Below, piece after piece: positions 1-64,000 of a DNA stretch of 64,000 nucleotides. This DNA comes from Sporosarcina ureae (GTDB lineage Bacteria > Bacillota > Bacilli > Bacillales_A > Planococcaceae): contig NZ_CP015109.1 in NCBI RefSeq assembly GCF_002082015.1, positions 1,200,001 to 1,264,000 of the forward strand. Reading direction: 5' to 3'. How positions within the stretch are numbered: the stretch's first letter is position 1; every line of letters begins with the position of its first letter. The notes under the pieces are model-generated. The model was not told the DNA's origin. It worked only from the letters and a program-made list of their open reading frames with translations, and searched no databases. A program made the position numbers and the translations under genes.

Positions 1-757
1 CCGAGGAATACAACGCTAGCTCTTCCTGTTCGTGCAGCTGCTGGACAGTCCATGAATCCTTTTCACTCATGATTTCCAACAAATGTACCGCTGCTTCATG
101 TGTATAGTTATGGATGAAGAACTCACTTGCTAAGAACACTAAATCTAAACGTTTCTCTATTTCCTCTTCACTGCCTATCAGTTCTTCATATAACTTAAAA
201 ACAGCTGGATCTATTTTCTTCACCTGTGTCCAGACAGTATTTTCCGGCAATACGTTGCGTTTAACGGCAACGAATCTAGCTAGGTGATGCAATGTATTGA
301 CTGCGTATAGATAGGAATCCATATGTTGTTTTCTTTCGAAATGAATTTTCCCTTCATTATAAGCGCGAATCATTTTAGCCATTTCCATTCCCATTTTAAT
401 GCCTCTGCCAAACAACGGCTCTTCGGATAATCGTTCTTTCAATCGTTCCGCATATTCATCACGGTCAAAAAATACTTTCCCTAGAATGAGCCAATCAATG
501 ATTTTCTTGTTCGTTCCTACGAGCAACCAATGCGTTAATTGTCGTTCGCTAATGATATGCATAGCCGCTTTACGTTGACCATCAGTATAGTGTTTTGTCT
601 GAATAGGTATTTCATTGTTTGAGGTAATAATAAATAAGATTTCATCAAAGGTATCTGTGATCGGGTCGTCCTCTCTTTGATTGCCTATTAAAAGCACGCT
701 TAATGTCTCAGGTAAACTCGCTCTTTCTTGGTACACTGGCCGTAGCATTTGTTCCAC
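1..757 (-). CDS. ygxA: YgxA-like nucleotidyltransferase-family protein (C-terminal end outside window)
   Basis: Open frame of 252 codons running off the left edge. The GTG start at 757 has GGGAGG seven bases upstream; an in-frame ATG at 748 lacks such a site. The protein is hydrophilic and mostly helical, with no membrane segments. It resembles B. subtilis YgxA, annotated as nucleotidyltransferase-like, of unknown substrate. The strongest support is position: ygxA sits beside ygzB and perR in B. subtilis too, and here it is divergent from ygzB. Identity is likely, function is not established. Confidence 0.75.
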   Translation of the reverse strand, partial: MEQMLRPVYQERASLPETLSVLLIGNQREDDPITDTFDEILFIITSNNEIPIQTKHYTDGQRKAAMHIISERQLTHWLLVGTNKKIIDWLILGKVFFDRDEYAERLKERLSEEPLFGRGIKMGMEMAKMIRAYNEGKIHFERKQHMDSYLYAVNTLHHLARFVAVKRNVLPENTVWTQVKKIDPAVFKLYEELIGSEEEIEKRLDLVFLASEFFIHNYTHEAAVHLLEIMSEKDSWTVQQLHEQEELALYSS

Positions 758-842
758 TTTCTCGCCTCCCAGCTTTTTATAGATCATCTCGCATACTCTA
801 TTTCGACGAATTTCACATAAAATCCTTTATTTTAAAGGGGGT

Positions 843-870
843 TTGTACTGCATTTACATAATAATATGAT
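843..870 (+). promoter_or_regulatory. Putative sigma-A promoter of ygzB
   Basis: TTGTAC (843-848), a 16-base spacer and TATGAT (865-870) lie 37 bases before the ygzB start. A strong AGGAGG follows just before the ATG. Seen in sequence; promoter activity is inferred. Confidence 0.5.
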
Positions 871-906
871 ATATTAAGTGAGGATAGCGTTAGGAGGAAA
901 TTTAAG

Positions 907-1263
907 ATGAAGCCTTACAAAAATAAAATAAATCGTATCCGATCATTTGCCTTGGCACTTATTTTCATCGGAGTTGTCATTATGTACATCGGAATCTTTT
1001 TCCGTTCCAATGAAGTTGTCATGCTGATCTTTATGTTCTTAGGAATGCTTGCGATTATTGGTAGTACAGTGGTGTATGCGTGGATCGGCACCTTGTCAAC
1101 ACGAGCTATACGAGTACAATGTCCGAATTGTGGTAAGCACACTAAAGTGCTCGGACGTGTGGATATGTGCGGACATTGCCGCGAGCCATTAACGCTCGAC
1201 CCAGATCTTGAAGGCAAAGAATTCGATATCGCATATAATAAAAAAGTGAAGCACGAAGAATAA
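907..1263 (+). CDS. ygzB: YgzB family membrane protein (UPF0295)
   Basis: 118 residues, the usual family length. Two hydrophobic helices (about residues 13-33 and 38-60) are followed by a cytoplasmic tail with two Cys pairs, CPNC near residue 72 and CGHC near 88, which look like a zinc ribbon. The start is fixed by AGGAGG seven bases upstream. The gene is convergent with perR and shares its terminator. The neighbourhood is the same in B. subtilis. Molecular function is unknown; a metal-binding membrane protein is as far as the sequence goes. Confidence 0.85.
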
Positions 1264-1271
1264 TACAAAAT

Positions 1272-1308
1272 AAAAGAGTGTAACCCATAGCGGGCTACAC
1301 TCTTTCAT
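1272..1308. terminator. Bidirectional terminator between ygzB and perR
   Basis: Ten-base stem AAAGAGTGTA (1273-1282) / TACACTCTTT (1296-1305) with A/T-rich flanks on both sides, placed at the ends of two convergent genes. Confidence 0.8.
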
Positions 1309-1751
1309 TTTGCTTGAGTTTGTTTCGTTGCTGCACAGTCAGGACAAGTTCCATACACTTCTAGACGATGTGAATTCACTTGAAAACCCGTTACATGCGC
1401 TGCAAGACGTTCTACTTCTTCCAGACCAGGATGGTGGAAATCTACAATCTTTCCGCAATCATCACAAATAATATGATAATGGTCATGCGTCACGAAATCA
1501 AAACGACTGGACGCATCGCCGTATGTCAACTCTTTTACTAATCCAGAGTTTTGGAATACACGCAAGTTATTATACACTGTCGCCACGCTCATATTAGGGA
1601 AATCTTCTTCTAGCGCTTTATAGATCTCATCAGCAGTTGGATGTGAATGGGATGTGATTAAATACTCGAGAATCGCATGTCGCTGCGGAGTAATTCTCAC
1701 ACCACTTTCTTTCAATGTCACTAACGCATCTTTTAAGAACACTCCAGGCAT
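1305..1751 (-). CDS. perR: Peroxide-responsive Fur-family repressor PerR
   Basis: 148 residues from ATG 1751, with GTGAGGTG about 8 bases upstream; a GTG at 1766 would add five residues. With the ATG start the metal ligands fall exactly at the B. subtilis PerR positions: regulatory Fe/Mn site His37, Asp85, His91, His93, Asp104, and structural zinc site Cys96, Cys99, Cys136, Cys139. An N-terminal winged helix carries the DNA-recognition motif around [11 protein letters not shown]. PerR represses peroxide-defence and iron-homeostasis genes until H2O2 oxidises a ligand histidine. A perfect Per box lies in its own promoter, so autoregulation is expected. Likely targets nearby are perR itself and perhaps the PfeT-like ATPase at 16.7 kb. 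Confidence 0.97.
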
Positions 1752-1784
1752 CGTAATGCACCTCACTTCATAAGGATTACTTCT

Positions 1785-1799
1785 TTATAATCATTATAA
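1785..1799. promoter_or_regulatory. Per box (PerR operator) upstream of perR
   Basis: TTATAATCATTATAA is an exact match to the 7-1-7 Per-box consensus TTATAATnATTATAA. It lies 34 bases before the perR start and just downstream of its -10 region, which fits PerR autorepression. Confidence 0.9.
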
Positions 1800-1801
1800 T
1801 T

Positions 1802-1831
1802 AGTTTACTCAACTAGGGGGTGTATTGTCAA
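1802..1831 (-). promoter_or_regulatory. Putative perR promoter
   Basis: On the minus strand: TTGACA (1831-1826), 18-base spacer, TAAACT (1807-1802), immediately followed by the Per box. Confidence 0.6.
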
Positions 1832-1853
1832 CTATTCTGCTAATAACGATATA

Positions 1854-2798
1854 TTAATAGCCTTTTGCTAAATCCACTTGGTTGATGAGATCTTGATCCC
1901 CGGCCACCCATTTCTCAAGGTTACTCTCCATAATTTCCAAGGAACGTTTAATGTATTGATCGGAAAGACTGGACATATGAGGGGATACCGTACAGTTCGA
2001 CATTTCCCAAAATGGACTATCTTCAGGTAAAGGCTCTGTTTCAAAGACATCGAGTACTGCATGACGGATCTCATTGTGTTTTAACGCGTCCAGAACATAC
2101 TGCTCTTTCACTACGTCTCCCCTTCCCACATTCATAAAGACAGCCGTCTCCTTCATTGCGCGGAAATGCTCTGGTTGAAAAATCCATCGCGTTTGTGGTG
2201 TGCTCGGCAATATGGAGATCACATAATCCACTTGAGGGAGCTTTTCAAGGATTTCATCTAAAGAAATTGTTTCATTCATATGCGGACTTGCATGCCCTGA
2301 GCGATTACATCCAATTGTATAGACATGAAACGCCTGTAGCAGTCTCCCGATTTCTCCTCCTATTGCACCTGTTCCTACTATTAAAGCAGTAGAGTGATTC
2401 ACTTCACCCGGTAAAGAGTCTAGCTCCCATTTTTTCTCAGCCTCTCTTCTATAAATGCCCGGCAATCCTCTTTCAAGGGATAATAAATGAGCTAACACGG
2501 ACTCGGCTAATGGCATTTTATGAACTCCGTGCGAATTAGTGACTAGAATCTCTCTCGCCTGCAGTGATTCGATCGGCAATGTATCGACTCCTACAGCCGC
2601 AACCATGACCCATTTCAATTCAGTAGCTTTTTCAACATGTTCTGATTTCAAATCTCCGCCATCTGTCACGATTACATCTATATCTCCTAATGCCACTTCA
2701 TCTATATTTGTTGTGTATATAAATTCGACGTTCGGATATTTCTCTTTCAACTGCTCTTTAAATGAGGTTTTGATTTTAAATGTGAATAATATCTTCAT
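1854..2798 (-). CDS. D-isomer-specific 2-hydroxyacid dehydrogenase
   Basis: 314 residues. A Rossmann NAD-binding signature VGTGAIGGEIG lies near residue 141. The family's catalytic triad is visible as Arg in NVGRGDVV, Glu in DVFETEPLP and His in SPHMSS. Members reduce 2-keto acids to D-2-hydroxyacids or oxidise 3-phosphoglycerate; the length (no C-terminal ACT domain) argues against a classical SerA, so the substrate is unknown. AGGAG precedes the ATG, and bcp ends 11 bases upstream, so the two are probably cotranscribed. Confidence 0.85.
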   Translation of the reverse strand: MKILFTFKIKTSFKEQLKEKYPNVEFIYTTNIDEVALGDIDVIVTDGGDLKSEHVEKATELKWVMVAAVGVDTLPIESLQAREILVTNSHGVHKMPLAESVLAHLLSLERGLPGIYRREAEKKWELDSLPGEVNHSTALIVGTGAIGGEIGRLLQAFHVYTIGCNRSGHASPHMNETISLDEILEKLPQVDYVISILPSTPQTRWIFQPEHFRAMKETAVFMNVGRGDVVKEQYVLDALKHNEIRHAVLDVFETEPLPEDSPFWEMSNCTVSPHMSSLSDQYIKRSLEIMESNLEKWVAGDQDLINQVDLAKGY

Positions 2799-2809
2799 CT
2801 GTCCATCTC

Positions 2810-3283
2810 CTATTTCGTCAGTTGCTCAAGCGTCGCGAGTGCATCTTCTACATGACCTTTCACGCGAACTTTTCTCCATTCTTTAACTACGGTACCCGTT
2901 GGATCAATCAAGAATGTAGATCGTTCTATTCCCATGTACTCTTTGCCGAAGTTCTTCTTTAGCTTCCACACACCATACTGTTCAGCTACTGCATGATCTT
3001 CATCTACAAGTAAAGAAAATGGCAAGCCGTGCTTCGCGATAAATTTTTGGTGAGAAGCTGCATGATCGGGACTGACACCTAGCACTACCGCATTCAACCC
3101 TTCAAAATCTGCTTGCGCATCCCGAAAATCACAAGCTTCTGTTGTACAGCCAGGTGTTGAGTCCTTCGGATAAAAATACAACACTACATAATTTTTTCCC
3201 TTAAATTGCTCTAATGAAATTATTTCACCATTTTCATTTGCTAGCGAGAACGCAGGTGCTTGTCTTCCTTCTAATTTTTCCAT
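2810..3283 (-). CDS. bcp: Thioredoxin-dependent peroxiredoxin Bcp
   Basis: 157 residues, normal for Bcp/PrxQ. The peroxidatic Cys46 sits in TPGCTTEAC with the resolving Cys51 five residues on, the atypical two-Cys (CX4C) arrangement. It reduces hydroperoxides in the cytoplasm using thioredoxin. AGAGGAGG precedes the ATG. It is the ygaF position in B. subtilis, between gsaB and perR, consistent with a role in peroxide defence. No clear Per box was found directly upstream. Confidence 0.93.
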   Translation of the reverse strand: MEKLEGRQAPAFSLANENGEIISLEQFKGKNYVVLYFYPKDSTPGCTTEACDFRDAQADFEGLNAVVLGVSPDHAASHQKFIAKHGLPFSLLVDEDHAVAEQYGVWKLKKNFGKEYMGIERSTFLIDPTGTVVKEWRKVRVKGHVEDALATLEQLTK

Positions 3284-3457
3284 TGATAATCCTCCTCTAA
3301 CTTATAAAAACAAATAGTACATTTCAATCTCTCCATACTTATCGTATCGGAAGTATTTGAATTTTACAATTTACCTATACTTCACACTGAAGGTGGAGAC
3401 TTCACTCCAATTAATGCTAAAATGGATAACGTATAATCGATTTGGAGGAATTAACTA

Positions 3458-4744
3458 ATGAACCGAAAAAATTCAGAAGCAATCTACGCAGAAGCATGTG
3501 AACATATTGTGGGTGGAGTCAACAGCCCAGCCCGAACCTATGGAGCGGTTGGCGGTGGCGCACCTACTGTCATGGAGCGTGCGGAAGGCGCCTATTTTTA
3601 TGATGTAGATGGTAATCGCTATATTGATTACTTGGGAGCATACGGTCCGATCATAACAGGACACGCGCATCCTCATATTACAAAAGCCATTACGAAAGCT
3701 GCAGAAACAGGCGTACTCTACGGCACACCGACACGCCATGAAGTACAATTTGCCAAAATGTTAAAAGAGGCCATTCCAGGAATGGACAAAGTCCGCTTCG
3801 TTAATTCGGGTACAGAAGCCGTCATGTCAACTATTCGTGTAGCAAGAGCATTTACTGGTCGTACAAAGATTATGAAATTCGCAGGTTGCTATCACGGTCA
3901 CTCAGATCTTGTGTTAGTAGCTGCCGGCTCAGGTCCTGCCACATTAGGTACGCCAGATTCTGCAGGAGTACCCTCTTCTATCGTCAAAGAGGTCATCACG
4001 ATTCCGTTTAATGACCCTGATAGCTATAAAGCAGCGATGGAGCAATGGGGCGATGAACTTGCTTGCATTCTAATCGAACCGATTGTCGGAAACTTTGGTA
4101 TTGTCGAGCCGAATGAAGGGTTCTTGGAACTTGTTCATGAGTTAGCGAAAGAACATGGTGTTTTGACTGTCTATGATGAGGTTATTACAGCATTCCGCTT
4201 TCATTACGGTGCGGCACAGACGTTACTCGGACTTCAACCGGATTTAACAGCATTCGGAAAAATTATCGGCGGGGGCTTACCAATTGGTGCTTATGGCGGT
4301 AGAAAAGAAATTATGGAACAAGTGGCTCCACTCGGCCCTGCTTTTCAAGCTGGAACAATGGCTGGAAATCCAGCATCCATGCTATCGGGAATTGCTTGTC
4401 TGGAAGTGCTTCAAGAACCAGGTATTTATGAAGAAATGGATCGCCTAGGCGGTTTACTTGAAGATGGTATTCTGAAGCTTGCTAAAAAACACAGTATTCC
4501 ATTGACGATCAATCGTCTGGGTGGTGCACTGACACTGTTTTTCACAGATGTTAAAGTGGAAAACTACAAGCAAGCTGAAGCAACAGATGGAGAAATCTTT
4601 GGTCGTTTCTTTAAAGAAATGCTGAAAAACGGCATCGTCTTGGCACCATCTAAGTATGAAGCATGGTTCTTAACTTCTGCTCATACAGAATCCGATATAC
4701 ACGAAACTCTTGAAGCAGTAGATCGCGCATTTAAAGCACTTTAA
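3458..4744 (+). CDS. gsaB: Glutamate-1-semialdehyde 2,1-aminomutase (GsaB/HemL type)
   Basis: 428 residues, class III PLP aminotransferase fold. Seen: VNSGTEAVM near residue 120, the CYHGHSD motif, DEVITAFR in the PLP pocket, and the Schiff-base lysine Lys268 in FGKIIGGG. The family converts glutamate 1-semialdehyde to 5-aminolevulinate in haem synthesis. B. subtilis has two copies, hemL in the hem operon and gsaB beside bcp/perR; position makes this the gsaB copy. TTTGGAGG precedes the ATG and a TATAAT lies at 3432-3437. A paralogue beside a peroxide sensor may supply haem under stress; that is inference. Confidence 0.93.
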
Positions 4745-4818
4745 AATAGAACAATTGACCGTTTTATGCGTATATTGTAAAGTAAGCATAAAAGAGCTTT
4801 TAGGAAAGGAATTACCCA

Positions 4819-5898
4819 ATGAAACTTGGTGCCCGCGTCTTTAAGACGGGTATTGCGATTGTATTTGCCCTGTTTCTCGCAAATTTACTAGATTTACCTA
4901 CAGCAGTGTTCGCAGGTATTGCAGCTATTTTCGCAATCCAACCCTCTATTTACAGATCATACTTAACAATAGTAGAACAACTGCAAGGTAATTTAATCGG
5001 TGCCACTATAGCAGTCTTATTCACACTTATTTTTGGGCCTCAATTAATCATCGTCGGTTTGGCAGCCGTCATCGTTATGACGATCATGTTGAAACTAGGC
5101 CTTGAAAAGTCTATGTCACTCGCACTCGTCACGATGATTGCGGTGATGGAAGTGAAAGATGACGCCTTCTTAACATTCGCCTTTCTTCGTGTAGGCACAA
5201 TTATGGTAGGTGTACTAGCAGCATTCATTGTAAATCTAGTCTTTATGCCACCAAAATATGAAACGAAACTGTTTCAAGCGATTCATCAAGCACAGGACGA
5301 AATTATTCGTTGGACGCGTCTAGCTGGTCGTCAAGTTTCTGAACACACAGCTATGAAGAAATCGTTGAGTAAGTTAAAGGAACGTCTGATACAAATTGAT
5401 CAGCTGTACTTATTATTTAAAGAAGAGCGCAGCTATTTCAAGAAAACTTCTGCCGCAAAAGCAAGACGGCTCGTTGTCTATCGACAGATGGTCGCTACAA
5501 CTAGAAGTAGTTATGACGTTCTGAAAAGGCTGCATAAGTTTGAAAATGAACTCATCAATCTTCCAGAGCATTTCCGTATGATGATTCAGGAGCGTTTAGA
5601 GTCATTACTCGTTTATCATGAACAACTTCATCTGAAATTTGTTGGCAAGCTAAAAGCTGATTTCGACGAGGATGAAACACATAGTGAGTTTATTCAGCGA
5701 CAAGAAGTGATGAATATCTTCGTGAAAGAAATTGCTATTACTAATGAAGAAGAAGAGTTTTCTTCTTATCACTTACTTCATGTCCTTTCTTCCATCCTAA
5801 ATTACGAAGAACAGCTGGAGCATCTGGATACGTTGATCACTTCTTATCAAACACGATATGAAGATGAAGAGAATATTTTAGAAGATGAATTTTATTAA
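4819..5898 (+). CDS. Aromatic acid exporter family membrane protein (YgaE-like)
   Basis: 359 residues. The N-terminal 150 residues contain about five to six hydrophobic segments, followed by a long charged, helical cytoplasmic domain, the layout of the ArAE_1/FUSC-like family. Members are proposed exporters of aromatic acids, but the Bacillus ones are uncharacterised. The preceding gene is gsaB, the same neighbour as in B. subtilis. AAAGGAATT lies before the ATG and a strong terminator follows. Confidence 0.75.
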   Translation: MKLGARVFKTGIAIVFALFLANLLDLPTAVFAGIAAIFAIQPSIYRSYLTIVEQLQGNLIGATIAVLFTLIFGPQLIIVGLAAVIVMTIMLKLGLEKSMSLALVTMIAVMEVKDDAFLTFAFLRVGTIMVGVLAAFIVNLVFMPPKYETKLFQAIHQAQDEIIRWTRLAGRQVSEHTAMKKSLSKLKERLIQIDQLYLLFKEERSYFKKTSAAKARRLVVYRQMVATTRSSYDVLKRLHKFENELINLPEHFRMMIQERLESLLVYHEQLHLKFVGKLKADFDEDETHSEFIQRQEVMNIFVKEIAITNEEEEFSSYHLLHVLSSILNYEEQLEHLDTLITSYQTRYEDEENILEDEFY

Positions 5899-5900
5899 TA

Positions 5901-5940
5901 AAACGGCACAAGACAATTATAGTCTTGTGCCGTTTTTGCT
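5901..5940 (+). terminator. Intrinsic terminator after the ArAE-family gene
   Basis: Fourteen-base perfect stem 5901-5914 / 5922-5935 with loop AATTATA, followed by a T run. Confidence 0.85.
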
Positions 5941-6023
5941 TGTATACATAGTGGTAGTTTATTTGCCAAATAGTTCGAATTTCCATTACAAAACGTAACT
6001 TATACGAATCCTCGTATCATCCC

Positions 6024-7775
6024 TTATAGTGATCCTCCAAGTTCCTGACGATTAAATAAACCAGCGTATGTGCCGTTTAATTTCATCAGTTCTTGGTGGG
6101 TACCTGACTCTTTTAAGTCTCCGTGGTCTATCACATAAATACAATCCGCATGCGTAATGGTAGATAATCGATGGGCGACGATTAGTGTAGTGCGATTGTG
6201 CGCCAAGCGTTCCAACGAATCTTGGATGAGCGCTTCACTTTCTAAATCCAAAGCGGATGTTGCTTCATCCAAGATGAGCAATGCTGGATTCTTCAGAAAG
6301 ACGCGGGCAATAGAAATACGTTGCTTCTGTCCACCTGACAACTTCACACCACGTTCTCCTACCCTCGTATCATATCCATCAGTTAATGTTTCAATAAAGT
6401 CATGTGCATTTGCGGCTTTTGCTGCAGCGATCACTTCTTCATCTGTGGCATCGGGCTTCCCCATCAATATATTACTTTTGACAGAATCGCTGAACAGAAT
6501 CGAATCCTGAAGTACCATACCGATTTGATTACGGAGTGATTTAATCTGTACGTCACGGATATCATGGCCGTCGACGCGAATAGTACCCGACGTAACATCG
6601 TAAAATCGTGGGATCAGACTGATAATAGTTGATTTCCCGCCACCGCTCATACCAACCAGTGCAGCGGTTTCGCCAGGACGTATTTTCAAGCTAATGTTTG
6701 ACAGTACTTCCTCTTCTTCATACGCAAAGCTGACATGATCAAATTCAATTTCCCCATCAATCGCTGGTAGTGCCTTTGCGTCCTCTTTATCCACCACATC
6801 ATACTTTTCATTCATTAAGTCTAGTACTCTGTCCATTGAAGCAAAAGATTGCGTCAATGAAGTGGATGAGTTAACTAGACGACGTAATGGCGAATATAGC
6901 CTTTCTATAAATGCGATGAAAGCGACCATCGTTCCGACAGTTAATGAACCGTTGATTACTTGGTAGCCAGCATATCCAATAACGAGTAACGGAGCTACAT
7001 CGGTAATTGTATTGACGACAGCAAATGCTTTAGCATTCCAGCGTGTATGTTCAATTGCACGGTCCAGGAATTTATTGTTTACTTCGTCAAAACGTTCTTG
7101 CTCTTTGTCTTCGATTGCAAAGCTCTTAATAATACTGACTCCCGCCACGCGCTCATGCAAATAACTTTGTACATCTGCAAGTGCCTGGGATCGTTTACGT
7201 GTGAGTTGACGTAATTTACCAAAGAAATGTTTGACGCTGAATGCATAAAACGGAAATGCGAGCAATGTAACAAGTGTCAGCTCCACATCTAAAGTCAACA
7301 TGATGGCAATGGCAATAATAATAGTAGCCAAGTCGAGCCAAACATTCATCAAACCGATCATGACAAAGTTTTTTGTTTGCTCTACGTCGTTGATCACTCG
7401 CGAGATTACTTCACCTGCACGTGTATTGGAATAGAAGCGTAGGCCAAGCTTTTGCAAATGACTATAAAGCGATTGGCGGATATCAAACAAAATTTTATTA
7501 CTTACTAATTGTGCATAGTATTGACGATAATATTCTACAGGTGGACGGATCAAGAAGAACACAATGATCGTGCCACCGAGCCAATAAAATAATTGCCGTG
7601 TTTTATCGGGGTCACTCAACGTCGGTGAACCGATAATATCATCGATTACAATTTTCATTAACAAAGGTAAGAACAGCGGAATCGCAAACTTCACAACACC
7701 AATAAGAACAGTGAGAACAATCTGCCAGTTATACGGCTTTACGAATTGAAGATAACGTTTAATACTTTCGCCCAT
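6024..7775 (-). CDS. ABC exporter, fused membrane and ATPase domains (YgaD-like)
   Basis: 583 residues from ATG 7775, which has AGTAGGAGG six bases upstream; a longer reading to 7817 crosses a terminator and is rejected. The N-terminal half has six membrane helices of the type 1 exporter fold. The ATPase half shows Walker [10 protein letters not shown], signature LSGGQKQR, Walker [10 protein letters not shown] and the H-loop VAHRLST. It would act as a homodimer or half of a heterodimer, as in multidrug or lipid exporters such as MsbA and Sav1866. Substrate unknown. Position matches B. subtilis ygaD. Confidence 0.88.
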
Positions 7776-7790
7776 TCGGTTCCTCCTACT

Positions 7791-7823
7791 AAAAAAACCT
7801 GACTTGCACGAATGCAAGCAGGT
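7791..7823 (-). terminator. Terminator of ntdP (minus strand)
   Basis: Read on the minus strand, a stem with one unpaired base (7813-7823 with 7797-7808) is followed by a run of seven T. It separates ntdP from the ABC exporter gene. Confidence 0.8.
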
Positions 7824-8372
7824 CTAGCTTTGTTCTTCTTGGATTTGCTTATAAAATTCATAACGTGAAGTCCACACATCAATGAAATCGGGAGCAAATG
7901 GACCTTTTCTTTGTTTGATCCAGCCAAGAAGCTTCTTTAAGTTATCCTGCAAGATTAAATCGATGACTTCGGGATAATTCATCTGACGCTTATGATCTAC
8001 ATATTCATCTTCATCAAGTATCAAATAGCTCATATCAGGAAACACTTTTACATCCAAGTCATAATCAATATACTTCAAGTACTTGTCATCGTAAACGAAT
8101 GGTGAACTCATATTGACATAATAATAGACCCCATCTTCACGTAGCATGCAAATGATGTTAAACCAGTTTTCCGCATGAAAGTAGCAGATGGATGGCTCAC
8201 GTGTCAGCCAAGTGCGCCCATCGGATTCTGTCACAAGTGTGCGTTCATTACCGCCAATAATAATATTGCGTGTACCTTTTAATACGAGTGTCTCTTGCCA
8301 GACACGGTGAATTTTGCCGTTATGCTTGTAGCTGTGTATCTGTACAGTTTCTCCTTCTTTTGGGATTGCCAT
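7824..8372 (-). CDS. ntdP: DUF402 nucleoside tri-/diphosphatase (NtdP, YgaC)
   Basis: 182 residues, normal length for this DUF402 protein. The family has a beta-barrel with conserved acidic residues that bind divalent metal; [11 protein letters not shown] and the DEDEY stretch are visible from about residue 103 on. Staphylococcal homologues hydrolyse nucleoside tri- and diphosphates. AAAGGTGG precedes the start. The gene corresponds to B. subtilis ygaC by sequence and order. Confidence 0.85.
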
Positions 8373-8510
8373 TTTTTATACCACCTTTGAGCCTTACCGC
8401 TCTTGCTATCTGTTCATTATACCAACAGCTTTCCTAAATTTAAAACGATTCAACCAGCTATTTCATAATTGATTGTTTATAGTAGGCCTACGGCATGTTT
8501 TTTCACGCAA

Positions 8511-8552
8511 GAAAACCGGTAGAAATGGCTTATAATAGCCTTTTCTACCGGT
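8511..8552 (-). terminator. Terminator after the gamma-type SASP gene
   Basis: Eleven-base perfect inverted repeat ACCGGTAGAAA (8515-8525) / TTTCTACCGGT (8542-8552). On the minus strand the stem runs into TTTTCTT. Confidence 0.75.
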
Positions 8553-8567
8553 CGGTGATGATCACGC

Positions 8568-8891
8568 TTAGTTTGAACCTTTGTTTTGGTTAGCACGTGC
8601 TCCTGATGCTTTTTGTTTGTTTGCTTCTGCTTTGTTGATTTGTTTCTTCACTTCATTGACATCTGTTTCAGATCCGAACTCCTCATTCATAGAGGACTGC
8701 ATTGCGGATGAAGAAGACTGCATGTTTCTCGCAGACTGCGCGTTTTGCTGACGAACTTGATTGACGTCCGTCTCGGAAGCGAACTCTTCATTCATCGATG
8801 ATTGCGCAGATCGCGCATTTTGTTTCTTCACTTGGTTCGCATCTGTCATAGATGGATCATTCTGTGCATTTCGTTTTGATTGATTTGGCAT
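8568..8891 (-). CDS. sspE: Gamma-type small acid-soluble spore protein
   Basis: 107 residues, extremely rich in Asn, Gln, Ser and Ala with no hydrophobic core. Two internal repeats each hold the gamma-SASP signature, EFASETDVN and EFGSETDVN, the site cut by germination protease GPR. The protein is a spore amino-acid store made in the forespore. A shorter third copy (DPSMTDANQV) is visible at the N terminus. GGAGG stands before the ATG. B. subtilis has sspE in the same position, but fabL, which lies between sspE and mutY there, is missing here. Presence of this gene shows the organism sporulates. Confidence 0.95.
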   Translation of the reverse strand: MPNQSKRNAQNDPSMTDANQVKKQNARSAQSSMNEEFASETDVNQVRQQNAQSARNMQSSSSAMQSSMNEEFGSETDVNEVKKQINKAEANKQKASGARANQNKGSN

Positions 8892-8963
8892 GTTTTATTC
8901 ACCTCCGTACTCACTATGTTGTCCCACAAGCCGGAGTTTTATTCACGGTAGGTTATAAATTTT

Positions 8964-10010
8964 TCACCATTCCAGCAAGTCGATTATTTTTAGCACAGGT
9001 TTTGACTTCGGTAGTGCTTCAACTTCTTGTTTAGTGAAGAACTGCAAATTACCATCTGTATGTTCCTCATTTAATTGTGCACGATATACATGAATATCCC
9101 ATGTAATATGGGAAAACACGTGAAGGACATGCGGTAACTCTTGAAGATTCTTTAATTTCAATCCATTTTCTTTTTCAAAAGCATCCACTGCAGAAGCTTC
9201 TTGAAATTCAATCATTGGAAATTCCCAAAGACTAGCAAGCAGCCCGGTGTTTGGACGTTTCTGCAACAGCCAGTTACCGTCTTCATTTTGAATCGCGAAG
9301 GCAGCTAGTGTAACATGCTTCATTTTCTGCTTTTTTATCTTAATTGGTAATTGCTGTTGCTTTCCTTCTTCAAAGGCGATACAAAAATCTCTAACTGGGC
9401 ATAATAAACAATGCGGATTCGGCGTACATATGGTTGCGCCTAATTCCATAAGCGCTTGGTTAAAGGAAGAAGGATCCTCCTCTGAAATTAACTCCATTAC
9501 AGCTTGTTCGAATAATTTTTTATTACGTGGCAATGCGATATCTTCTTCGATCAATAAAATCCTCGACAATACACGCATGACATTTCCGTCTACCGCATGT
9601 TCAGGCACTCCATAGGCAATACTCAAGATAGCGCCAGCCGTGTATGGCCCGACACCTTTTAATGTAGAAATATCTTTTCGGTTATTAGGAACCTTCCCGC
9701 CATAGGTTTCCACGACTTCTCTAACACCTGATTGTAGGTTGCGCACTCTAGAATAATATCCAAGTCCTTCCCACATTTTCAAAACATCTTCTTCAGGTGC
9801 ATATGAAAGATCTTGCATCGTGGGAAATTTTTCAATAAAACGCTCATAATACGGAATGACAGTGTCAACTCGTGTCTGTTGTAACATAACTTCCGAAATC
9901 CAAATATAGTATGGGTTATCGGTCCTTCTCCAAGGCAAGTCTCGTTTTTCAGCTTCATACCAAGTCAATAACGCATCTTGGAATGCCTTCTTTCGTTCAA
10001 TAATTTGCAT
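8964..10010 (-). CDS. mutY: Adenine DNA glycosylase MutY
   Basis: 348 residues. Catalytic Glu40 in SEVMLQQT, helix-hairpin-helix LKGVGPYTAGAI (117-128) and Asp141 in VDGNVMR are present. The 4Fe-4S cysteines are Cys195, 201, 204 and 210. The first gap is five residues where the usual pattern is C-X6-C-X2-C-X5-C. The C-terminal NUDIX-like domain that recognises 8-oxoguanine ends with the FSHITW region. It removes adenine mispaired with 8-oxoG. In B. subtilis mutY also adjoins yfhP. Confidence 0.95.
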   Translation of the reverse strand: MQIIERKKAFQDALLTWYEAEKRDLPWRRTDNPYYIWISEVMLQQTRVDTVIPYYERFIEKFPTMQDLSYAPEEDVLKMWEGLGYYSRVRNLQSGVREVVETYGGKVPNNRKDISTLKGVGPYTAGAILSIAYGVPEHAVDGNVMRVLSRILLIEEDIALPRNKKLFEQAVMELISEEDPSSFNQALMELGATICTPNPHCLLCPVRDFCIAFEEGKQQQLPIKIKKQKMKHVTLAAFAIQNEDGNWLLQKRPNTGLLASLWEFPMIEFQEASAVDAFEKENGLKLKNLQELPHVLHVFSHITWDIHVYRAQLNEEHTDGNLQFFTKQEVEALPKSKPVLKIIDLLEW

Positions 10011-10107
10011 ATGGACCTCGTTTCTTCATGTAAATACTTTTAGTTATGATTATAAAGGGTATATAATTATAAGTAGTATATAACTCTTTCGATAAAGGAG
10101 TGATAAT

Positions 10108-11091
10108 TTGGATACAGGCACACATATTGCTATGGGTGTTGCGATCAGTGGATTGGCTCTTGCTGATTCAACTGTAGCAACTGAACCTGCCACAATGGGC
10201 GCTGTATTTGCAGGTATTATGGTCGGTTCACTCATTCCTGATATAGATACAGTATTGAAACTTCGAAACAATGCTGTCTATTTACGTAATCACCGCGGTA
10301 TTACGCATTCGGTTCCAGCTGTTATGCTGTGGCCTTTGCTAATTTCCATACTATTGACTTTCATTGTTCCTGGAGCAAGTTTCTTTCACGTCTGGGCTTG
10401 GACATTTTTAGCTGTGTTCACCCATGTATTTGTTGATATTTTCAATTCATATGGGACACAAGCGCTTCGTCCATTCTCCCATAAATGGGTAGCCATAGGG
10501 GTCATCAATACATTTGATCCTATTATATTTGGTCTCCATGTAATTGCTATCCTAGCATGGGTGTTCGGTGCAGATCCTGTCTTCACGATGTCCATATTAT
10601 ATGTCGTCATCTTCTTCTATTACCTATTGCGATTTGCCGTTAAGAGCGCAGTGAAAAACGCAGTCAAGAAGACGATTCCAAACGCGACGCATATATTTAC
10701 TGCACCTACGATGAACTTCTTTCAGTGGCGAGTTGCTGCCACGACAGATGTTTACCATTATGTAGGACGAGCATACGGACGTTCCATTACCATTTACGAA
10801 CGATTCGAACGTGAAGTGATGCCAATGTCGCCTCAAGTTGAAGTAGCACTAGAAGATCCAAACATGCAGGCTTTCACTTCGTTTTCACCGCTTTATCGCT
10901 GGTCGATTTCGGAAGAAGGACATATCTATGAAGTTCGCTTAATTGATTTGCGTTATCGAAGCAAGGGGTATTATCCATTCGTTGCAGTCGCACATGTCAA
11001 TGAAGACTTAGAAGTAGTCAACTCTTATACAGGATGGATTTTCTCAGAAGAGAAACTACGTAAAAAGCTTAATTTTGCCCCAAATAACTAA
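10108..11091 (+). CDS. yfhP: YfhP-like membrane-bound metal-dependent hydrolase (YdjM/DUF457 family)
   Basis: 327 residues from a TTG start at 10108, seven bases after AAAGGAG. Several membrane helices fill the first two thirds. Candidate metal ligands of the LexA-inducible YdjM family are visible: MDTGTH at the N terminus, PDIDTV near residue 47, NHRGITHS near 63 and FTHVFVDIFNSYGT near 105. The C-terminal 100 residues are soluble. The activity of the family is unproven. It is divergent from mutY, as in B. subtilis. Confidence 0.85.
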   Translation: MDTGTHIAMGVAISGLALADSTVATEPATMGAVFAGIMVGSLIPDIDTVLKLRNNAVYLRNHRGITHSVPAVMLWPLLISILLTFIVPGASFFHVWAWTFLAVFTHVFVDIFNSYGTQALRPFSHKWVAIGVINTFDPIIFGLHVIAILAWVFGADPVFTMSILYVVIFFYYLLRFAVKSAVKNAVKKTIPNATHIFTAPTMNFFQWRVAATTDVYHYVGRAYGRSITIYERFEREVMPMSPQVEVALEDPNMQAFTSFSPLYRWSISEEGHIYEVRLIDLRYRSKGYYPFVAVAHVNEDLEVVNSYTGWIFSEEKLRKKLNFAPNN

Positions 11092-11127
11092 AGAACGTTC
11101 GTGCATAGTGCACGAGCGCTCTTTTTT
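11092..11127. terminator. Bidirectional terminator between yfhP and yfhH
   Basis: Imperfect 14-base stem 11091-11104 / 11109-11122 with loop ATA or similar, flanked by an A/T tract on each side, between convergent genes. Confidence 0.75.
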
Positions 11128-11129
11128 GT

Positions 11130-11462
11130 TTATTTACCGCTTTTTATATTTTTTAACATAGCAAGCGGCAAAGCTTCTTCAGCCTTCTCGCCACCTAAGC
11201 GATAACCCCATGCGAACAATCCTTTAAGGTAGTCTACTTGAAAGAAAACCCCATCGTCTCCTTCAATCCGGTACATCTCACCTGGTTTAATAGTAGCGGG
11301 ATCTACCAGATATGACTGTACAAGAGTCGCTTTTCTTTGGTGAACTGCATATTCACTAATCATCCCCATTTGTTCAGCTTTACGTGCTTTCTCCATTAGG
11401 TTAGCGATTTCACTACGCAATTCATTTTCATTCATTTCACTATAATGTTTTTCAGTATCCAT
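11130..11462 (-). CDS. yfhH: YfhH family protein (DUF1811)
   Basis: 110 residues from ATG 11462, about nine bases after AAAGGA. An N-terminal helical hairpin (charged, about residues 10-45) precedes a small beta-rich domain containing PGEMYRIEG and FAWGYR. The function is unknown. The start lies inside the recX end (stop at 11452), so the two are translationally coupled. Synteny with B. subtilis recX-yfhH supports the call. Confidence 0.85.
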   Translation of the reverse strand: MDTEKHYSEMNENELRSEIANLMEKARKAEQMGMISEYAVHQRKATLVQSYLVDPATIKPGEMYRIEGDDGVFFQVDYLKGLFAWGYRLGGEKAEEALPLAMLKNIKSGK

Positions 11463-12264
11463 TTTCTTCATTCCTTTTCTGTTCAATAAATTGATCGATT
11501 TGACTAAGCGGAATTCCTTTTTGATACATAGATTGCTTCACACGTTGTCTAAGATCGGATCCTGAGTATTTACTTTGGTATCGTCTCCATGCTTTTTCAC
11601 CGAATGTAGACGTGATATCAGACCACTCCTCCTCATCACGTTCGATTGTCACATTGCTGAGAACTTCCGATATTTGTTGATAGGAAAATCCCTTTCTCGC
11701 CAATGTATTTTGAATTTTTTGCTTTACTTGTGCAGGAGGCTGTGAATTATTCGAACGAATGGTCTTTTCGGCCAACTTCATGGCATTAGCCATTTGATCT
11801 TCCATTGTATATTCCTCCAATGCTTGAGTTTGCAGTTCTTTGGGTATACCTTTCTTATAGAGAGATTGCTGAATAGCTCTCGGACCTTTTAACGTGCTAT
11901 TTTTTTCTGTACGAACAAGAGCTTCCGAAAACGCTTCATCGTTCAAAAAGCCAAGTCGTTTTAATTTCACGATCGCTTCTAGAACAACGGCTTCTCCATA
12001 CTCTTTCTCAAGCAGCTTCTTTTTTACTTCCATTTCACTTCGCATTCGAAATGACAAAAAATGCAAGGCACGATTAAATGCTTTTTCAATTTGATCCGAA
12101 TAAACGATCTCGTCCTTAGACCAGTCGTCCAGCTCCATCCCTTTTGTGAGTTCAAATTTTACTAGGACTGATTCATGGACACTAAACGCATATTGTTCGT
12201 CAAGGAAAATATTGTAACGTTCGCTATCTCGTTTTTGTTGTGATATTTTGGTAATAAGCGGCAC
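11452..12264 (-). CDS. recX: Regulatory protein RecX
   Basis: 270 residues, the long form found in Bacillaceae. It consists of tandem three-helix repeats typical of RecX; the motif around RLGFLNDEAFSEALVR lies near residue 105. RecX binds RecA filaments and modulates strand exchange. The GTG start at 12264 follows AGGTGATGG. It overlaps yfhH downstream. Confidence 0.92.
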   Translation of the reverse strand: MPLITKISQQKRDSERYNIFLDEQYAFSVHESVLVKFELTKGMELDDWSKDEIVYSDQIEKAFNRALHFLSFRMRSEMEVKKKLLEKEYGEAVVLEAIVKLKRLGFLNDEAFSEALVRTEKNSTLKGPRAIQQSLYKKGIPKELQTQALEEYTMEDQMANAMKLAEKTIRSNNSQPPAQVKQKIQNTLARKGFSYQQISEVLSNVTIERDEEEWSDITSTFGEKAWRRYQSKYSGSDLRQRVKQSMYQKGIPLSQIDQFIEQKRNEENGY

Positions 12265-12357
12265 GTTTCCATCACCTACTTTATCTAAGTATACCGCTTC
12301 TTTCCGCGGTGGTCAGCAATAGTGTATTAATTTTCAAGAGAATGGAGGGAAACCATT

Positions 12358-13257
12358 ATGAGAGTGGTTATTACTGGAGGAACTGGATTCATTGGTACGA
12401 TCTTAACTGACAAGTTGAAGGAAAAAGGTCACGAAGTAGTCATCTTCACACGTAAACCTTCATCTAAACATGACGGAGTTCACTATATTCAATGGTTGAC
12501 AGATCACGCATCACCCGAGAATGAAGTGGGGCGAGTAGATGCATTCGTCAATTTAGCGGGAGTGTCCATTGATGACGGTCGTTGGTCTGAAGAACGAAAA
12601 AAGCAAATTTATGATAGCCGAATCACTGCTACACAAGAAGTGTTGCGTATCATGCGTACACTTCCTGATAAACCTCGAGTCTTGGTGAATGCAAGTGCAA
12701 TCGGCATTTACCCTACGTCGCTTACTGCTGAATATACAGAAGACTCTACTGCAGTCGGCAACGATTTTTTAGCCACAACCGTATATGACTGGGAAAAGCT
12801 TGCAGGACAAGCAAATGAAATAGGTGTACGAACTGTATGTACCCGTTTTGGTATTGTACTCGGTAAAGACGGCGGTGCACTGCCACTTATGAAGTTGCCT
12901 TATCAATTATTTGCCGGTGGTAAAATCGGTTCAGGCAACCAATGGTTTTCATGGGTGCATGTTGACGACCTAGCCAATGCCATTCTCTTCTCCATAGAGA
13001 GTGAAGACGTGAAAGGTCCCGTTAATGTAGTCGCACCGAGTCCTATGCATATGAATGCTTTTGGAAAAACAATTGGCAAAGTATTACACCGTCCACATTG
13101 GTTTCGCGTTCCAAGTTTTGCAATGAAAGCTGCATTGGGAGAAAAAAGTATCGTCGTTCTACAAGGTCAGCATGTAGTACCGGAAAAGCTACTGGCGAAC
13201 GGATTTACTTTTGATTACCCTTCATTACGACCAGCGCTTGAAAATCTATTACTATAA
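12358..13257 (+). CDS. yfhF: TIGR01777 family NAD-dependent epimerase-like protein (YfhF)
   Basis: 299 residues. N-terminal Rossmann motif GGTGFIG, then NLAGVSIDDGRW, and a conserved WFSWVHVDDLA near residue 200, typical of the YfhF/SulA-like branch of extended SDRs. A C-terminal DUF1731-like segment (FRVPSFAMKAALGE) follows. The substrate is unknown. TGGAGGG precedes the ATG. Divergent from recX as in B. subtilis. Confidence 0.88.
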   Translation: MRVVITGGTGFIGTILTDKLKEKGHEVVIFTRKPSSKHDGVHYIQWLTDHASPENEVGRVDAFVNLAGVSIDDGRWSEERKKQIYDSRITATQEVLRIMRTLPDKPRVLVNASAIGIYPTSLTAEYTEDSTAVGNDFLATTVYDWEKLAGQANEIGVRTVCTRFGIVLGKDGGALPLMKLPYQLFAGGKIGSGNQWFSWVHVDDLANAILFSIESEDVKGPVNVVAPSPMHMNAFGKTIGKVLHRPHWFRVPSFAMKAALGEKSIVVLQGQHVVPEKLLANGFTFDYPSLRPALENLLL

Positions 13258-13262
13258 CTTCG

Positions 13263-13304
13263 AATGTTTGTCATCACGTTTTTCGTTTTGACAAACATTT
13301 TTCA
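13263..13304 (+). terminator. Terminator after yfhF
   Basis: Eleven-base perfect stem AATGTTTGTCA (13263-13273) / TGACAAACATT (13289-13299) followed by TTTTC. Confidence 0.8.
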
Positions 13305-13319
13305 TTTTATTACATACAA
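13289..13319 (+). promoter_or_regulatory. Possible sigma-G promoter of pdaA
   Basis: TGACAA (13289-13294) and CATACAA (13313-13319) with an 18-base spacer resemble the forespore sigma-G elements TGAATA and CATACTA. In B. subtilis pdaA is forespore-expressed. The -35 overlaps the preceding terminator, so this is tentative. Confidence 0.35.
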
Positions 13320-13361
13320 AAAGCGGATCAGCACATCCTTAGTAAAAAGGAGTGATGCTTA

Positions 13362-14162
13362 ATGACTCATCATGTGTCAGGAATTTTACTGGCATCTTGT
13401 TTGCTAATTGTGGGAGTTGTGATGAACCCTTTCACTGTTCAAGCGGAAGCATTTCATTGGGGATTCAAGAAGGCTACTGAAGGAGTTCCCCCTTCTGCTG
13501 GAGCGGAACTGGATAAATTGCTGGATGATCACGGTGCAATCTATAAAGGGAAAGAAGATAAAAAAGTCGTTTATCTAACATTCGATAACGGATATGAGGC
13601 CGGCTACACGGAAAGCATTTTAGATACATTGAAAAAAGAGAAAGCTCCCGCCACATTTTTCTTAACAGGACATTATGTAAAAAGCGCCAGTGATATAGTA
13701 AAACGTATGGTGAAAGATGGTCATGGTATCGGAAATCATTCATACGATCATCCGAATATGGCGAATTTAACTGAGAAACAGATGGAAGATGAGTGGAAAA
13801 GGCTAGATGAAATTGTATATGCTACTACTGGTCAAAAAAGGACCATCTACACGAGGCCGCCAGAGGGGACATTTAACGCGAAGTTACTGCAAAAAGGGAA
13901 TGACCTCGGATATAGGCATATTTTCTGGTCCGTCGCATTCATTGACTGGCATCGGGACCAACGAAAAGGAAAAGCGTATGCCTATAACGAATTGATGAAT
14001 CAGCTGCACCCGGGTGCCGTCATTCTTATGCATACTGTGTCACCTGATAATGCAGAGGCACTTCCTGATTTCATTCGTGATGCCAAGAAGAAAGGCTATG
14101 AATTCCATTCGCTCGATCAGTTAGTAGAGGAATATGAGAAAGGAAATGCGATTACACAATAA
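13362..14162 (+). CDS. pdaA: Delta-lactam-forming N-acetylmuramic acid deacetylase PdaA
   Basis: 266 residues. A signal peptide spans about residues 1-28 (ending VQA-EA). The NodB polysaccharide deacetylase domain shows TFDNGYE with Asp75 and the PdaA-type Asn76 in place of the second Asp, metal ligands His126 and His130 in GNHSYDH, RPPEGTF, and HTVSP near the end. PdaA deacetylates muramic acid on the way to the muramic delta-lactam of spore cortex, needed for germination. AAGGAGTG precedes the ATG. Confidence 0.93.
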   Translation: MTHHVSGILLASCLLIVGVVMNPFTVQAEAFHWGFKKATEGVPPSAGAELDKLLDDHGAIYKGKEDKKVVYLTFDNGYEAGYTESILDTLKKEKAPATFFLTGHYVKSASDIVKRMVKDGHGIGNHSYDHPNMANLTEKQMEDEWKRLDEIVYATTGQKRTIYTRPPEGTFNAKLLQKGNDLGYRHIFWSVAFIDWHRDQRKGKAYAYNELMNQLHPGAVILMHTVSPDNAEALPDFIRDAKKKGYEFHSLDQLVEEYEKGNAITQ

Positions 14163-14164
14163 AT

Positions 14165-14209
14165 TAGAGACCTTATCTGTATATTCACTTCTAACAGATA
14201 AGGTCTCTA
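14165..14209. terminator. Long inverted repeat, probable terminator after pdaA
   Basis: Sixteen-base perfect stem TAGAGACCTTATCTGT (14165-14180) / ACAGATAAGGTCTCTA (14194-14209), loop of 13. The downstream T run is weak on both strands, but the stem is strong and sits four bases after the pdaA stop. Confidence 0.7.
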
Positions 14210-14358
14210 CTTATTTGATTCGTCTTCAGTTTGCATATTTACATTCGTAGTTATCCAACGTTTTTTCCGATGTTGGATTGTTACGGATCCCCTCCTTCGT
14301 TGTTATGTGTCTAGGATTCGATTCGTCTCTATAACTACGACCTCCTTTTCTTTTGAAT
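14165..14358 (-). ncRNA. Candidate minus-strand small RNA between pdaA and the SE1561-family gene
   Basis: This 350-base stretch has no gene on the plus strand. The minus strand carries TTTACA (14393-14388), a 17-base spacer ending TGG and TATAGT (14370-14365), an extended -10 promoter. The predicted RNA holds a 9-bp outer stem (14331-14339 with 14246-14254) enclosing a 6-7-bp hairpin (around 14254-14277) and two SD-like purine tracts, then ends at the 16-bp stem at 14165-14209. No start codon stands at a suitable distance from either SD-like tract, so a non-coding or leader RNA is more likely than a gene. No known RNA family recognised. Confidence 0.35.
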
Positions 14359-14515
14359 AAATTAACTATACCAACTATTCTTACAATTGTAAAGTGTTTT
14401 AATGAAAAATCTACTATTTTCTTTTTCTTTCACCATTTACTATATGCACAACAAAATCAGATTGAAAAAGAGAGTGTTTTCATATACGATATCAATGATA
14501 GAAAGAGGTGTACGT

Positions 14516-14686
14516 ATGGATAACTCACAGAATAATGAACAAGTCATCGAACTGAAAAACCGATTCAATCAATTCATCGAAACATTGGAAGCGATTGAGC
14601 CAGAACACACGGACCTCCAGGATATAGATCGTCTGATCATGTTACTCGATGAATTAGAAGATCAGATGGATAGTTCGAAAAAATAA
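14516..14686 (+). CDS. SE1561-family small protein
   Basis: 56 residues from ATG 14516, five bases after AGAGGTG. A longer frame to 14402 has no ribosome site. The protein is acidic and helical, with EHTDLQDIDRLIMLLDELE, resembling the small SE1561 family of Bacillus and Staphylococcus. Function unknown. TTGAAA (14462-14467) and TACGAT (14485-14490) give a possible promoter. The fumarase gene follows 24 bases later and may be cotranscribed. Confidence 0.65.
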   Translation: MDNSQNNEQVIELKNRFNQFIETLEAIEPEHTDLQDIDRLIMLLDELEDQMDSSKK

Positions 14687-14710
14687 CATATACTAACGGG
14701 GGATTTTGAG

Positions 14711-16243
14711 ATGTACATAGAGACAATTGAGAAGAGTATATATGAACTGGTTTGCGAAACGTCTACAAACCTACCAAAAGACGTTCGACGTGCAATCCTT
14801 TCAGCCAAGGAAAAAGAGAATAAAGGAACAAGCGCTGCAATGAGTTTGGATACGATTGCAAATAATATTAATATGGCTGATGATAAGTTATCTCCTATTT
14901 GTCAAGATACAGGCCTTCCTACATTCAAAATTAAAACACCAATCGGAGTAAACCAATTGGAAATCAAAGCTGCAATTGTACGTGCTTTGGAGTTAGCTAC
15001 AGAAAAAGGAAAACTTCGTCCGAACGCTGTAGATTCTTTGACTGGCGATAATAGCGGCAATAACTTAGGTATCGGCCTACCCGTTGTAAAGTTTGAGCAA
15101 TGGGAAGAAGAGTATATAGAAGTAAAACTAATCTTAAAAGGCGGCGGATGTGAAAACAAAAACATCCAATACAGCCTACCTACCGAATTGGAAGGTCTTG
15201 GTCGTGCAGGACGCGATTTAGATGGTATTCGTAAGTGTATCCTTCACTCAGTTTACCAAGCACAAGGACAAGGTTGTTCTGCCGGGTTTATCGGTGTTGG
15301 AATCGGCGGCGACCGTTCATCTGGATATGATCTGGCGAAAGAACAACTTTTCCGTGATGTAACAGACGTTAATCCAATTCCCGAACTTGCAAAATTAGAA
15401 GAGTATGTATTGGAGAAAGCCAACCTTCTTGGAATCGGGACAATGGGCTTCGGTGGTGAAGCAACTTTACTGGGATGTAAAATCGGTGTCATGCATCGTA
15501 TTCCGGCAAGCTTCTACGTATCCGTCGCCTATAACTGTTGGGCATATCGCCGTATGGCGGTGAACATTAATGCAAAAACTGGTGAAATCATGGATTGGCA
15601 TTATAATGAAGGCGAGAAAATTGCTTTTGAACAACCAGCTGAAGAAGCAAAATCTACTGCACGTATTGTACATCTACAAGCACCTATTTCAGAAGAAGAC
15701 GTTCGTGACCTTCATGTTGGTGACGTAGTAAAAATTTCAGGACGTATATATACAGGTCGCGATGCAATTCATAAGCATTTAATGGATAACGAAGCCCCTG
15801 TTGATTTGAATGGTCAAGTCATCTATCACTGCGGACCGGTTGTTCTAAAGAACGATGAAGGCAAGTATGAGATTAAAGCAGCGGGTCCAACGACTTCTAT
15901 GCGTGAAGAGCCGTACCAAGGCGATATCATGAAGAAGTTCGGTATCCGCGCAGTGATTGGTAAAGGCGGAATGGGACCCAAAACACTTGCAGCTCTTAAA
16001 GAGCATGGCGGCGTGTATTTGAATGGCATCGGTGGCGCAGCACAGTATTATGCTGACTGTATTAAAGAGGTAGAAGGCGTAGATTTGCTGGAGTTCGGTA
16101 TTCCCGAAGCACTATGGCATTTACGCGTTGAGGACTTCACAGCAGTCGTAACAATGGACTCACACGGTAACAGTCTGCATGCTGATATTGACAAGTCATC
16201 ACTCGAAAAACTCTCCCAGTTTAAAGAAAAAGTATTCAACTAA
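14711..16243 (+). CDS. fumA: Class I (iron-sulfur) fumarate hydratase
   Basis: 510 residues, alpha and beta parts fused. Candidate cluster cysteines stand in SPICQDTGLP (Cys64), GGGCENKN and LLGCKIG. The beta half contains GRIYTGRDAIHKH and the catalytic-loop-like TTSMRE. It interconverts fumarate and malate in the TCA cycle. B. subtilis uses the unrelated class II CitG, so this oxygen-sensitive type is a notable choice beside peroxide and iron control genes. GGGGGAT precedes the ATG. A terminator follows. Confidence 0.93.
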   Translation: MYIETIEKSIYELVCETSTNLPKDVRRAILSAKEKENKGTSAAMSLDTIANNINMADDKLSPICQDTGLPTFKIKTPIGVNQLEIKAAIVRALELATEKGKLRPNAVDSLTGDNSGNNLGIGLPVVKFEQWEEEYIEVKLILKGGGCENKNIQYSLPTELEGLGRAGRDLDGIRKCILHSVYQAQGQGCSAGFIGVGIGGDRSSGYDLAKEQLFRDVTDVNPIPELAKLEEYVLEKANLLGIGTMGFGGEATLLGCKIGVMHRIPASFYVSVAYNCWAYRRMAVNINAKTGEIMDWHYNEGEKIAFEQPAEEAKSTARIVHLQAPISEEDVRDLHVGDVVKISGRIYTGRDAIHKHLMDNEAPVDLNGQVIYHCGPVVLKNDEGKYEIKAAGPTTSMREEPYQGDIMKKFGIRAVIGKGGMGPKTLAALKEHGGVYLNGIGGAAQYYADCIKEVEGVDLLEFGIPEALWHLRVEDFTAVVTMDSHGNSLHADIDKSSLEKLSQFKEKVFN

Positions 16244-16249
16244 TAAGCA

Positions 16250-16284
16250 AGCAGCGAATGAGAACTTTCACTCGCTGCTTTTTT
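16250..16284 (+). terminator. Terminator after fumarase
   Basis: Stem AGCAGCGAATGA / TCACTCGCTGCT with a short loop, followed by TTTTTT. Confidence 0.8.
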
Positions 16285-16635
16285 GAATACATTGACCGAC
16301 TAGCGATGAGCCGACTAAAAGAGCGGCCTATCGCTACTTCTCCAAACGTGTCTGCCTAGAGCGAAAGGCGTAACAAAGCATAGCTTTTGCGAGCATAAGC
16401 GGAGTGTCGGAGCACATTTTTGCACGAAAAATCCCCTCCATTGACACTACTGTATGTACTAACCTTTATACCTTTTTACCCAATTTACTTTAATTAGCCA
16501 TTTAAGTAACACTTCTCATTGAGAAATGATATACTGTAGATAATAACTATTACAACTTCATATTCATTCTATTTTGATGCCCAAAAAGTCGATTCTACAA
16601 CTGTAGAGTCGACTTTGCTGCTTTAATAAGAGATT
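16285..16635. other. Gene-free stretch with GC-richer structured island
   Basis: No credible gene. 16300-16430 is richer in GC than its surroundings and holds GCGAT...ATCGC and other short inverted repeats with recurrent GAGCG/AAGCG words; it looks like a degenerate intergenic repeat. 16576-16605 holds a 14-bp hairpin (one G-U) with a two-base loop. A TATACT at 16530-16535 could be a -10 element. Confidence 0.4.
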
Positions 16636-16656
16636 TGAAATTGAAACTCATTATCA
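16636..16656. promoter_or_regulatory. Fur/Per-type operator upstream of the P-type ATPase gene
   Basis: A 21-base site matches the Fur-box consensus TGATAATGATAATCATTATCA at 17 of 21 positions, with the right half (TCATTATCA) perfect. It ends four bases before the ribosome-binding site at 16661. Whether Fur or PerR binds cannot be settled from sequence. Confidence 0.7.
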
Positions 16657-16672
16657 ATTAGGAGGAGATTAC

Positions 16673-18577
16673 ATGACAACACTTGCAAAAGAACAATCGG
16701 AACACACGGTTGACTGGTCTGCGCGTCTGGAATTGATTGCGGCTATATTATCAGGGGTTATCATACTTGCTGCATGGATTTTAGGTAAAAACGGCACAGA
16801 ATCTTTTTCTGTTACGCTGTATATCATAGCGTTTCTGATCGGCGGTTACGCTAAGGCCAAGGAAGGTATTGAAGAAACGATAGCCAATAAAGAACTTAAC
16901 GTTGAAATGCTCATGATTTTTGCAGCTATTGGTTCAGGTATTATCGGATACTGGGCTGAAGGTGCAATCCTGATTTTCATCTTCGCAATTAGCGGTGCAC
17001 TAGAAACCTATACACTCAATAAAAGCCATAAAGAAATCTCTTCTTTAATGGAATTGCAGCCTGAGGAAGCATGGCTAATCCTTGAAGACGGCAGTGAGAA
17101 AAAGGTATCTACAGACTCATTATCGATTGGCTCTATATTGCTCGTTAAACCAGGCGAACGTATTCCGGTCGATGGTAAAGTAGTAAGCGGGATCACTTCG
17201 ATTGATATGTCAGCCATTAACGGTGAATCTATTCCGGTGACAAAACAGGAAAATGATGAACTATTTGCAGGAACTGTTAATATTAGCGGCGCGATTCGCA
17301 TGACCATGACGAAACCAAGTTCTGAGACGTTATTCCAGAAAATTATTACGATGGTGCAAAACGCACAAAGTGAAAAGTCTCCTTCTCAACAATTTATCGA
17401 GCGCTTTGAAGGATCTTACGTGAAAATTGTACTAGCAGCAGTTGTCATTATGATGTTCTTACCCCACTTTTTATTTAACTGGGACTGGACTACAACATTC
17501 TACCGTGCAATCGTCTTGTTAGTTGTTGCCTCCCCTTGTGCGTTAATGGCCTCGATTATGCCTGCTACGCTAGCCGCTGTTTCTAACGGTGCTAGAAAAG
17601 GGGTATTATTTAAAGGTGGTGTTCACCTAGAACACCTAAGTACATTACAAGCATTCGCTTTTGATAAAACAGGTACTTTGACTACTGGGAAACCCGTTGT
17701 GATGGATTTTATCGTTCGGGAAGGTACGGATATGAAGGAAACGCTTGCTTTATTTGCAGGTGCGGAATCCCTATCCAATCACCCGTTGGCAAAAGCAATT
17801 ATCAATTACGCCCAGGATCATGGCGTTGAACCTGAGCGAAATCTTCATATTGAAGACGTCCCTGGATTTGGTATCAAAGCAGAAACCGGCCAAGGAGAGA
17901 TTCTAATTGGAAATCCAAAATTTATCGGGGAAGAATTAGTGGAAGATTTCCAAGACAATGTTGCAGTATCGCTTGCGAATGAAGGTAAAACGGTCATTTT
18001 CATGAGAGATGAACAAGGAATAGTAGCGCTAGCTGCTTTACAGGATACTTTGCGACAAGAAGCTATTTCTGCAATTAAATCGCTACAATCTTTAGGGCTT
18101 CGTACTGTTATGTTAACTGGCGACAATGAAAAGACCGCTCATGCAATCGCAAATGAAGTAGGTGTCGATACGTACGTTGCAGAATGTTTACCAGAAGAGA
18201 AAGTCGTTCAGCTTAAGCATTTATTGAAAGAATACGGTACGGTCGGCATGGTAGGAGACGGGATTAATGACGCACCTGCTCTAGCTACTGCTACTTCTGG
18301 CATCGCGATGGGTGAAGGTACAGATGTGGCGCTAGAGACAGCTGATGTTGTACTCATGCAAAATGACTTGAATCGCTTATCTTACACCATTAAGCTTTCA
18401 AGAAAAATGCAGCGAATCGTTAAACAAAATGTATTCTTTTCAATTGCTGTCATCTCGATCCTCATTATCGCAAACTTCATGCAAGTAGTCGATTTGCCAC
18501 TTGGCGTAATTGGACACGAAGGAAGTACGATTTTGGTTATATTAAATGGTTTACGGATGCTTAATAAAATAGAATAA
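16673..18577 (+). CDS. pfeT: P1B-type metal ATPase, PfeT/FrvA-like Fe(II) efflux pump
   Basis: 634 residues without an N-terminal heavy-metal-binding domain. Seen: SPC membrane motif (Ser287-Pro288-Cys289, ASPCALMAS), phosphorylation site Asp331 in DKTGTLT, SNHPLA and MVGDGINDAPAL. The last helix carries HEGSTILVILNGLR, a signature of the PfeT (formerly ZosA) / FrvA group, which exports ferrous iron and is induced by PerR/Fur. GGAGGAG precedes the ATG and a Fur/Per-type box stands in front of that. A Zn/Cd pump (CadA) is the alternative. Confidence 0.8.
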   Translation: MTTLAKEQSEHTVDWSARLELIAAILSGVIILAAWILGKNGTESFSVTLYIIAFLIGGYAKAKEGIEETIANKELNVEMLMIFAAIGSGIIGYWAEGAILIFIFAISGALETYTLNKSHKEISSLMELQPEEAWLILEDGSEKKVSTDSLSIGSILLVKPGERIPVDGKVVSGITSIDMSAINGESIPVTKQENDELFAGTVNISGAIRMTMTKPSSETLFQKIITMVQNAQSEKSPSQQFIERFEGSYVKIVLAAVVIMMFLPHFLFNWDWTTTFYRAIVLLVVASPCALMASIMPATLAAVSNGARKGVLFKGGVHLEHLSTLQAFAFDKTGTLTTGKPVVMDFIVREGTDMKETLALFAGAESLSNHPLAKAIINYAQDHGVEPERNLHIEDVPGFGIKAETGQGEILIGNPKFIGEELVEDFQDNVAVSLANEGKTVIFMRDEQGIVALAALQDTLRQEAISAIKSLQSLGLRTVMLTGDNEKTAHAIANEVGVDTYVAECLPEEKVVQLKHLLKEYGTVGMVGDGINDAPALATATSGIAMGEGTDVALETADVVLMQNDLNRLSYTIKLSRKMQRIVKQNVFFSIAVISILIIANFMQVVDLPLGVIGHEGSTILVILNGLRMLNKIE

Positions 18578-18580
18578 ATA

Positions 18581-18617
18581 AAAAAAGTGAAGAAAGGAAA
18601 ACCTTCTTCACTTTTTT
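18581..18617. terminator. Bidirectional terminator between pfeT and yihY-family gene
   Basis: Sixteen-base stem with one bulge, AAAAAAGTGAAGAA... (18581-18597) / 18602-18617, A run on one side and T run on the other. Confidence 0.85.
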
Positions 18618-18619
18618 AT

Positions 18620-19570
18620 TTATATAGTTTGTTGTGCATGGTCTTGACGATTTTTCACGACTGAATTGATCGTACCTCCCAGTATCAAAATGATAGCTGA
18701 TAAGTATAACCACAAGATTAATACGATTATTCCAGCGATACTGCCATACGTATTGGCATAACTTCCAAAATTACTAATATAGAACGAGAAGCCTAGCGAC
18801 GTAATAATCCATCCTATTGTCGCAAAGATCGCACCAGGAAGTATTTCTTTAAAATGCAACTTCACACTTGGTACAAGCCAATACAGTAAAGAGAATACCG
18901 TAAAGATCAAGAATGGTGGAATGAGGAATCGAACTAAATTCCATACAGTCAGGAACGTCTCTTCCAATCCTAAGAACGTAAAAATCACTTGACCAATTGG
19001 TTGACCAAATATCGGTAGTACTAACGCGACGATTACCGTCAACACTAACATAATAGTAAATGCGATCGACAATCCTTTAGAAACGAAAAAGTTCCTGTCA
19101 TCTTCCACTTCATACGCGTCATTCAAGCCTTTTGATACTGCTCCCATACCTTTAGACGCAGACCAGATGGTAGCCAAGATTCCGACTGACAGTAATCCTC
19201 CACTTTTATTATCTAGTACTTCAGAAAGTGTCCCTTCAATTAGAGAAGCTGTACTCTCTGGTGCATACTCGCGGATAAACATGTAGATTTGGCTTTGATC
19301 TAACTGTAAGTAAGGTAGTAATGTAAAAAGGAAGATTAATAGAGGGAATAATGACAACAGGAAAAAGAACGCTAACTGCGAACCAGCTGCTGAAATATCC
19401 AATTCTTTCACCCGGATAATCAATTGTTTGAAAAAGCCGCTCGTAGTAGTTGGATCAAAATCCTCTTCTTCTCCGTCTTTTACATCCTTAATGAATTCTT
19501 TAACTTTTGCCGTTTGAGACTCTTCTTCATTTTCAGCATCTGAAGAAGGGGCACTTTTTTGTTTATCCAA
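18620..19570 (-). CDS. YihY/BrkB family inner-membrane protein (YfkH-like)
   Basis: 316 residues. The first 50 are acidic and soluble, followed by six hydrophobic segments. LAFFFLLSLFPLLIF and WSASKGMGAVSKGLNDAY are typical YihY family signatures. Once mis-annotated as RNase BN; transport function unproven. The TTG start at 19570 follows AAAGGGGG by nine bases. The YtxH-like gene lies 35 bases upstream, so cotranscription is likely. Confidence 0.88.
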   Translation of the reverse strand: MDKQKSAPSSDAENEEESQTAKVKEFIKDVKDGEEEDFDPTTTSGFFKQLIIRVKELDISAAGSQLAFFFLLSLFPLLIFLFTLLPYLQLDQSQIYMFIREYAPESTASLIEGTLSEVLDNKSGGLLSVGILATIWSASKGMGAVSKGLNDAYEVEDDRNFFVSKGLSIAFTIMLVLTVIVALVLPIFGQPIGQVIFTFLGLEETFLTVWNLVRFLIPPFLIFTVFSLLYWLVPSVKLHFKEILPGAIFATIGWIITSLGFSFYISNFGSYANTYGSIAGIIVLILWLYLSAIILILGGTINSVVKNRQDHAQQTI

Positions 19571-19605
19571 CTGATGTGTCCCCCTTTCATTTACTGATTC
19601 TACCT

Positions 19606-20046
19606 TTATTTTTTCTCTAGTGGTATCACGTTTTTTTTTTGGATCATCGGAGGCAATGAAGCATCTCCATCTGTTGAAACAGAAGATGCAGCTGTAGAAT
19701 CATCCTCGATGATGTGCTCATACTCTGATTTGGAATCAGCGATTGCTTCTTTTGTGTCCGCAAACATTTCTTTCACTTGCGGAGTCAGTGTCTTGATTTC
19801 ATCGACCTGTGATTTGATGTAATTTACATCACCTTTCACTTGATCAACAAGAGTTTGTACTTTTTCTTTTTTCTGTTGGAATTCATTTTTTATAATATCC
19901 GGATTTTCTTTGTAATATAATACTTTTTCATACGATGTTCTTGCTGTAGTCATCGTATGCTGTCTGGTTGCTCGGTCCAACATACTCACTGCAGCTCCAA
20001 GTAGTGCGCCGCCTAATACATATCTTCCAAATTTACTAGAACCCAT
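19606..20046 (-). CDS. YtxH-domain-like small protein
   Basis: 146 residues from ATG 20046 after AAGGAGG. An N-terminal glycine-rich hydrophobic segment (YVLGGALLGAAVSML) is followed by a long charged coiled-coil-like region, the layout of YtxH/general-stress proteins. A longer frame to 20136 has no ribosome site. Function unknown; the pairing with the YihY-family gene suggests an envelope-associated role. Confidence 0.6.
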   Translation of the reverse strand: MGSSKFGRYVLGGALLGAAVSMLDRATRQHTMTTARTSYEKVLYYKENPDIIKNEFQQKKEKVQTLVDQVKGDVNYIKSQVDEIKTLTPQVKEMFADTKEAIADSKSEYEHIIEDDSTAASSVSTDGDASLPPMIQKKNVIPLEKK

Positions 20047-20143
20047 ACATTTTTCGCCTCCTTGTTCACGTTTACTTCTCACTTCATTATACCCACATTG
20101 CAACTTACCAAACAATCTTTGTTTCACTTTATTCAAAAAAGGC

Positions 20144-20192
20144 TTGACGAATCGTTCTATTTTTTAGATTATTAACAATAACATGTTAATAA
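20144..20192 (+). promoter_or_regulatory. Putative alsT-family promoter with operator-like inverted repeat
   Basis: TTGACG (20144-20149) and GATTAT (20167-20172), 17-base spacer. A nine-base perfect inverted repeat TTATTAACA (20169-20177) / TGTTAATAA (20184-20192) overlaps the -10 and start region, a place where a repressor could bind. Confidence 0.4.
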
Positions 20193-20269
20193 CAGAATCT
20201 ACTGAAAGGAGCTGATTCTCGAAATCTCGGAAACGAATATACACATCTAAGAGAAATTGGGGGGATGAA

Positions 20270-21625
20270 ATGGATAAGATCGAGAATTTCTTGACTACTG
20301 CGTCCGATTTAATATGGGGACCACCGTTGCTCATTTTATTAATTGGTACCGGAATTTACTTAACACTACGCTTAACATTTATTCAATTACGATTACTGCC
20401 CTATTCACTGAAACAAGTATTTACACGGAAACATGATAAAAAAGTAGACGGTGACATTTCCCAATTCCAAGCTCTAATGACCGCGATGGCCGCCACGGTC
20501 GGTGTTGGTAATATCGTCGGAGTTGCATCTGCTGTTGTAGCGGGTGGACCTGGTGCAATTTTCTGGATGTGGCTAGCCGGATTCTTCGGTATGGCAACAA
20601 AGTACAGTGAGGCAATCTTGGCTGTTAAGTATCGTGTCAAAGATTCCAACGGCTTAATGGCTGGCGGACCTATGTACTACCTCGAACATGGCCTGAAGCA
20701 AAAATGGCTCGGTGTACTATTTGCGATATTCGGTGCTTTGGCTGCGTTTGGAATTGGTAATGGAACACAATCTAAAGCAGTAGCAGACGTAATGAAAAGC
20801 ACATTTGAAGTGCCCCACTATATTACGGGAATTGCATTAGTATTATTCGGTGCACTCGTTATACTCGGAGGTATTAAGTCAATTGGTCGTGTAACGGCAT
20901 TTTTCGTACCCATCATGGCGTTATTCTATTTCATTGCCGGAGCCATCGTTATGATCTTAAATATCGAACAAGTTCCAGCAGCATTTGGTCTTATCTTTAC
21001 GGATGCATTCACAGGCCAGGCAGTTGCCGGTGGTGCAATCGGTACAGTTATCCGATTCGGTGTTGCACGCGGACTCTTCTCTAACGAAGCGGGTCTCGGT
21101 TCTGCTCCAATCGCTGCAGCAGCTGCACGTACGGATTTGCCCGGGCGTCAGGCACTTGTTTCAATGACACAAGTATTATTCGATACGTTAATCATCTGTT
21201 CAATTACAGGTGTTACGATTGTAATGAGTAATAAATGGCAGGATCAATCAATTGATGCAGGTACCCTAACAGCTGAAGCGTTCGGTTCTTTCCTTGGTAG
21301 TGTCGGACCGATTTTAGTATCAATTGGACTTGTATTCTTTGCTACATCTACCATTTTAGGTTGGAGTTATTACGGTGAGAAGTGTTTCCAATACCTCTTC
21401 CCTAATCGTGTAGCAGTCCTTACCTATCGAATTATATTCGTAGCATTCATCTTTGTAGGGGCTACTGCATCACTAGATCTTGTATGGATTTTAGCAGATG
21501 TATTAAATGGCTTAATGGCGATTCCAAACTTAATTGGATTGCTCGGCTTGTCCGGTGTGGTCATTTTGGAAACCAGACGTTTTAAGAAGAAAATTGACGA
21601 AGAACGTGAAGAGTCTCGTAAGTAA
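20270..21625 (+). CDS. alsT: Sodium:alanine/glycine symporter (AGCS family, AlsT-like)
   Basis: 451 residues with about ten membrane helices. AGCS family signatures: AATVGVGNIVGVASAV near residue 75, FGMATKYSEA near 105, LMAGGPMYYLE near 130 and RGLFSNEAGLGSAPIAAAAA near 268. It takes up alanine, glycine or a related amino acid with sodium. GGGGGGATGAA precedes the ATG. Several AGCS paralogues exist in Bacillus, so substrate and symbol are tentative. Confidence 0.85.
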   Translation: MDKIENFLTTASDLIWGPPLLILLIGTGIYLTLRLTFIQLRLLPYSLKQVFTRKHDKKVDGDISQFQALMTAMAATVGVGNIVGVASAVVAGGPGAIFWMWLAGFFGMATKYSEAILAVKYRVKDSNGLMAGGPMYYLEHGLKQKWLGVLFAIFGALAAFGIGNGTQSKAVADVMKSTFEVPHYITGIALVLFGALVILGGIKSIGRVTAFFVPIMALFYFIAGAIVMILNIEQVPAAFGLIFTDAFTGQAVAGGAIGTVIRFGVARGLFSNEAGLGSAPIAAAAARTDLPGRQALVSMTQVLFDTLIICSITGVTIVMSNKWQDQSIDAGTLTAEAFGSFLGSVGPILVSIGLVFFATSTILGWSYYGEKCFQYLFPNRVAVLTYRIIFVAFIFVGATASLDLVWILADVLNGLMAIPNLIGLLGLSGVVILETRRFKKKIDEEREESRK

Positions 21626-21699
21626 CGTCTCAAAGTACAGTTGACAGCCTTCTGCTTTCATGAAATGATAGTTTTCATTAGAGGAAAGGCGGTAAGAAT

Positions 21700-21921
21700 A
21701 TGGATTTATCTACAAAATCACCTGAGAATGTTTCCTACATGATTGAAAAGATTAAAGAAAAACTACGCATGGTAAATGTGGATGCGATGAAACCTGAAAA
21801 TTTCAGTACAGAACAGTACGAAGATTTGTACTATATGTACGAAATGGTCATGAAACGCGACAACATCACACCGAATGAAATGCAAGCAATCGCTTCAGAA
21901 CTTGGTTCTATGCGCAATTAA
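21700..21921 (+). CDS. yfkK: YfkK family protein (DUF1128/UPF0435)
   Basis: 73 residues, the family's length. All-helical and hydrophilic, with [18 protein letters not shown] and [10 protein letters not shown]. Function unknown. AGAGGAAAGGCGG lies before the ATG. Confidence 0.88.
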
Positions 21922-21952
21922 AAAAGCGACTCCACGTGGAGTCGCTTTTTTA
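21919..21952. terminator. Bidirectional terminator between yfkK and motB
   Basis: Perfect palindrome AAAAAGCGACTCC / GGAGTCGCTTTTT around ACGT, A run and T run on either side. Confidence 0.9.
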
Positions 21953-22717
21953 TTGCGTGGTGACCGGTGTGCCATCTTTTAAAACAAGTGGTTGAATCAG
22001 TACTTCTACTCTTCGATTTTTACTGCGATTTTCTATTGTATCATTCGGAACGATCGGCTTATACTCTCCATACCCTTTCGCACTGAATAGATTGGGATCA
22101 ACTTCATTGTCTGCCACAATGATTTTCAAAAACTCTACCGCACGCATAACACTTAATTCCCAGTTCGATGAATATTGGGCATTGTTAATCGGTATATCGT
22201 CTGTATGACCTGTGATGACTACTTGGCGAGGTCTATCTAGTGTCAAAAGACGGGAAATATCATTCGCCAGTCTTTTGTACTCAGGATTGATTGTTGCTTC
22301 TCCCGATTTAAACAATACACTGTCCCGAATCGTCAGTAATAAGCCTTCACTTGTCATTTCAGTATCAAACTGATTTTCTAATTCATTTACAGCAATATAC
22401 TCGTCCAGATCATCCTGGGTTTCTCCCAGGGATTGCTGATCTTCTACATAGGAGGAGTTTTCATCTTGCTCCCCTACCGAATCATCTGGAACAGGGGTAG
22501 TGGTTGGCGCGCTTTCACTCATAATTCCACTCCCACTTTCAAATATTTCACTGAATACTTTAGAGACTTCTGCAAATCGCCCTTCGTCTACTGAACTCGT
22601 AGCAAATAATACGATGAATAATGCTAGTAATAGTGTCAGTAGATCGGCGTAAGGTAATAACCAGGACTCATTAATATGTTCTATTTCGTGTTTCTTTTTC
22701 TTACGCTTCTTCGCCAA
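21950..22717 (-). CDS. motB: Flagellar stator protein MotB
   Basis: 255 residues from a TTG at 22717, nine bases after AAGGAG inside the motA end. This start gives a basic Lys-rich N terminus like B. subtilis MotB. One membrane helix contains the ion-path aspartate in LLPYADLLTLL. The periplasmic OmpA-like peptidoglycan-binding domain shows TGHTDDIPI and NWELSVMRA. It anchors the stator to the wall. The long linker is acidic and Thr/Pro-rich. Overlaps motA by 17 bases. Confidence 0.92.
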   Translation of the reverse strand: MAKKRKKKKHEIEHINESWLLPYADLLTLLLALFIVLFATSSVDEGRFAEVSKVFSEIFESGSGIMSESAPTTTPVPDDSVGEQDENSSYVEDQQSLGETQDDLDEYIAVNELENQFDTEMTSEGLLLTIRDSVLFKSGEATINPEYKRLANDISRLLTLDRPRQVVITGHTDDIPINNAQYSSNWELSVMRAVEFLKIIVADNEVDPNLFSAKGYGEYKPIVPNDTIENRSKNRRVEVLIQPLVLKDGTPVTTQ

Positions 22718-23510
22718 CTTTACCAGCTCCTTCGCCGCCATCAATAGCTAGCTTCTTCCGGTCTTCTACAGAAAGATAAGATGCCAATTTTTGTTCGATA
22801 ACACGTGGTGCTTCCCCTTCCAATACGGAGAGTATGCCTTCAATCACCATGGTTCTTTGTCGAACTTCCTCTTTAGACTTACGTACGAGTTTATTGGAGA
22901 ACGGATGCCATAAAACGTACCCTGTGAAAATCCCAAGCAATGTTGCAATAAATGCCGCAGAAATTGCATGACCTAACGCATCAATATTATTCATATCTTT
23001 TAGTGCTGCAATCAGTCCTACAACAGCTCCGAGAACCCCCAGCGTAGGGGCGTATGTACCAGCTTGTGAAAAGATTAAAGCTCCGACTGAATGACGCTCT
23101 TGCATCGCCTCAATTTCCTCACTTAATACATCCCGAATATAATCGGCATTCTGTCCGTCAATTGCCAAGCTCAATCCGTTTTTCAAAAATGGATCATTAA
23201 TTTCATCTGTTTTTGCCTCCAATGCAAGCAATCCTTCTCGACGAGCAATATCAGCCCAAGAAGAGAATAGACGAATTAATTCCGCATCTGATGCAAGTTT
23301 TTGCTGTGTGAAAATAATTTTGAATAATTTAGGTATCTTTTTTAATTCACTCATCGGAAAAGCAATGACAACAGCGGCAATCGTTCCTGCTATGATGATT
23401 AGGATCGCAGCCGGGTTAAGTAACGCGTCGGGTGTTACTCCTTTTAGCGTCATTCCAATAAGGAGAGCTGCAAATCCTAATACTAAACCTACAATTGTGG
23501 ACAAATCCAT
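22701..23510 (-). CDS. motA: Flagellar stator protein MotA
   Basis: 269 residues from ATG 23510 with GGAGG eight bases upstream; a reading to 23525 is unlikely. Four membrane helices in a 2+2 layout; the large cytoplasmic loop contains SSWADIARREGLLALE, the MotA/PomA family signature with the charged residues that contact FliG. GTYAPTLGVLGAVVGLI forms the third helix. Whether the coupling ion is H+ or Na+ (MotPS) is not decided. A sigma-D-like promoter lies upstream. Confidence 0.93.
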   Translation of the reverse strand: MDLSTIVGLVLGFAALLIGMTLKGVTPDALLNPAAILIIIAGTIAAVVIAFPMSELKKIPKLFKIIFTQQKLASDAELIRLFSSWADIARREGLLALEAKTDEINDPFLKNGLSLAIDGQNADYIRDVLSEEIEAMQERHSVGALIFSQAGTYAPTLGVLGAVVGLIAALKDMNNIDALGHAISAAFIATLLGIFTGYVLWHPFSNKLVRKSKEEVRQRTMVIEGILSVLEGEAPRVIEQKLASYLSVEDRKKLAIDGGEGAGKVGEEA

Positions 23511-23544
23511 GTATAAAGCCTCCAAATACTACATTCTACTTATT

Positions 23545-23571
23545 ATTTCGGTTATTTTATGACGTTGTTTA
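23545..23571 (-). promoter_or_regulatory. Sigma-D-type promoter of motAB
   Basis: On the minus strand TAAA (23571-23568), exactly 15 bases, then ACCGAAAT (23552-23545), six of eight matches to the sigma-D -10 element GCCGATAT. The location 35 bases upstream of motA fits flagellar late-gene control. Confidence 0.65.
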
Positions 23572-23692
23572 GGGAAAACCGCCGACTATTCTGAAGGAGC
23601 TGAGAGTATTTCATCCTATTTTGATTGCATTATCGTTGCGAACTGCGATCTGTACTTGTTAGAATTGTCACAACACGTAAAAAGGAGATGTC

Positions 23693-24928
23693 ATGATGAA
23701 TCAATTTCAAGATCAGCTTTCCAATTATGCTGACTTAGCTGTAAAAGTGGGTGTAAATATTCAACAGGATCAATATCTATTCATCAGCGCTTCTACTGAA
23801 AATACTTTATTTGTTCGACTAATTGTTGAAAAAGCTTATGAAGCAGGGGCACGACAAGTGTTCGTAGACTGGGTAGACGATGTTGTTACACGTCTGCGTT
23901 ATGAAAAGGCGCCAGCCGATTCGTTTTCCGAGTTCCCCACATGGAAACAGATGGAACGTGAACAGCTAGCTGAAAAAGGCGCTGCTTTCATGTCAATCGT
24001 ATCGCAAGATCCAGACTTATTAAATGGTATCGAGTCTAGCAGAATACGCGATAATCAAAAAGCTTCCAGCACTGCCCTCAACAAGTTCCGCCAAGCTATG
24101 CAGGCAGATAAGTTCAGCTGGACAGTCATTGCTGCACCTTCGATAGCATGGGCGGCTAAAATCTTCCCTGAACTATCTACAGAGGAACAAGTACCCGCTC
24201 TATGGGATTCTATATTACGTGCTGTAAGAGCTGATTTGCCAGATCCAGTGCAATCATGGAAAGAGCATAATGAAAACTTGCATGAAAAAGTAGAGTATTT
24301 GAATAGTAAACATTATCGCAAACTTCATTATACAGCTCCAGGCACTGACCTAACAATAGAATTACCGGAAAAGCACTTATGGTGCGGGGCTGGTAGTGTT
24401 AATCAGGCCGGGCACGAGTTCATGGCCAATATGCCGACTGAAGAAGTCTTTACGGCACCGCTAAAAACAGGAGTGAATGGCTCTGTTACTAGCACTAAAC
24501 CACTTAGCTATGCGGGAACGATCATTGATGACTTCACGATTCAGTTTAAAGAAGGTAAAATTACAAACGTTACAGCTACCCAAGGCGAGGAAATACTGAA
24601 ACAACTTGTCGATACTGATGAAGGCTCACAATTCCTTGGCGAAGTGGCACTAGTGCCGCACGACTCACCTATTTCTAATTCAAATGTGTTATTCTACAAT
24701 ACATTATTTGATGAAAATGCTTCGAATCACTTGGCAATTGGAAGCGCCTATGCATTTTGTCTAGATGGCGGGAAAGAAATGGATACAGAACAACTACAAG
24801 CGAATGGATTGAATCAAAGCTTAACACACGTCGACTTTATGATTGGATCTGAAAAGATGGATATTGATGGAATTCTCGATGATGGGACAGTAGAGCCTGT
24901 CTTCCGTAATGGCAACTGGGCATTCTAA
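23693..24928 (+). CDS. ampS: M29 family aminopeptidase (AmpS-like)
   Basis: 411 residues. Family M29 metal-binding regions are visible: GHEFMANMPTEEVFTAP near residue 240 with the first Glu ligand, LGEVALVPHDSPIS near 316, and NHLAIGSAYAFCLDGG near 345-360, with LTHVDFMIGS near the end. The enzyme removes N-terminal residues from peptides in the cytoplasm using two metal ions. AAAGGAG precedes two adjacent ATG codons. Confidence 0.9.
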   Translation: MMNQFQDQLSNYADLAVKVGVNIQQDQYLFISASTENTLFVRLIVEKAYEAGARQVFVDWVDDVVTRLRYEKAPADSFSEFPTWKQMEREQLAEKGAAFMSIVSQDPDLLNGIESSRIRDNQKASSTALNKFRQAMQADKFSWTVIAAPSIAWAAKIFPELSTEEQVPALWDSILRAVRADLPDPVQSWKEHNENLHEKVEYLNSKHYRKLHYTAPGTDLTIELPEKHLWCGAGSVNQAGHEFMANMPTEEVFTAPLKTGVNGSVTSTKPLSYAGTIIDDFTIQFKEGKITNVTATQGEEILKQLVDTDEGSQFLGEVALVPHDSPISNSNVLFYNTLFDENASNHLAIGSAYAFCLDGGKEMDTEQLQANGLNQSLTHVDFMIGSEKMDIDGILDDGTVEPVFRNGNWAF

Positions 24929-24987
24929 AATCCGTCACTTTTGCCCCAAAGTTTACAGTAGCCCTTAATTTTTCACTGAAAATCGTG

Positions 24988-24993
24988 TATAAT
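24988..24993 (+). promoter_or_regulatory. -10 element before the small membrane protein gene
   Basis: Perfect TATAAT 43 bases ahead of the small gene; the -35 (TTAATT, 17 bases upstream) is weak. Confidence 0.35.
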
Positions 24994-25035
24994 GGTGATG
25001 AGGACATAATACATTTCAGAAAGAGGGGCTTTCAA

Positions 25036-25176
25036 ATGGCTTTAATGTATACAACAGTGATCGGTTACATGGTTGTTCTTGGACTTGCATCCTTGTTTAC
25101 GATGCACTTCTTATCCGGATCAATGGATTCAAACGACTCCAATACTATTGATCCAAAACCAGAAGGCAGAAACTAA
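25036..25176 (+). CDS. Small single-pass membrane protein, unrecognised
   Basis: 46 residues from ATG 25036, after AGAGGGGC. One hydrophobic helix (about residues 4-25) is followed by a short polar, acidic C-terminal tail ending in DPKPEGRN. The gene has its own -10 and is followed by a terminator, so it is expressed alone. I do not recognise the family. Confidence 0.55.
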   Translation: MALMYTTVIGYMVVLGLASLFTMHFLSGSMDSNDSNTIDPKPEGRN

Positions 25177-25218
25177 TTTGCTTCTATTCCAGACTTAGTG
25201 GATATAGATTTCATGATT

Positions 25219-25250
25219 AGAGTTGCCTAAAAAGGCAACTCTTTTCTTTT
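25219..25250 (+). terminator. Terminator after small membrane protein gene
   Basis: Stem AGAGTTGCC / GGCAACTCT, loop TAAAAA, then TTTCTTTT. Confidence 0.85.
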
Positions 25251-25284
25251 ACATACTATAAACAGTACGGAGGAGATTATAACA

Positions 25285-25863
25285 ATGACATCACTATCCG
25301 AAATTATGAATTATAACAAAACGTTTGTGGAAGAAAAAAAGTATGAAGAGTTTGCTACTACGAAGTTTCCTAATAAACGAATTGTCATCCTTACATGTAT
25401 GGATACAAGATTAATCGAGCTCCTCCCTAAAGCAATGAACTTAAAAAACGGTGATGCAAAAATTATTAAAAGTGCTGGCGCCATTATCACGTCTCCTTTT
25501 GGCGGTTTGATGCGCAGTATATTAGTTGCCGTTTATGAATTACAAGCAGATGAAGTATACGTGATCGGCCATCATGATTGTGGCATGAGCTCTATCAACA
25601 CTGAACACATTATAGGAAATATGATTGAGCGTGGCGTAAACCCGGACATGTTCAAAACATTGAAGTACTCAGGTATCGATATGGAGAAGTGGTTGCACGG
25701 TTTCAGCGATGTAACAGAAAGCGTGAAAAAGAGTGTGGATGCAATCCGTAACCACCCACTCATCCCAACTGACGTAAATGTACACGGTCTTGTTGTCGAC
25801 CCTACAAACGGTAAGCTGGACATTATTGAAGATGGATACAAAGCACAAGAAGTATCTCTGTAA
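25285..25863 (+). CDS. Beta-class carbonic anhydrase (YtiB-like)
   Basis: 192 residues. Zinc ligands Cys38, His96 and Cys99 with the Asp40-Arg42 dyad in CMDTR and GHHDCGM. It interconverts CO2 and bicarbonate. The short form resembles B. subtilis YtiB. ACGGAGGAG precedes the ATG. A strong terminator follows. Confidence 0.92.
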   Translation: MTSLSEIMNYNKTFVEEKKYEEFATTKFPNKRIVILTCMDTRLIELLPKAMNLKNGDAKIIKSAGAIITSPFGGLMRSILVAVYELQADEVYVIGHHDCGMSSINTEHIIGNMIERGVNPDMFKTLKYSGIDMEKWLHGFSDVTESVKKSVDAIRNHPLIPTDVNVHGLVVDPTNGKLDIIEDGYKAQEVSL

Positions 25864-25876
25864 AAATATATCGTTG

Positions 25877-25917
25877 AAAAACCGGCCTCTTCACTGCTTG
25901 AAGAGGCCGGTTTTTTT
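25877..25917 (+). terminator. Terminator after carbonic anhydrase
   Basis: Sixteen-base stem AAAACCGGCCTCTTCA / TGAAGAGGCCGGTTTT with loop CTGCT and a seven-T run. Confidence 0.9.
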
Positions 25918-25957
25918 GTGTTTTTGTGAGGGTTTGGGGCGTGGGGTGTGGCTTAGC

Positions 25958-26533
25958 GTGCGGCTAGAGAGTATAGAAGAGCGGTTGCGTGTCGACTATG
26001 AGCGCTTAGATCGCGTGTATGAGCGGTTACTAGATGATATAGAGCGGATACTTCGCGCGTTAGAGCGGTACGGTATGAACTATGAGCGCCTACACGAAAC
26101 TATGAGCGGCGACCACCCGGTGGCTACCGCTACTCTACCTCAGAATGAATGGCCTGGCGTGCGGCTAGAGAGTATAGAGCGGTTGCGTGCCGACTATGAG
26201 CGCTTAGATCGGGTGTATGAGCGGATGCTAGATGATATAGAGCGGATACTTCGCGCGTTAGAGCGGTTCGGTATGAACTATGAGCGCTTACACGAAACTA
26301 TGAGCGGCAATCGGGTGCCCACTGCTACTCCACTTCAGAATGAATGGCCTGACGTGCGGCTAGAGAGTATAGAGCGGTTGCGTGTCGACTATGAGCGGTT
26401 GGATCGGGTGTATGAGCGGTTACTAGATGATATAGAGCGGATACTTCGCGCGTTAGAGCGGTTCGGTATGAACTATGAGCGACTACACGAAACTATGAGC
26501 GGCAACCACCGGGTGTCCACCGCTACCCCACCT
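25958..26533 (+). repeat. Three direct repeats of 201, 195 and about 180 bp
   Basis: Units begin with GTGCGGCTAGAGAGTATAGA at 25958, 26159 and 26354. They are about 90% or more identical by eye. The first has a three-base insertion. The words TATGAGCG and TAGAGCGG recur inside each unit. Richer in GC than its surroundings. Confidence 0.9.
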
Positions 26534-26536
26534 TAA
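25958..26536 (+). CDS. Tandem heptad-repeat protein, possible
   Basis: 192 codons if read from GTG 25958. In-frame GTG 25946 and TTG 25934 are alternatives, and no start has a good ribosome site. Three units of about 65 residues each contain six consecutive seven-residue blocks of the form [YIL]-E-R-[LIF]-x-x-x (for example YERLDRV YERLLDD), an ideal two-stranded coiled coil. A Pro/Thr-containing linker of about 23 residues separates them. Unit lengths are multiples of three and several unit differences are synonymous, which argues for selection on protein. It lies between two similar terminators. No family recognised; expression is unproven. Confidence 0.5.
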   Translation: MRLESIEERLRVDYERLDRVYERLLDDIERILRALERYGMNYERLHETMSGDHPVATATLPQNEWPGVRLESIERLRADYERLDRVYERMLDDIERILRALERFGMNYERLHETMSGNRVPTATPLQNEWPDVRLESIERLRVDYERLDRVYERLLDDIERILRALERFGMNYERLHETMSGNHRVSTATPP

Positions 26537-26543
26537 AAACTGC

Positions 26544-26582
26544 AAAAAAACCGACACCTTCTATTCGAAGAGCCGGTTTTTC
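26544..26582 (+). terminator. Degenerate terminator downstream of the repeats
   Basis: AAACCG...CTTC / GAAG...CGGTTTTT hairpin with internal mismatches. It resembles the carbonic anhydrase terminator at 25877 in both arms, as if the repeat block sits between two copies. Confidence 0.55.
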
Positions 26583-26620
26583 CATATAGTGATCCACTTT
26601 TCCAAAAAGGTCTTACCCTT

Positions 26621-27166
26621 TCAATAATCCTCTTCTACAATGGCATACATATAATGATCTTCCCATACGCCATTAATAAATAATAATTGGCGCAATAATC
26701 CTTCACGCCGAAACCGCGCTTTTTCCAATACTTTGACCGAACCAACATTACGAGGGGATACATATGCTTCCACCCTGTGTAGATTCACTTTTTCAAACGC
26801 AAATTGATTAATGAGTGCGACCGCTTCTGTGCCGATTCCTCTTCCTGTTTGCCGCTGATCAATGGAATACCCCACAAAACCACTGGAAAACGGTAACCGT
26901 TTAATGCTATACAATGAAATCTGGCCGATGATCAAACTTGTTTCCGAATCAAAAATACCGAAATTATACTCCCGTCGATCACGCATTTGATAGAGGGATT
27001 CTCGAATTTTATCCCGCTGCATTGCTACTGTGTAATACGTATTATCGTGCCGTGGTTCAAATTCCGTCCAATACTCCTTATTCGCAATAAGCAGCTGGGT
27101 GAACTGATACGCATCATCTTCTGTGAGTATCCGTAGGTAGCATTGCTCCCCTTCGAGTAAAATCAT
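26621..27166 (-). CDS. GNAT N-acetyltransferase, RimJ/RimL type
   Basis: 181 residues. Acetyl-CoA loop motif QRQTGRGIGTEA near residue 108, followed by the conserved NLHRVEAYVSPRNVGSVKVLEKARFRREG of the RimJ/L-like branch (here only partly quoted in function: Asn and Ser positions intact). Such enzymes acetylate protein N-termini or small amines; the substrate is unknown. GAGG lies four to five bases before the ATG. Confidence 0.8.
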   Translation of the reverse strand: MILLEGEQCYLRILTEDDAYQFTQLLIANKEYWTEFEPRHDNTYYTVAMQRDKIRESLYQMRDRREYNFGIFDSETSLIIGQISLYSIKRLPFSSGFVGYSIDQRQTGRGIGTEAVALINQFAFEKVNLHRVEAYVSPRNVGSVKVLEKARFRREGLLRQLLFINGVWEDHYMYAIVEEDY

Positions 27167-27397
27167 TTTTCCTCATCCTTTTCGAAGCATTCTGTTCTAA
27201 CCTTCTACTTTGTTCAATTGATCCAAATGAAACGGAAATTCAGTACCAGTTACCTGAATTCAATAGTTCTTATTATAGTTTTTTTACATGTACAAGACAA
27301 TAGAACGCCACAATTTCTCATTTGTAAAGGAAAATTCATACTTTTTCCCTCCACGGTTCTGGAATCTCTGTATACTGTTGTTCAGGAGGATTTTATC

Positions 27398-28135
27398 ATG
27401 CTAAGAATTATTTTGATGGCACTTTCGTTGCTCATCATGATTGGAACTCATATCGCTGCCAATTTAATCCCACTTAATGGACTAACTACTTGGGAGATTG
27501 CTAATCGAGTGCCGGTTCTATTCATGCCTGCAGAGTACGTCTTTTCAATTTGGATAGTGCTAGATCTATTACTTGTCAGTTGGTTATACTTATTTTTCAA
27601 AACATCAGATAGTCTCTCTTCATTCGTTGCTAACTTACGTGCAGTTACATTCTCAATCAGCTGCTTCTTTAATATTGCATGGCTTTTATTGTGGCATTAT
27701 AGTTATTATTACTGGGCTATTGTTAGCGTAATCGCCCTATTAATTTGTTTACTAGTTCTGTATTTCAGTTATCCAAAAATAGACGAAACGAATCGGGAAC
27801 GACTTCCGATTTCAGCTTATATGGCATGGATTTTCATCGCAGTCATCGCAAATTCTAACTATGCTTTCAAATTCCATGATTGGACAGGATGGGGTTTGAG
27901 TGATCCACTATGGACAGTCCTTTTCTTAACTTTAACAGCAGCGATCGCTTTACATTTTATGTATCATTACCGTGACTCTATGTTTAATTTAATCATTATT
28001 TGGTCTTTCATCGGTATCGCCATAAAAAATGGAACCGATGAGCTATTTGTTTCAACAGCCGCTTTATTTCTTTCCGCAGTAATCGGTTTTATACTAGTAA
28101 TGGGCCAGCGTTTTTCAAAGCCCAAACAATTATAA
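27398..28135 (+). CDS. TspO/MBR-related tryptophan-rich membrane protein
   Basis: 245 residues from ATG 27398, after CAGGAGGA; a longer frame from 27218 has no ribosome site. Seven or so hydrophobic helices with conserved features of the larger TspO-like proteins: PAEYVFSIWIVLD near residue 45, FNIAWLLLWHY near 95 and an ANSNYAFKFHDWTGWG region. Members bind tetrapyrroles or act as sensors in other bacteria; role here unknown. A TATACT stands at 27371-27376. Confidence 0.65.
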   Translation: MLRIILMALSLLIMIGTHIAANLIPLNGLTTWEIANRVPVLFMPAEYVFSIWIVLDLLLVSWLYLFFKTSDSLSSFVANLRAVTFSISCFFNIAWLLLWHYSYYYWAIVSVIALLICLLVLYFSYPKIDETNRERLPISAYMAWIFIAVIANSNYAFKFHDWTGWGLSDPLWTVLFLTLTAAIALHFMYHYRDSMFNLIIIWSFIGIAIKNGTDELFVSTAALFLSAVIGFILVMGQRFSKPKQL

Positions 28136-28167
28136 CACGGTGCCAATGGGGCAACCGTGTTTTTTTC
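28134..28167 (+). terminator. Terminator after TspO-like gene
   Basis: ACACGGTGCC / GGGCAACCGTGT hairpin followed by TTTTTT. Confidence 0.8.
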
Positions 28168-28236
28168 ATGATAATACCGTAAACTCGGGTATAGGTTAGA
28201 GTATGGACTATCATGCTAGAGAGTGGAGGTTACGCT

Positions 28237-28578
28237 ATGTCAAATTCAAAATTATTGTCTTCGCTTAGTTATTTCAGTGTCTTTTTCGCCCCCCTTCTAT
28301 TGCCGATCATCATTTATTTCGTTGCGGATGAATTCGAAGTTCGCCGTCATGCCAAAAAGGCACTCGTTTCACATGTCGTTCCTATGGCATTACTGATTGC
28401 TGGTTTCATCATCATGTCCTTTTCGATATTTTCTTTTAACGTTGATACCATCACTAATACAAATAACAATATGATGTTCTGGGGATTCGTTCCTATACTA
28501 TTCATCATTTTATATGGTTTGTTGTTTGTAAGCGTCCTAATTTGGAATGTCTATCAAGGTGTAAAAGTCTTGAAATAA
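28237..28578 (+). CDS. DUF4870-like small membrane protein
   Basis: 113 residues from ATG 28237 with GTGGAGG eight bases upstream. Three hydrophobic helices; FFAPLLLPIIIYFVADEFEVRRHAKKAL at the N-terminal half and a C-terminal VWNVYQ-like helix match the DUF4870 pattern of a helix pair with a basic loop. Function unknown. Confidence 0.65.
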   Translation: MSNSKLLSSLSYFSVFFAPLLLPIIIYFVADEFEVRRHAKKALVSHVVPMALLIAGFIIMSFSIFSFNVDTITNTNNNMMFWGFVPILFIILYGLLFVSVLIWNVYQGVKVLK

Positions 28579-28644
28579 GGAATGGAAGAACAAGCGAATC
28601 ATTAAAAAAACATCAATAAAGTATGATATAGTAGAATTGAATAA

Positions 28645-29421
<777 letters not shown>

Positions 29422-29431
29422 TGAAATGATG

Positions 29432-29475
29432 TGAATGAGTGTGTGCGGATGTTTCCGTGCATGCTCATTTTTTTG
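29432..29475 (+). terminator. Terminator after methionine aminopeptidase
   Basis: ATGAG..TGTGCGGA / TCCGTGCA..CTCAT stem with loop TGTT, then seven T. Confidence 0.75.
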
Positions 29476-29513
29476 CTACGGAATTTTGGAGTAATTTCCT
29501 ACTAATCGAAAGA

Positions 29514-29560
29514 AAAAACTGAAGACTTGCCCCCTAATACGAGGGTAGTCTTCAGTTTTT
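29514..29560. terminator. Terminator of the DEAD-box helicase gene
   Basis: Fourteen-base stem AAAAACTGAAGACT (29514-29527) / AGTCTTCAGTTTTT (29547-29560), usable on both strands; its position serves the minus-strand helicase. Confidence 0.8.
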
Positions 29561-29591
29561 GCGTATCGTCGTTTGAGTGATACGTTTTTTA

Positions 29592-30773
29592 TTATTTCTT
29601 TTTCTTAACTTTCGGTTTGGATTTCTTTGGCGCCGCTTTTTTCAAATCGTCAACTGTTTTGGAGTTTCCTTCGATCAGTTGTCCATTGTACCAAACTTTT
29701 TGGACAGTTTTGAAGCCTTTGGAAACTTTACGGTAGTCGCGTTCTTCTGGATAGGATAGAAGTGTCAGGACTTCTCCGTCTGCTCCGGCGCGGCCTGTTC
29801 TTCCTGATCTATGCACATATTGTTCCGCTGTGTGCGGTACGTCGACATGGATGACGTGTGTTAGTCCTTCAATATCCAATCCTCGTGCTGCTAAGTCTGT
29901 AGCGATGAGGATCCGAATAGTGCCTTTTCTGAAGTCTTCCAACGTTTTCTGGCGGTCGAGTTTTTTCATGTCAGAATAAAGGACTGCAATCGGCGCATCG
30001 TTGTAGAGTAGTTTCAGCTCTTTCATGCGCAATTGATCCACATTATTCATGAATGTTAGTGCTCGCACGCCTGATAATGCGGAAATGCCTCGCAATATAT
30101 CCGTCTTTTTACGTTCATCTACTTTTACGTATGAATGAATCACTTGACCGCTATTCGGAATTTCATCTGAATTGACTTGCAACCGAATCGGATCATTCAT
30201 CAATTGTTTAGCCACGAGTTCGATTTCATCCGTAATTGTGGCTGACACAACCGCTAACTGACGTTCAGGGTTTGCTGCTTCAATCAAACTTTTTACCAAT
30301 ACGCGATATTCACGAGACAGAAGTTGATCCGCTTCGTCTATGACCAAGTATTGAATATCATACATTTTCAACTTTCTTTCTCTTACTAGTTCATTTAATC
30401 TTCCTGGTGTACCGACAACAATTGTCGGTTTCTTTTTCAGTTTTTCGACCTGGCGTTGCATGTTTGCGCCGCCAATCAACTGAGTCACTGTTACAGAAGT
30501 TCCTTCAACCAACTCACGGATCACATTGACAATCTGCATGGATAGCTCTTGTGATGGCGTGATGATTAACGCCTGTGTCTTCGGTAGGTTCCCGTCGACC
30601 ATTTGGATTACAGGTAACGTATACGCTAGTGTCTTACCTGTTCCTGTTGGTGATTCAGCTACTATATCTTTGCCTGACAACATCTCGGGTATCATTTGAG
30701 ACTGAATGGGCATAGGCTGCTTAAATTTCCATTTTGTGCGCAAAGATTCATTCAGCTCGTCTAAAAAATTCAT
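29592..30773 (-). CDS. DEAD-box RNA helicase (YfmL-like)
   Basis: 393 residues from ATG 30773; a GTG nine bases earlier is possible. Motifs in order: Q motif region MPIQSQMIP, motif I SPTGTGKT, Ia PSQELSMQ, Ib TPGRLNE, II DEAD (VIDEADQLL), III SAT, then helicase C with DLAARGLDIEG and HRSGRTGRAG. A basic, Lys-rich tail (about 20 residues) may bind RNA. The size and short tail resemble B. subtilis YfmL, linked to ribosome assembly in the cold; assignment to that paralogue is tentative. Confidence 0.88.
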   Translation of the reverse strand: MNFLDELNESLRTKWKFKQPMPIQSQMIPEMLSGKDIVAESPTGTGKTLAYTLPVIQMVDGNLPKTQALIITPSQELSMQIVNVIRELVEGTSVTVTQLIGGANMQRQVEKLKKKPTIVVGTPGRLNELVRERKLKMYDIQYLVIDEADQLLSREYRVLVKSLIEAANPERQLAVVSATITDEIELVAKQLMNDPIRLQVNSDEIPNSGQVIHSYVKVDERKKTDILRGISALSGVRALTFMNNVDQLRMKELKLLYNDAPIAVLYSDMKKLDRQKTLEDFRKGTIRILIATDLAARGLDIEGLTHVIHVDVPHTAEQYVHRSGRTGRAGADGEVLTLLSYPEERDYRKVSKGFKTVQKVWYNGQLIEGNSKTVDDLKKAAPKKSKPKVKKKK

Positions 30774-30811
30774 TCGGTTCACTCTTTTCTATAGTTGAGG
30801 ACTTCAACCGG

Positions 30812-31855
30812 TTATTTTTTTTGAAGCTTCTTTTTCAACTTCTGAATTTTAGGCACTACTTTCACAAACATGTTATAAATGAATGGCTTATACACTTTAT
30901 CGATTTCACCGATAAATTCTGTCACACCGTCTACTTGACAAAAACTGTTTTTAAAATTATATAATCCATCTTGCTCACTGTCGAGTACGAATACTCCACC
31001 AAGATCATACTGTTCCGCACCGATTTCCAGTCCCCACTTCATCATTTCATAGTTCATTAGGTAACTGGGATTCAAGTTACGCTTCGTATTGGAACTACCT
31101 GCGTATAAGTAATACAATTTTCCGTTATAGTTAATAGTTACAGCGCCGGCTAAGTAATCGTCTTCGTGCTTAGCTATATAAATGCGTAAATCATCGAATG
31201 CTTCTCGCATTTTGACGAAATAATCATATGAACGAATAGAGATTTGGTTCCGAACAGACATTTCTTCATGGATTTCAAAGAATTTCTTTAAATATTCATC
31301 ACTGCGTGAATAAGATATCTCTACACCTTTACGTGCCGAGCTTCGGATTTTACTTCGCGTTCTGCTACGGAATTTGAGCATTAAAGAATCTTCATCCTCG
31401 TCCGTCAATTTAACAATCATATTGTAGCGAGGCTGGATTAACTCTTCTTTACCCGCGCCTTCGTTGCGTACTATGTAACCTGCATCACGATATAACTTGT
31501 CCAATTCATCTGTATACAGCTGTTCAGGATCCATTTTTAATGCAAAGGCTTTATGTTTTTTCACTAGTACTTCTGCCTCTTTAATCAATTCTTCAACCAG
31601 CTTCTGATCATGTAAATCGCAAATAGGTCCACGTGGTGCATATAGTAATGAAAAACCGCCTGGTACCTTTCGTATCAATAAGGACATAGCGGCTACAATT
31701 TCTCCATCACGTTCTACATATACTTGCTCATTGCCCCAATCATCTTTTACATGTGCCCAATTGGGATCTTGTGTAATCGAACGAAACGGAGAATTTCTCA
31801 TAAACGTTTCATATCTTTTAACATCTTTTGCATTGCTTTTATCTAAAATCGGCAC
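30812..31855 (-). CDS. FemABX-family peptidyltransferase (peptidoglycan bridge formation)
   Basis: 347 residues, two GNAT-like subdomains. FYAPRGP-type motif appears as LLYAPRGPICD near residue 70, with RSRTRSKIRSSARKG near 165 and the C-terminal YDLGGVF motif near 288, all typical of FemX/FemA. These enzymes use aminoacyl-tRNA to add Gly, Ala or Ser to the lysine of lipid II. GTG start at 31855 after AAGGAG. A D-amino-acid ligase-like gene two genes away (33921) makes a mixed bridge such as Lys-Gly-D-Glu plausible. Confidence 0.85.
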   Translation of the reverse strand: MPILDKSNAKDVKRYETFMRNSPFRSITQDPNWAHVKDDWGNEQVYVERDGEIVAAMSLLIRKVPGGFSLLYAPRGPICDLHDQKLVEELIKEAEVLVKKHKAFALKMDPEQLYTDELDKLYRDAGYIVRNEGAGKEELIQPRYNMIVKLTDEDEDSLMLKFRSRTRSKIRSSARKGVEISYSRSDEYLKKFFEIHEEMSVRNQISIRSYDYFVKMREAFDDLRIYIAKHEDDYLAGAVTINYNGKLYYLYAGSSNTKRNLNPSYLMNYEMMKWGLEIGAEQYDLGGVFVLDSEQDGLYNFKNSFCQVDGVTEFIGEIDKVYKPFIYNMFVKVVPKIQKLKKKLQKK

Positions 31856-32137
31856 TGCTCGAACACTCCTTACATTACTATAGCTCCATACAATATCCGT
31901 TTTTACTTTTTGAAAATCTTAAAGAACCGTACAGCCACAGCTCTATTAAGTGTAGCCTACTGCATTTTTCAAGTCAAGAATCGAAGGGTACACAGCTGCC
32001 ATTTAACAACGAAGCTAGAAATTTAAGTAATAAATTACTAGTAAATGAGACAATCTATTCCGTTATTAATCAGAATAGCCTATACTGTAATAAGGGATAA
32101 AGGTTTCACATAAAAGATGCAAAAGGGGGATTACATA

Positions 32138-33871
32138 TTGAAAGGTTCAGTACGCAACAAGTTGATAGCGCTTGCAGCTCTAGTTATTTTAATACCACTA
32201 CTCGCTGTAGGAATCGTCAATTATTTTGTAGCGAAGCAAGAGCTGGAGAAAGTCGGGGAGATGGGATTACAGAACGGGACGTATGCTGTCCTAGATTTAA
32301 TCGATGAGCTCAATGTCCAAGTAGAGAACGGCACAATTAGTTTAGAAGACGCACAAGAACGAGCTAAAGACAAAATTATGGGTCCTATGGCTGCTGACGG
32401 TACTAGACCTTTAGACAATCCAGCAAAATACGGAGAGAACTTTTACTTCTATGTAGTGGATCAGGAAGGTACTTTGCTTGTACACCCGCAGAAAGAAGGA
32501 GAAAGCCTCTATGAAACCAAAACAAAAGATGGTCGTTACTTCATTCGTGAAGTAATCTCAGAAGCTAAAAACGGAGGCGGTTATGTACAGTATGACTGGC
32601 CGCTGCCAAGCAACTTGAATGTAGAAGCACCAAAAATTACTTACGGCTTAGAAGATCCTAATTGGGGATGGATCGTAGTAGCTGGAACCTACTTAGTAGA
32701 CTTTAATGCTGGAGCCAAACATGTTTTATGGTACACATTAATTTCTATTATTATTTCTATTATTGTAGGGGTTACACTATTCTCTATTTTCTCAGGGCGT
32801 TTGACATCATACATTAAGAATATCCGCCTCATTACAGCTGAAATAGCACAAGGTAAACTGTCAGGTGAAGATATTCCGATCCGTTCACGTGATGAGCTCG
32901 GCCACTTAGCTGAAAATGTGAATACGATGAAAAATAATCTAAATGAGATGGTCGGTCGGACAAGACTTTCTTCAGATCGTATGAGAACATCTTCCGAAAC
33001 ACTTAGCGCGATTACAGAAGAAGCAACTGCATCGGCTGACGAAATCCACAGCGCGATTACTGAAGTATCTTCAGGTGCGGTATTGCAATCTGAGGAAGCA
33101 GATGTTGCTATCACAAAAGTTGGGCAATTATCTACGCTGATTTCCAACGCATCAGCACAATATGAACATGTCGTGGCGGAGATGCACAGCATGAATGATC
33201 TACAAAATTCAGGTATGCAAAAAGCCGAAACATTAGAGGAAAACTCTACTAACTTCCACATCGTAATCAACGATTTGCAAGGTAATTTCTCACAACTCGT
33301 ATCCAGAATGAATGAGATCCAAGCCATCGTTCAAACGATTTCATCGATCTCAGAACAAACGAATTTATTGGCATTAAACGCTAGTATTGAAGCCGCTCGC
33401 GCAGGTGAACACGGAAAAGGATTCGCTGTAGTAGCAAATGAAGTACGTCAATTATCTGAAGACACAAACGAGGCAACTACGAGAGTTCGCGACCTACTAG
33501 TGCATATCCGAAAAGATACGACGTCTGCTGAAAATCAAATGAAACACACATTAGATTTGACGAGTAATCAAGAAGGCACGATTATAGATACAAAAAATGC
33601 TTTTGAACAATTATCCGATTCCATCCTCAACATCACATCCCTGTTGAAAACTATGGAAAGTGATATGAGTAGCATGGACGAAAATCGACAACATGTCGTT
33701 CAGGCAATTGATCAAATTGCAGCAGTCGCAACTGAATCAGCGGCAGCTACAGAACAAGTCAATGCATCTATCGATGAACAAAAAGCTGCCATCAACACGA
33801 TTATGCATGCTTCTCTCGACCTTCACACAGAAGCCGAAAATATGCATGACCTAGTAGACCGATTCAGCTAA
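32138..33871 (+). CDS. Methyl-accepting chemotaxis protein with extracellular Cache domain
   Basis: 577 residues from TTG 32138, eight bases after AAAAGGGGG; an ATG at 32117 lacks a site. Membrane helix about residues 8-28, then a sensor of the single-Cache type ([26 protein letters not shown]), second helix about 198-220, HAMP, and a signalling domain with the hairpin tip [20 protein letters not shown]. It reports a ligand to CheA/CheW; ligand unknown. Consistent with the motAB genes in the window. Confidence 0.92.
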
Positions 33872-33887
33872 ATACTGAAGTAAAGTT

Positions 33888-33919
33888 AAAAAATCCCTGC
33901 AAATGCGCAGGGATTTTTT
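33888..33919. terminator. Bidirectional terminator between the chemoreceptor and ATP-grasp genes
   Basis: AAAATCCCTG / CAGGGATTTT stem with a short loop, A and T runs outside. Confidence 0.85.
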
Positions 33920-33920
33920 C

Positions 33921-35135
33921 TTATTCGACAGCATTTTTATATTTCTTGTAGTAGTTAATTTGACGCATCAGTAAATACAATTTACGCTTCATATGCTTAT
34001 CTTTATTATAAAATAAAGGATTACCATACTTTCCTGCTTTGATCAAAGATCGAATCTCTTTTTCCATAGGTGGATTATCGACAAACTTTTTCAATACTGC
34101 TTTTGGTACGACAGTAAATAAGAAATGGTCATCTAAATAGGTTAACGGCTTTTCCTTCCCGTATACTAAGTCATCGACCAAGTATTTCGCCATATTCTCA
34201 CCGCACTGCGTAATGTAATAACTTGAACGTCCTTGACGAATATTCACTTCAAACGCTTTAAATTTCCCATCGCGCTCATCGTATTTCAAGTCGAAGTTTC
34301 CGTATCCAACGTAACCAATCGCTTCTAGGAACTTCGCAAGCTTCGTCATGATCTCTTCATTATAACGCGTAATCAATGCAGTGTAGTTTCCAATTGCCGT
34401 CATGGCACGTTCTTGTAGTACCACTTGTGCTAATGTGATTAACTGTGCTTTACCGTGCTGATCAGCATAATATACAGCATCCCACATATACGTATCGTCG
34501 CCAGGGATGAAATCCTGAATGATCAGATCTTCCGTATACCCACTAGCTTTTACCATCTGGATAATACGGTTGATTTCTTCATATGTATCGACTTTATAAA
34601 TCTTCTGCAAGCCTTCAAACGGATGGCGATAGTATTGCACCCCGTCGCTCGGCTTGATGATGACTGGAAACAGTACTTTTTCTGTAAATGGTTCATCAGA
34701 TAAACACGAGTGAAAGTACGTGGAAGGTGTATCTATTCCGTGTTCTGCACATAATTCATAGAAATTTTTCTTAATATACACGGCATTCATAATTTCTTCA
34801 TCGATATAATTGAACAGGAAATCTTCTTGTAAAGCTTCTCGCTGCTCAATAATTAGTCGGACATATAAGTCATCCGTTCCAACTAGAACTAGTTTTTGAT
34901 CAGCAGTACGATATTTTTTGGCGATTTCACGTAAAAACTGGACGAATATTTCAGGATCATGCAAACCTGGATTCAATTCTTGGATATCTGTAATTGTACT
35001 ATAACTTGTGAACGGCAATGGTTCTCTACCTACAATTACAGGCTTAATGTCGTACTCTTCATGAAATGAAATCGCCATATTATAGGCGTTAATATTAGTT
35101 CCGACAATAATCGGAATAAAAGAATGCTTACTCAT
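33921..35135 (-). CDS. ATP-grasp ligase of the D-aspartate ligase (Asl) family
   Basis: 404 residues from ATG 35135 with TTGGAGG five bases upstream. It resembles Enterococcus faecium Asl(fm) along its length as I recall that sequence: N-terminal FIPIIVG..NAYNMA, central IIQDFIPGDDTYM, and the ATP/Mg site region GNFDLKYDERDGKFKAFEVN followed by IRQGRSS. Asl activates D-Asp as an acyl phosphate and attaches it to lysine of the peptidoglycan precursor. Here D-Asp or D-Glu is plausible, since A4-type bridges occur in Planococcaceae. Substrate is inference. Confidence 0.75.
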   Translation of the reverse strand: MSKHSFIPIIVGTNINAYNMAISFHEEYDIKPVIVGREPLPFTSYSTITDIQELNPGLHDPEIFVQFLREIAKKYRTADQKLVLVGTDDLYVRLIIEQREALQEDFLFNYIDEEIMNAVYIKKNFYELCAEHGIDTPSTYFHSCLSDEPFTEKVLFPVIIKPSDGVQYYRHPFEGLQKIYKVDTYEEINRIIQMVKASGYTEDLIIQDFIPGDDTYMWDAVYYADQHGKAQLITLAQVVLQERAMTAIGNYTALITRYNEEIMTKLAKFLEAIGYVGYGNFDLKYDERDGKFKAFEVNIRQGRSSYYITQCGENMAKYLVDDLVYGKEKPLTYLDDHFLFTVVPKAVLKKFVDNPPMEKEIRSLIKAGKYGNPLFYNKDKHMKRKLYLLMRQINYYKKYKNAVE

Positions 35136-35210
35136 AAATTCCTCCAACAGACGTTTTTCCATTTAGTGTAGTTGCACCGATTTCGTAAGTCAAGAATGGA
35201 CCGTCCGTCA

Positions 35211-35912
35211 CTAACCATATGTTTTATAAACTTGATCGTGCGTAGCATATAATTCCCAAGGATAAACTCGTGGTGCTTCTGAAGTAAATTGCATCTTTTC
35301 CTTTGTTGTTGGATGTTCGAATTCTAACGTGTGCGCCCATAATGCAATCTGTTCGCCACGCTTATTCATCGAATTCCCATATTTCTGATCACCATAAAGC
35401 GGGAATCCTTCTGTTGCCATTTGTACGCGAATTTGGTGTGATCGTCCTGTATGCAGACGTACACTTACTAAACTTTGATCAATTTTGCTATCGAGTACTT
35501 GATAATCCAAACTGGCCACCTTCCCTCCCGGATGATTTGGCTTCACACTGTACACTTGATTTTTTTGACGATTCTTGTATAAATAATGCTGAAGAGTAGA
35601 TTGTTTTTTTCGTGGCACACCACGGAGAACTGCTAAGTATTTCCGTTCAATGATACCGCGACGAAGCTGATCGGATAGACGAGATGCCGCTTTAGAAGTT
35701 TTAGCAAATACCATCACACCGCCTACAGGACGATCAAGACGATGCACTAAGCCAAGGTAAACCTTCCCTGGCTTTTGATAACGTCTCTTAATATCTTGCT
35801 TTAAAATGGTCAATACGTCCAAGTCTCCGCTCTCATCTTCTTGCACCGGTATATTGACCGGCTTTTCAACGACTAAGAGATGGTTATCTTCATATATTAC
35901 AGGAATCTTCAT
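35211..35912 (-). CDS. RluA-family RNA pseudouridine synthase
   Basis: 233 residues, catalytic domain only (no S4 domain). Catalytic Asp60 in LVHRLDRP; LHTGRSHQIR and the C-terminal LWAHTLEFEHP region are typical. It isomerises uridines in rRNA or tRNA; target unknown. The start overlaps the phosphatase stop by four bases (ATGA), so the pair is translationally coupled. Confidence 0.9.
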   Translation of the reverse strand: MKIPVIYEDNHLLVVEKPVNIPVQEDESGDLDVLTILKQDIKRRYQKPGKVYLGLVHRLDRPVGGVMVFAKTSKAASRLSDQLRRGIIERKYLAVLRGVPRKKQSTLQHYLYKNRQKNQVYSVKPNHPGGKVASLDYQVLDSKIDQSLVSVRLHTGRSHQIRVQMATEGFPLYGDQKYGNSMNKRGEQIALWAHTLEFEHPTTKEKMQFTSEAPRVYPWELYATHDQVYKTYG

Positions 35913-36376
35913 TCAATGGATGCCTCCTTTTTAATAAGCTCCAATAATGCTTGACAACCTTCGAGCACTAAGTCATATGTTTCTTGGAAATCGCCAGTGA
36001 AGTATGGATCGGGAACATCTTTTTGATGACTAGTCAAATCTAAAAAACGAATCACACGTTGATGATCATGATCACCAAATATGTTGTGAATGTTCCGGAT
36101 GTTTTCCGCGTCCATCCCGATAATATAATCAAATTCCTCTGCATCTTTCACATTCAACTGACGACCCGCCATTCCAGCTGCAGAAACTTTAAATTCCGCT
36201 AGTTTGGACAGCGTTCCTTCATGAGGTGCTTTCCCTACATGCCAATCACTTGTTCCAGCAGAGTCCACTTCGATGCGATTCTCCAATCGTTCGTCATGAA
36301 TCATCTTACGAAATACTCCTTCAGCCATAGGTGAGCGACAAATATTTCCGAGACAAACAAATAATACACGTATCAT
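35909..36376 (-). CDS. yfkJ: Low-molecular-weight protein tyrosine phosphatase (YfkJ-like)
   Basis: 155 residues. N-terminal P-loop CLGNICRSP (nucleophile Cys8) and the general-acid Asp in VPDPYFTGDF near residue 124. It removes phosphate from phosphotyrosine or phosphoarginine. B. subtilis YfkJ is a stress-related member. AAAGGAGAG precedes the ATG. Confidence 0.9.
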   Translation of the reverse strand: MIRVLFVCLGNICRSPMAEGVFRKMIHDERLENRIEVDSAGTSDWHVGKAPHEGTLSKLAEFKVSAAGMAGRQLNVKDAEEFDYIIGMDAENIRNIHNIFGDHDHQRVIRFLDLTSHQKDVPDPYFTGDFQETYDLVLEGCQALLELIKKEASIE

Positions 36377-36595
36377 ACGACTCTCTCCTTTTACTACTAT
36401 ATTTCTACTCCAGTATACATCATTAGATGACTTCCTTCATTCTATGTACAGTAATCGTGATATTTCTAGTGTTATGGAATACTTATAGTGCACAAGAGAA
36501 GTAAGTCGTAGTGAATATTTTTTATTATTCTATGATATAATAGGACTTAAATATCAAAACCAAGGGAATGATATAGGAAGAAGGAGGTCTAAACT

Positions 36596-36970
36596 ATGCA
36601 AATTGTGTTTGATGCTACGTGGGAAGCTACTTTATCAGATCAACAAAAACAAGCTTTTATTCATCAATATGAAACTAAAAGATGTAAACAGGAAGAGTTT
36701 ACAGCCACACCCATCCTGTTAAAACATAAACGCAATGGTGGATTAGTCGCTACTGTATTTTTACAAAATAATCGTGATGAAGTTTTATCTTTTCGGGAAG
36801 CTACAGTATGTGTAGTGAATGAGCAAGGAGTAACAGTAGCCGAGGAGACTTTTTCATTGACCCTCGACATTCCACCATATTCCGCAACTCCTTGGTCTTT
36901 CGTCTTTTTACCCACTCACGTAGATTTCATCGAAGAACCTACTGACGAATGGAAAGTCATCATAAAGTAA
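36596..36970 (+). CDS. SLAP-domain-containing protein
   Basis: 124 residues, no signal peptide or membrane helix. The region ATVFLQNNRDEVLSFREATV and the ending PPYSATPWSFVF fit the SLAP domain found with accessory-Sec/S-layer assembly proteins. Function unknown. AAGAAGGAGG precedes the ATG and a TATAAT lies at 36536-36541. Confidence 0.65.
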   Translation: MQIVFDATWEATLSDQQKQAFIHQYETKRCKQEEFTATPILLKHKRNGGLVATVFLQNNRDEVLSFREATVCVVNEQGVTVAEETFSLTLDIPPYSATPWSFVFLPTHVDFIEEPTDEWKVIIK

Positions 36971-36973
36971 TAC

Positions 36974-37016
36974 AAAAAACAGCCGTTCCATTACATTATG
37001 GAACAGCTGTTTTTTT
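36974..37016. terminator. Bidirectional terminator between SLAP gene and yebC
   Basis: AAAAACAGC-GTTCCAT / ATGGAAC-GCTGTTTTT with a one-base bulge on each arm, loop of six. Confidence 0.85.
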
Positions 37017-37740
37017 AAGCTAAATCAACATTATGATGAACTTGTTGTACATCTTCCAAATCATCGAGCGCTTCGACCATTTTTTCAAACTGCTCTTGGG
37101 CTTCTTCATCCAATGAAACCTCATTCTGAGCAATCATAGACAACTCAGCTACGGTAAAGTCTGTAACACCAGCTTGACGGAACGCTTCTTGTACTTCATG
37201 GAAATGGGAGGGATCTGCGTATACTACTACTTGCCCATCTTCCTCCTCGATATCGTTTACATCTACGTCTGCTTCCATCAATAACTCTAATACTTCATCT
37301 TCTGTTTTGCCTTCAATACCGATAATAGCGGCCGGATCAAACATGTAAGCAACAGAACCACTTACTCCCATGTTTCCTCCATTTTTACCGAAAGCGGCAC
37401 GCACTTCAGAAACTGTCCGATTGACGTTATTTGTTAATGCGTCCACGATAACCATGGAGCCGTTCGGTCCGAATCCTTCATAACGAAGTTCATCAAAGTT
37501 TTCTTCACCGCCACCTTTTGCCTTTTCAATCGCACGGTCAATAATGGCTTTCGGTACGTTGTATGTTTTTGCGCGCTCGAGTACGAATTTCAGCGCTTGG
37601 TTGGATTCAGGACTGGGATCACCTGATTTTGCTGCTACATATATTTCACGGCCAAACTTTGCATAGATTCTACTTGTGTTCGCATCTTTAGACGCTTTTT
37701 TTTCTTTAATGTTATTCCATTTACGGCCCATTGGGTGCAC
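37015..37740 (-). CDS. yeeI: YebC/PmpR family transcriptional or translational regulator (YeeI)
   Basis: 241 residues. The N-terminal [20 protein letters not shown] is nearly identical to the B. subtilis YeeI start. [19 protein letters not shown] and [15 protein letters not shown] are YebC signatures. YebC proteins are now linked to relief of ribosome stalling at polyproline and also to transcription control. The GTG at 37740 has AAAGGA at good spacing, while the family's usual ATG is three codons inside. Confidence 0.9.
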
Positions 37741-37776
37741 ACTCTTTCCTTTAGTTATAATGGCTTACTACTAATT

Positions 37777-37805
37777 AGTATACCAATTGCTTTTTGACAT
37801 GAAAA
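37777..37805 (-). promoter_or_regulatory. Putative yebC promoter
   Basis: Minus strand TTTTCA (37805-37800), 17-base spacer ending TGG, TATACT (37782-37777): an extended -10 promoter. Confidence 0.55.
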
Positions 37806-38025
37806 GTAAAAAGTATATCGATGTGAGATAACTAGAATGAGAAAAGCATGAGGAGTCGTATTTCAAGCGCTTGGGAAATTGCCCTGGCGATTGACGACAG
37901 CTAGGAGCCAGGTGCCGGTGATACTGCCAGTTGTATCCTAGCCACGGCCTACCTCGCAGTTAGCTAACCAAAAAACTCTGTTATTTACGCATATAAAAGT
38001 TCAATCCCTACTATTCTAATTTGTA
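37806..38025. other. Gene-free stretch with a GC-rich structured island
   Basis: Between two divergent promoters. 37861-37975 is GC-rich, has a perfect 10-base palindrome CAAGCGCTTG (37864-37873) and nested inverted repeats (GCGA/TCGC around CTAGGA/TCCTAG around GATAC/GTATC). No open frame or known riboswitch recognised. It lies upstream of both predicted start sites, so it is probably not part of either transcript. Confidence 0.4.
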
Positions 38026-38053
38026 TTGACTATTTTTAATTGTCTGTTAAACT
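38026..38053 (+). promoter_or_regulatory. Putative cysH operon promoter
   Basis: TTGACT (38026-38031), 16-base spacer, TAAACT (38048-38053) with TGT before it (extended -10). The leader would be only about 25 bases, leaving no room for the S-box riboswitch that controls cysH in B. subtilis. Confidence 0.6.
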
Positions 38054-38085
38054 GTTAATACTATTACAGTTAGCGGGGGGATGGA

Positions 38086-38793
38086 ATGGTCACATTTAAA
38101 TCGTGGAGTGATACACCAGTCTTACCAGAGTTTCCAGCGGACTCTGAAACAAAAGGAGCTTCTGAAGTATTGCAGTGGGCTTATGATCACTATGGAGAAA
38201 AGCTAGTCTATGCTTGTAGCTTTGGTATTGAAGGCATTGTACTGATCGAACTGATTTCACGCGTGAAGCCCGATGCCAAGATTGTTTTCTTAGACACCAA
38301 TTATCATTTTAAAGAAACGTACGACACAATAGAAAAAGTAAAGAAACGTTATCCTCAGCTTAAAATCCATATACAACAACCCGGATTGACTATTGAAGAA
38401 CAAACAAATCAATATGGTTTAGATCTATGGAAAACCAACCCGAATCAATGTTGTCATTTGCGAAAGATCCAACCGTTGGAAGAAGCCATTGCCCCTTCCA
38501 CTGCTTGGATATCAGGATTACGTAGGGAACAATCTGAAATGAGAAAATCTACGGAATATCTAAATGTAGATAATCGTTTTGAAAAAATTAAAGTCTGTCC
38601 GCTTATTCATTGGACATGGAAAGATGTTTGGCGTTTCGCCCACACACATGAACTAGATTATAATATTCTTCATGATCAAGGATACCCGAGTATCGGGTGC
38701 GCAAACTGTACAAAACCAGCTTTTACTGAAGAAGATATGCGCTCTGGACGCTGGACCGGTAGCGGCAAAACAGAATGTGGACTGCATACGTAA
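38086..38793 (+). CDS. cysH: Adenylyl-sulfate (APS) reductase CysH
   Basis: 235 residues. Adenine-nucleotide-alpha-hydrolase fold with YACSFGIEG. Four cysteines for a 4Fe-4S cluster, CC in NQCCHLRK and CxxC in GCANCT, mark it as the APS-using type. Catalytic Cys lies in the tail KTECGLHT. It reduces activated sulfate to sulfite with thioredoxin. First gene of the operon, start ATG 38086 after GGGGGG. Confidence 0.93.
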   Translation: MVTFKSWSDTPVLPEFPADSETKGASEVLQWAYDHYGEKLVYACSFGIEGIVLIELISRVKPDAKIVFLDTNYHFKETYDTIEKVKKRYPQLKIHIQQPGLTIEEQTNQYGLDLWKTNPNQCCHLRKIQPLEEAIAPSTAWISGLRREQSEMRKSTEYLNVDNRFEKIKVCPLIHWTWKDVWRFAHTHELDYNILHDQGYPSIGCANCTKPAFTEEDMRSGRWTGSGKTECGLHT

Positions 38794-38860
38794 ATTTTTT
38801 TAATTTAAAACCTAGTATTTCTATATGTCTTATTAAAATGAAAAGGATAGGTGTTCAAAA

Positions 38861-40003
38861 ATGACAATCATACAACCACATGGCGGCAAGTTAATTAATT
38901 TATACGATCCCACTCTCTCCATTAAAGGCTTGCATAAAACAGTTTCAATTGATGCAACGTCAGTAAGTGATTTGGAATTAATCGCAACGGGTGCATACAG
39001 CCCATTAACAGGTTTTTTAACTTCTAAAGACTACCATGCAGTCGTCAATAACATTCGGTTAGCAGATGGTACAATATGGAGTTTGCCAATTACGCTGCCC
39101 GTTAAAGACAGTTCAGCTTACTCCGTAGGCGATACGGTTCTACTCGATTATCAAGGCGAAATTTACGGTACACTTGAAATTACGGAGATCTTCGAACCTG
39201 ATCAACAAATCGAAGCAGAAAAAGTTTATAAAACTACTGACCGTGCTCATCCAGGCGTTGCGAAGTTACTCGATCGCGGACATATCTACCTTGGTGGACC
39301 GATCAAATTAATAAGACGAATAGAACAGAGAGATTTCGCTGAATTTTATTTCGATCCTTCGGAAACTCGTCAAGCTTTTGATAATAATGGGTGGAAGACA
39401 ATCGTCGGATTCCAAACGCGTAATCCCGTACACCGTGCCCATGAGTATATTCAAAAAACTGCACTTGAAACCGTCGATGCTCTTTTGCTCAATCCATTAG
39501 TTGGCGAAACAAAGTCTGATGATATCCCCGCTCATGTACGGATGGAGAGTTATCAAGTATTACTGCGTGACTACTATCCTGAGGACCGTGTGAAGTTAGC
39601 TGTCTTCCCTGCCGCCATGCGTTATGCAGGACCACGCGAAGCCATTTTCCATGCCCTTGTACGCAAAAATTATGGTTGTACTCACTTTATCGTCGGCCGT
39701 GACCATGCAGGTGTCGGAGATTATTACGGCACATACGAGGCGCAAGAAATTTTCTCGAACTTTACAGCAGAAGAAATTGGCATCACATTACTGTTCTTTG
39801 AACATAGCTTTTTCTGTAAAGCTTGTGGCAATATGGCAACACCTAAAACTTGCCCGCACTCTAGTCAAGATCATGTAATTCTTTCGGGAACTAAGGTACG
39901 TGCGATGTTAAAAAGCGGCATCTTGCCTCCGTCAGAATTCAGTCGTAAAGAAGTGGTTGATGTACTAATCAAAGGCTTACAAGAAAAAGAACTGGTGAAG
40001 TGA
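38861..40003 (+). CDS. sat: Sulfate adenylyltransferase (ATP sulfurylase)
   Basis: 380 residues. ATP-binding [11 protein letters not shown] near residue 186 and [12 protein letters not shown] near 287, with a C-terminal zinc-type cluster [16 protein letters not shown]. It makes APS from ATP and sulfate. AAAGGATAGGTG precedes the ATG. In B. subtilis the sulfate permease gene cysP lies between cysH and sat; here there are only 67 bases. Confidence 0.95.
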
Positions 40004-40014
40004 GGAGACACGAT

Positions 40015-40611
40015 ATGGCAAAGAACATTGTATGGCATGACCCGTTACTATCAAAAGAAGAACAACGTATAAAAAATAAACATCATAGCGCAGTACTTTA
40101 CTTCACAGGCCTATCGGGTTCAGGTAAATCCACGATTGCTAATGCAGCTGCTCGTAGGTTACATGATCTTGGTGCGAACACCTATGTCCTTGATGGCGAT
40201 AATGTCCGTCACGGCTTAAATAAAGACTTGGGCTTTTCAGATGAAGCTCGTAAAGAAAACATTCGTCGAATCGGTGAAGTTTCGAAATTATTCATTGATA
40301 GCGGTCAGCTTGTTTTCACTGCATTTATCTCTCCTTTCCGAGAAGATCGAGATAGTGTCAGACGTTTGGTAGAGAAGGATGAATTTGTTGAAGTATATAT
40401 CAGCTGTCCTCTTGATGCTTGTGAAGAACGTGATCCGAAGGGTTTATATGAAAAGGCACGTGCTGGTGTCATTCCTGAATTTACCGGAATTTCATCACCT
40501 TATGAAGCACCAGTACAACCTGAACTCACATTAGAAACAGATCAATATACGGTGGAAGAATGTGTCGAGCAATTAATCGATTACTTACGTGATAAAAAAT
40601 GGATTAATTAA
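40015..40611 (+). CDS. cysC: Adenylyl-sulfate kinase
   Basis: 198 residues from ATG 40015 after GAGGAGA. P-loop GLSGSGKST near residue 32, DGDNVRHGLNKDLGF near 61 and FISPFREDRD near 104 are APS-kinase signatures. It phosphorylates APS to PAPS. Since CysH looks APS-specific, PAPS may serve detoxification or other sulfation. Starts 12 bases after sat. Confidence 0.95.
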   Translation: MAKNIVWHDPLLSKEEQRIKNKHHSAVLYFTGLSGSGKSTIANAAARRLHDLGANTYVLDGDNVRHGLNKDLGFSDEARKENIRRIGEVSKLFIDSGQLVFTAFISPFREDRDSVRRLVEKDEFVEVYISCPLDACEERDPKGLYEKARAGVIPEFTGISSPYEAPVQPELTLETDQYTVEECVEQLIDYLRDKKWIN

Positions 40612-40623
40612 GGAGTGAGAGGA

Positions 40624-41400
40624 ATGGGTAAGGTGTGGCTAGTCGGAGCAGGTCCTGGCGATCCTGACTTATTGACCGTAAAAGCAGTGAAAGCAATACA
40701 GCAAGCGGATGTAATTCTTTATGACAGACTGATCAATCAAGAAATTTTAGCTTATGCAAAAACAGACGCGGAATTGATTTTTGTAGGCAAGCTTCCAAAG
40801 CATCATTTCGTTCAGCAGGATATGATCAATTTCTTATTGGTTAAACATGCCACGCAAGGTAAACAAGTCGTCCGTCTGAAAGGCGGCGATCCATTTATTT
40901 TCGGTCGTGGCGGTGAAGAAGCTGCGTTTGTGGTCAAGCATCACATCCCGTTCGAGGTGATTCCTGGAATTACTTCGGGGATCGCAGCTCCTGCTTATGC
41001 AGGAATCCCAGTCACTCATCGTGAATACAGTGCATCATTTGCCATCGTCACGGGCCATCGTAAGGAAGGTGCGGACGAGGCTGAGAAATGGCAGGCTCTT
41101 GCCAAAGGAATAGATACGCTGGCAATTTACATGGGCATCGGCAATCTTCCCTATATTCAGATGCAATTAATTCAACACGGCAAAGATCCAAACACACCTG
41201 TTGCATTTATTCATTGGGGGACAACAGAGACGCAGCGCACAGTTACTGCGACACTTTCCACTATGACGGAAACAGCACGTCTTGAGGAAGTCAAAAACCC
41301 TAGCATGATTGTTATTGGGGAAGTGGTCCGCTTGCGTGACGAATTGCGATGGTTCGAGGAATCGAGCAAAGAACGTCGTTTGCACGAGACGATGGTATGA
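40624..41400 (+). CDS. cobA: Uroporphyrinogen-III C-methyltransferase
   Basis: 258 residues from ATG 40624, eight bases after AAGGAG. SAM-binding GAGPGDPDLLTVKA at the N terminus and RLKGGDPFIFGRGGEEA near residue 80 are SUMT signatures. It makes precorrin-2, first step of siroheme synthesis. Stand-alone domain, unlike fused CysG. Equivalent to B. subtilis ylnD (sumT). Confidence 0.93.
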   Translation: MGKVWLVGAGPGDPDLLTVKAVKAIQQADVILYDRLINQEILAYAKTDAELIFVGKLPKHHFVQQDMINFLLVKHATQGKQVVRLKGGDPFIFGRGGEEAAFVVKHHIPFEVIPGITSGIAAPAYAGIPVTHREYSASFAIVTGHRKEGADEAEKWQALAKGIDTLAIYMGIGNLPYIQMQLIQHGKDPNTPVAFIHWGTTETQRTVTATLSTMTETARLEEVKNPSMIVIGEVVRLRDELRWFEESSKERRLHETMV

Positions 41401-42170
41401 GAGCGATCCTATATATTTGCCACGGCAGCCGCGTAAAAAAAGGACAGCAGGCTGCTTTGGCGTTCATTGAGAAGACGATGGAAACCGATGTGGCCCCTAT
41501 TCAAGAAGCATGTTTCCTTGAACTCGCTGATCCGTCTATCGCGTTAGGTGTCGCACGCTGTATAGAGCGAGGCGCAACAGAAATTATAGCTATACCTTTT
41601 CTGTTATTGCGCGCAGGTCACGCCAACGTGGATATTCCTACTGAGCTAGAGGAAGTCATGATGAATTACCCTAATATTCCTGTTTACTATGGCGATCCAA
41701 TTGGCGTGGATGAACGTATGGTGGATGTGCTGATTGAACGACTGCGGGATACAACAGAATTTATTCCTAAGAATGCGTCTATTTTATTGATTGGAAGAGG
41801 TAGCAGTGATCCTACCACGAAAGAAGACTTTGCAGAGATCAAAAGAATTTTCCAGGAGAAAATGAAGCTTCAACATGTTCATGTCGGTTATCTAGCAGCT
41901 TGCGAGCCTTTTTATGAAGAGGAACTTGAACGACTACTAGAACAGCAACCCAAGACTCTGTATGTGTTACCGTATTTGTTATTCACCGGTATTTTGATGA
42001 AATCAATTGAACGAACACTAAATAAAACGAAAACAACAACCGCTATTCATCTATGCTCTGAATTAGGCTATGACCCAGTGATTCATGCAATTCTGAATGA
42101 AAGGGTCGATGAAGCAGCAGAAAGGAAACGTGTTCTCTATGTTCCCCATCATGCTCGAAAACTTGGATGA
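41397..42170 (+). CDS. sirB: Sirohydrochlorin ferrochelatase SirB
   Basis: 257 residues from ATG 41397, overlapping the cobA stop (ATGA). Two CbiX-like halves: ILYICHGSRVKKG at the N terminus with the metal-site His, and ILLIGRGSSDPTTKEDF in the second half, where Arg replaces the His. It inserts Fe(II) into sirohydrochlorin. Equivalent to B. subtilis ylnE. Confidence 0.88.
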   Translation: MRAILYICHGSRVKKGQQAALAFIEKTMETDVAPIQEACFLELADPSIALGVARCIERGATEIIAIPFLLLRAGHANVDIPTELEEVMMNYPNIPVYYGDPIGVDERMVDVLIERLRDTTEFIPKNASILLIGRGSSDPTTKEDFAEIKRIFQEKMKLQHVHVGYLAACEPFYEEELERLLEQQPKTLYVLPYLLFTGILMKSIERTLNKTKTTTAIHLCSELGYDPVIHAILNERVDEAAERKRVLYVPHHARKLG

Positions 42171-42774
42171 ATCAAATATATTTTTAGTCGGTGGCGGGCA
42201 CGTTGCGTATCACAAAGTACTCAACTTACACCGCTTCGGTATTCATCCGACTCTTATCAGCCCTGAATTCCATCCATCTCTTGCAGAACTTGAACAGCAA
42301 GGGACGGTTACACTCATCACGAAAGAAGCGGAATGGGAAGATGTTGCGAACGCTTTTCTCACATTACTCGTTACAGACAACGAAGTACTAAATGATCATC
42401 TCGCCAAGCAATTAAAGCGTGCGGGTAAACTAGTCGTTCACGCATCCAACCCATCGCTAGGTACCGCGCAGATTCCAGCAGTCACTACCCGCGGTAAACT
42501 GATTATCAGCGTATCTACAAGCGGTGCAAGTCCTTCATTGGCCAAGAAGATTCGATCGGAAATAGCTGAAACGTATGATGAACGTTATGAAGACTATCTA
42601 GACTTCCTCGCAGATATCCGACAGTATGTAAAGAAATATGTGGCGGATCGTGTGGAACGTCGTAGCTGGCTGAAAGAGGCCATTGAACCAATTTATCTCC
42701 ATAACATAGAAGAACGTCAAACCTTCCTAGATGAACTTAAACAAACCTTCCCAGTAGAGCAGACTATTAGTTGA
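42139..42774 (+). CDS. sirC: Precorrin-2 dehydrogenase SirC
   Basis: 211 residues from ATG 42139; AAAGGAAA stands upstream within sirB, and the genes overlap by 32 bases. NAD-binding FLVGGGHVAYHKV near residue 14, then the SIS-like ISVSTSGASPSLAKKIRSEI around residue 120. It oxidises precorrin-2 to sirohydrochlorin, the substrate of SirB. Last gene of the operon, which thus supplies the siroheme needed by CysI. Confidence 0.9.
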   Translation: MFPIMLENLDESNIFLVGGGHVAYHKVLNLHRFGIHPTLISPEFHPSLAELEQQGTVTLITKEAEWEDVANAFLTLLVTDNEVLNDHLAKQLKRAGKLVVHASNPSLGTAQIPAVTTRGKLIISVSTSGASPSLAKKIRSEIAETYDERYEDYLDFLADIRQYVKKYVADRVERRSWLKEAIEPIYLHNIEERQTFLDELKQTFPVEQTIS

Positions 42775-42780
42775 ACAGAC

Positions 42781-42823
42781 AAAAAAGATCATTAATTCAT
42801 TGTTGAATTAATGATCTTTTTAT
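42781..42823. terminator. Bidirectional terminator of the cysH operon
   Basis: Eighteen-base perfect stem (42782-42799 / 42804-42821) with loop TTGT, A run before and T run after. Confidence 0.9.
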
Positions 42824-42836
42824 AATTTCAATCCTA

Positions 42837-43181
42837 TTACTTATGCATGAAAGATTTGATTTCTTCTTCCGACATCGATGAATCACATTTCACATTTACT
42901 GTGTCTCCATTAGTGTAGATGAAACCTGGAACTGTTGGAATGCCATATTCATTACGGAAAGTTGAAACACCTTTCATATCTGCTTGATCTATACTATCTA
43001 CATAATAGATATGCGTATTCGTCTCTTTAGACACTTTATTTAGTTTTCCAACGAACACTTGGCAATAAGGGCAGACCTCTTTACCTACATAAATTACAGC
43101 TTCGCCATCGTCTTTTACTAATTTATCTGCTCTTGCAGAATCAATTTTCTCAAAACCCGCTATGTTCTCTTCATAAGTCAT
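42837..43181 (-). CDS. Thioredoxin-fold protein with CPYC motif
   Basis: 114 residues, no signal peptide. Redox motif EVCPYCQVF near residue 37 and the cis-Pro region GIPTVPGFIY. It resembles the thioredoxin-like bacteriocin-accessory (Bta/PedC) family, but no bacteriocin genes are near. CPYC is glutaredoxin-like. Cytoplasmic disulfide reductase is likely. GGAGA precedes the ATG. Confidence 0.75.
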   Translation of the reverse strand: MTYEENIAGFEKIDSARADKLVKDDGEAVIYVGKEVCPYCQVFVGKLNKVSKETNTHIYYVDSIDQADMKGVSTFRNEYGIPTVPGFIYTNGDTVNVKCDSSMSEEEIKSFMHK

Positions 43182-43350
43182 GTATAATCAATCTCCTTTC
43201 ATTCACTAGTAATAGTATACCGCAATGCTTTAGCACTTAAACAAGTAAATGCTTGCAAGTAGATTTTGTTCACTAGTTTTCAAGTCAGATACAGTGATTA
43301 ATCAAAAACACAGAAAACCCTGCCTATTTAGACAGAGTTTTTCATGACAT

Positions 43351-43962
43351 TTATTGAATTCCTTTTTTAACCCACTCTGCTACTGTGACTGTACGTTTGG
43401 CTTGATGTTTAACAGCAGCCTCCACATCTTCAATCATCTCACCAGTGGGACCGACTGTAACGCTAGTTCCATATGGGTTTCCACCTGCACCAAATACTAC
43501 TGGATCTGAATATCCAGGTGGTACGATAATCGCACCCCAGTGCATCATGGACGTATATAACGATAGGATGGTTGCTTCTTGACCACCATGTGGGTTTTGA
43601 GCTGAAGACATTGCGCTTACCACTTTATTGATTGTCTTACCTTTAGCCCATATACCGCCTTGTGTATCTAGGAATTGTTTCATTTGTGAAGCCATATTAC
43701 CAAAACGTGTTGGCGTACTGAATATAATAGCATCCGCCCATTCAATATCTTCTGATGTTGCTACTGGAATGTCTTTCGTTGCATTAGCCGTTGCTTTCCA
43801 TACATCATTATTTTCCACTACTGATTGCGGAGCTAACTCTTTTACTTTTAGAACTTTTACCTCAGCACCTGCTTCTTTCGCACTTGCCTCTGCCCATTTG
43901 GCTAATTGATAATTCGTTCCACCCATACTGTAAAAAATTACAGCTACCTTAACATTCGACAT
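43351..43962 (-). CDS. wrbA: WrbA-type NAD(P)H:quinone oxidoreductase
   Basis: 203 residues, flavodoxin fold. FMN phosphate loop YSMGGTNYQLAK near residue 12, TPTRFGNMASQMKQFLD near 85 and HGGQEATILS near 130 are WrbA signatures. It reduces quinones by two electrons, avoiding superoxide. AAGGAG lies eight bases before the ATG. Confidence 0.92.
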   Translation of the reverse strand: MSNVKVAVIFYSMGGTNYQLAKWAEASAKEAGAEVKVLKVKELAPQSVVENNDVWKATANATKDIPVATSEDIEWADAIIFSTPTRFGNMASQMKQFLDTQGGIWAKGKTINKVVSAMSSAQNPHGGQEATILSLYTSMMHWGAIIVPPGYSDPVVFGAGGNPYGTSVTVGPTGEMIEDVEAAVKHQAKRTVTVAEWVKKGIQ

Positions 43963-44005
43963 CCAAACATCTCCTTCGATTTGATAAATAATTTTTAGTA
44001 AAGGT

Positions 44006-44053
44006 TCACGCTAATACAACCTGCTCTTTTTTACCTTTCCCGGTATTTCTCAT
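44006..44053 (-). CDS. Possible 15-codon ORF upstream of wrbA
   Basis: ATG 44053 to TGA 44006 encodes a basic 15-residue peptide (MRNTGKGKKEQVVLA). TGGAGATG stands at good spacing. It ends 43 bases before the wrbA start on the same strand, so it could be a leader peptide. Without comparative data it may be chance. Confidence 0.3.
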   Translation of the reverse strand: MRNTGKGKKEQVVLA

Positions 44054-44204
44054 ATTAATCATCTCCATTCATATAACTTTTATACCTAATCAATTTCCCT
44101 TCCAATTAAGATTAGGATGGAATAGTAAGATGGTGATCCCTACAAATATCTAAGTGAACTTCCTAAAACATTCTGCTTGTTCGCTAAATATCCAATGCTT
44201 CCAT

Positions 44205-44240
44205 CCAAAAAGGACAGCTAGATTTCACTCTGGCTGTCCT
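44205..44240 (-). terminator. Terminator of cysJI (minus strand)
   Basis: AGGACAGC / GCTGTCCT stem, extended by AGA/TCT across a mismatch. On the minus strand it ends in TTTTT. Confidence 0.75.
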
Positions 44241-44250
44241 ACTTATGCAA

Positions 44251-45975
44251 TTACACCTTATGGAAATTCGTTCCGTCAGTAGTTTCTGCAACAATTCCAG
44301 CACGGATCACAAAGTCTCCAAAGTGTTCGCCGTCATTGCGTTCTTTCGCAAAACGTTTCAATATAGGTCCTAACTCATTTAATATCTCATCTTCTCCAAT
44401 ATTCTCACGGTAAATCTTACTTAAGCGTTGCCCCGTAAAACCGCCACCTAAGTACATATTATACTTGCCTGGTCCCTTACCGATAAAACCTAGTTCTGCT
44501 ATCGCTGGACGTGCACATCCATTCGGACATCCTGTCATACGCGTCACGATTTCTTCATCGCCAAGTCCAGCTTCATCTAGTAAGTCTTCGATTTTTGTGA
44601 TCAATGAAGGTAAATATCGTTCTGCCTCTGCCATCGCCAAACCACACGTAGGCAGTGCAACACATGCCATGGAGTTTTTACGTAATGCTGACTGTTCGAC
44701 TGGAGACTCTAAGCCATACTTCGCAATAATTTCTTCTATGTTCTTTTTATTTGAACCCGCTACATCACCCAATACTAAGTTTTGATTTGGACTCAAACGG
44801 AAATCACCTGTATGAATCTCGGCAATTTCCCGAAGTGCTGTCATCAATTTATAATTCTCAGTATCGCGCACACGACCATTTTCAATAAAGAATGTATAAT
44901 TCCAACGATCATTTTCTGCTGGCACCCATCCATAACGATCTCCATTATGATCAAAATGGTAAGGACGTGATTCCTCTAACTCCCAGCCCAGACGGCTATG
45001 AAGCTCTTCAATTAACCAATCCAGCCCCCGAGAATCAATCGTATATTTGAATCGTGCATACTTCCGTACAGAACGATTCCCATTATCCCGTTGGATCGTC
45101 ATTAAATGCTTCGCTACTTCCACGACTTGATCTACCGGCACGAACCCAATTAGGCGACCTAACTGAGGATACGTCTGCTCATCACCATGCGTCATTCCCA
45201 TCCCGCCACCTACCGCGACGTTGAAGCCGACTAATTTATCGTCTTCTACTATTGCAATTAATCCAACATCTTGAGCGAATACATCAATATCATTCATTGG
45301 AGGTACCGCAATTCCAATCTTGAATTTTCTAGGCAAATAGGTCGCACCGTAAATTGGCTCTACTTCTTCACCTGCCGTATCCACAACCTTTTCCTCATCC
45401 AACCAAATTTCATGATACGCCGTTGTTTGTGGCAACAAATCCAAACTTAATCGCTTCGACCATTCATATATTTCTGCATGAACCGATGACTGATTTGGAT
45501 TTGGACTGCACATGACGTTTCGGTTGACGTCACCACACGCTGCGATCGAATCTAGTAACGCGTCATTCATTTCCTGAATATTCTTTTTCATATTCCATTT
45601 CAAAATTCCATGCATTTGGAACGCTTGGCGTGTCGTTAACTTTAATGTACCGTTACCATATTTATGTGCTAGTTCATCCAAAACAAGCCATTGTTTTGGT
45701 GTAGCTAATCCAGCTGGTGTCCGTACGCGGATCATGAACTGGTAGGCTGGCTCTAGCTTTTGGCGTTGACGCTCTACCCGTAGATCTCGATCATCCTGCA
45801 AGTAACTGCCATGAAATTTCATCAGTCGGTTATCATTACCTGGGATTCCTGAACTAATGGAATCATTCATTGTTTCAATCAGACTTCCCCGTAAGTAATC
45901 ACTTTCAATTTTAATTTCTTCTACATCACTCGGTGCGCCGTCTTGTATATGGATCGGCTTTGTTGTCGAAGACAT
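44251..45975 (-). CDS. cysI: Assimilatory sulfite reductase hemoprotein subunit
   Basis: 574 residues from ATG 45975 after GGGAGTGGGAG; a start at 46005 would overlap cysJ. Two ferredoxin-like half-repeats typical of nitrite/sulfite reductases. Siroheme/4Fe-4S cysteines in [10 protein letters not shown] and [16 protein letters not shown] and GDVNRNVMC are conserved substrate-site motifs. Reduces sulfite to sulfide with electrons from CysJ; lies 19 bases after cysJ. Confidence 0.95.
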
Positions 45976-45994
45976 GCTCCCACTCCCTTTCGAA

Positions 45995-47809
45995 TTAATA
46001 GACATCTCTCTGATAGCGTTTTTCTTGAACTAACTGAGTAATGAATTGTTCGGCTTCTTCAAGTGACTTACCACCTTCTTGTTGAAGGATTTCTAGCAAA
46101 GTTGCGTGTACGTCTTTTGCCATGTTCTGTTCATCACCACATACATAAATCACTGCACCTTCTTGAATCCATTGGTACAGTTCTTGACTCGCCTGTTTCA
46201 TACGATGCTGCACATATACTTTTTCATCTGTGTCACGTGAAAAGGCTACGTCGAGACGTGTTAACGCTCCACCTTTCACGTAATTTTGCCATTCAGTCTG
46301 GTAATAAAAATCCGTCATATAATGCTGATCTCCAAAAAACAACCAGGACTTTCCTTCCGCTCCCGTTTCACTGCGTTCTTCAATGAATGAACGGAATGGC
46401 GCGATCCCTGTTCCTGGCCCTATCATGATAATCGGTGTTTCAGAATTGACAGGTAAACGGAAGTTATCATTTTTATGAATATAGATCGGTAATGTATCCC
46501 CTGGCTCGAGGTTTTCTGCACATTGGATCGAGCAAACACCTTGTCTGTCGCGACCATGCGCTTCGTAACGGACAACACCAATTGTCAGATGCACTTCTTC
46601 AGGATTTGCTTCTAGACTACTTGCAATTGAATATAATCTCGCTGGCAACTTTCGCAGAATCCCTACTAGTTGCTGTTCTGAAGCTTCTACTGGTCCGAAG
46701 TCTGTTAAGGCATCGAGTACATCCCGTCCATCGACATATGCCCGGAGTTCATCCACATGTTCTTTTTCTAGAATTCGTTTCAACTCTTCTGATTTAGAGT
46801 AAGTGGATAGTTTTTCAAGCAATGGTTTGGTTACTACAGTAACCTCTAAGTAATTCAGTAAAGCAATTCGTAAAGCACGGCGCTCTCCTTGTGAGTTGAT
46901 CTCTACCGTCTCTTCTGCGTTCCAACCTCCAAGACTAATAATCTCATCGATTAAGTCGGAATTGTTCGTTGGATAAATTCCCACACTGTCACCCGGTTCA
47001 TACGTCAATCCTGAGCCTTCTAATGAAATCTCCACATGACGCGTCTCTTTATTAGAACCACGACCATTTAGGTTAATGTTTTTAAGTACTTCCGCATTAA
47101 ATGGATTCGTGCGTGAATACTGAGTAGCTGACGTGGTTTCAATTTCTACACTAGCTGCAGCCGATTGACCACCCGTTTGGATTTCCAATGAAACTTCTAC
47201 CGCTGCTAGCCACTGTGCTGCTGGTTCATCATAATCCAAATCACAATCTACACGTGGCGCTAATGGAATAGCACCGAGTTCGGAAAGTTTCTGATCGAAA
47301 TCAGCGCCGGTTTTACAGAAGAATTCATATGAACTATCGCCCAGTGCCAATACCGAATATTGAAGATGATCCAGTTTCGGAGCACGTTTGCCATGCAAGA
47401 ATTCAAAGAACGGTAAGGCTGTGTCAGGCGGATCTCCTTCTCCATGCGTACTAACAACAAGCAACAGGTTGTTGATTTTCTTCAAATTATTCGGTTTGAA
47501 ATCGCTCATGGATTGGATGGTCACATCAAAGGATTGCTCTTTTAACTTGGCTGCTGTTTGCTCAGCGATTCCCTGCCCGTTACCTGTTTGTGAACCATAA
47601 AGAACAGTTATTTCTTTAACTGCTGTCTGAACTTCGATAGTAGGACGCTCCAATACAGCGACACCACTCGATGGTACTGAAGTTGAGCTGACAGCTGTTA
47701 AGTAACCACTTAGCCAACTTTGCTGTGTTTCTGTGATGCCCGGTAATAAACGATTGAGCAATTCTACTTGTTCTTCACTAAAAGGACTGTTCGATACTTG
47801 TAACGCCAT
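45995..47809 (-). CDS. cysJ: Assimilatory sulfite reductase flavoprotein subunit
   Basis: 604 residues from ATG 47809 after GAGGG. N-terminal FMN flavodoxin domain ([14 protein letters not shown] near residue 74, [10 protein letters not shown]), then FAD domain (RLYSIASS), and NADPH domain ([12 protein letters not shown], ending YQRDVY typical of CysJ). It passes electrons from NADPH to CysI. Operon cysJ-cysI has its own promoter. Confidence 0.95.
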
Positions 47810-47901
47810 ATTCATCACCCTCGCAACCTTTTATTGTATTTTATAACGCTTACTAACACAGGATATCTGACTAGACTGAATATTATTTTTAAGATGATTT
47901 C

Positions 47902-47930
47902 ATTGTATTATGATTAATCTTATTAGTCAA
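47902..47930 (-). promoter_or_regulatory. Putative cysJI promoter
   Basis: Minus strand TTGACT (47930-47925), 17-base spacer, TACAAT (47907-47902). The spacer holds the palindrome GATTAATC. Confidence 0.65.
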
Positions 47931-48010
47931 GTAGGTTTTTAACGTAATAAAGTACATACTAAAAAATCATCCCTCTTGCTAATTCACTTTGATCTCGAAC
48001 TTCATAACGC

Positions 48011-48048
48011 CAAAAAAGGATGCCTCGAAATTCAAGGACATCCTTTTG
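48011..48048 (-). terminator. Terminator of the efeOBU operon
   Basis: On the minus strand AAAAGGATG...CATCCTTTTTT hairpin with small internal mismatches. Confidence 0.75.
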
Positions 48049-48051
48049 TAA

Positions 48052-49800
48052 TTAATTCGAAAGTTGTGCTTTGGAACGCTTGCCAGCTTTTCGTATCCAA
48101 GTAGCCACTAGAATGATGAGTAGTAAACCTAGTTGCGCCATAATCGTTTCATTGGTCGGATAAAAACCAATGAAGTTTATAATCGGCAAGCGAGGTTGCA
48201 CCGTTGTGTTGATCACGTTTGTTAACTGTAACGTATGCAGACTGACACCAATAATTTTAAACGCCAATACATAAATCAAAATCGTCGCCACTGCGAAAAA
48301 ACGATGAATTGGAATTCGGTGACTGAGCTTCATAAAGACAACCGCTACGATCGCCAATATGACAACTGCTAGCAATATCCCCATTAAAAATTCTACGGTG
48401 GACATCTTCGGTGCAATCCCTGCATAAAAGACGATTGTTTCTGCACCTTCTCTAAATACGGAAAGGAAGCTGACCGAAGCCATAGCGAGTACGCTCCCTT
48501 TTGAAATGGCTTGACCCATTTGCTTAGATATATAACGATTCCACGAGGCGACATTGGATTTTTGGTGCATCCAAATACCCACTCCGATCATCAGTGCAGC
48601 CGCCACGAGCCCCACATAACCTTCCATCATTTCACGATTATTCCCTATCGTGACGGATTGCAATACTGTGGACATCATAACCGCCACCGCGATACTAAGC
48701 GTCAGGCCGGCACCTGCTCCAACGTATACCCATTTACGCATAGCTGGTTGATTGGCATTTGTTAAAAACGATAATAATGCCACAATGATTAACAATGCTT
48801 CAAGTCCTTCGCGCAATAAGATCAGCGCAGAGTCCCAAAAGCTGAAATTGTCATTTGTTTGCAGTAAGGAAATTTGTTGTGTAAAGTTTTGTAACTGTCG
48901 TTCAGCCTTTTCAAGGTCATAGTCGCTATTCGACAATTGGCCAATCATCAATGGCAATTCATTTTCAAGCTCTGTATAAAGAGAGGCATTTTTCGTACGC
49001 ACTTCCCCTTCCACATTCGGCCAGATTTGAATGAACTCGCGCAATGAATTCTTCGTTTCATCTAGCTTTCCTTTTTGTAAGGAATCTGAACTTTCATCTA
49101 ACAGTGCCGTCAATGTGGTCAAAGAATAATCTTCGGTTGCTGTCTCTTTCAACGTCCCACTGACAAACTGATCTACTGTGATCAGTAATTCATCAAACTG
49201 AGTACGTAATGCCTCGAGATCAGGTTTCTCCTCCGCCAACGTGATTCTTATGAATGCCATACTCGTTTCAATTGCACCATACGCTGAAATACTTTGCTCC
49301 CGCACCGGACGTTCATTGCGTGTCCAGGTGGAAATAAATTGTTGATTTGCTTGTTCGATTTCTTCTAACGAACCCGACTCGATAGCTAGGTCTAATTCCG
49401 TGAGAGCTGGCTCCATCAATTGACCAAACTTTTCGCGTTCTGCTCGTTCGTCCACTGGATTTTCCGACTTTTCTAATTCATGTAAGGCTTTAGATAAAGA
49501 ACTTAATAGCGCACCACGTGTTTCTGAGTCTGCTTGCAATGCTTGTTTTAACGTTTTATCGATTTCTTTTGTGAGCTCTGAGCTCTCTAACTTTTGTCGT
49601 TGCCAAATCGTTTCAAATTCTTGTAAAGATGCAACTGCTTCTGCATCATTCGTTTTTTTCGTTTCCATAATGGAATCACTGATGGAAATATAGAGTTCAC
49701 TATAGTTGGTCTCCGTTTCAGCGAATACTGGACGGATTGGCAGTACTATGACGATGAACATAACCGCAATCCATTTATATAATCGAGAAAAGTGAGTCAC
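48052..49800 (-). CDS. efeU: EfeU/FTR1-family ferrous or ferric iron permease with long extracellular N-terminal domain
   Basis: 582 residues from GTG 49800, nine bases after GGGAGG, overlapping efeB by 26 bases. A signal-like helix ends about PVFAETE. A roughly 300-residue charged, helical extracellular region follows; E. coli EfeU lacks one of this size. The FTR1 core has about seven helices with iron-binding motifs REGLE (LREGLEALLII) and REGAE (FREGAETIVFY). It imports iron with EfeO and EfeB. Confidence 0.9.
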   Translation of the reverse strand: MTHFSRLYKWIAVMFIVIVLPIRPVFAETETNYSELYISISDSIMETKKTNDAEAVASLQEFETIWQRQKLESSELTKEIDKTLKQALQADSETRGALLSSLSKALHELEKSENPVDERAEREKFGQLMEPALTELDLAIESGSLEEIEQANQQFISTWTRNERPVREQSISAYGAIETSMAFIRITLAEEKPDLEALRTQFDELLITVDQFVSGTLKETATEDYSLTTLTALLDESSDSLQKGKLDETKNSLREFIQIWPNVEGEVRTKNASLYTELENELPLMIGQLSNSDYDLEKAERQLQNFTQQISLLQTNDNFSFWDSALILLREGLEALLIIVALLSFLTNANQPAMRKWVYVGAGAGLTLSIAVAVMMSTVLQSVTIGNNREMMEGYVGLVAAALMIGVGIWMHQKSNVASWNRYISKQMGQAISKGSVLAMASVSFLSVFREGAETIVFYAGIAPKMSTVEFLMGILLAVVILAIVAVVFMKLSHRIPIHRFFAVATILIYVLAFKIIGVSLHTLQLTNVINTTVQPRLPIINFIGFYPTNETIMAQLGLLLIILVATWIRKAGKRSKAQLSN

Positions 49801-51052
49801 CGATAAAGCCTCCCTTTTGAACTCCAGGGAAGCAGGCAAATAATGCGCTGCCACGATGGGTAATATATTCATTTAGTTTATCTTCACGGCCAAAGCTGTT
49901 TTGGATTGCGATAAATTGTTTAGGATCTTTTTGGAATGAAATAAACAATAGACCAGCGTCGAATGTACCTGTTGAATCCATAACACCTGAACTATAGGAG
50001 AATGAACGTCGGTAAATCTTCTGTTTAGATTTCTTAGCCAAACGCACATGGGAAGCTTCAGGGATCACATATTCACCGTTTGCATCCTTTTCATCTAAGT
50101 CTACTTCGTCTACCTCTTTTTCTCTCCCTATCGGCGCTCCCGTATCGCGATGACGGCCAAATGTAGCTTCTTGCTCCTGTAAAGCGGTTCGATCCCACGT
50201 TTCCAAGTGCATTTGAACTCGACGGACAGCCATGTACGTACCGTTAGTCATCCAGCCTTTTGATTGACCCGCGTCGATCCAAGCGACTTCATTCATCTCG
50301 GCTTCCTTAGATCCATTAGGATTGACTGTACCATCTTTAAATGCAAATAAATTTCTTGGTGTCTCTTTTTTCTTCCCCTTCATCGGATAAGAATTAAAAC
50401 CTGCCTGTGTCCATTTCAATGATACTTTACCTGAAGCTACACGTACTAAGTTTCGAACTGCATGGAAAGCAACTTGTGGATCATCTGCACAGGATTGAAT
50501 ACAAATATCTCCACCTGTATAAGCAGGATCTAGCTGATCTTTTGGGAAGTGCGGCAAATCTTTCAGTTCAGTAGGTTTTTTTGACGCTAAACCTAAAGAC
50601 TCTTTCTCAAATAGTGACGGACCGACACCAAGTGTCAGTGTTAAGTTCGATGCGTCCAACCCCACTGCTTCCCCTGTATCTTTTGCTGGGATGAGCATAT
50701 TGGAAGTCTGACCATCAATCTGTTCACCGTTCATCATGCGTACGGTAATAGGAGTCCACATCTTAAATAGATCCATCAATTCTTGTTGTGAATTCACCAG
50801 GACGTTTAATGAAGCAAAGTATACATAACTCTGACATTCAGTCGCGATTCCTGATTGGTGCTTCCCATAGAAATTGATCTTATTTTGCGAGCGTGGGTTA
50901 TCTTCTTCCTCAACCATTCCGAATACTTTAAAAACACCGCCAAGGCCTGATGCGCCAATCGCCACACCAGCTGCACCTGCTCCTGTATACTTCAGCATTT
51001 GACGACGTGAAATTTTCTTATCATAGAATTTTTCTTCAGTTTGGTCCGTCAT
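49775..51052 (-). CDS. efeB: EfeB, Tat-exported DyP-type heme peroxidase
   Basis: 425 residues. The N terminus has a twin-arginine signal (SRRQMLKYTGAGAAG), so it is exported folded. DyP motif KDGTVNP (distal Asp in the GxxDG-like region), and RRSFSYSSG near the C terminus. It is proposed to oxidise Fe(II) for EfeU or act on haem. ATG 51052 lies four bases after efeO. Confidence 0.93.
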   Translation of the reverse strand: MTDQTEEKFYDKKISRRQMLKYTGAGAAGVAIGASGLGGVFKVFGMVEEEDNPRSQNKINFYGKHQSGIATECQSYVYFASLNVLVNSQQELMDLFKMWTPITVRMMNGEQIDGQTSNMLIPAKDTGEAVGLDASNLTLTLGVGPSLFEKESLGLASKKPTELKDLPHFPKDQLDPAYTGGDICIQSCADDPQVAFHAVRNLVRVASGKVSLKWTQAGFNSYPMKGKKKETPRNLFAFKDGTVNPNGSKEAEMNEVAWIDAGQSKGWMTNGTYMAVRRVQMHLETWDRTALQEQEATFGRHRDTGAPIGREKEVDEVDLDEKDANGEYVIPEASHVRLAKKSKQKIYRRSFSYSSGVMDSTGTFDAGLLFISFQKDPKQFIAIQNSFGREDKLNEYITHRGSALFACFPGVQKGGFIGDSLFSII

Positions 51053-51056
51053 AGTA

Positions 51057-51905
51057 TCACTCCGTTACGATGCCCATCATACTTAATGGTTCACCTAATT
51101 GATTTACCGCTTCTGATAGCGATTTTGTATCTTCTTTTGTTAATTCTACATAGGATATATAGCCACCATTACCATCTTCATATTCAGCGAGAAGACTATT
51201 GATCGTTCGGAATTTCGTTTCGAGTTCATCTACTAGTTGCTGATCTTTCGCTGCCATCTTTTCTTTGAGGATTTCATAGATTTTTTCTGCGCCTTCAATA
51301 TTTGCTTTGAAGTCATAAAGATCGGTATGAGAATAAATTTCTTCTTCGCCAGTAATTTTAGAAGTAGAGACTTCATTCAATAAATCGACTGCTCCTGTGA
51401 TCATCAAGTCAGGTGATACTTCAACGGTTTCTACACGTGCACGCAGTTCTTTTGCATCCTTAAGTAATTGATCTGCAATCTCTGCGTACCCTACGGTTGT
51501 GTTGTCTACCCATAGACCGTACTCAATTTTATGATAGCCAGACCACTCTTCTTCTCCTTGCCCTTCTTCTTGAACATCTGCAAGACGTGCATCGATTCGT
51601 GGATCTAAATCTCCAAAGCTTTCTGCAATCGGTTCAGAACGTTCAAAATACATTCTAGCCAGTGGATAGATTTCCTTTGCTTCCTTTATATTTCCCGCTT
51701 TAACAGCTGCAACGAATTTCTCTGTGTCCATAACGAATTCATCCATTTGTTCAAGCGCAAACTCTTTATATGCATCTGTTTCAGCAGTTAAGTCTACTTC
51801 AACCGTCGCTGCGGGCTCTGTTTCAGTAGATTCTTCAGCTGTCCCACAACCTGATAGTAAAATTCCCGTTGTCAAAGCAAAAGCTGTCACGAGTGTTTTT
51901 TTCAT
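51057..51905 (-). CDS. efeO: EfeO iron-binding lipoprotein (imelysin/M75 domain)
   Basis: 282 residues. Lipoprotein signal with lipobox LSGC (Cys20), an acidic Thr/Glu spacer, then the all-helical EfeO/M75 domain with ARMYFERSEPIAESFGDLDPRID and the HxxE-like YHKIEYGLW (HKIE). It has no cupredoxin domain, as in other Gram-positive EfeO (EfeM-type). It captures iron for EfeU. First gene of the operon, under a Fur box. Confidence 0.92.
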   Translation of the reverse strand: MKKTLVTAFALTTGILLSGCGTAEESTETEPAATVEVDLTAETDAYKEFALEQMDEFVMDTEKFVAAVKAGNIKEAKEIYPLARMYFERSEPIAESFGDLDPRIDARLADVQEEGQGEEEWSGYHKIEYGLWVDNTTVGYAEIADQLLKDAKELRARVETVEVSPDLMITGAVDLLNEVSTSKITGEEEIYSHTDLYDFKANIEGAEKIYEILKEKMAAKDQQLVDELETKFRTINSLLAEYEDGNGGYISYVELTKEDTKSLSEAVNQLGEPLSMMGIVTE

Positions 51906-51937
51906 ATTTTTTCCTACTTCCTACCGTTTAGTTTTAC

Positions 51938-51960
51938 ATTATCAATGATAATCGTTCTCA
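51938..51960. promoter_or_regulatory. Fur box of the efeOBU operon
   Basis: Contains the perfect 15-base palindrome ATTATCAATGATAAT (51938-51952), extended by CGTTCTC to give three GATAAT-like hexamers, the Fur layout. It overlaps the -10 element. Confidence 0.85.
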
Positions 51961-51972
51961 AGAGATTGTCAA
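51945..51972 (-). promoter_or_regulatory. efeO promoter
   Basis: Minus strand TTGACA (51972-51967), 16-base spacer, TATCAT (51950-51945), covered by the Fur box, so iron-dependent repression is expected. Confidence 0.7.
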
Positions 51973-52140
51973 TAGGGAAATAAAGGATTTATATGTATTT
52001 TTCTAGTATTTGTTGTGTTGTAAGAAAATTTACGAGATACTATATTCAACTAGTTAACTTGTATATCTTTCTAATTATTCTGTAACATATAATAAATTGA
52101 TGCGTCTACTTAGTAACTAGTTTGAAAGGAGGGAATCTGT

Positions 52141-53220
52141 GTGAAAAGAAAAATCAGTAAGCAACAATTCACTTTCTTGCAACAAGAGTTTTCTTTCTTA
52201 CAACAGCAAGGCAAAGTAGGAGAAGCGGATGCTAAAGAAATGCTCTCACTATATGAAGCGAAAGGAAGCACTAATTTCGTGAGAGTCTTGCTAGCTTTCG
52301 GGGCTATATTAGTGGGGGTCGGAATACTGAGTTTTATCGCAGGTAACTGGGCAGGACTGACGCCATTCTTTAAATTCGGATTAATTATTCTCGGTATGAT
52401 CTTGGCATACTTTGCAGGATATAAGCTTGAAAGAGAATACGAACGAACATCACGCAGTATGTACTATATCGGGGCTGCCATTTTCGGAGCTGGGATATTC
52501 CTGATTGGTCAAAGCTTTCATTTACAACATACGGTGTACACGGACTTCCTATTATGGGGGATCGGGATCTTGCCACTAGCCTATTATCTTAAAGATCAAT
52601 TGCTTGCTGTATTCGCTAGTGCATTTTTTATTATCTATAGCTTTAGTGCTTTCTCAACTTATGAAATGGGAAGCTTCGATCCTTTTTGGTTGCTTCTATT
52701 GATCCCTCTACTATTTTGGATGAATGAAACACGATTCGGAAGAAAGAGTTCGTTGTTCGTCATGAATGTTTTGCTTAGTGCGGCTTTTATCGTCAATACG
52801 CTAGAGTTCTTCCATGTGGATGAATGGATATCTGTATTAATTATTTTCATATTAGGCGTGCTTCTTGCACTCGCGCCTTTTAAACACTATCGTACAGAAT
52901 CTTCTTGGACTGGTTCCGTACTATTTGGCATCACGGGTATTATGCTGACTTTCCCGTTCACATGGAATGATTTACGATTTGAAGATTCTGCACCTTATAT
53001 CTTCACTGCTATATTCATTATCTTATTGATTTATCTTCTAAAGAAAGACAGCTTGCCAGCTATTCTGATCACATGTGCGTTAATCTATCGCTATTACACG
53101 GATATTTCCTATAACTTCATGCCAAAATCATTATTTTTCATCGTAGGCGGGTTGTTGTTAATCGGTTTTGGATTCTGGTTTGAAAAGTCGCGACGAGAGA
53201 CGGTGAAACGCCATGAATAA
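52141..53220 (+). CDS. DUF2157 polytopic membrane protein
   Basis: 359 residues from GTG 52141, seven bases after AAAGGAGGG. A soluble N-terminal 40 residues precede about ten hydrophobic helices. SFIAGNWAGLTPFFKF near residue 65 is the DUF2157 signature. The next gene, a GDYXXLXY-domain protein, overlaps by eight bases; this pairing is common for the two families. Function unknown, probably a two-component envelope module. Confidence 0.8.
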   Translation: MKRKISKQQFTFLQQEFSFLQQQGKVGEADAKEMLSLYEAKGSTNFVRVLLAFGAILVGVGILSFIAGNWAGLTPFFKFGLIILGMILAYFAGYKLEREYERTSRSMYYIGAAIFGAGIFLIGQSFHLQHTVYTDFLLWGIGILPLAYYLKDQLLAVFASAFFIIYSFSAFSTYEMGSFDPFWLLLLIPLLFWMNETRFGRKSSLFVMNVLLSAAFIVNTLEFFHVDEWISVLIIFILGVLLALAPFKHYRTESSWTGSVLFGITGIMLTFPFTWNDLRFEDSAPYIFTAIFIILLIYLLKKDSLPAILITCALIYRYYTDISYNFMPKSLFFIVGGLLLIGFGFWFEKSRRETVKRHE

Positions 53221-53752
53221 TAAACGTAATTTATTTCTGGTTGCTTTAATTACCCCCATCATCCTTCTGTTAGCGATGACTTGGAAGCCTTTACACACAC
53301 TGAATGCAGGTGAAACTATCACACTGGAAACTGTGCCTGTAGATCCGCGCGATATTCTTTACGGTGATTATGTCAGTCTTCAGTTTGCGATTGAAGAATT
53401 CTCCAAAGAACTTCTTGATCCTGCGCTCATTAAAGAATTCTCCAAACATCGTACCGGAAAATTGACGGTGTACGCAGTATTAAAACAGGAAGATGGTGAT
53501 TTATACGGGTTAAAGACCGTTACACATCAGAAACCAAATGATGGGTTGTTTTTAAAAGGAGATATGTATTACTACGGTGAACATACTATCGATGACAATC
53601 AGATGTATTATGCAAACTTCCTTCCAGATCGATTCTATGTAGCTGAAAATACGGGTATGCAGTTGGAAGATTTATCACGCCAAGGCCAATTGCTCGCAAA
53701 GATAAAAGTTCGTGATGGTTTTGCCGTGCTAGAAAATGTGCAGCCTAAGTAG
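53213..53752 (+). CDS. GDYXXLXY-domain membrane-anchored protein
   Basis: 179 residues. One N-terminal membrane helix, then an extracellular domain with VDPRDILYGDYVSLQF near residue 43-58, the motif that names the family (last aromatic is Phe here instead of Tyr). Overlaps the DUF2157 gene. Function unknown. Confidence 0.8.
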   Translation: MNNKRNLFLVALITPIILLLAMTWKPLHTLNAGETITLETVPVDPRDILYGDYVSLQFAIEEFSKELLDPALIKEFSKHRTGKLTVYAVLKQEDGDLYGLKTVTHQKPNDGLFLKGDMYYYGEHTIDDNQMYYANFLPDRFYVAENTGMQLEDLSRQGQLLAKIKVRDGFAVLENVQPK

Positions 53753-54049
53753 GTGATTTTATTGAAATAGTGGAAGCCGTTACTGCAAGTCGTGAGTTAC
53801 AGTAAGTGGAGCGCAGGCATAACTACGGGGTAATCCCCCACGTGCCGAAGCGGATCTAGAATGCGAATACTTACTAACCTCCATACTATACCTCCAGTAA
53901 AAAACTACAAATGCAACTTCACTCCTTCATTTTTAGGTACTTTCTCACACCGTCTTGAATTTGTAACTATTTATTTAGTTTACACACTGTTCAATACTCC
54001 TATCTTTTTGTATAATTTAAGTAATTCATTAAAGGAGCTGGAGCTGGCC
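53753..54049. other. Intergenic stretch before the FtsH-like gene
   Basis: 53761-53862 is GC-richer, with the inverted repeat GGGGTAATCCCC and words GGAGCGCAGG and GAAGCGGAT; it looks like a degenerate repeat remnant. No gene supported. A TATAAT at 54011-54016 and AAAGGAGCTGGAG at 54031-54043 serve the next gene. Confidence 0.4.
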
Positions 54050-55783
54050 TTGAAGCCTATTTCAAAATTAGCATCAAAGATCTTAGTCGTAGCCCTCTTT
54101 GTCACGGCAATCGTTGCAGGTGTCACTTGGAACTATTTACAATCCCCTGGAGGAAAAGAAGTATCCTTTGCTCAGATGGAAAAACTGATTGCTGAACAAT
54201 CAGGCGCTAATGTCTTACTAAATGAAACAGCCAAAGGAAAATTATCGATTACAGTAGATCACATAACATACAGCACGATGGTGCGTCCACAAAGTACATT
54301 AGTCGATGACTTGGTACAAAAATATAATGTGTCCTATCAATATAAACCAGCAAGTTCAGCGGGTGGTTGGATTTTTGGCGGACTCGTATTAGCAGCTCTT
54401 CTGACACTTTTTATTCTTCACAAAAAAGGGAAGCTCAATATTGGTGCGTCAGGTATGAAACATCAAGCATCAAAAGCGACTCCGCTTCCTGATATTACAA
54501 TGGACGATATCGGTGGAATCCCTCAAGAAATGAAAGAAGAGATACTACAGACGTTAGAAGTATTCAAAAATCCTGAAGCAGCGAAAAAAATGGGCATTGC
54601 ATTGCCTCAAGGTATTTTACTGTATGGACCTCCGGGGACAGGTAAAACGTTATTAGCTCAAGCTATCGCGAAAGAAATAGGAGCTACTTTTTATTCTTCA
54701 AGTGGTGCAGCCTTCACCGAATTATTTGTAGGTGTTGGGGCTTCACGTGTGCGTACACTTTTTGAAAATGCCCGTAAGCAACGTCCTGCCGTCATCTTTA
54801 TTGATGAAGTAGACGCATTGGCTGGAAAACGGAAAGAACACGGTGGAGAAGAATCTGAAAAGACTTTAACTGAATTGCTTGTTCAACTTGATGGTGGAAA
54901 CGATAATGATGGCATACTATTCATAGCCGCAACGAATCGAAAAGATATGTTGGATGATGCATTCTTGCGTCCAGGACGTATTGACTTTACTTTTAACGTT
55001 CAATTGCCAGACACAAAAGGTCGTCGTGAAATTATCGATATCCATACAAACGGCAGAACGCTGGCACCTAATGTAGTCGCGTCTCTAGATACACTTGCAG
55101 ACAGCACCTCAGGTTTTTCTGGTGCTGAAATTAGTAGTTTGTTTGAGACAGCCAGCCGCCGCGCCATTCGAGAAGGTCGAAAACTTATCGAGAAGCATGA
55201 TTTGGATTTCGCAATTGACCGGACCATCCTTGGAAATACAGCGCGCACATTAAGCGATCAAGAAACGAAGCGGCGTGTAGCTATTCACGAGTCCGGACAC
55301 GCCATGATCGCGGCTCTTACAAAGCCGGGCTCCGTTAGAAAAGCAACGATCATTCCAAGAGGTCAAGCACTCGGTTATGTAGCCCCTATTCAAAAAGAAC
55401 TGCATTTGTCTACAGCCAGCGAATTGCTCGATCAAGTCAGTATGATCTTAGCGGGCGGCATTGCGGAGCGTCTCTATTTAGGTGAGCACAGTATTGGCGT
55501 TGGAGGCGACGTGGAACAGGCCAAAGATATTCTTGAGCGTATGGTGAACACTGGATTGTTCCAAGAAGGATTTTCTTTGATCTTCAATAAAGCCGATAGA
55601 GAAGAAAAAATGCAAATGCTGTTTAATCAAGCCGCGAAAAAGACAGAAACGCTCATTAAGGAGCACGAGTATCAATTTGAAGAATTGGTCAATGCATTGT
55701 ATAAAGAAGAAACGCTAGAAGGTGACGAAGTACAGCGCATCGTTGAGTTGCCGACTCCTAAAGAGGCGGCAGTGTGTATCTGA
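54050..55783 (+). CDS. FtsH-like membrane AAA protease (second, divergent paralogue)
   Basis: 577 residues from TTG 54050; the frame is open to 53861 but lacks a site there. Two membrane helices (about 12-30 and 108-126) flank a small FtsH-type external domain. AAA: Walker A GPPGTGKT (193-200), Walker B VIFIDEVDAL, second region of homology FLRPGRID. M41 zinc motif HESGH (413-417) and a GGDVEQAKDI region where canonical FtsH has the third ligand. About 60 residues shorter than usual FtsH, and the conserved TGA(S)ND is altered. It probably degrades membrane proteins; whether it pairs with the main FtsH is unknown. Confidence 0.82.
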   Translation: MKPISKLASKILVVALFVTAIVAGVTWNYLQSPGGKEVSFAQMEKLIAEQSGANVLLNETAKGKLSITVDHITYSTMVRPQSTLVDDLVQKYNVSYQYKPASSAGGWIFGGLVLAALLTLFILHKKGKLNIGASGMKHQASKATPLPDITMDDIGGIPQEMKEEILQTLEVFKNPEAAKKMGIALPQGILLYGPPGTGKTLLAQAIAKEIGATFYSSSGAAFTELFVGVGASRVRTLFENARKQRPAVIFIDEVDALAGKRKEHGGEESEKTLTELLVQLDGGNDNDGILFIAATNRKDMLDDAFLRPGRIDFTFNVQLPDTKGRREIIDIHTNGRTLAPNVVASLDTLADSTSGFSGAEISSLFETASRRAIREGRKLIEKHDLDFAIDRTILGNTARTLSDQETKRRVAIHESGHAMIAALTKPGSVRKATIIPRGQALGYVAPIQKELHLSTASELLDQVSMILAGGIAERLYLGEHSIGVGGDVEQAKDILERMVNTGLFQEGFSLIFNKADREEKMQMLFNQAAKKTETLIKEHEYQFEELVNALYKEETLEGDEVQRIVELPTPKEAAVCI

Positions 55784-55791
55784 TCACTAGT

Positions 55792-55829
55792 AAAACAGCG
55801 ACCATCTTTTTGATGGTCGCTGTTTTTAT
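55792..55829. terminator. Bidirectional terminator between FtsH-like and P450 genes
   Basis: Stem AAAACAGCGACCATC / GATGGTCGCTGTTTT with loop TTTTT. Confidence 0.9.
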
Positions 55830-55855
55830 ATGACACGGATGATTGTTCACATTGG

Positions 55856-57172
55856 TCATCCGCGCTTTTCTACCTTCATCGGCCAGCCATCCTTTATCCG
55901 TAATGAAATCAACGGTTCTGGAACAGGCGCTTGCAATCGAACATTACGGAATACAAACTTTTTATATAGTACCGCCAAGATGAGAGTCGCTTCGAGCATC
56001 GCAAATCTCGAACCGATGCAACTGCGAGATCCGCCACCAAACGGAAAGTAACTAAATGGTGCATACTTATTACCTGCAGCAAACCGATTCGGGTCAAATG
56101 AATTCGCATCACGAAACACCTCTTCATTACGATGAATCGCATACGGACAGATCATAAACGTGCTTCCCTTTTTGAAGGATCTTCCAAACATCTCAACAGG
56201 TTCCTCAAGTTCCCGATAGATCAACCAGGCCGGAGGGTAAAGCCGCAAGCCTTCTTCAATAATTTGCTGTATATACGGTAATTCTCGCATCCAATTAAAT
56301 GGATTTCCTACCAATTGTGTGGTTTCCAATTCTTCCATCAGACGTCTCTCTACTTCAGGATGCCTTGCGATTTCAGCAAATAACCAGCCCAATAAGTTTG
56401 CTGTCGTTTCATGACCTGCCAACAACATAGTCATCATCTGATCACGAACTTCTTTGTCTGGCAATCTGTTTCCGTTCTCATCTGTCACCGCTCTCATCAT
56501 GCCAAGCAATGAACCCTCAAACCATTCAGGATGTTCTTTCGCAACAATTAGTACATTGTCAATCATAGCTTCAAGTGTCTGGATCGCTTCTTTATGTTTT
56601 AAATTGGCTCTAGTCGGAACTGAAGCGGGAATTATCACGGGACTGAATAAAATTTTGACACTTTGCTCAATCGTTGTCGTGACAGCGTCTGCAAGCTCTT
56701 TCTCTTCTGCCGAGACATCTGTTGAGAACATCGTTCGTGTAATGATTGACAATGTTAAACGCATCATTACAGTATGTATATCCACTTCCTGTTCGTGCTC
56801 AAGACGTTCGACTAGCTTATTCGTTTCATCGATGATTGCATGAGCGTAGCGCTCCAATGCATTTTTATAGAACGCTGGCTGGATATATTTCTTCTGCGTT
56901 GCATGGCGCTCACCTTCCGTCGTTAGTAAACCTTCTCCTACGGTTCTCTGCAACACAGTCGTTGTCCGGCCTTTGATAAATGACTGGTCTTGACGAATCA
57001 AGATTTCTCGAATAGCTTCGGGGCTGTTGACCACAAACGTCGGGGATATGCCTGTCTTCAATGAAATCACATCGCCAAGCGGCTGAACCCGCGTAAAAAA
57101 CGCTATAGGATCACGCACAAATTCCAAGTAATTCTGTAAACGTGGAGTTGCAATATCTTGTACAATAACCAT
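55856..57172 (-). CDS. Cytochrome P450
   Basis: 438 residues, soluble, no membrane anchor. I-helix oxygen motif AGHETT, ExxR in EEGLRLYPP, and heme-binding FPFGGGSRSCIG with ligand Cys385. The size and motifs fit class CYP102/CYP4-like bacterial fatty-acid or terpene hydroxylases, without a fused reductase. Redox partner and substrate unknown. TTGGAGGAG precedes the ATG. Confidence 0.93.
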   Translation of the reverse strand: MVIVQDIATPRLQNYLEFVRDPIAFFTRVQPLGDVISLKTGISPTFVVNSPEAIREILIRQDQSFIKGRTTTVLQRTVGEGLLTTEGERHATQKKYIQPAFYKNALERYAHAIIDETNKLVERLEHEQEVDIHTVMMRLTLSIITRTMFSTDVSAEEKELADAVTTTIEQSVKILFSPVIIPASVPTRANLKHKEAIQTLEAMIDNVLIVAKEHPEWFEGSLLGMMRAVTDENGNRLPDKEVRDQMMTMLLAGHETTANLLGWLFAEIARHPEVERRLMEELETTQLVGNPFNWMRELPYIQQIIEEGLRLYPPAWLIYRELEEPVEMFGRSFKKGSTFMICPYAIHRNEEVFRDANSFDPNRFAAGNKYAPFSYFPFGGGSRSCIGSRFAMLEATLILAVLYKKFVFRNVRLQAPVPEPLISLRIKDGWPMKVEKRG

Positions 57173-57267
57173 GAACTCTCCTCCAAAGTTGTCATAATGT
57201 ACTACTTCCCTGTCTCCAGTATGTATGCAGTGTTTCTGGATATGCTAGTGAAAAGGAGGTGGGTCAA

Positions 57268-57423
57268 TTGGCTAAAGACGTATTATGTGAAGTAACGAAC
57301 TGTCATTTTTGGGAAGCAGGTAATCAGTGTGGAGCAGACGAAATCAAAGTGATTACACGAAAAGGTAGAAAAGCAAAAGACTCAGCCGAAACAGATTGTG
57401 GTACGTTCATTCCAAAAGGATAA
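57268..57423 (+). CDS. DUF1540 family small cysteine-rich protein
   Basis: 51 residues from TTG 57268, eight bases after AAAGGAGG; too short for a usual ORF cutoff. Four cysteines in the DUF1540 pattern: VLCEVTNCHFW (Cys7, Cys12), QCGADEIKV (Cys21) and ETDCGTF (Cys44), probably a zinc site. Homologues are often sporulation-related in Bacillaceae. Followed by a terminator. Confidence 0.85.
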   Translation: MAKDVLCEVTNCHFWEAGNQCGADEIKVITRKGRKAKDSAETDCGTFIPKG

Positions 57424-57430
57424 TTCACTG

Positions 57431-57466
57431 AGCAGCAGCCAGGCATTTATGCTTGGCTGCTGTTTA
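57431..57466 (+). terminator. Terminator after DUF1540 gene
   Basis: AGCAGCCAGGC / GCTTGGCTGCT stem with loop ATTTAT, then TGTTTAATT. Confidence 0.75.
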
Positions 57467-57511
57467 ATTATTAGGCTAGACACTTATGTATCATTCCCCA
57501 GTTATTAACAG

Positions 57512-57919
57512 TTATTTCAACTTGAATGTAGCAGTACAGTGAGCAACTAATTCATCTTTCTCGTTGAATAATGTCCCTTCGACCAAAGCTGTAGATCGTG
57601 TTCTATTGATGACAGCAGCTTTTGAATAGACAGATTCCTGAACGACTGGCTTTAGAAATTGCGTTGCCATTTGTATCGTCATAACATCATTTGCACCCAT
57701 TGAACGGCAGAGCATTCCCATCGTCGTATCGAGAACGGACATATACATACCACCGTGAATGGTTCCGCGTACATTATCATAGTCTTGACGATAAGGTAAA
57801 AATAATTCCACATTGCCCGCTTCTAATTTTTGTGTTTGTAGACCTGCAAATTTCCAAAAAGGACTTGTCTCGAAATCTTGTCGAACTTGTTCCAAGTATT
57901 CCACTGTCGTATCGTTCAT
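57512..57919 (-). CDS. PaaI-type hotdog thioesterase
   Basis: 135 residues from ATG 57919, which follows AGGAGG at good spacing. Hotdog motif RGTIHGGMYMSVLDTTMGM near residue 57-75 with the catalytic Asp. Probable acyl-CoA thioesterase; substrate unknown. The frame stays open 30 codons upstream to 58009 without a good site. Confidence 0.82.
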   Translation of the reverse strand: MNDTTVEYLEQVRQDFETSPFWKFAGLQTQKLEAGNVELFLPYRQDYDNVRGTIHGGMYMSVLDTTMGMLCRSMGANDVMTIQMATQFLKPVVQESVYSKAAVINRTRSTALVEGTLFNEKDELVAHCTATFKLK

Positions 57920-58027
57920 TTCATTACCTCCTAATGATGTAGTGATTGTTTTATATACCATATCGTAAAGATGTTCTGACGACAATTCAAAGCTTTTTGC
58001 CATCCGCAATAAAATTCCTGTTTTCTA

Positions 58028-58048
58028 ATACTTTTCAGTGAAAAGTAT
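58028..58048. promoter_or_regulatory. Inverted repeat upstream of the polyamine operon -10
   Basis: Perfect nine-base arms ATACTTTTC / GAAAAGTAT with three-base spacer AGT, 22 bases before the TATAAT, where a -35 would normally be. Operator-like. Confidence 0.4.
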
Positions 58049-58070
58049 ATATTTTTTATTCTTTTTCCTT

Positions 58071-58090
58071 TATAATGAAATCAATTTCAT
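58071..58090 (+). promoter_or_regulatory. Polyamine operon -10 and adjoining inverted repeat
   Basis: TATAAT (58071-58076) overlaps ATGAAATCAATTTCAT (58075-58090), a perfect 7-2-7 inverted repeat over the predicted start site. The -35 is poor, so an activator or another sigma factor may take part. Confidence 0.45.
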
Positions 58091-58117
58091 AAGTTTTTTA
58101 ATTTAGGAAGAGTACCT

Positions 58118-58153
58118 GTGAGCATCATGCCAATCCAATCACCTGTTATGTAA
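58118..58153 (+). CDS. Candidate 11-codon leader peptide of the polyamine operon
   Basis: GTG 58118 to TAA 58151-58153, encoding MSIMPIQSPVM. AGGAAG at 58105-58110 is exactly seven bases upstream, an ideal site. The coding sequence contains CCAATCCAATC (58130-58140), which can pair with the 3' arm of the terminator at 58244-58257. A 9-bp hairpin directly follows the stop. The peptide has two prolines near its end. Coding is inferred from site and context only. Confidence 0.45.
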   Translation: MSIMPIQSPVM

Positions 58154-58155
58154 TG

Positions 58156-58176
58156 GAATAGAGACACTCTCTATTC
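58156..58176 (+). promoter_or_regulatory. Leader hairpin after the leader ORF
   Basis: Nine-base perfect stem GAATAGAGA / TCTCTATTC with a three-base loop, starting two bases after the leader-ORF stop; possible pause hairpin. Confidence 0.5.
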
Positions 58177-58200
58177 TTATATCAACAAGCGAAACAGAGT

Positions 58201-58263
58201 AAAGGTCCCTCTCCAATCTGTCATGTTGGTATTATTTCATGTGGATTGGAGAGGGACTTTTTT
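58201..58263 (+). terminator. Attenuator-type terminator in the speD leader
   Basis: Fourteen-base perfect stem GTCCCTCTCCAATC (58205-58218) / GATTGGAGAGGGAC (58244-58257), 25-base loop, then six T. It lies 40 bases upstream of speD and no complete gene precedes it on this strand after the predicted promoter, so it would stop operon transcription. TGGATTGG (58242-58249) can alternatively pair with CCAATCCA (58130-58137). Confidence 0.75.
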
Positions 58264-58303
58264 ATGCGTACAAGACCTTACACATTTTAGATAGAAAGGA
58301 TGG

Positions 58304-59128
58304 ATGTTACGGTTGGAAAATAAGCTGAAGCTCTACGGCTTTAACAACCTCACCAAAACTCTTAGCTTCAACATTTACGATGTAAGCTATGCAAAAAGTA
58401 GAAGAGAGCAAAGTGAGTATATCGCCTATATAGATGAGCAATACAATTCGGAACGTTTAAGGAAAATTCTCTACGATGTCACTGACATGATTGGGGCTCA
58501 TGTATTGAATGTCAGTAAACAAGACTACGATCCGCAAGGTGCCAGTGTAACCTTGATGATTTCAGAGGAGAAATTCCCTGCATCACAAATTGACCCTTCT
58601 TGCAATCAAGGCGCGATTCCTATCATGCCCGATAAAGACTCCGTCGTCAGTCATTTAGACAAAAGCCACGTGACCGTCCATACGTATCCCGAGTATCATC
58701 CCGATAACTCCATTGCCACATTTCGTGTAGATATAGACGTGTCGACGTGTGGAGAGATTTCTCCATTGAACGCCCTCGACTACCTGATTGGAAGCTTTGA
58801 TTCGGATATCATTACCGCAGATTATCGCGTACGTGGATTTACACGTTCAGTCGACGGAAAAAAACTCTTTATGGATCATGCGATCACATCAATCCAAGAC
58901 TTCATTGACCAAAAAACATTGCAAATGTATGATGCGATCGATGTGAACGTTTACCAATCAAATATCTTCCATACGAAATTACTCATTAAAGAGATTGATT
59001 TGCAAGATTACTTATTCAACAAAGACGTTTCAGAAATACCGCCGAAAGAACGCCTTCTAATCTCTCATAATCTCCGCAAAGAGATGATTGAAATCTACAG
59101 CGGTTCCAATGTCTATGAAAGTGAGTGA
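58304..59128 (+). CDS. speD: S-adenosylmethionine decarboxylase, large bacterial (E. coli) type
   Basis: 274 residues from ATG 58304; AAAGGA is only three bases upstream, so TTG 58313 is also possible. Close in length and sequence to E. coli SpeD: KLKLYGFNNLTKTLSF at the N terminus, DPQGASVTLMIS, and the self-cleavage site LDK-SHVTVHTYPE, where Ser121 becomes the pyruvoyl group. It makes decarboxylated SAM, the aminopropyl donor for SpeE. B. subtilis has the short type, so this large type is unusual for the phylum. First gene of the operon. Confidence 0.95.
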   Translation: MLRLENKLKLYGFNNLTKTLSFNIYDVSYAKSRREQSEYIAYIDEQYNSERLRKILYDVTDMIGAHVLNVSKQDYDPQGASVTLMISEEKFPASQIDPSCNQGAIPIMPDKDSVVSHLDKSHVTVHTYPEYHPDNSIATFRVDIDVSTCGEISPLNALDYLIGSFDSDIITADYRVRGFTRSVDGKKLFMDHAITSIQDFIDQKTLQMYDAIDVNVYQSNIFHTKLLIKEIDLQDYLFNKDVSEIPPKERLLISHNLRKEMIEIYSGSNVYESE

Positions 59129-60593
59129 GAAGAGACCATTGAAATTACCACAACATCGCGTTCCAATTATGGAAGCATTGCAGCAATACCAAGAAGCACG
59201 TGTCGTTCCCTTTGATGTTCCAGGACACAAACATGGCCGTGGCAATAAAGAACTTGCAGATTTCCTCGGAGAGACTTGCTTGCATCATGACGTGAATTCC
59301 ATGAAACCTCTCGATAATTTATGTCACCCTGTCTCTGTCATACATGAAGCAGAAGAGTTGGCGGCGGATGCGTTTGGCGCGAAGCACGCCTTCTTGCTCG
59401 TAAACGGGACGACCTCTGCCGTACAAGCTATGGTCATGACCGCTTGCAAAGCAGGAGATAAGATTATCATGCCACGAAACGTTCACCGTAGCGCCATTAA
59501 CGCCTTGATCTTAAGTGGAGCTATTCCTATCTACGTGAATCCTGGAGTACAAGAAGACCTTGGCATTCCACTCGGCATGGCAGTAGATGAAGTAAAGAAA
59601 GCAATCGTGGATCACCCTGATGCCAAAGCAATTCTTATTAATAATCCAACTTATTACGGTATCTGCTCGAATCTGCAAGCCATTACTGATCTAGCACACG
59701 CACACGGTATGCTCGTGTTAGTGGATGAAGCACATGGCACACATTTTTATTTTAATGACAAATTGCCTGCTTCCGCGATGTCCGTCGGTGCGGATATGGC
59801 ATCCATTAGTATGCATAAATCAGGTGGATCTTTAACACAAAGTTCATTTTTATTAATTAATAATGAGGTAAGTGAAGGCTATACGCGACAAGTTATTAAC
59901 CTGACGCAGACTACGAGCGGATCTTATCTATTGATGTCGTCATTGGATATTTCACGTAAAAATCTCGCATTATACGGTCAGGAAATCTTCGATAAAGTGA
60001 TTAAAATGGCGCAATATACTCGCGATGAAGTCAATCAGATCGGTGGCTATTATGCTTATTCCAAAGAGTTGATCAACGGCGATACAGTCTTTGATTTTGA
60101 TGAGTCCAAACTGTCGATTCACACACGCCAAATGGGATTGGCCGGCATTGAAGTGTATGATATTTTACGTGATGAATACGATATCCAAATCGAGTTCGGA
60201 GACGTAGCGAATATCCTCGCCTATATTTCAGTCGGAGACCGCACGTTGGATCTTGAACGATTGGTTGCGGCACTAGCGGAAATCAATCGTCGTTATAAAA
60301 AAGATCCTAGTTCTTTATTCGACCATGAATATATCAATCCCGAAATTGTTCAGTCTCCTCAACAGGCATTTTACGCGGATAAGGAGATAGTATTGCTAGC
60401 TGAATCTGCTGGACGAGTCGCAAGTGAATTCGTCATGTGCTATCCACCTGGCATCCCTATTGTGGCACCTGGAGAACGAATCACAAATGAAATAATTGAA
60501 TATATCGACTACTGCAAAGACAAAGGTTGTTTCCTAACTGGTACCGAAGATTCGAACGTGAATTATATTAACGTAGTAAAGGAGGACGTTTGA
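59109..60593 (+). CDS. speA: PLP-dependent arginine decarboxylase (SpeA, aspartate-aminotransferase fold)
   Basis: 494 residues if read from ATG 59109, overlapping speD; ATG 59115 or TTG 59139 (just past the speD stop) are alternatives, since no start has a strong site. FDVPGHKHGRG near the N terminus, VDEAHGTHF, the PLP lysine Lys237 in SMHKSGGSLTQSS and the C-terminal MCYPPGIPIVAPGE are typical of the B. subtilis SpeA/CadA-like family. Arginine to agmatine is most likely, given the agmatinase two genes on; lysine or ornithine are the alternatives. Confidence 0.88.
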   Translation: MSMKVSEKRPLKLPQHRVPIMEALQQYQEARVVPFDVPGHKHGRGNKELADFLGETCLHHDVNSMKPLDNLCHPVSVIHEAEELAADAFGAKHAFLLVNGTTSAVQAMVMTACKAGDKIIMPRNVHRSAINALILSGAIPIYVNPGVQEDLGIPLGMAVDEVKKAIVDHPDAKAILINNPTYYGICSNLQAITDLAHAHGMLVLVDEAHGTHFYFNDKLPASAMSVGADMASISMHKSGGSLTQSSFLLINNEVSEGYTRQVINLTQTTSGSYLLMSSLDISRKNLALYGQEIFDKVIKMAQYTRDEVNQIGGYYAYSKELINGDTVFDFDESKLSIHTRQMGLAGIEVYDILRDEYDIQIEFGDVANILAYISVGDRTLDLERLVAALAEINRRYKKDPSSLFDHEYINPEIVQSPQQAFYADKEIVLLAESAGRVASEFVMCYPPGIPIVAPGERITNEIIEYIDYCKDKGCFLTGTEDSNVNYINVVKEDV

Positions 60594-61444
60594 TGAACCT
60601 ATGGTTTACTGAAGATCATTCACCTCATACCCGCTTTTCCTTTCGCGTTGAAGAACATTTATATACTGCGACGAGTGAATTCCAGAAAATCGATGTCTTT
60701 CAAACGACAGAGTTCGGTAGAATTTTGGCATTAGATGGCTATGTCATGGTGACGGAGAAAGACGAATTCATTTATCACGATATGATTGTTCACGTGCCAA
60801 TGGCCACCAATCCTTGCATCCAGAAGGTATTGGTTATCGGTGCAGGTGATGGTGGCACTGTACGCGAATTGACGCGCTACCCTTCGATCAAACAAATCGA
60901 TATGGTGGAGATTGATGAGCAGGTTGTGAAAGTATGCCAAAAGTTTTTACCGCAAACCGCAGCCCAACTGACGGATCCGCGCGTTACACTCTACTTTGAG
61001 GACGGTCTGAAATTCGTCCGTCAGCAAGAGAATGCCTATGATTTGATTATTGTTGACTCCACCGATCCATTCGGGCCGGGTGAAGGTCTCTTTACGAAAG
61101 AATTTTATGGCAATTGCTATAAAGCTTTGAACGAACAAGGCATTCTTGTGAACCAGCATGAAAGTCCCTTCTACGCTGAAGACGCGCGCGGTATGCAGCG
61201 AGCACATAAAAGTATTATGGGGTTCTTCCCCGTTTCTAAAGTCTATCAAGCACATATTCCAACCTATCCATCGGGGCACTGGCTGTTCGGATTGGCTTCT
61301 AAGAAATATGACCCGATAGAAGATTTGGATGCCGATGCTTGGAATGCACTTGGTTTACAAACAAAATACTATAATACAAAACTGCATGTCGGCTCGTTCG
61401 CCTTGCCGAATTATGTTAAGGAGTTACTGATTCATGCTAAATAA
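60593..61444 (+). CDS. speE: Spermidine synthase (aminopropyltransferase)
   Basis: 283 residues from ATG 60593, seven bases after AAAGGAGG and sharing one base with the speA stop. N-terminal beta domain, SAM-type site VLVIGAGDGGTVREL near residue 80, VEIDEQVV, and catalytic DSTDPFGPGEGLF near 155. It transfers the aminopropyl group from decarboxylated SAM to putrescine. Confidence 0.95.
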   Translation: MNLWFTEDHSPHTRFSFRVEEHLYTATSEFQKIDVFQTTEFGRILALDGYVMVTEKDEFIYHDMIVHVPMATNPCIQKVLVIGAGDGGTVRELTRYPSIKQIDMVEIDEQVVKVCQKFLPQTAAQLTDPRVTLYFEDGLKFVRQQENAYDLIIVDSTDPFGPGEGLFTKEFYGNCYKALNEQGILVNQHESPFYAEDARGMQRAHKSIMGFFPVSKVYQAHIPTYPSGHWLFGLASKKYDPIEDLDADAWNALGLQTKYYNTKLHVGSFALPNYVKELLIHAK

Positions 61445-62318
61445 AAATATAGAAACATTTTTAGGTTTCGATGCAGAATACGAGAATTCTTCATTCGTAA
61501 TTTTCGGTGCTCCTTTCGATTCCACAACCTCTTTTCGTCCTGGCACGCGCTTTGCTAGTAAAGTGATGCGCAGTGAATCATTCGGTCTCGAGACATACAG
61601 TCCTTATCAAGAAGCCGATTTAACGGATTACTCATTATTCGACGGAGGCGATCTGGAACTGAGTTTTGGTAATACGGAGCGTGCGCTGGAGCAAATTGAA
61701 GAGTTCACTTCACTTGTTCTGAAAGACGGAAAAATCCCTTGCATGATTGGCGGCGAACATTTAGTGACCCTGGGCGCTGTACGTGCTGTTGCGAAAAAGT
61801 ATCCAGACCTGCATGTTCTTCAATTCGATGCACATACCGATTTGCGCGAAGATTATTTGGATCAGCATCTGTCCCACGCCACCGTCATACGCAGAATTTG
61901 GGACTTGCTCGGCGATAATAAAATCTTTCAATACGGCATTCGTTCCGGTGATCGTCCTGAATTTGAATGGGCGGCTCAGCAGCATGTGTTCATGAATAAA
62001 TTTAATTTTGATGGTCTTGAAGATACGGTTGAAAAACTACAAGGTAAACCCGTCTACTTGACGATTGATCTTGATGTACTGGATCCTTCCGTATTCCCTG
62101 GAACCGGTACACCGGAAGCGGGTGGCGTGAGCTTTATTGAATTGCTAAAAGCGATTTTGACAGTCAGCGGTTTGAATATCGTTGCCTGTGATATTAATGA
62201 GCTGTCCCCTGTCTATGATCAAAGCGGCGTATCGACCGCCGTTGCCTGTAAAGTGTTGCGTGAATTAACAATTGCAATAAATAAAAATAACGAAAATGGT
62301 GGTGTCTTTAATGAGTAA
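61434..62318 (+). CDS. speB: Agmatinase
   Basis: 294 residues; AAGGAG precedes the ATG inside speE (11-base overlap). Ureohydrolase manganese motifs: GGEHLVTLG, QFDAHTDLRE and TIDLDVLDPSVFPGTGTPE. It splits agmatine to putrescine and urea. Confidence 0.95.
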   Translation: MLNKNIETFLGFDAEYENSSFVIFGAPFDSTTSFRPGTRFASKVMRSESFGLETYSPYQEADLTDYSLFDGGDLELSFGNTERALEQIEEFTSLVLKDGKIPCMIGGEHLVTLGAVRAVAKKYPDLHVLQFDAHTDLREDYLDQHLSHATVIRRIWDLLGDNKIFQYGIRSGDRPEFEWAAQQHVFMNKFNFDGLEDTVEKLQGKPVYLTIDLDVLDPSVFPGTGTPEAGGVSFIELLKAILTVSGLNIVACDINELSPVYDQSGVSTAVACKVLRELTIAINKNNENGGVFNE

Positions 62319-63510
62319 AGCATTAATTATTGGAGCAGGCGGCGTAGCAAGTGTCGTCGCGCATAAGTGTTGTGAGGTACCAGATGTATTTGAAGAAATC
62401 TGTATCGCAAGTCGTACAAAGTCTAAATGTGATGCATTGAAAGAAAAGCTGGATGGCGGACGCACTAAAATCCAAACTGCACAAGTTGACGCGGATAACG
62501 TGCCCGAACTCGTTGCGTTAATCAATGAATTCAAACCGGACATCGTCATTAATGTCGCATTGCCTTATCAGGATTTGACAATCATGGATGCATGTCTCGA
62601 AACGAAAGTAGACTATCTGGATACTGCCAACTACGAGCCGCTTGATACAGCGAAATTCGAATATAAATGGCAGTGGGCTTATAAAGAAAAGTTTGAAGAA
62701 GCAGGTATTACAGCATTGCTCGGTAGCGGTTTCGACCCTGGCGTAACGGGTGTGTTCTCCGCTTACGCATTGAAGCATTACTTCGATGAAATCCATACGA
62801 TTGATATCGTTGATGCGAACGCAGGCGACCATGGCTATCCATTTGCCACTAACTTTAACCCAGAAATAAACATCCGTGAAATCACAGCAAACGGACGCTA
62901 CTACGAAAACGGAGAGTTCATCGAAACAGAGCCTCTTGAAGTGAAACGCGTCTATGACTTGCCTGAAATCGGACCGAAAGATGTCTACTTGCTATACCAT
63001 GAGGAACTTGAATCTTTAGCGAAAAATATTACCGGTGTAAATAAAATCCGTTTCTGGATGACGTTCTCCGAAAAGTATTTAATGCATCTACGTGTACTTG
63101 AAAATGTGGGTATGACGTCCATCGAACCGATTGAATTCGAAGGTCAACAAATCGTTCCGCTACAATTCCTAAAAGCTGTACTACCGGACCCCGCTTCTCT
63201 TGGACCGCGTACGAAAGGAAAAACGAATATCGGTTGTATCTACCAAGGTACGAAAGACGGCGAGCCCAAAACGTATTACGTTTACAATATTTGTGATCAC
63301 CAGGAGTGCTATCGTGAAGTAGGATCACAAGCTATTTCCTATACAACAGGTGTACCGGCTATGATCGGTGCGATGATGATGTTAACAGGCAAGTGGAAAA
63401 AGCCAGGCGTCTTCAATATTGAAGAGTTCGATCCAGATCCATTCATGGATGCGCTGAATGAGTATGGTTTACCTTGGCACGAAGACTTCAATCCTACTTT
63501 GATAGACTGA
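62311..63510 (+). CDS. Carboxy(nor)spermidine dehydrogenase/synthase (saccharopine dehydrogenase-like)
   Basis: 399 residues from ATG 62311, overlapping speB by eight bases; GGTGG lies upstream. Rossmann NADPH motif ALIIGAGGVASVVAHKC, ASRTKSKCDAL, and GLGSGFDPGVTG-like LLGSGFDPGVTGVFSAYA near residue 135 are conserved in the Lys9-like carboxyspermidine dehydrogenases. The family condenses aspartate semialdehyde with putrescine (or diaminopropane) to carboxyspermidine. The next gene is the matching decarboxylase, which supports the role. Confidence 0.9.
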   Translation: MSKALIIGAGGVASVVAHKCCEVPDVFEEICIASRTKSKCDALKEKLDGGRTKIQTAQVDADNVPELVALINEFKPDIVINVALPYQDLTIMDACLETKVDYLDTANYEPLDTAKFEYKWQWAYKEKFEEAGITALLGSGFDPGVTGVFSAYALKHYFDEIHTIDIVDANAGDHGYPFATNFNPEINIREITANGRYYENGEFIETEPLEVKRVYDLPEIGPKDVYLLYHEELESLAKNITGVNKIRFWMTFSEKYLMHLRVLENVGMTSIEPIEFEGQQIVPLQFLKAVLPDPASLGPRTKGKTNIGCIYQGTKDGEPKTYYVYNICDHQECYREVGSQAISYTTGVPAMIGAMMMLTGKWKKPGVFNIEEFDPDPFMDALNEYGLPWHEDFNPTLID

Positions 63511-63520
63511 GGAGAATAGT

Positions 63521-64000
63521 ATGAACTTTGATGTACAAGCAGTCCCTTCACCTAGTTATGTTGTTGATGAAAAATTGCTAATTGCTAACTTAGAAAAACT
63601 GAAATTCGTTATCGATCAAACAGGATGCAAGATCCTACTTGCACAAAAAGGATTTTCGATGTTTGAAGTCTACCCGTTAATTGGACAGTATTTACATGGT
63701 GTTACTTCAAGTGGTCTATTTGAAGCGCGTCTAGGCTTTGAAGAGATGAGGAAAGAAGTACACACCTATGCACCTGCTTTCCACGAAGACGAGTTTGAGG
63801 AAATCCTTCACTACTCTGATCATTTGGTATTCAATTCATTTGCGCAATGGAAGCAGTTCAAGAGTCGAGTCCAGGAGCAGGAAAAATCCATTGAATGCGG
63901 GATTCGGATCAATCCAGAGTACTCAGAGATTGAAACTGACATATACAACCCTTGCTTTTCGTACTCACGGTTTGGTGTCACATTAGAAAACTTTGAAGCA
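63521..64000 (+). CDS. nspC: Carboxy(nor)spermidine decarboxylase, truncated by window end
   Basis: 160 codons before the edge, ATG 63521 after TGAGGAG. Alanine-racemase-fold group IV decarboxylase: SPSYVVDEKLL at the N terminus, PLP lysine Lys43 in LLAQKGFSM, LHGVTSSGLFEARLG, and CGIRINPEYSEIETDIYNPC typical of NspC. It decarboxylates carboxyspermidine or carboxynorspermidine. Ten bases after the dehydrogenase gene, so same operon. Confidence 0.93.
   Translation, partial: MNFDVQAVPSPSYVVDEKLLIANLEKLKFVIDQTGCKILLAQKGFSMFEVYPLIGQYLHGVTSSGLFEARLGFEEMRKEVHTYAPAFHEDEFEEILHYSDHLVFNSFAQWKQFKSRVQEQEKSIECGIRINPEYSEIETDIYNPCFSYSRFGVTLENFEA

Follow-up and report, generated by a model that had tools for sequence, protein, structure and literature searches.

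Genetic context and anatomy of the speD leader

As summarized in Table 1, the window (i.e., the whole 64 kb stretch of DNA analyzed herein) harbors an operon headed by speD, and the NCBIfam score of this gene bore out the AdoMet decarboxylase assignment of the initial annotation. Among the collinear genes that follow, the Orn/Lys/Arg decarboxylase-like gene gave best NCBIfam scores far under the cut-offs, and the carboxynorspermidine synthase-like gene gave 426.4 bits against a cut-off of 800. One further collinear gene lies after the latter, beyond the window. The operon (58304-63510) seems to carry two spermidine routes, namely SpeD/SpeE and that of the carboxynorspermidine synthase-like gene; as a guess, a 378-aa gene located after the latter (L177:122-1258) may encode the matching decarboxylase.

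Upstream of speD, direct reading of the window verified all the sequence features that had been named before, i.e., a -10 hexamer, a Shine-Dalgarno (SD) sequence, an 11-codon GTG open reading frame (ORF), a hairpin, and a terminator. No recognizable -35 hexamer was found for the TATAAT sequence, where a promoter scan accepted no two-hexamer site, and the scan listed no promoter-like site on the plus strand from 58016 to 58303. The predicted hairpin at the end of the ORF, designated HP1, comprises a basal stem, in which AUGUAA (58148-58153) pairs with UUAUAU (58177-58182), and an apical stem (58156-58164 with 58168-58176). Further downstream, a putative antiterminator hairpin, designated AT, would consist of an outer stem formed by ACAAGC (58185-58190) and GTTGGT (58225-58230; GTTTGT instead in 12/14 of the leader-bearing species described below) and an inner stem formed by ACAGA (58194-58198) and TCTGT (58217-58221). 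The predicted intrinsic terminator has its arms at 58205-58218 and 58244-58257, extra CAUG pairs (58222-58225/58238-58241), and a T6 tract (58258-58263). When the folding of the leader was compared with that of 200 shuffled sequences, none was as low (z = -5.19).

Two short repeats were also noticed in the leader: CTGTYATGT occurs at 58143-58151 and 58218-58226, and AGAGTA at 58109-58114 and 58196-58201. The CTGTY copies may compete with each other for pairing with AACAG. AUCACCU (58138-58144) equals part of what we take to be the 3' end of the 16S rRNA, possibly by chance; the 16-base form of this presumed 3' end had one occurrence in the genome.

Table 1. Features of the speD leader and the downstream operon (window coordinates; counts refer to the 14 leader-bearing species)
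Feature	Coordinates	Strand	Evidence and conservation
-10 hexamer TATAAT	58071..58076	+	direct read; TATAAT in 12/14, TATACT in 2
Block A, AU-rich 5' segment including the leader SD	58083..58113	+	27/31 columns invariant
Leader SD AGGAAG	58105-58110	+	AGGAAG in 12/14, AGAAAG in 2
Leader ORF, 11 codons, GTG 58118 to TAA 58153, MSIMPIQSPVM (putatively translated)	58118..58153	+	
Block B, ATCACCTGTTATGTAATGGA, ORF codons 8-11 plus stop; predicted anti-antiterminator strand	58138..58157	+	18/20 columns invariant
HP1 hairpin (predicted)	58148..58182	+	basal strands invariant in 14/14; apical tip folds in 14/14
AT, antiterminator hairpin (predicted)	58185..58230	+	inner stem in 14/14 minimum-energy folds; 58186-58230, 40/45 columns invariant
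Intrinsic terminator (predicted)	58205..58263	+	direct read; folding, -28.2 to -35.2 kcal/mol in 14 species
speD, S-adenosylmethionine decarboxylase, first gene of the operon	58304..59128	+	TIGR03331, 419.7 bits (cut-off 255.8)
Collinear genes after speD: Orn/Lys/Arg decarboxylase-like, speE, agmatinase (speB), carboxynorspermidine synthase-like	59142..63510	+	

Distribution of the leader

A covariance model search located the leader, which is ~190 nt long, in 14 of the 261 family genomes, at one place each and adjoining speD (E < 1e-42). The model (R1) has an automatic consensus structure that differs from the structure argued here, and it was used only for finding homologues; in several of the 14 genomes, it also gave a second weak match on the opposite strand at the same place. 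A 32-base antiterminator pattern allowing up to 3 mismatches hit the same 14/261 genomes, once each, and the control gave no hit. These genomes constitute one Sporosarcina clade (L001-L014), in which L001 is the genome of the window and L002 its sister. The order-level searches included no genomes beyond the 261 of the family search, and hence did not widen the sample.

Within the genus, speD was present in 46 of 68 genomes, and the leader was not found in 32 of these 46; the genus thereby offers a natural comparison between 32 speD-bearing genomes without the leader and 14 with it. In a 48-row speD tree, the 14 leader species occupied one side of a branch with an SH-aLRT support of 100, and thus a single origin suffices for their leaders. 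Two weak model matches were obtained in other genera (G180 and G199; E = 0.0041 and 0.0045, respectively), and G022 gave seven equal weak matches (E = 0.0147), perhaps representing a repeated element. Neither the leader in plasmids nor the antiterminator pattern in viral contigs gave any match. A weak short match elsewhere in the genome of the window (G000:C1:2756261-2756294) was rejected as a second leader copy, since, by eye, it seems to belong to a coding region.

In most of the leaderless species, a TTGAC-like/TATAAT promoter seems, by eye, to precede the speD SD, and in G013, the one leaderless genome in which gene order was viewed (by eye), speD, the decarboxylase gene, and speE are in the same order. 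When 126 regions upstream of speD were scanned for terminators, just 4 of the 14 known ones were recovered, and nothing was therefore concluded from the scan. Four leaderless Sporosarcina (L115-L118) share a different long hairpin between the promoter and speD (AATTTCATAATT .. AATTATGAAAT around GGGACCCTC..GAGGGTCC), which starts with AATTTCATAA, the same as in block A.

Sequence conservation

In the 14-row alignment, blocks A and B and the stretch 58186-58230 were invariant in 87-90% of their columns (Table 1), as compared with 5/24 columns for the spacer plus ORF codons 1-7 and 5/18 for the hairpin tip. As a yardstick, only 7 of the 79 fourfold degenerate sites of speD (those with the first two bases constant) were invariant in the same species, and L008-L014 matched the window at 40-47% of the speD fourfold sites. 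Being near-frozen against this yardstick, the three stretches are under strong selection.

This conservation extended to bases with no assigned pair, since the GUAAAGG loop, AUCACCUG, and block A were as invariant as the paired bases. Judging from the pair probabilities, block A, AUCACCUG, and the loop bases have no supportable pairing role in spite of their near-invariance, which keeps recognition by a ligand or a protein alive as a rival explanation. A pairing between block A (CAUAA..UAGG) and block B (CCUGUUAUG), which looked promising to the eye and, for some species, in duplex folds, was dropped because its pair probability was 0.00-0.03 in the 14 species. A GUGA/UCAC pairing across the start codon was likewise rejected, as it was broken, by eye, in 3/14 species, namely those with changed starts.

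The leader ORF and its peptide

The start codon of the leader ORF was kept in 13/14 species (11 GTG, 1 ATG, and 1 TTG), the exception being GCG in L006. The ORF was intact in 12/14, as L008 additionally carries TGA at codon 7, and both L006 and L008 kept the RNA blocks despite the broken ORF. The distance from the SD to the start codon was 5-9 nt, and the alignment contained no gap from just past the start codon to the stop codon; in L003, a gap of two columns falls on the start codon. The retention of the start codon despite the variable SD spacing, together with the gapless ORF, favors translation of the ORF as judged from sequence.

The encoded peptide shows little constraint. Across the 14 species, codons 2-7 differed mostly by amino acid changes (by eye), and codons 8-11 read S-P-[V/A]-M-stop in 14/14 (downstream of the in-frame TGA in L008). 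The wobble base of codons 8-10 was identical in 14/14 species, and the lone variation, GTT/GCT, changes the amino acid. These frozen wobble sites point to selection on the RNA. Part of the conservation of block B is accounted for by two complementarities of motif-located strands: AUGUAA, the last codon plus stop, was complementary to the UUAUAU of the HP1 basal stem in 14/14, and CUGYU was complementary to AACAG, fully in 12/14. No repeated regulatory codons or codon runs were found in the 14 leader ORFs; within codons 8-11, the fixed residues are Ser, Pro, and Met. The polyamine-sensing stall peptide proposed in the initial annotation was thus unsupported, since codons 2-7 drift, 2/14 ORFs are broken, and the conservation in codons 8-11 lies at the nucleotide level, extending to the wobble sites.

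Predicted folding of the leader RNA

The alternative pairing that had originally been proposed as the switch, between CCAATCCA (58130-58137 by direct reading) and TGGATTGG in the terminator 3' arm, turned out not to be conserved. It was complete, with 8 contiguous pairs, in 5/14 species and reached 8 pairs with a bulge in 1 more; in the other 8 species, it amounted to -5.6 to -8.3 kcal/mol as against -22.7 to -30.2 kcal/mol for the terminator arms of the 14. Alignment of the relatives upheld the conservation of the SD (exact in 12/14) and the terminator, and upheld neither peptide codons 2-7 nor this pairing.

A different partner of the terminator 5' arm was suggested by the folding of an RNA that begins at 58138 and stops immediately ahead of the terminator 3' arm, in which the AT inner stem ACAGA/UCUGU belonged to the minimum-energy fold of every species and the outer stem ACAAGC/GUUUGU to those of most of the 14. 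In L001 and L002, the outer stem adopted another register, which in L001 pairs AUAUCAAC with GUUGGUAU (a shift to 58179-58186 with 58225-58232 in the window species). As the 3' strand of AT doubles as the apex of the 5' arm of the terminator, AT and the terminator would be mutually exclusive. The terminator 5' arm was near-invariant and its 3' arm drifted largely via G-U pairs, as expected if the 5' arm has two partners. Two terminator pairs were altered on both sides, and the apical tip of HP1 also carried substituted pairs: L007, for example, has G-U in place of U-A, and L008-L010 have G-C in place of A-U. These changes were tallied by script on motif-located strands, and the tally is not a covariation statistic. 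AT and the HP1 basal stem gave no covariation because both hardly vary.

With regard to stability, the terminator (Table 1) was more stable than the AT hairpin (-8.0 to -14.9 kcal/mol) in 14/14 species, with a gap of about 15-27 kcal/mol within each species, and thus any control must be kinetic. In the models, AT was predicted for most species even when no ribosome was present (mean probability of the inner pairs, 0.32-0.99), and the probability of the HP1 basal stem ranged from 0.02 to 0.96, being weak in L010 and L012 (0.02-0.03). Upon emergence of the AT 3' strand, the mean ensemble gain was -4.5 kcal/mol for the free leader and -8.2 kcal/mol when a ribosome occupied the stop codon of the leader, modeled as RNA beginning 12 nt past the stop. 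The ribosome strengthened AT in 14/14 models by 0.1-6.4 kcal/mol, the effect being nil in L002 (0.1). Block B opposed AT more strongly (mean gain -6.2 kcal/mol) than its shuffled versions did (-8.3 kcal/mol), 1-14 of 60 shuffles per species being as inhibitory as the real sequence. The upstream RNA was complementary to the terminator apex to no greater degree than shuffled upstream RNA (40-177 of 200 as good). In most species, the AT hairpin region did fold better than shuffled versions of it, 0-28 of 200 shuffles being as low in 12 species, and 51 and 67 in L001 and L002, respectively; as the 14 species are related, such folding tests are not independent of one another.

Proposed mechanism and its alternatives

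On the basis of these predictions, we propose that the conserved leader acts through four segments. Segment 1 would be the ORF end CCUGYUAUGUAA, segment 2 UUAUAU..ACAAGC.AACAGA, segment 3 the apex of the terminator 5' arm (UCUGUCAUGUUUGU), and segment 4 the terminator 3' arm. The 2:3 pairing (the antiterminator, 58185-58198 with 58217-58230) is predicted to exclude the 3:4 pairing (the terminator), as in trp-type attenuators, and the 1:2 pairing to weaken 2:3, with the opposing strand (58143-58153) provided by the last codons and the stop codon of the ORF. A ribosome near the ORF end would then likely favor the antiterminator, leading to expression of the operon. Among the readings considered, this one is the best supported, quite plausible though still short of probable. 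In its favor are the confinement of the leader to one clade, the invariance of the blocks, the AT inner stem in all 14 folds, the modeled effects of the ribosome and of block B, and the retained start codon. Counting against it are the dominance of the terminator at equilibrium, the folding of AT in ribosome-free models, the variable HP1 basal stem, the nil ribosome effect in L002, the upstream complementarity that shuffles equal, the lack of covariation in AT and the HP1 basal stem, and the absence of repeated regulatory codons. As a candidate feedback, termination at the leader stop codon might become slow or arrested under scarce polyamines, which would be sensible; apart from the operon itself, no pointer to a polyamine signal was found. 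What stands of the original proposal is a conserved leader, comprising a terminator and a short ORF, ahead of the AdoMet decarboxylase operon, together with competing folds on which a ribosome could act; the pairing named therein and the sensing peptide do not stand. If the proposed mechanism is true, the ORF would be retained for the position of the ribosome and not for the peptide, and the leader would represent a second, unrelated RNA device for Gram-positive polyamine genes beside the spermidine riboswitch. No published speD leader of such a kind appeared among the literature titles and abstract beginnings searched, a scope lying mostly outside subscription papers.

The persistence of the RNA blocks in L006 and L008, in which the ORF is broken, is evidence against this mechanism and at the same time favors an orphan riboswitch or a protein-binding antiterminator, in which blocks A and B and AT would form a recognition fold with the ORF incidental or secondary, and in which a ligand (e.g., a polyamine, dcSAM, or MTA) or an RNA-binding protein would set the balance between antiterminator and terminator. 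The invariance of unpaired bases (the GUAAAGG loop, AUCACCUG, and block A) fits such a fold as well, and the Gram-positives for which a spermidine riboswitch on polyamine genes has been described include Sporosarcina sp. D27 (PMC10853860). We nevertheless regard this explanation as rather unlikely, given that no Rfam match reached the gathering level in the window, that the spread of the leader is very narrow (14/261 family genomes), and that the start codon was retained in 13/14 species despite adjacent indels. The two ideas could also be combined in a lineage-specific RNA polyamine sensor reading both translation and product, with the ORF end as the anti-antiterminator and the AT core binding a polyamine or a factor, which we consider improbable.

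An arrest peptide, in which nascent MSIMPIQSPVM senses a polyamine and stalls the ribosome at the stop codon, would account for the S-P-[V/A]-M-stop found in 14/14 species (in L008, behind the TGA), and arrest at termination has been described for TnaC and SpeFL (PMC8429421). The free amino acid changes at codons 2-7 and the two broken ORFs, however, argue against it, as does the fixation of the conserved codons at wobble sites in species where only 7/79 speD sites are fixed, and we judge it very improbable. An unregulated, constitutive or factor-dependent attenuation would be in line with the energetic dominance of the terminator in every species and with the folding of AT both with and without a ribosome; the terminator would then do no more than fix the fraction of read-through, with Nus factors or pausing perhaps contributing. 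A plain terminator, however, needs no three near-invariant blocks over ~150 nt upstream of its 3' arm, which leaves this explanation a low probability.

Comparison with known leader systems

In attenuators of the trp/his type, a short ORF runs into the first of four serially complementary segments, an antiterminator competes with an intrinsic terminator, and the position of the ribosome decides between them. The speD leader resembles these in that an ORF with an SD and a start codon precedes an intrinsic terminator (by sequence alone, the ORF in 12/14 and the terminator in 14/14) that is faced by a predicted antiterminator, that the ORF ends inside segment 1, and that the ribosome position is predicted to be decisive. 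In the models, the opposition of the strand under the ORF to AT is partial, and AT also folds when the ribosome is absent. It differs in lacking a run of regulatory codons and in having an antiterminator near-frozen in sequence, and since the base of segment 1 is where its ORF stops, segment 2 would be freed by a ribosome standing on the stop codon instead of on internal codons. By prediction, the speD leader works as trp-type attenuators do, but with no regulatory codons.

SpeFL precedes a polyamine decarboxylase gene, and both SpeFL and TnaC involve Rho. MAGDIS is encoded by a tiny upstream ORF before animal AdoMet decarboxylase and exerts eukaryotic translational control; the speD leader is alike in having a tiny ORF ahead of the gene for the same enzyme activity, and no MAGDIS-like hexapeptide was found in the 14 leader peptides. 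With SpeFL and TnaC, as described in PMC8429421, the speD leader shares an ORF whose stop codon lies at the decisive place. It differs from them in that its peptide is unconserved beyond S-P-[V/A]-M and that an intrinsic terminator takes the place of Rho. No amino acid selection on the peptide was seen in the 14 leaders, and, judged by this comparison, the leader does not specify a conserved sensing peptide as SpeFL and TnaC do. The leader of Salmonella speF provides an example of leader control of a polyamine decarboxylase (PMC6386406), a likeness by description only, concerning another gene in another phylum.

The statement of the initial annotation that no known riboswitch family is recognized was confirmed in that no Rfam match reached the gathering score in the 64 kb window, the 16 matches listed up to E 10 within 58000-58330 all being far below their gathering scores. 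No SAM-I (RF00162) match was found in the window, nor up to E 10 within 58000-58330, and none of the 8 SAM-I matches in the same genome lay at the speD leader. By model match, therefore, the leader is not a SAM-I or spermidine riboswitch. The spermidine riboswitch is described as a SAM-I variant that likewise controls transcription termination of Gram-positive polyamine genes, including those of a Sporosarcina (PMC10853860); the speD leader differs from it in lacking a SAM-I match. SAM-I matches below the cut-off (34-39 bits) were noticed at G024:C43:37865-37985, G001:C33:7918-8040, and G062:C1:2962721-2962839, and these three genomes of the genus are without a match to this speD, their SAM-I matches being candidate spermidine-type variants.
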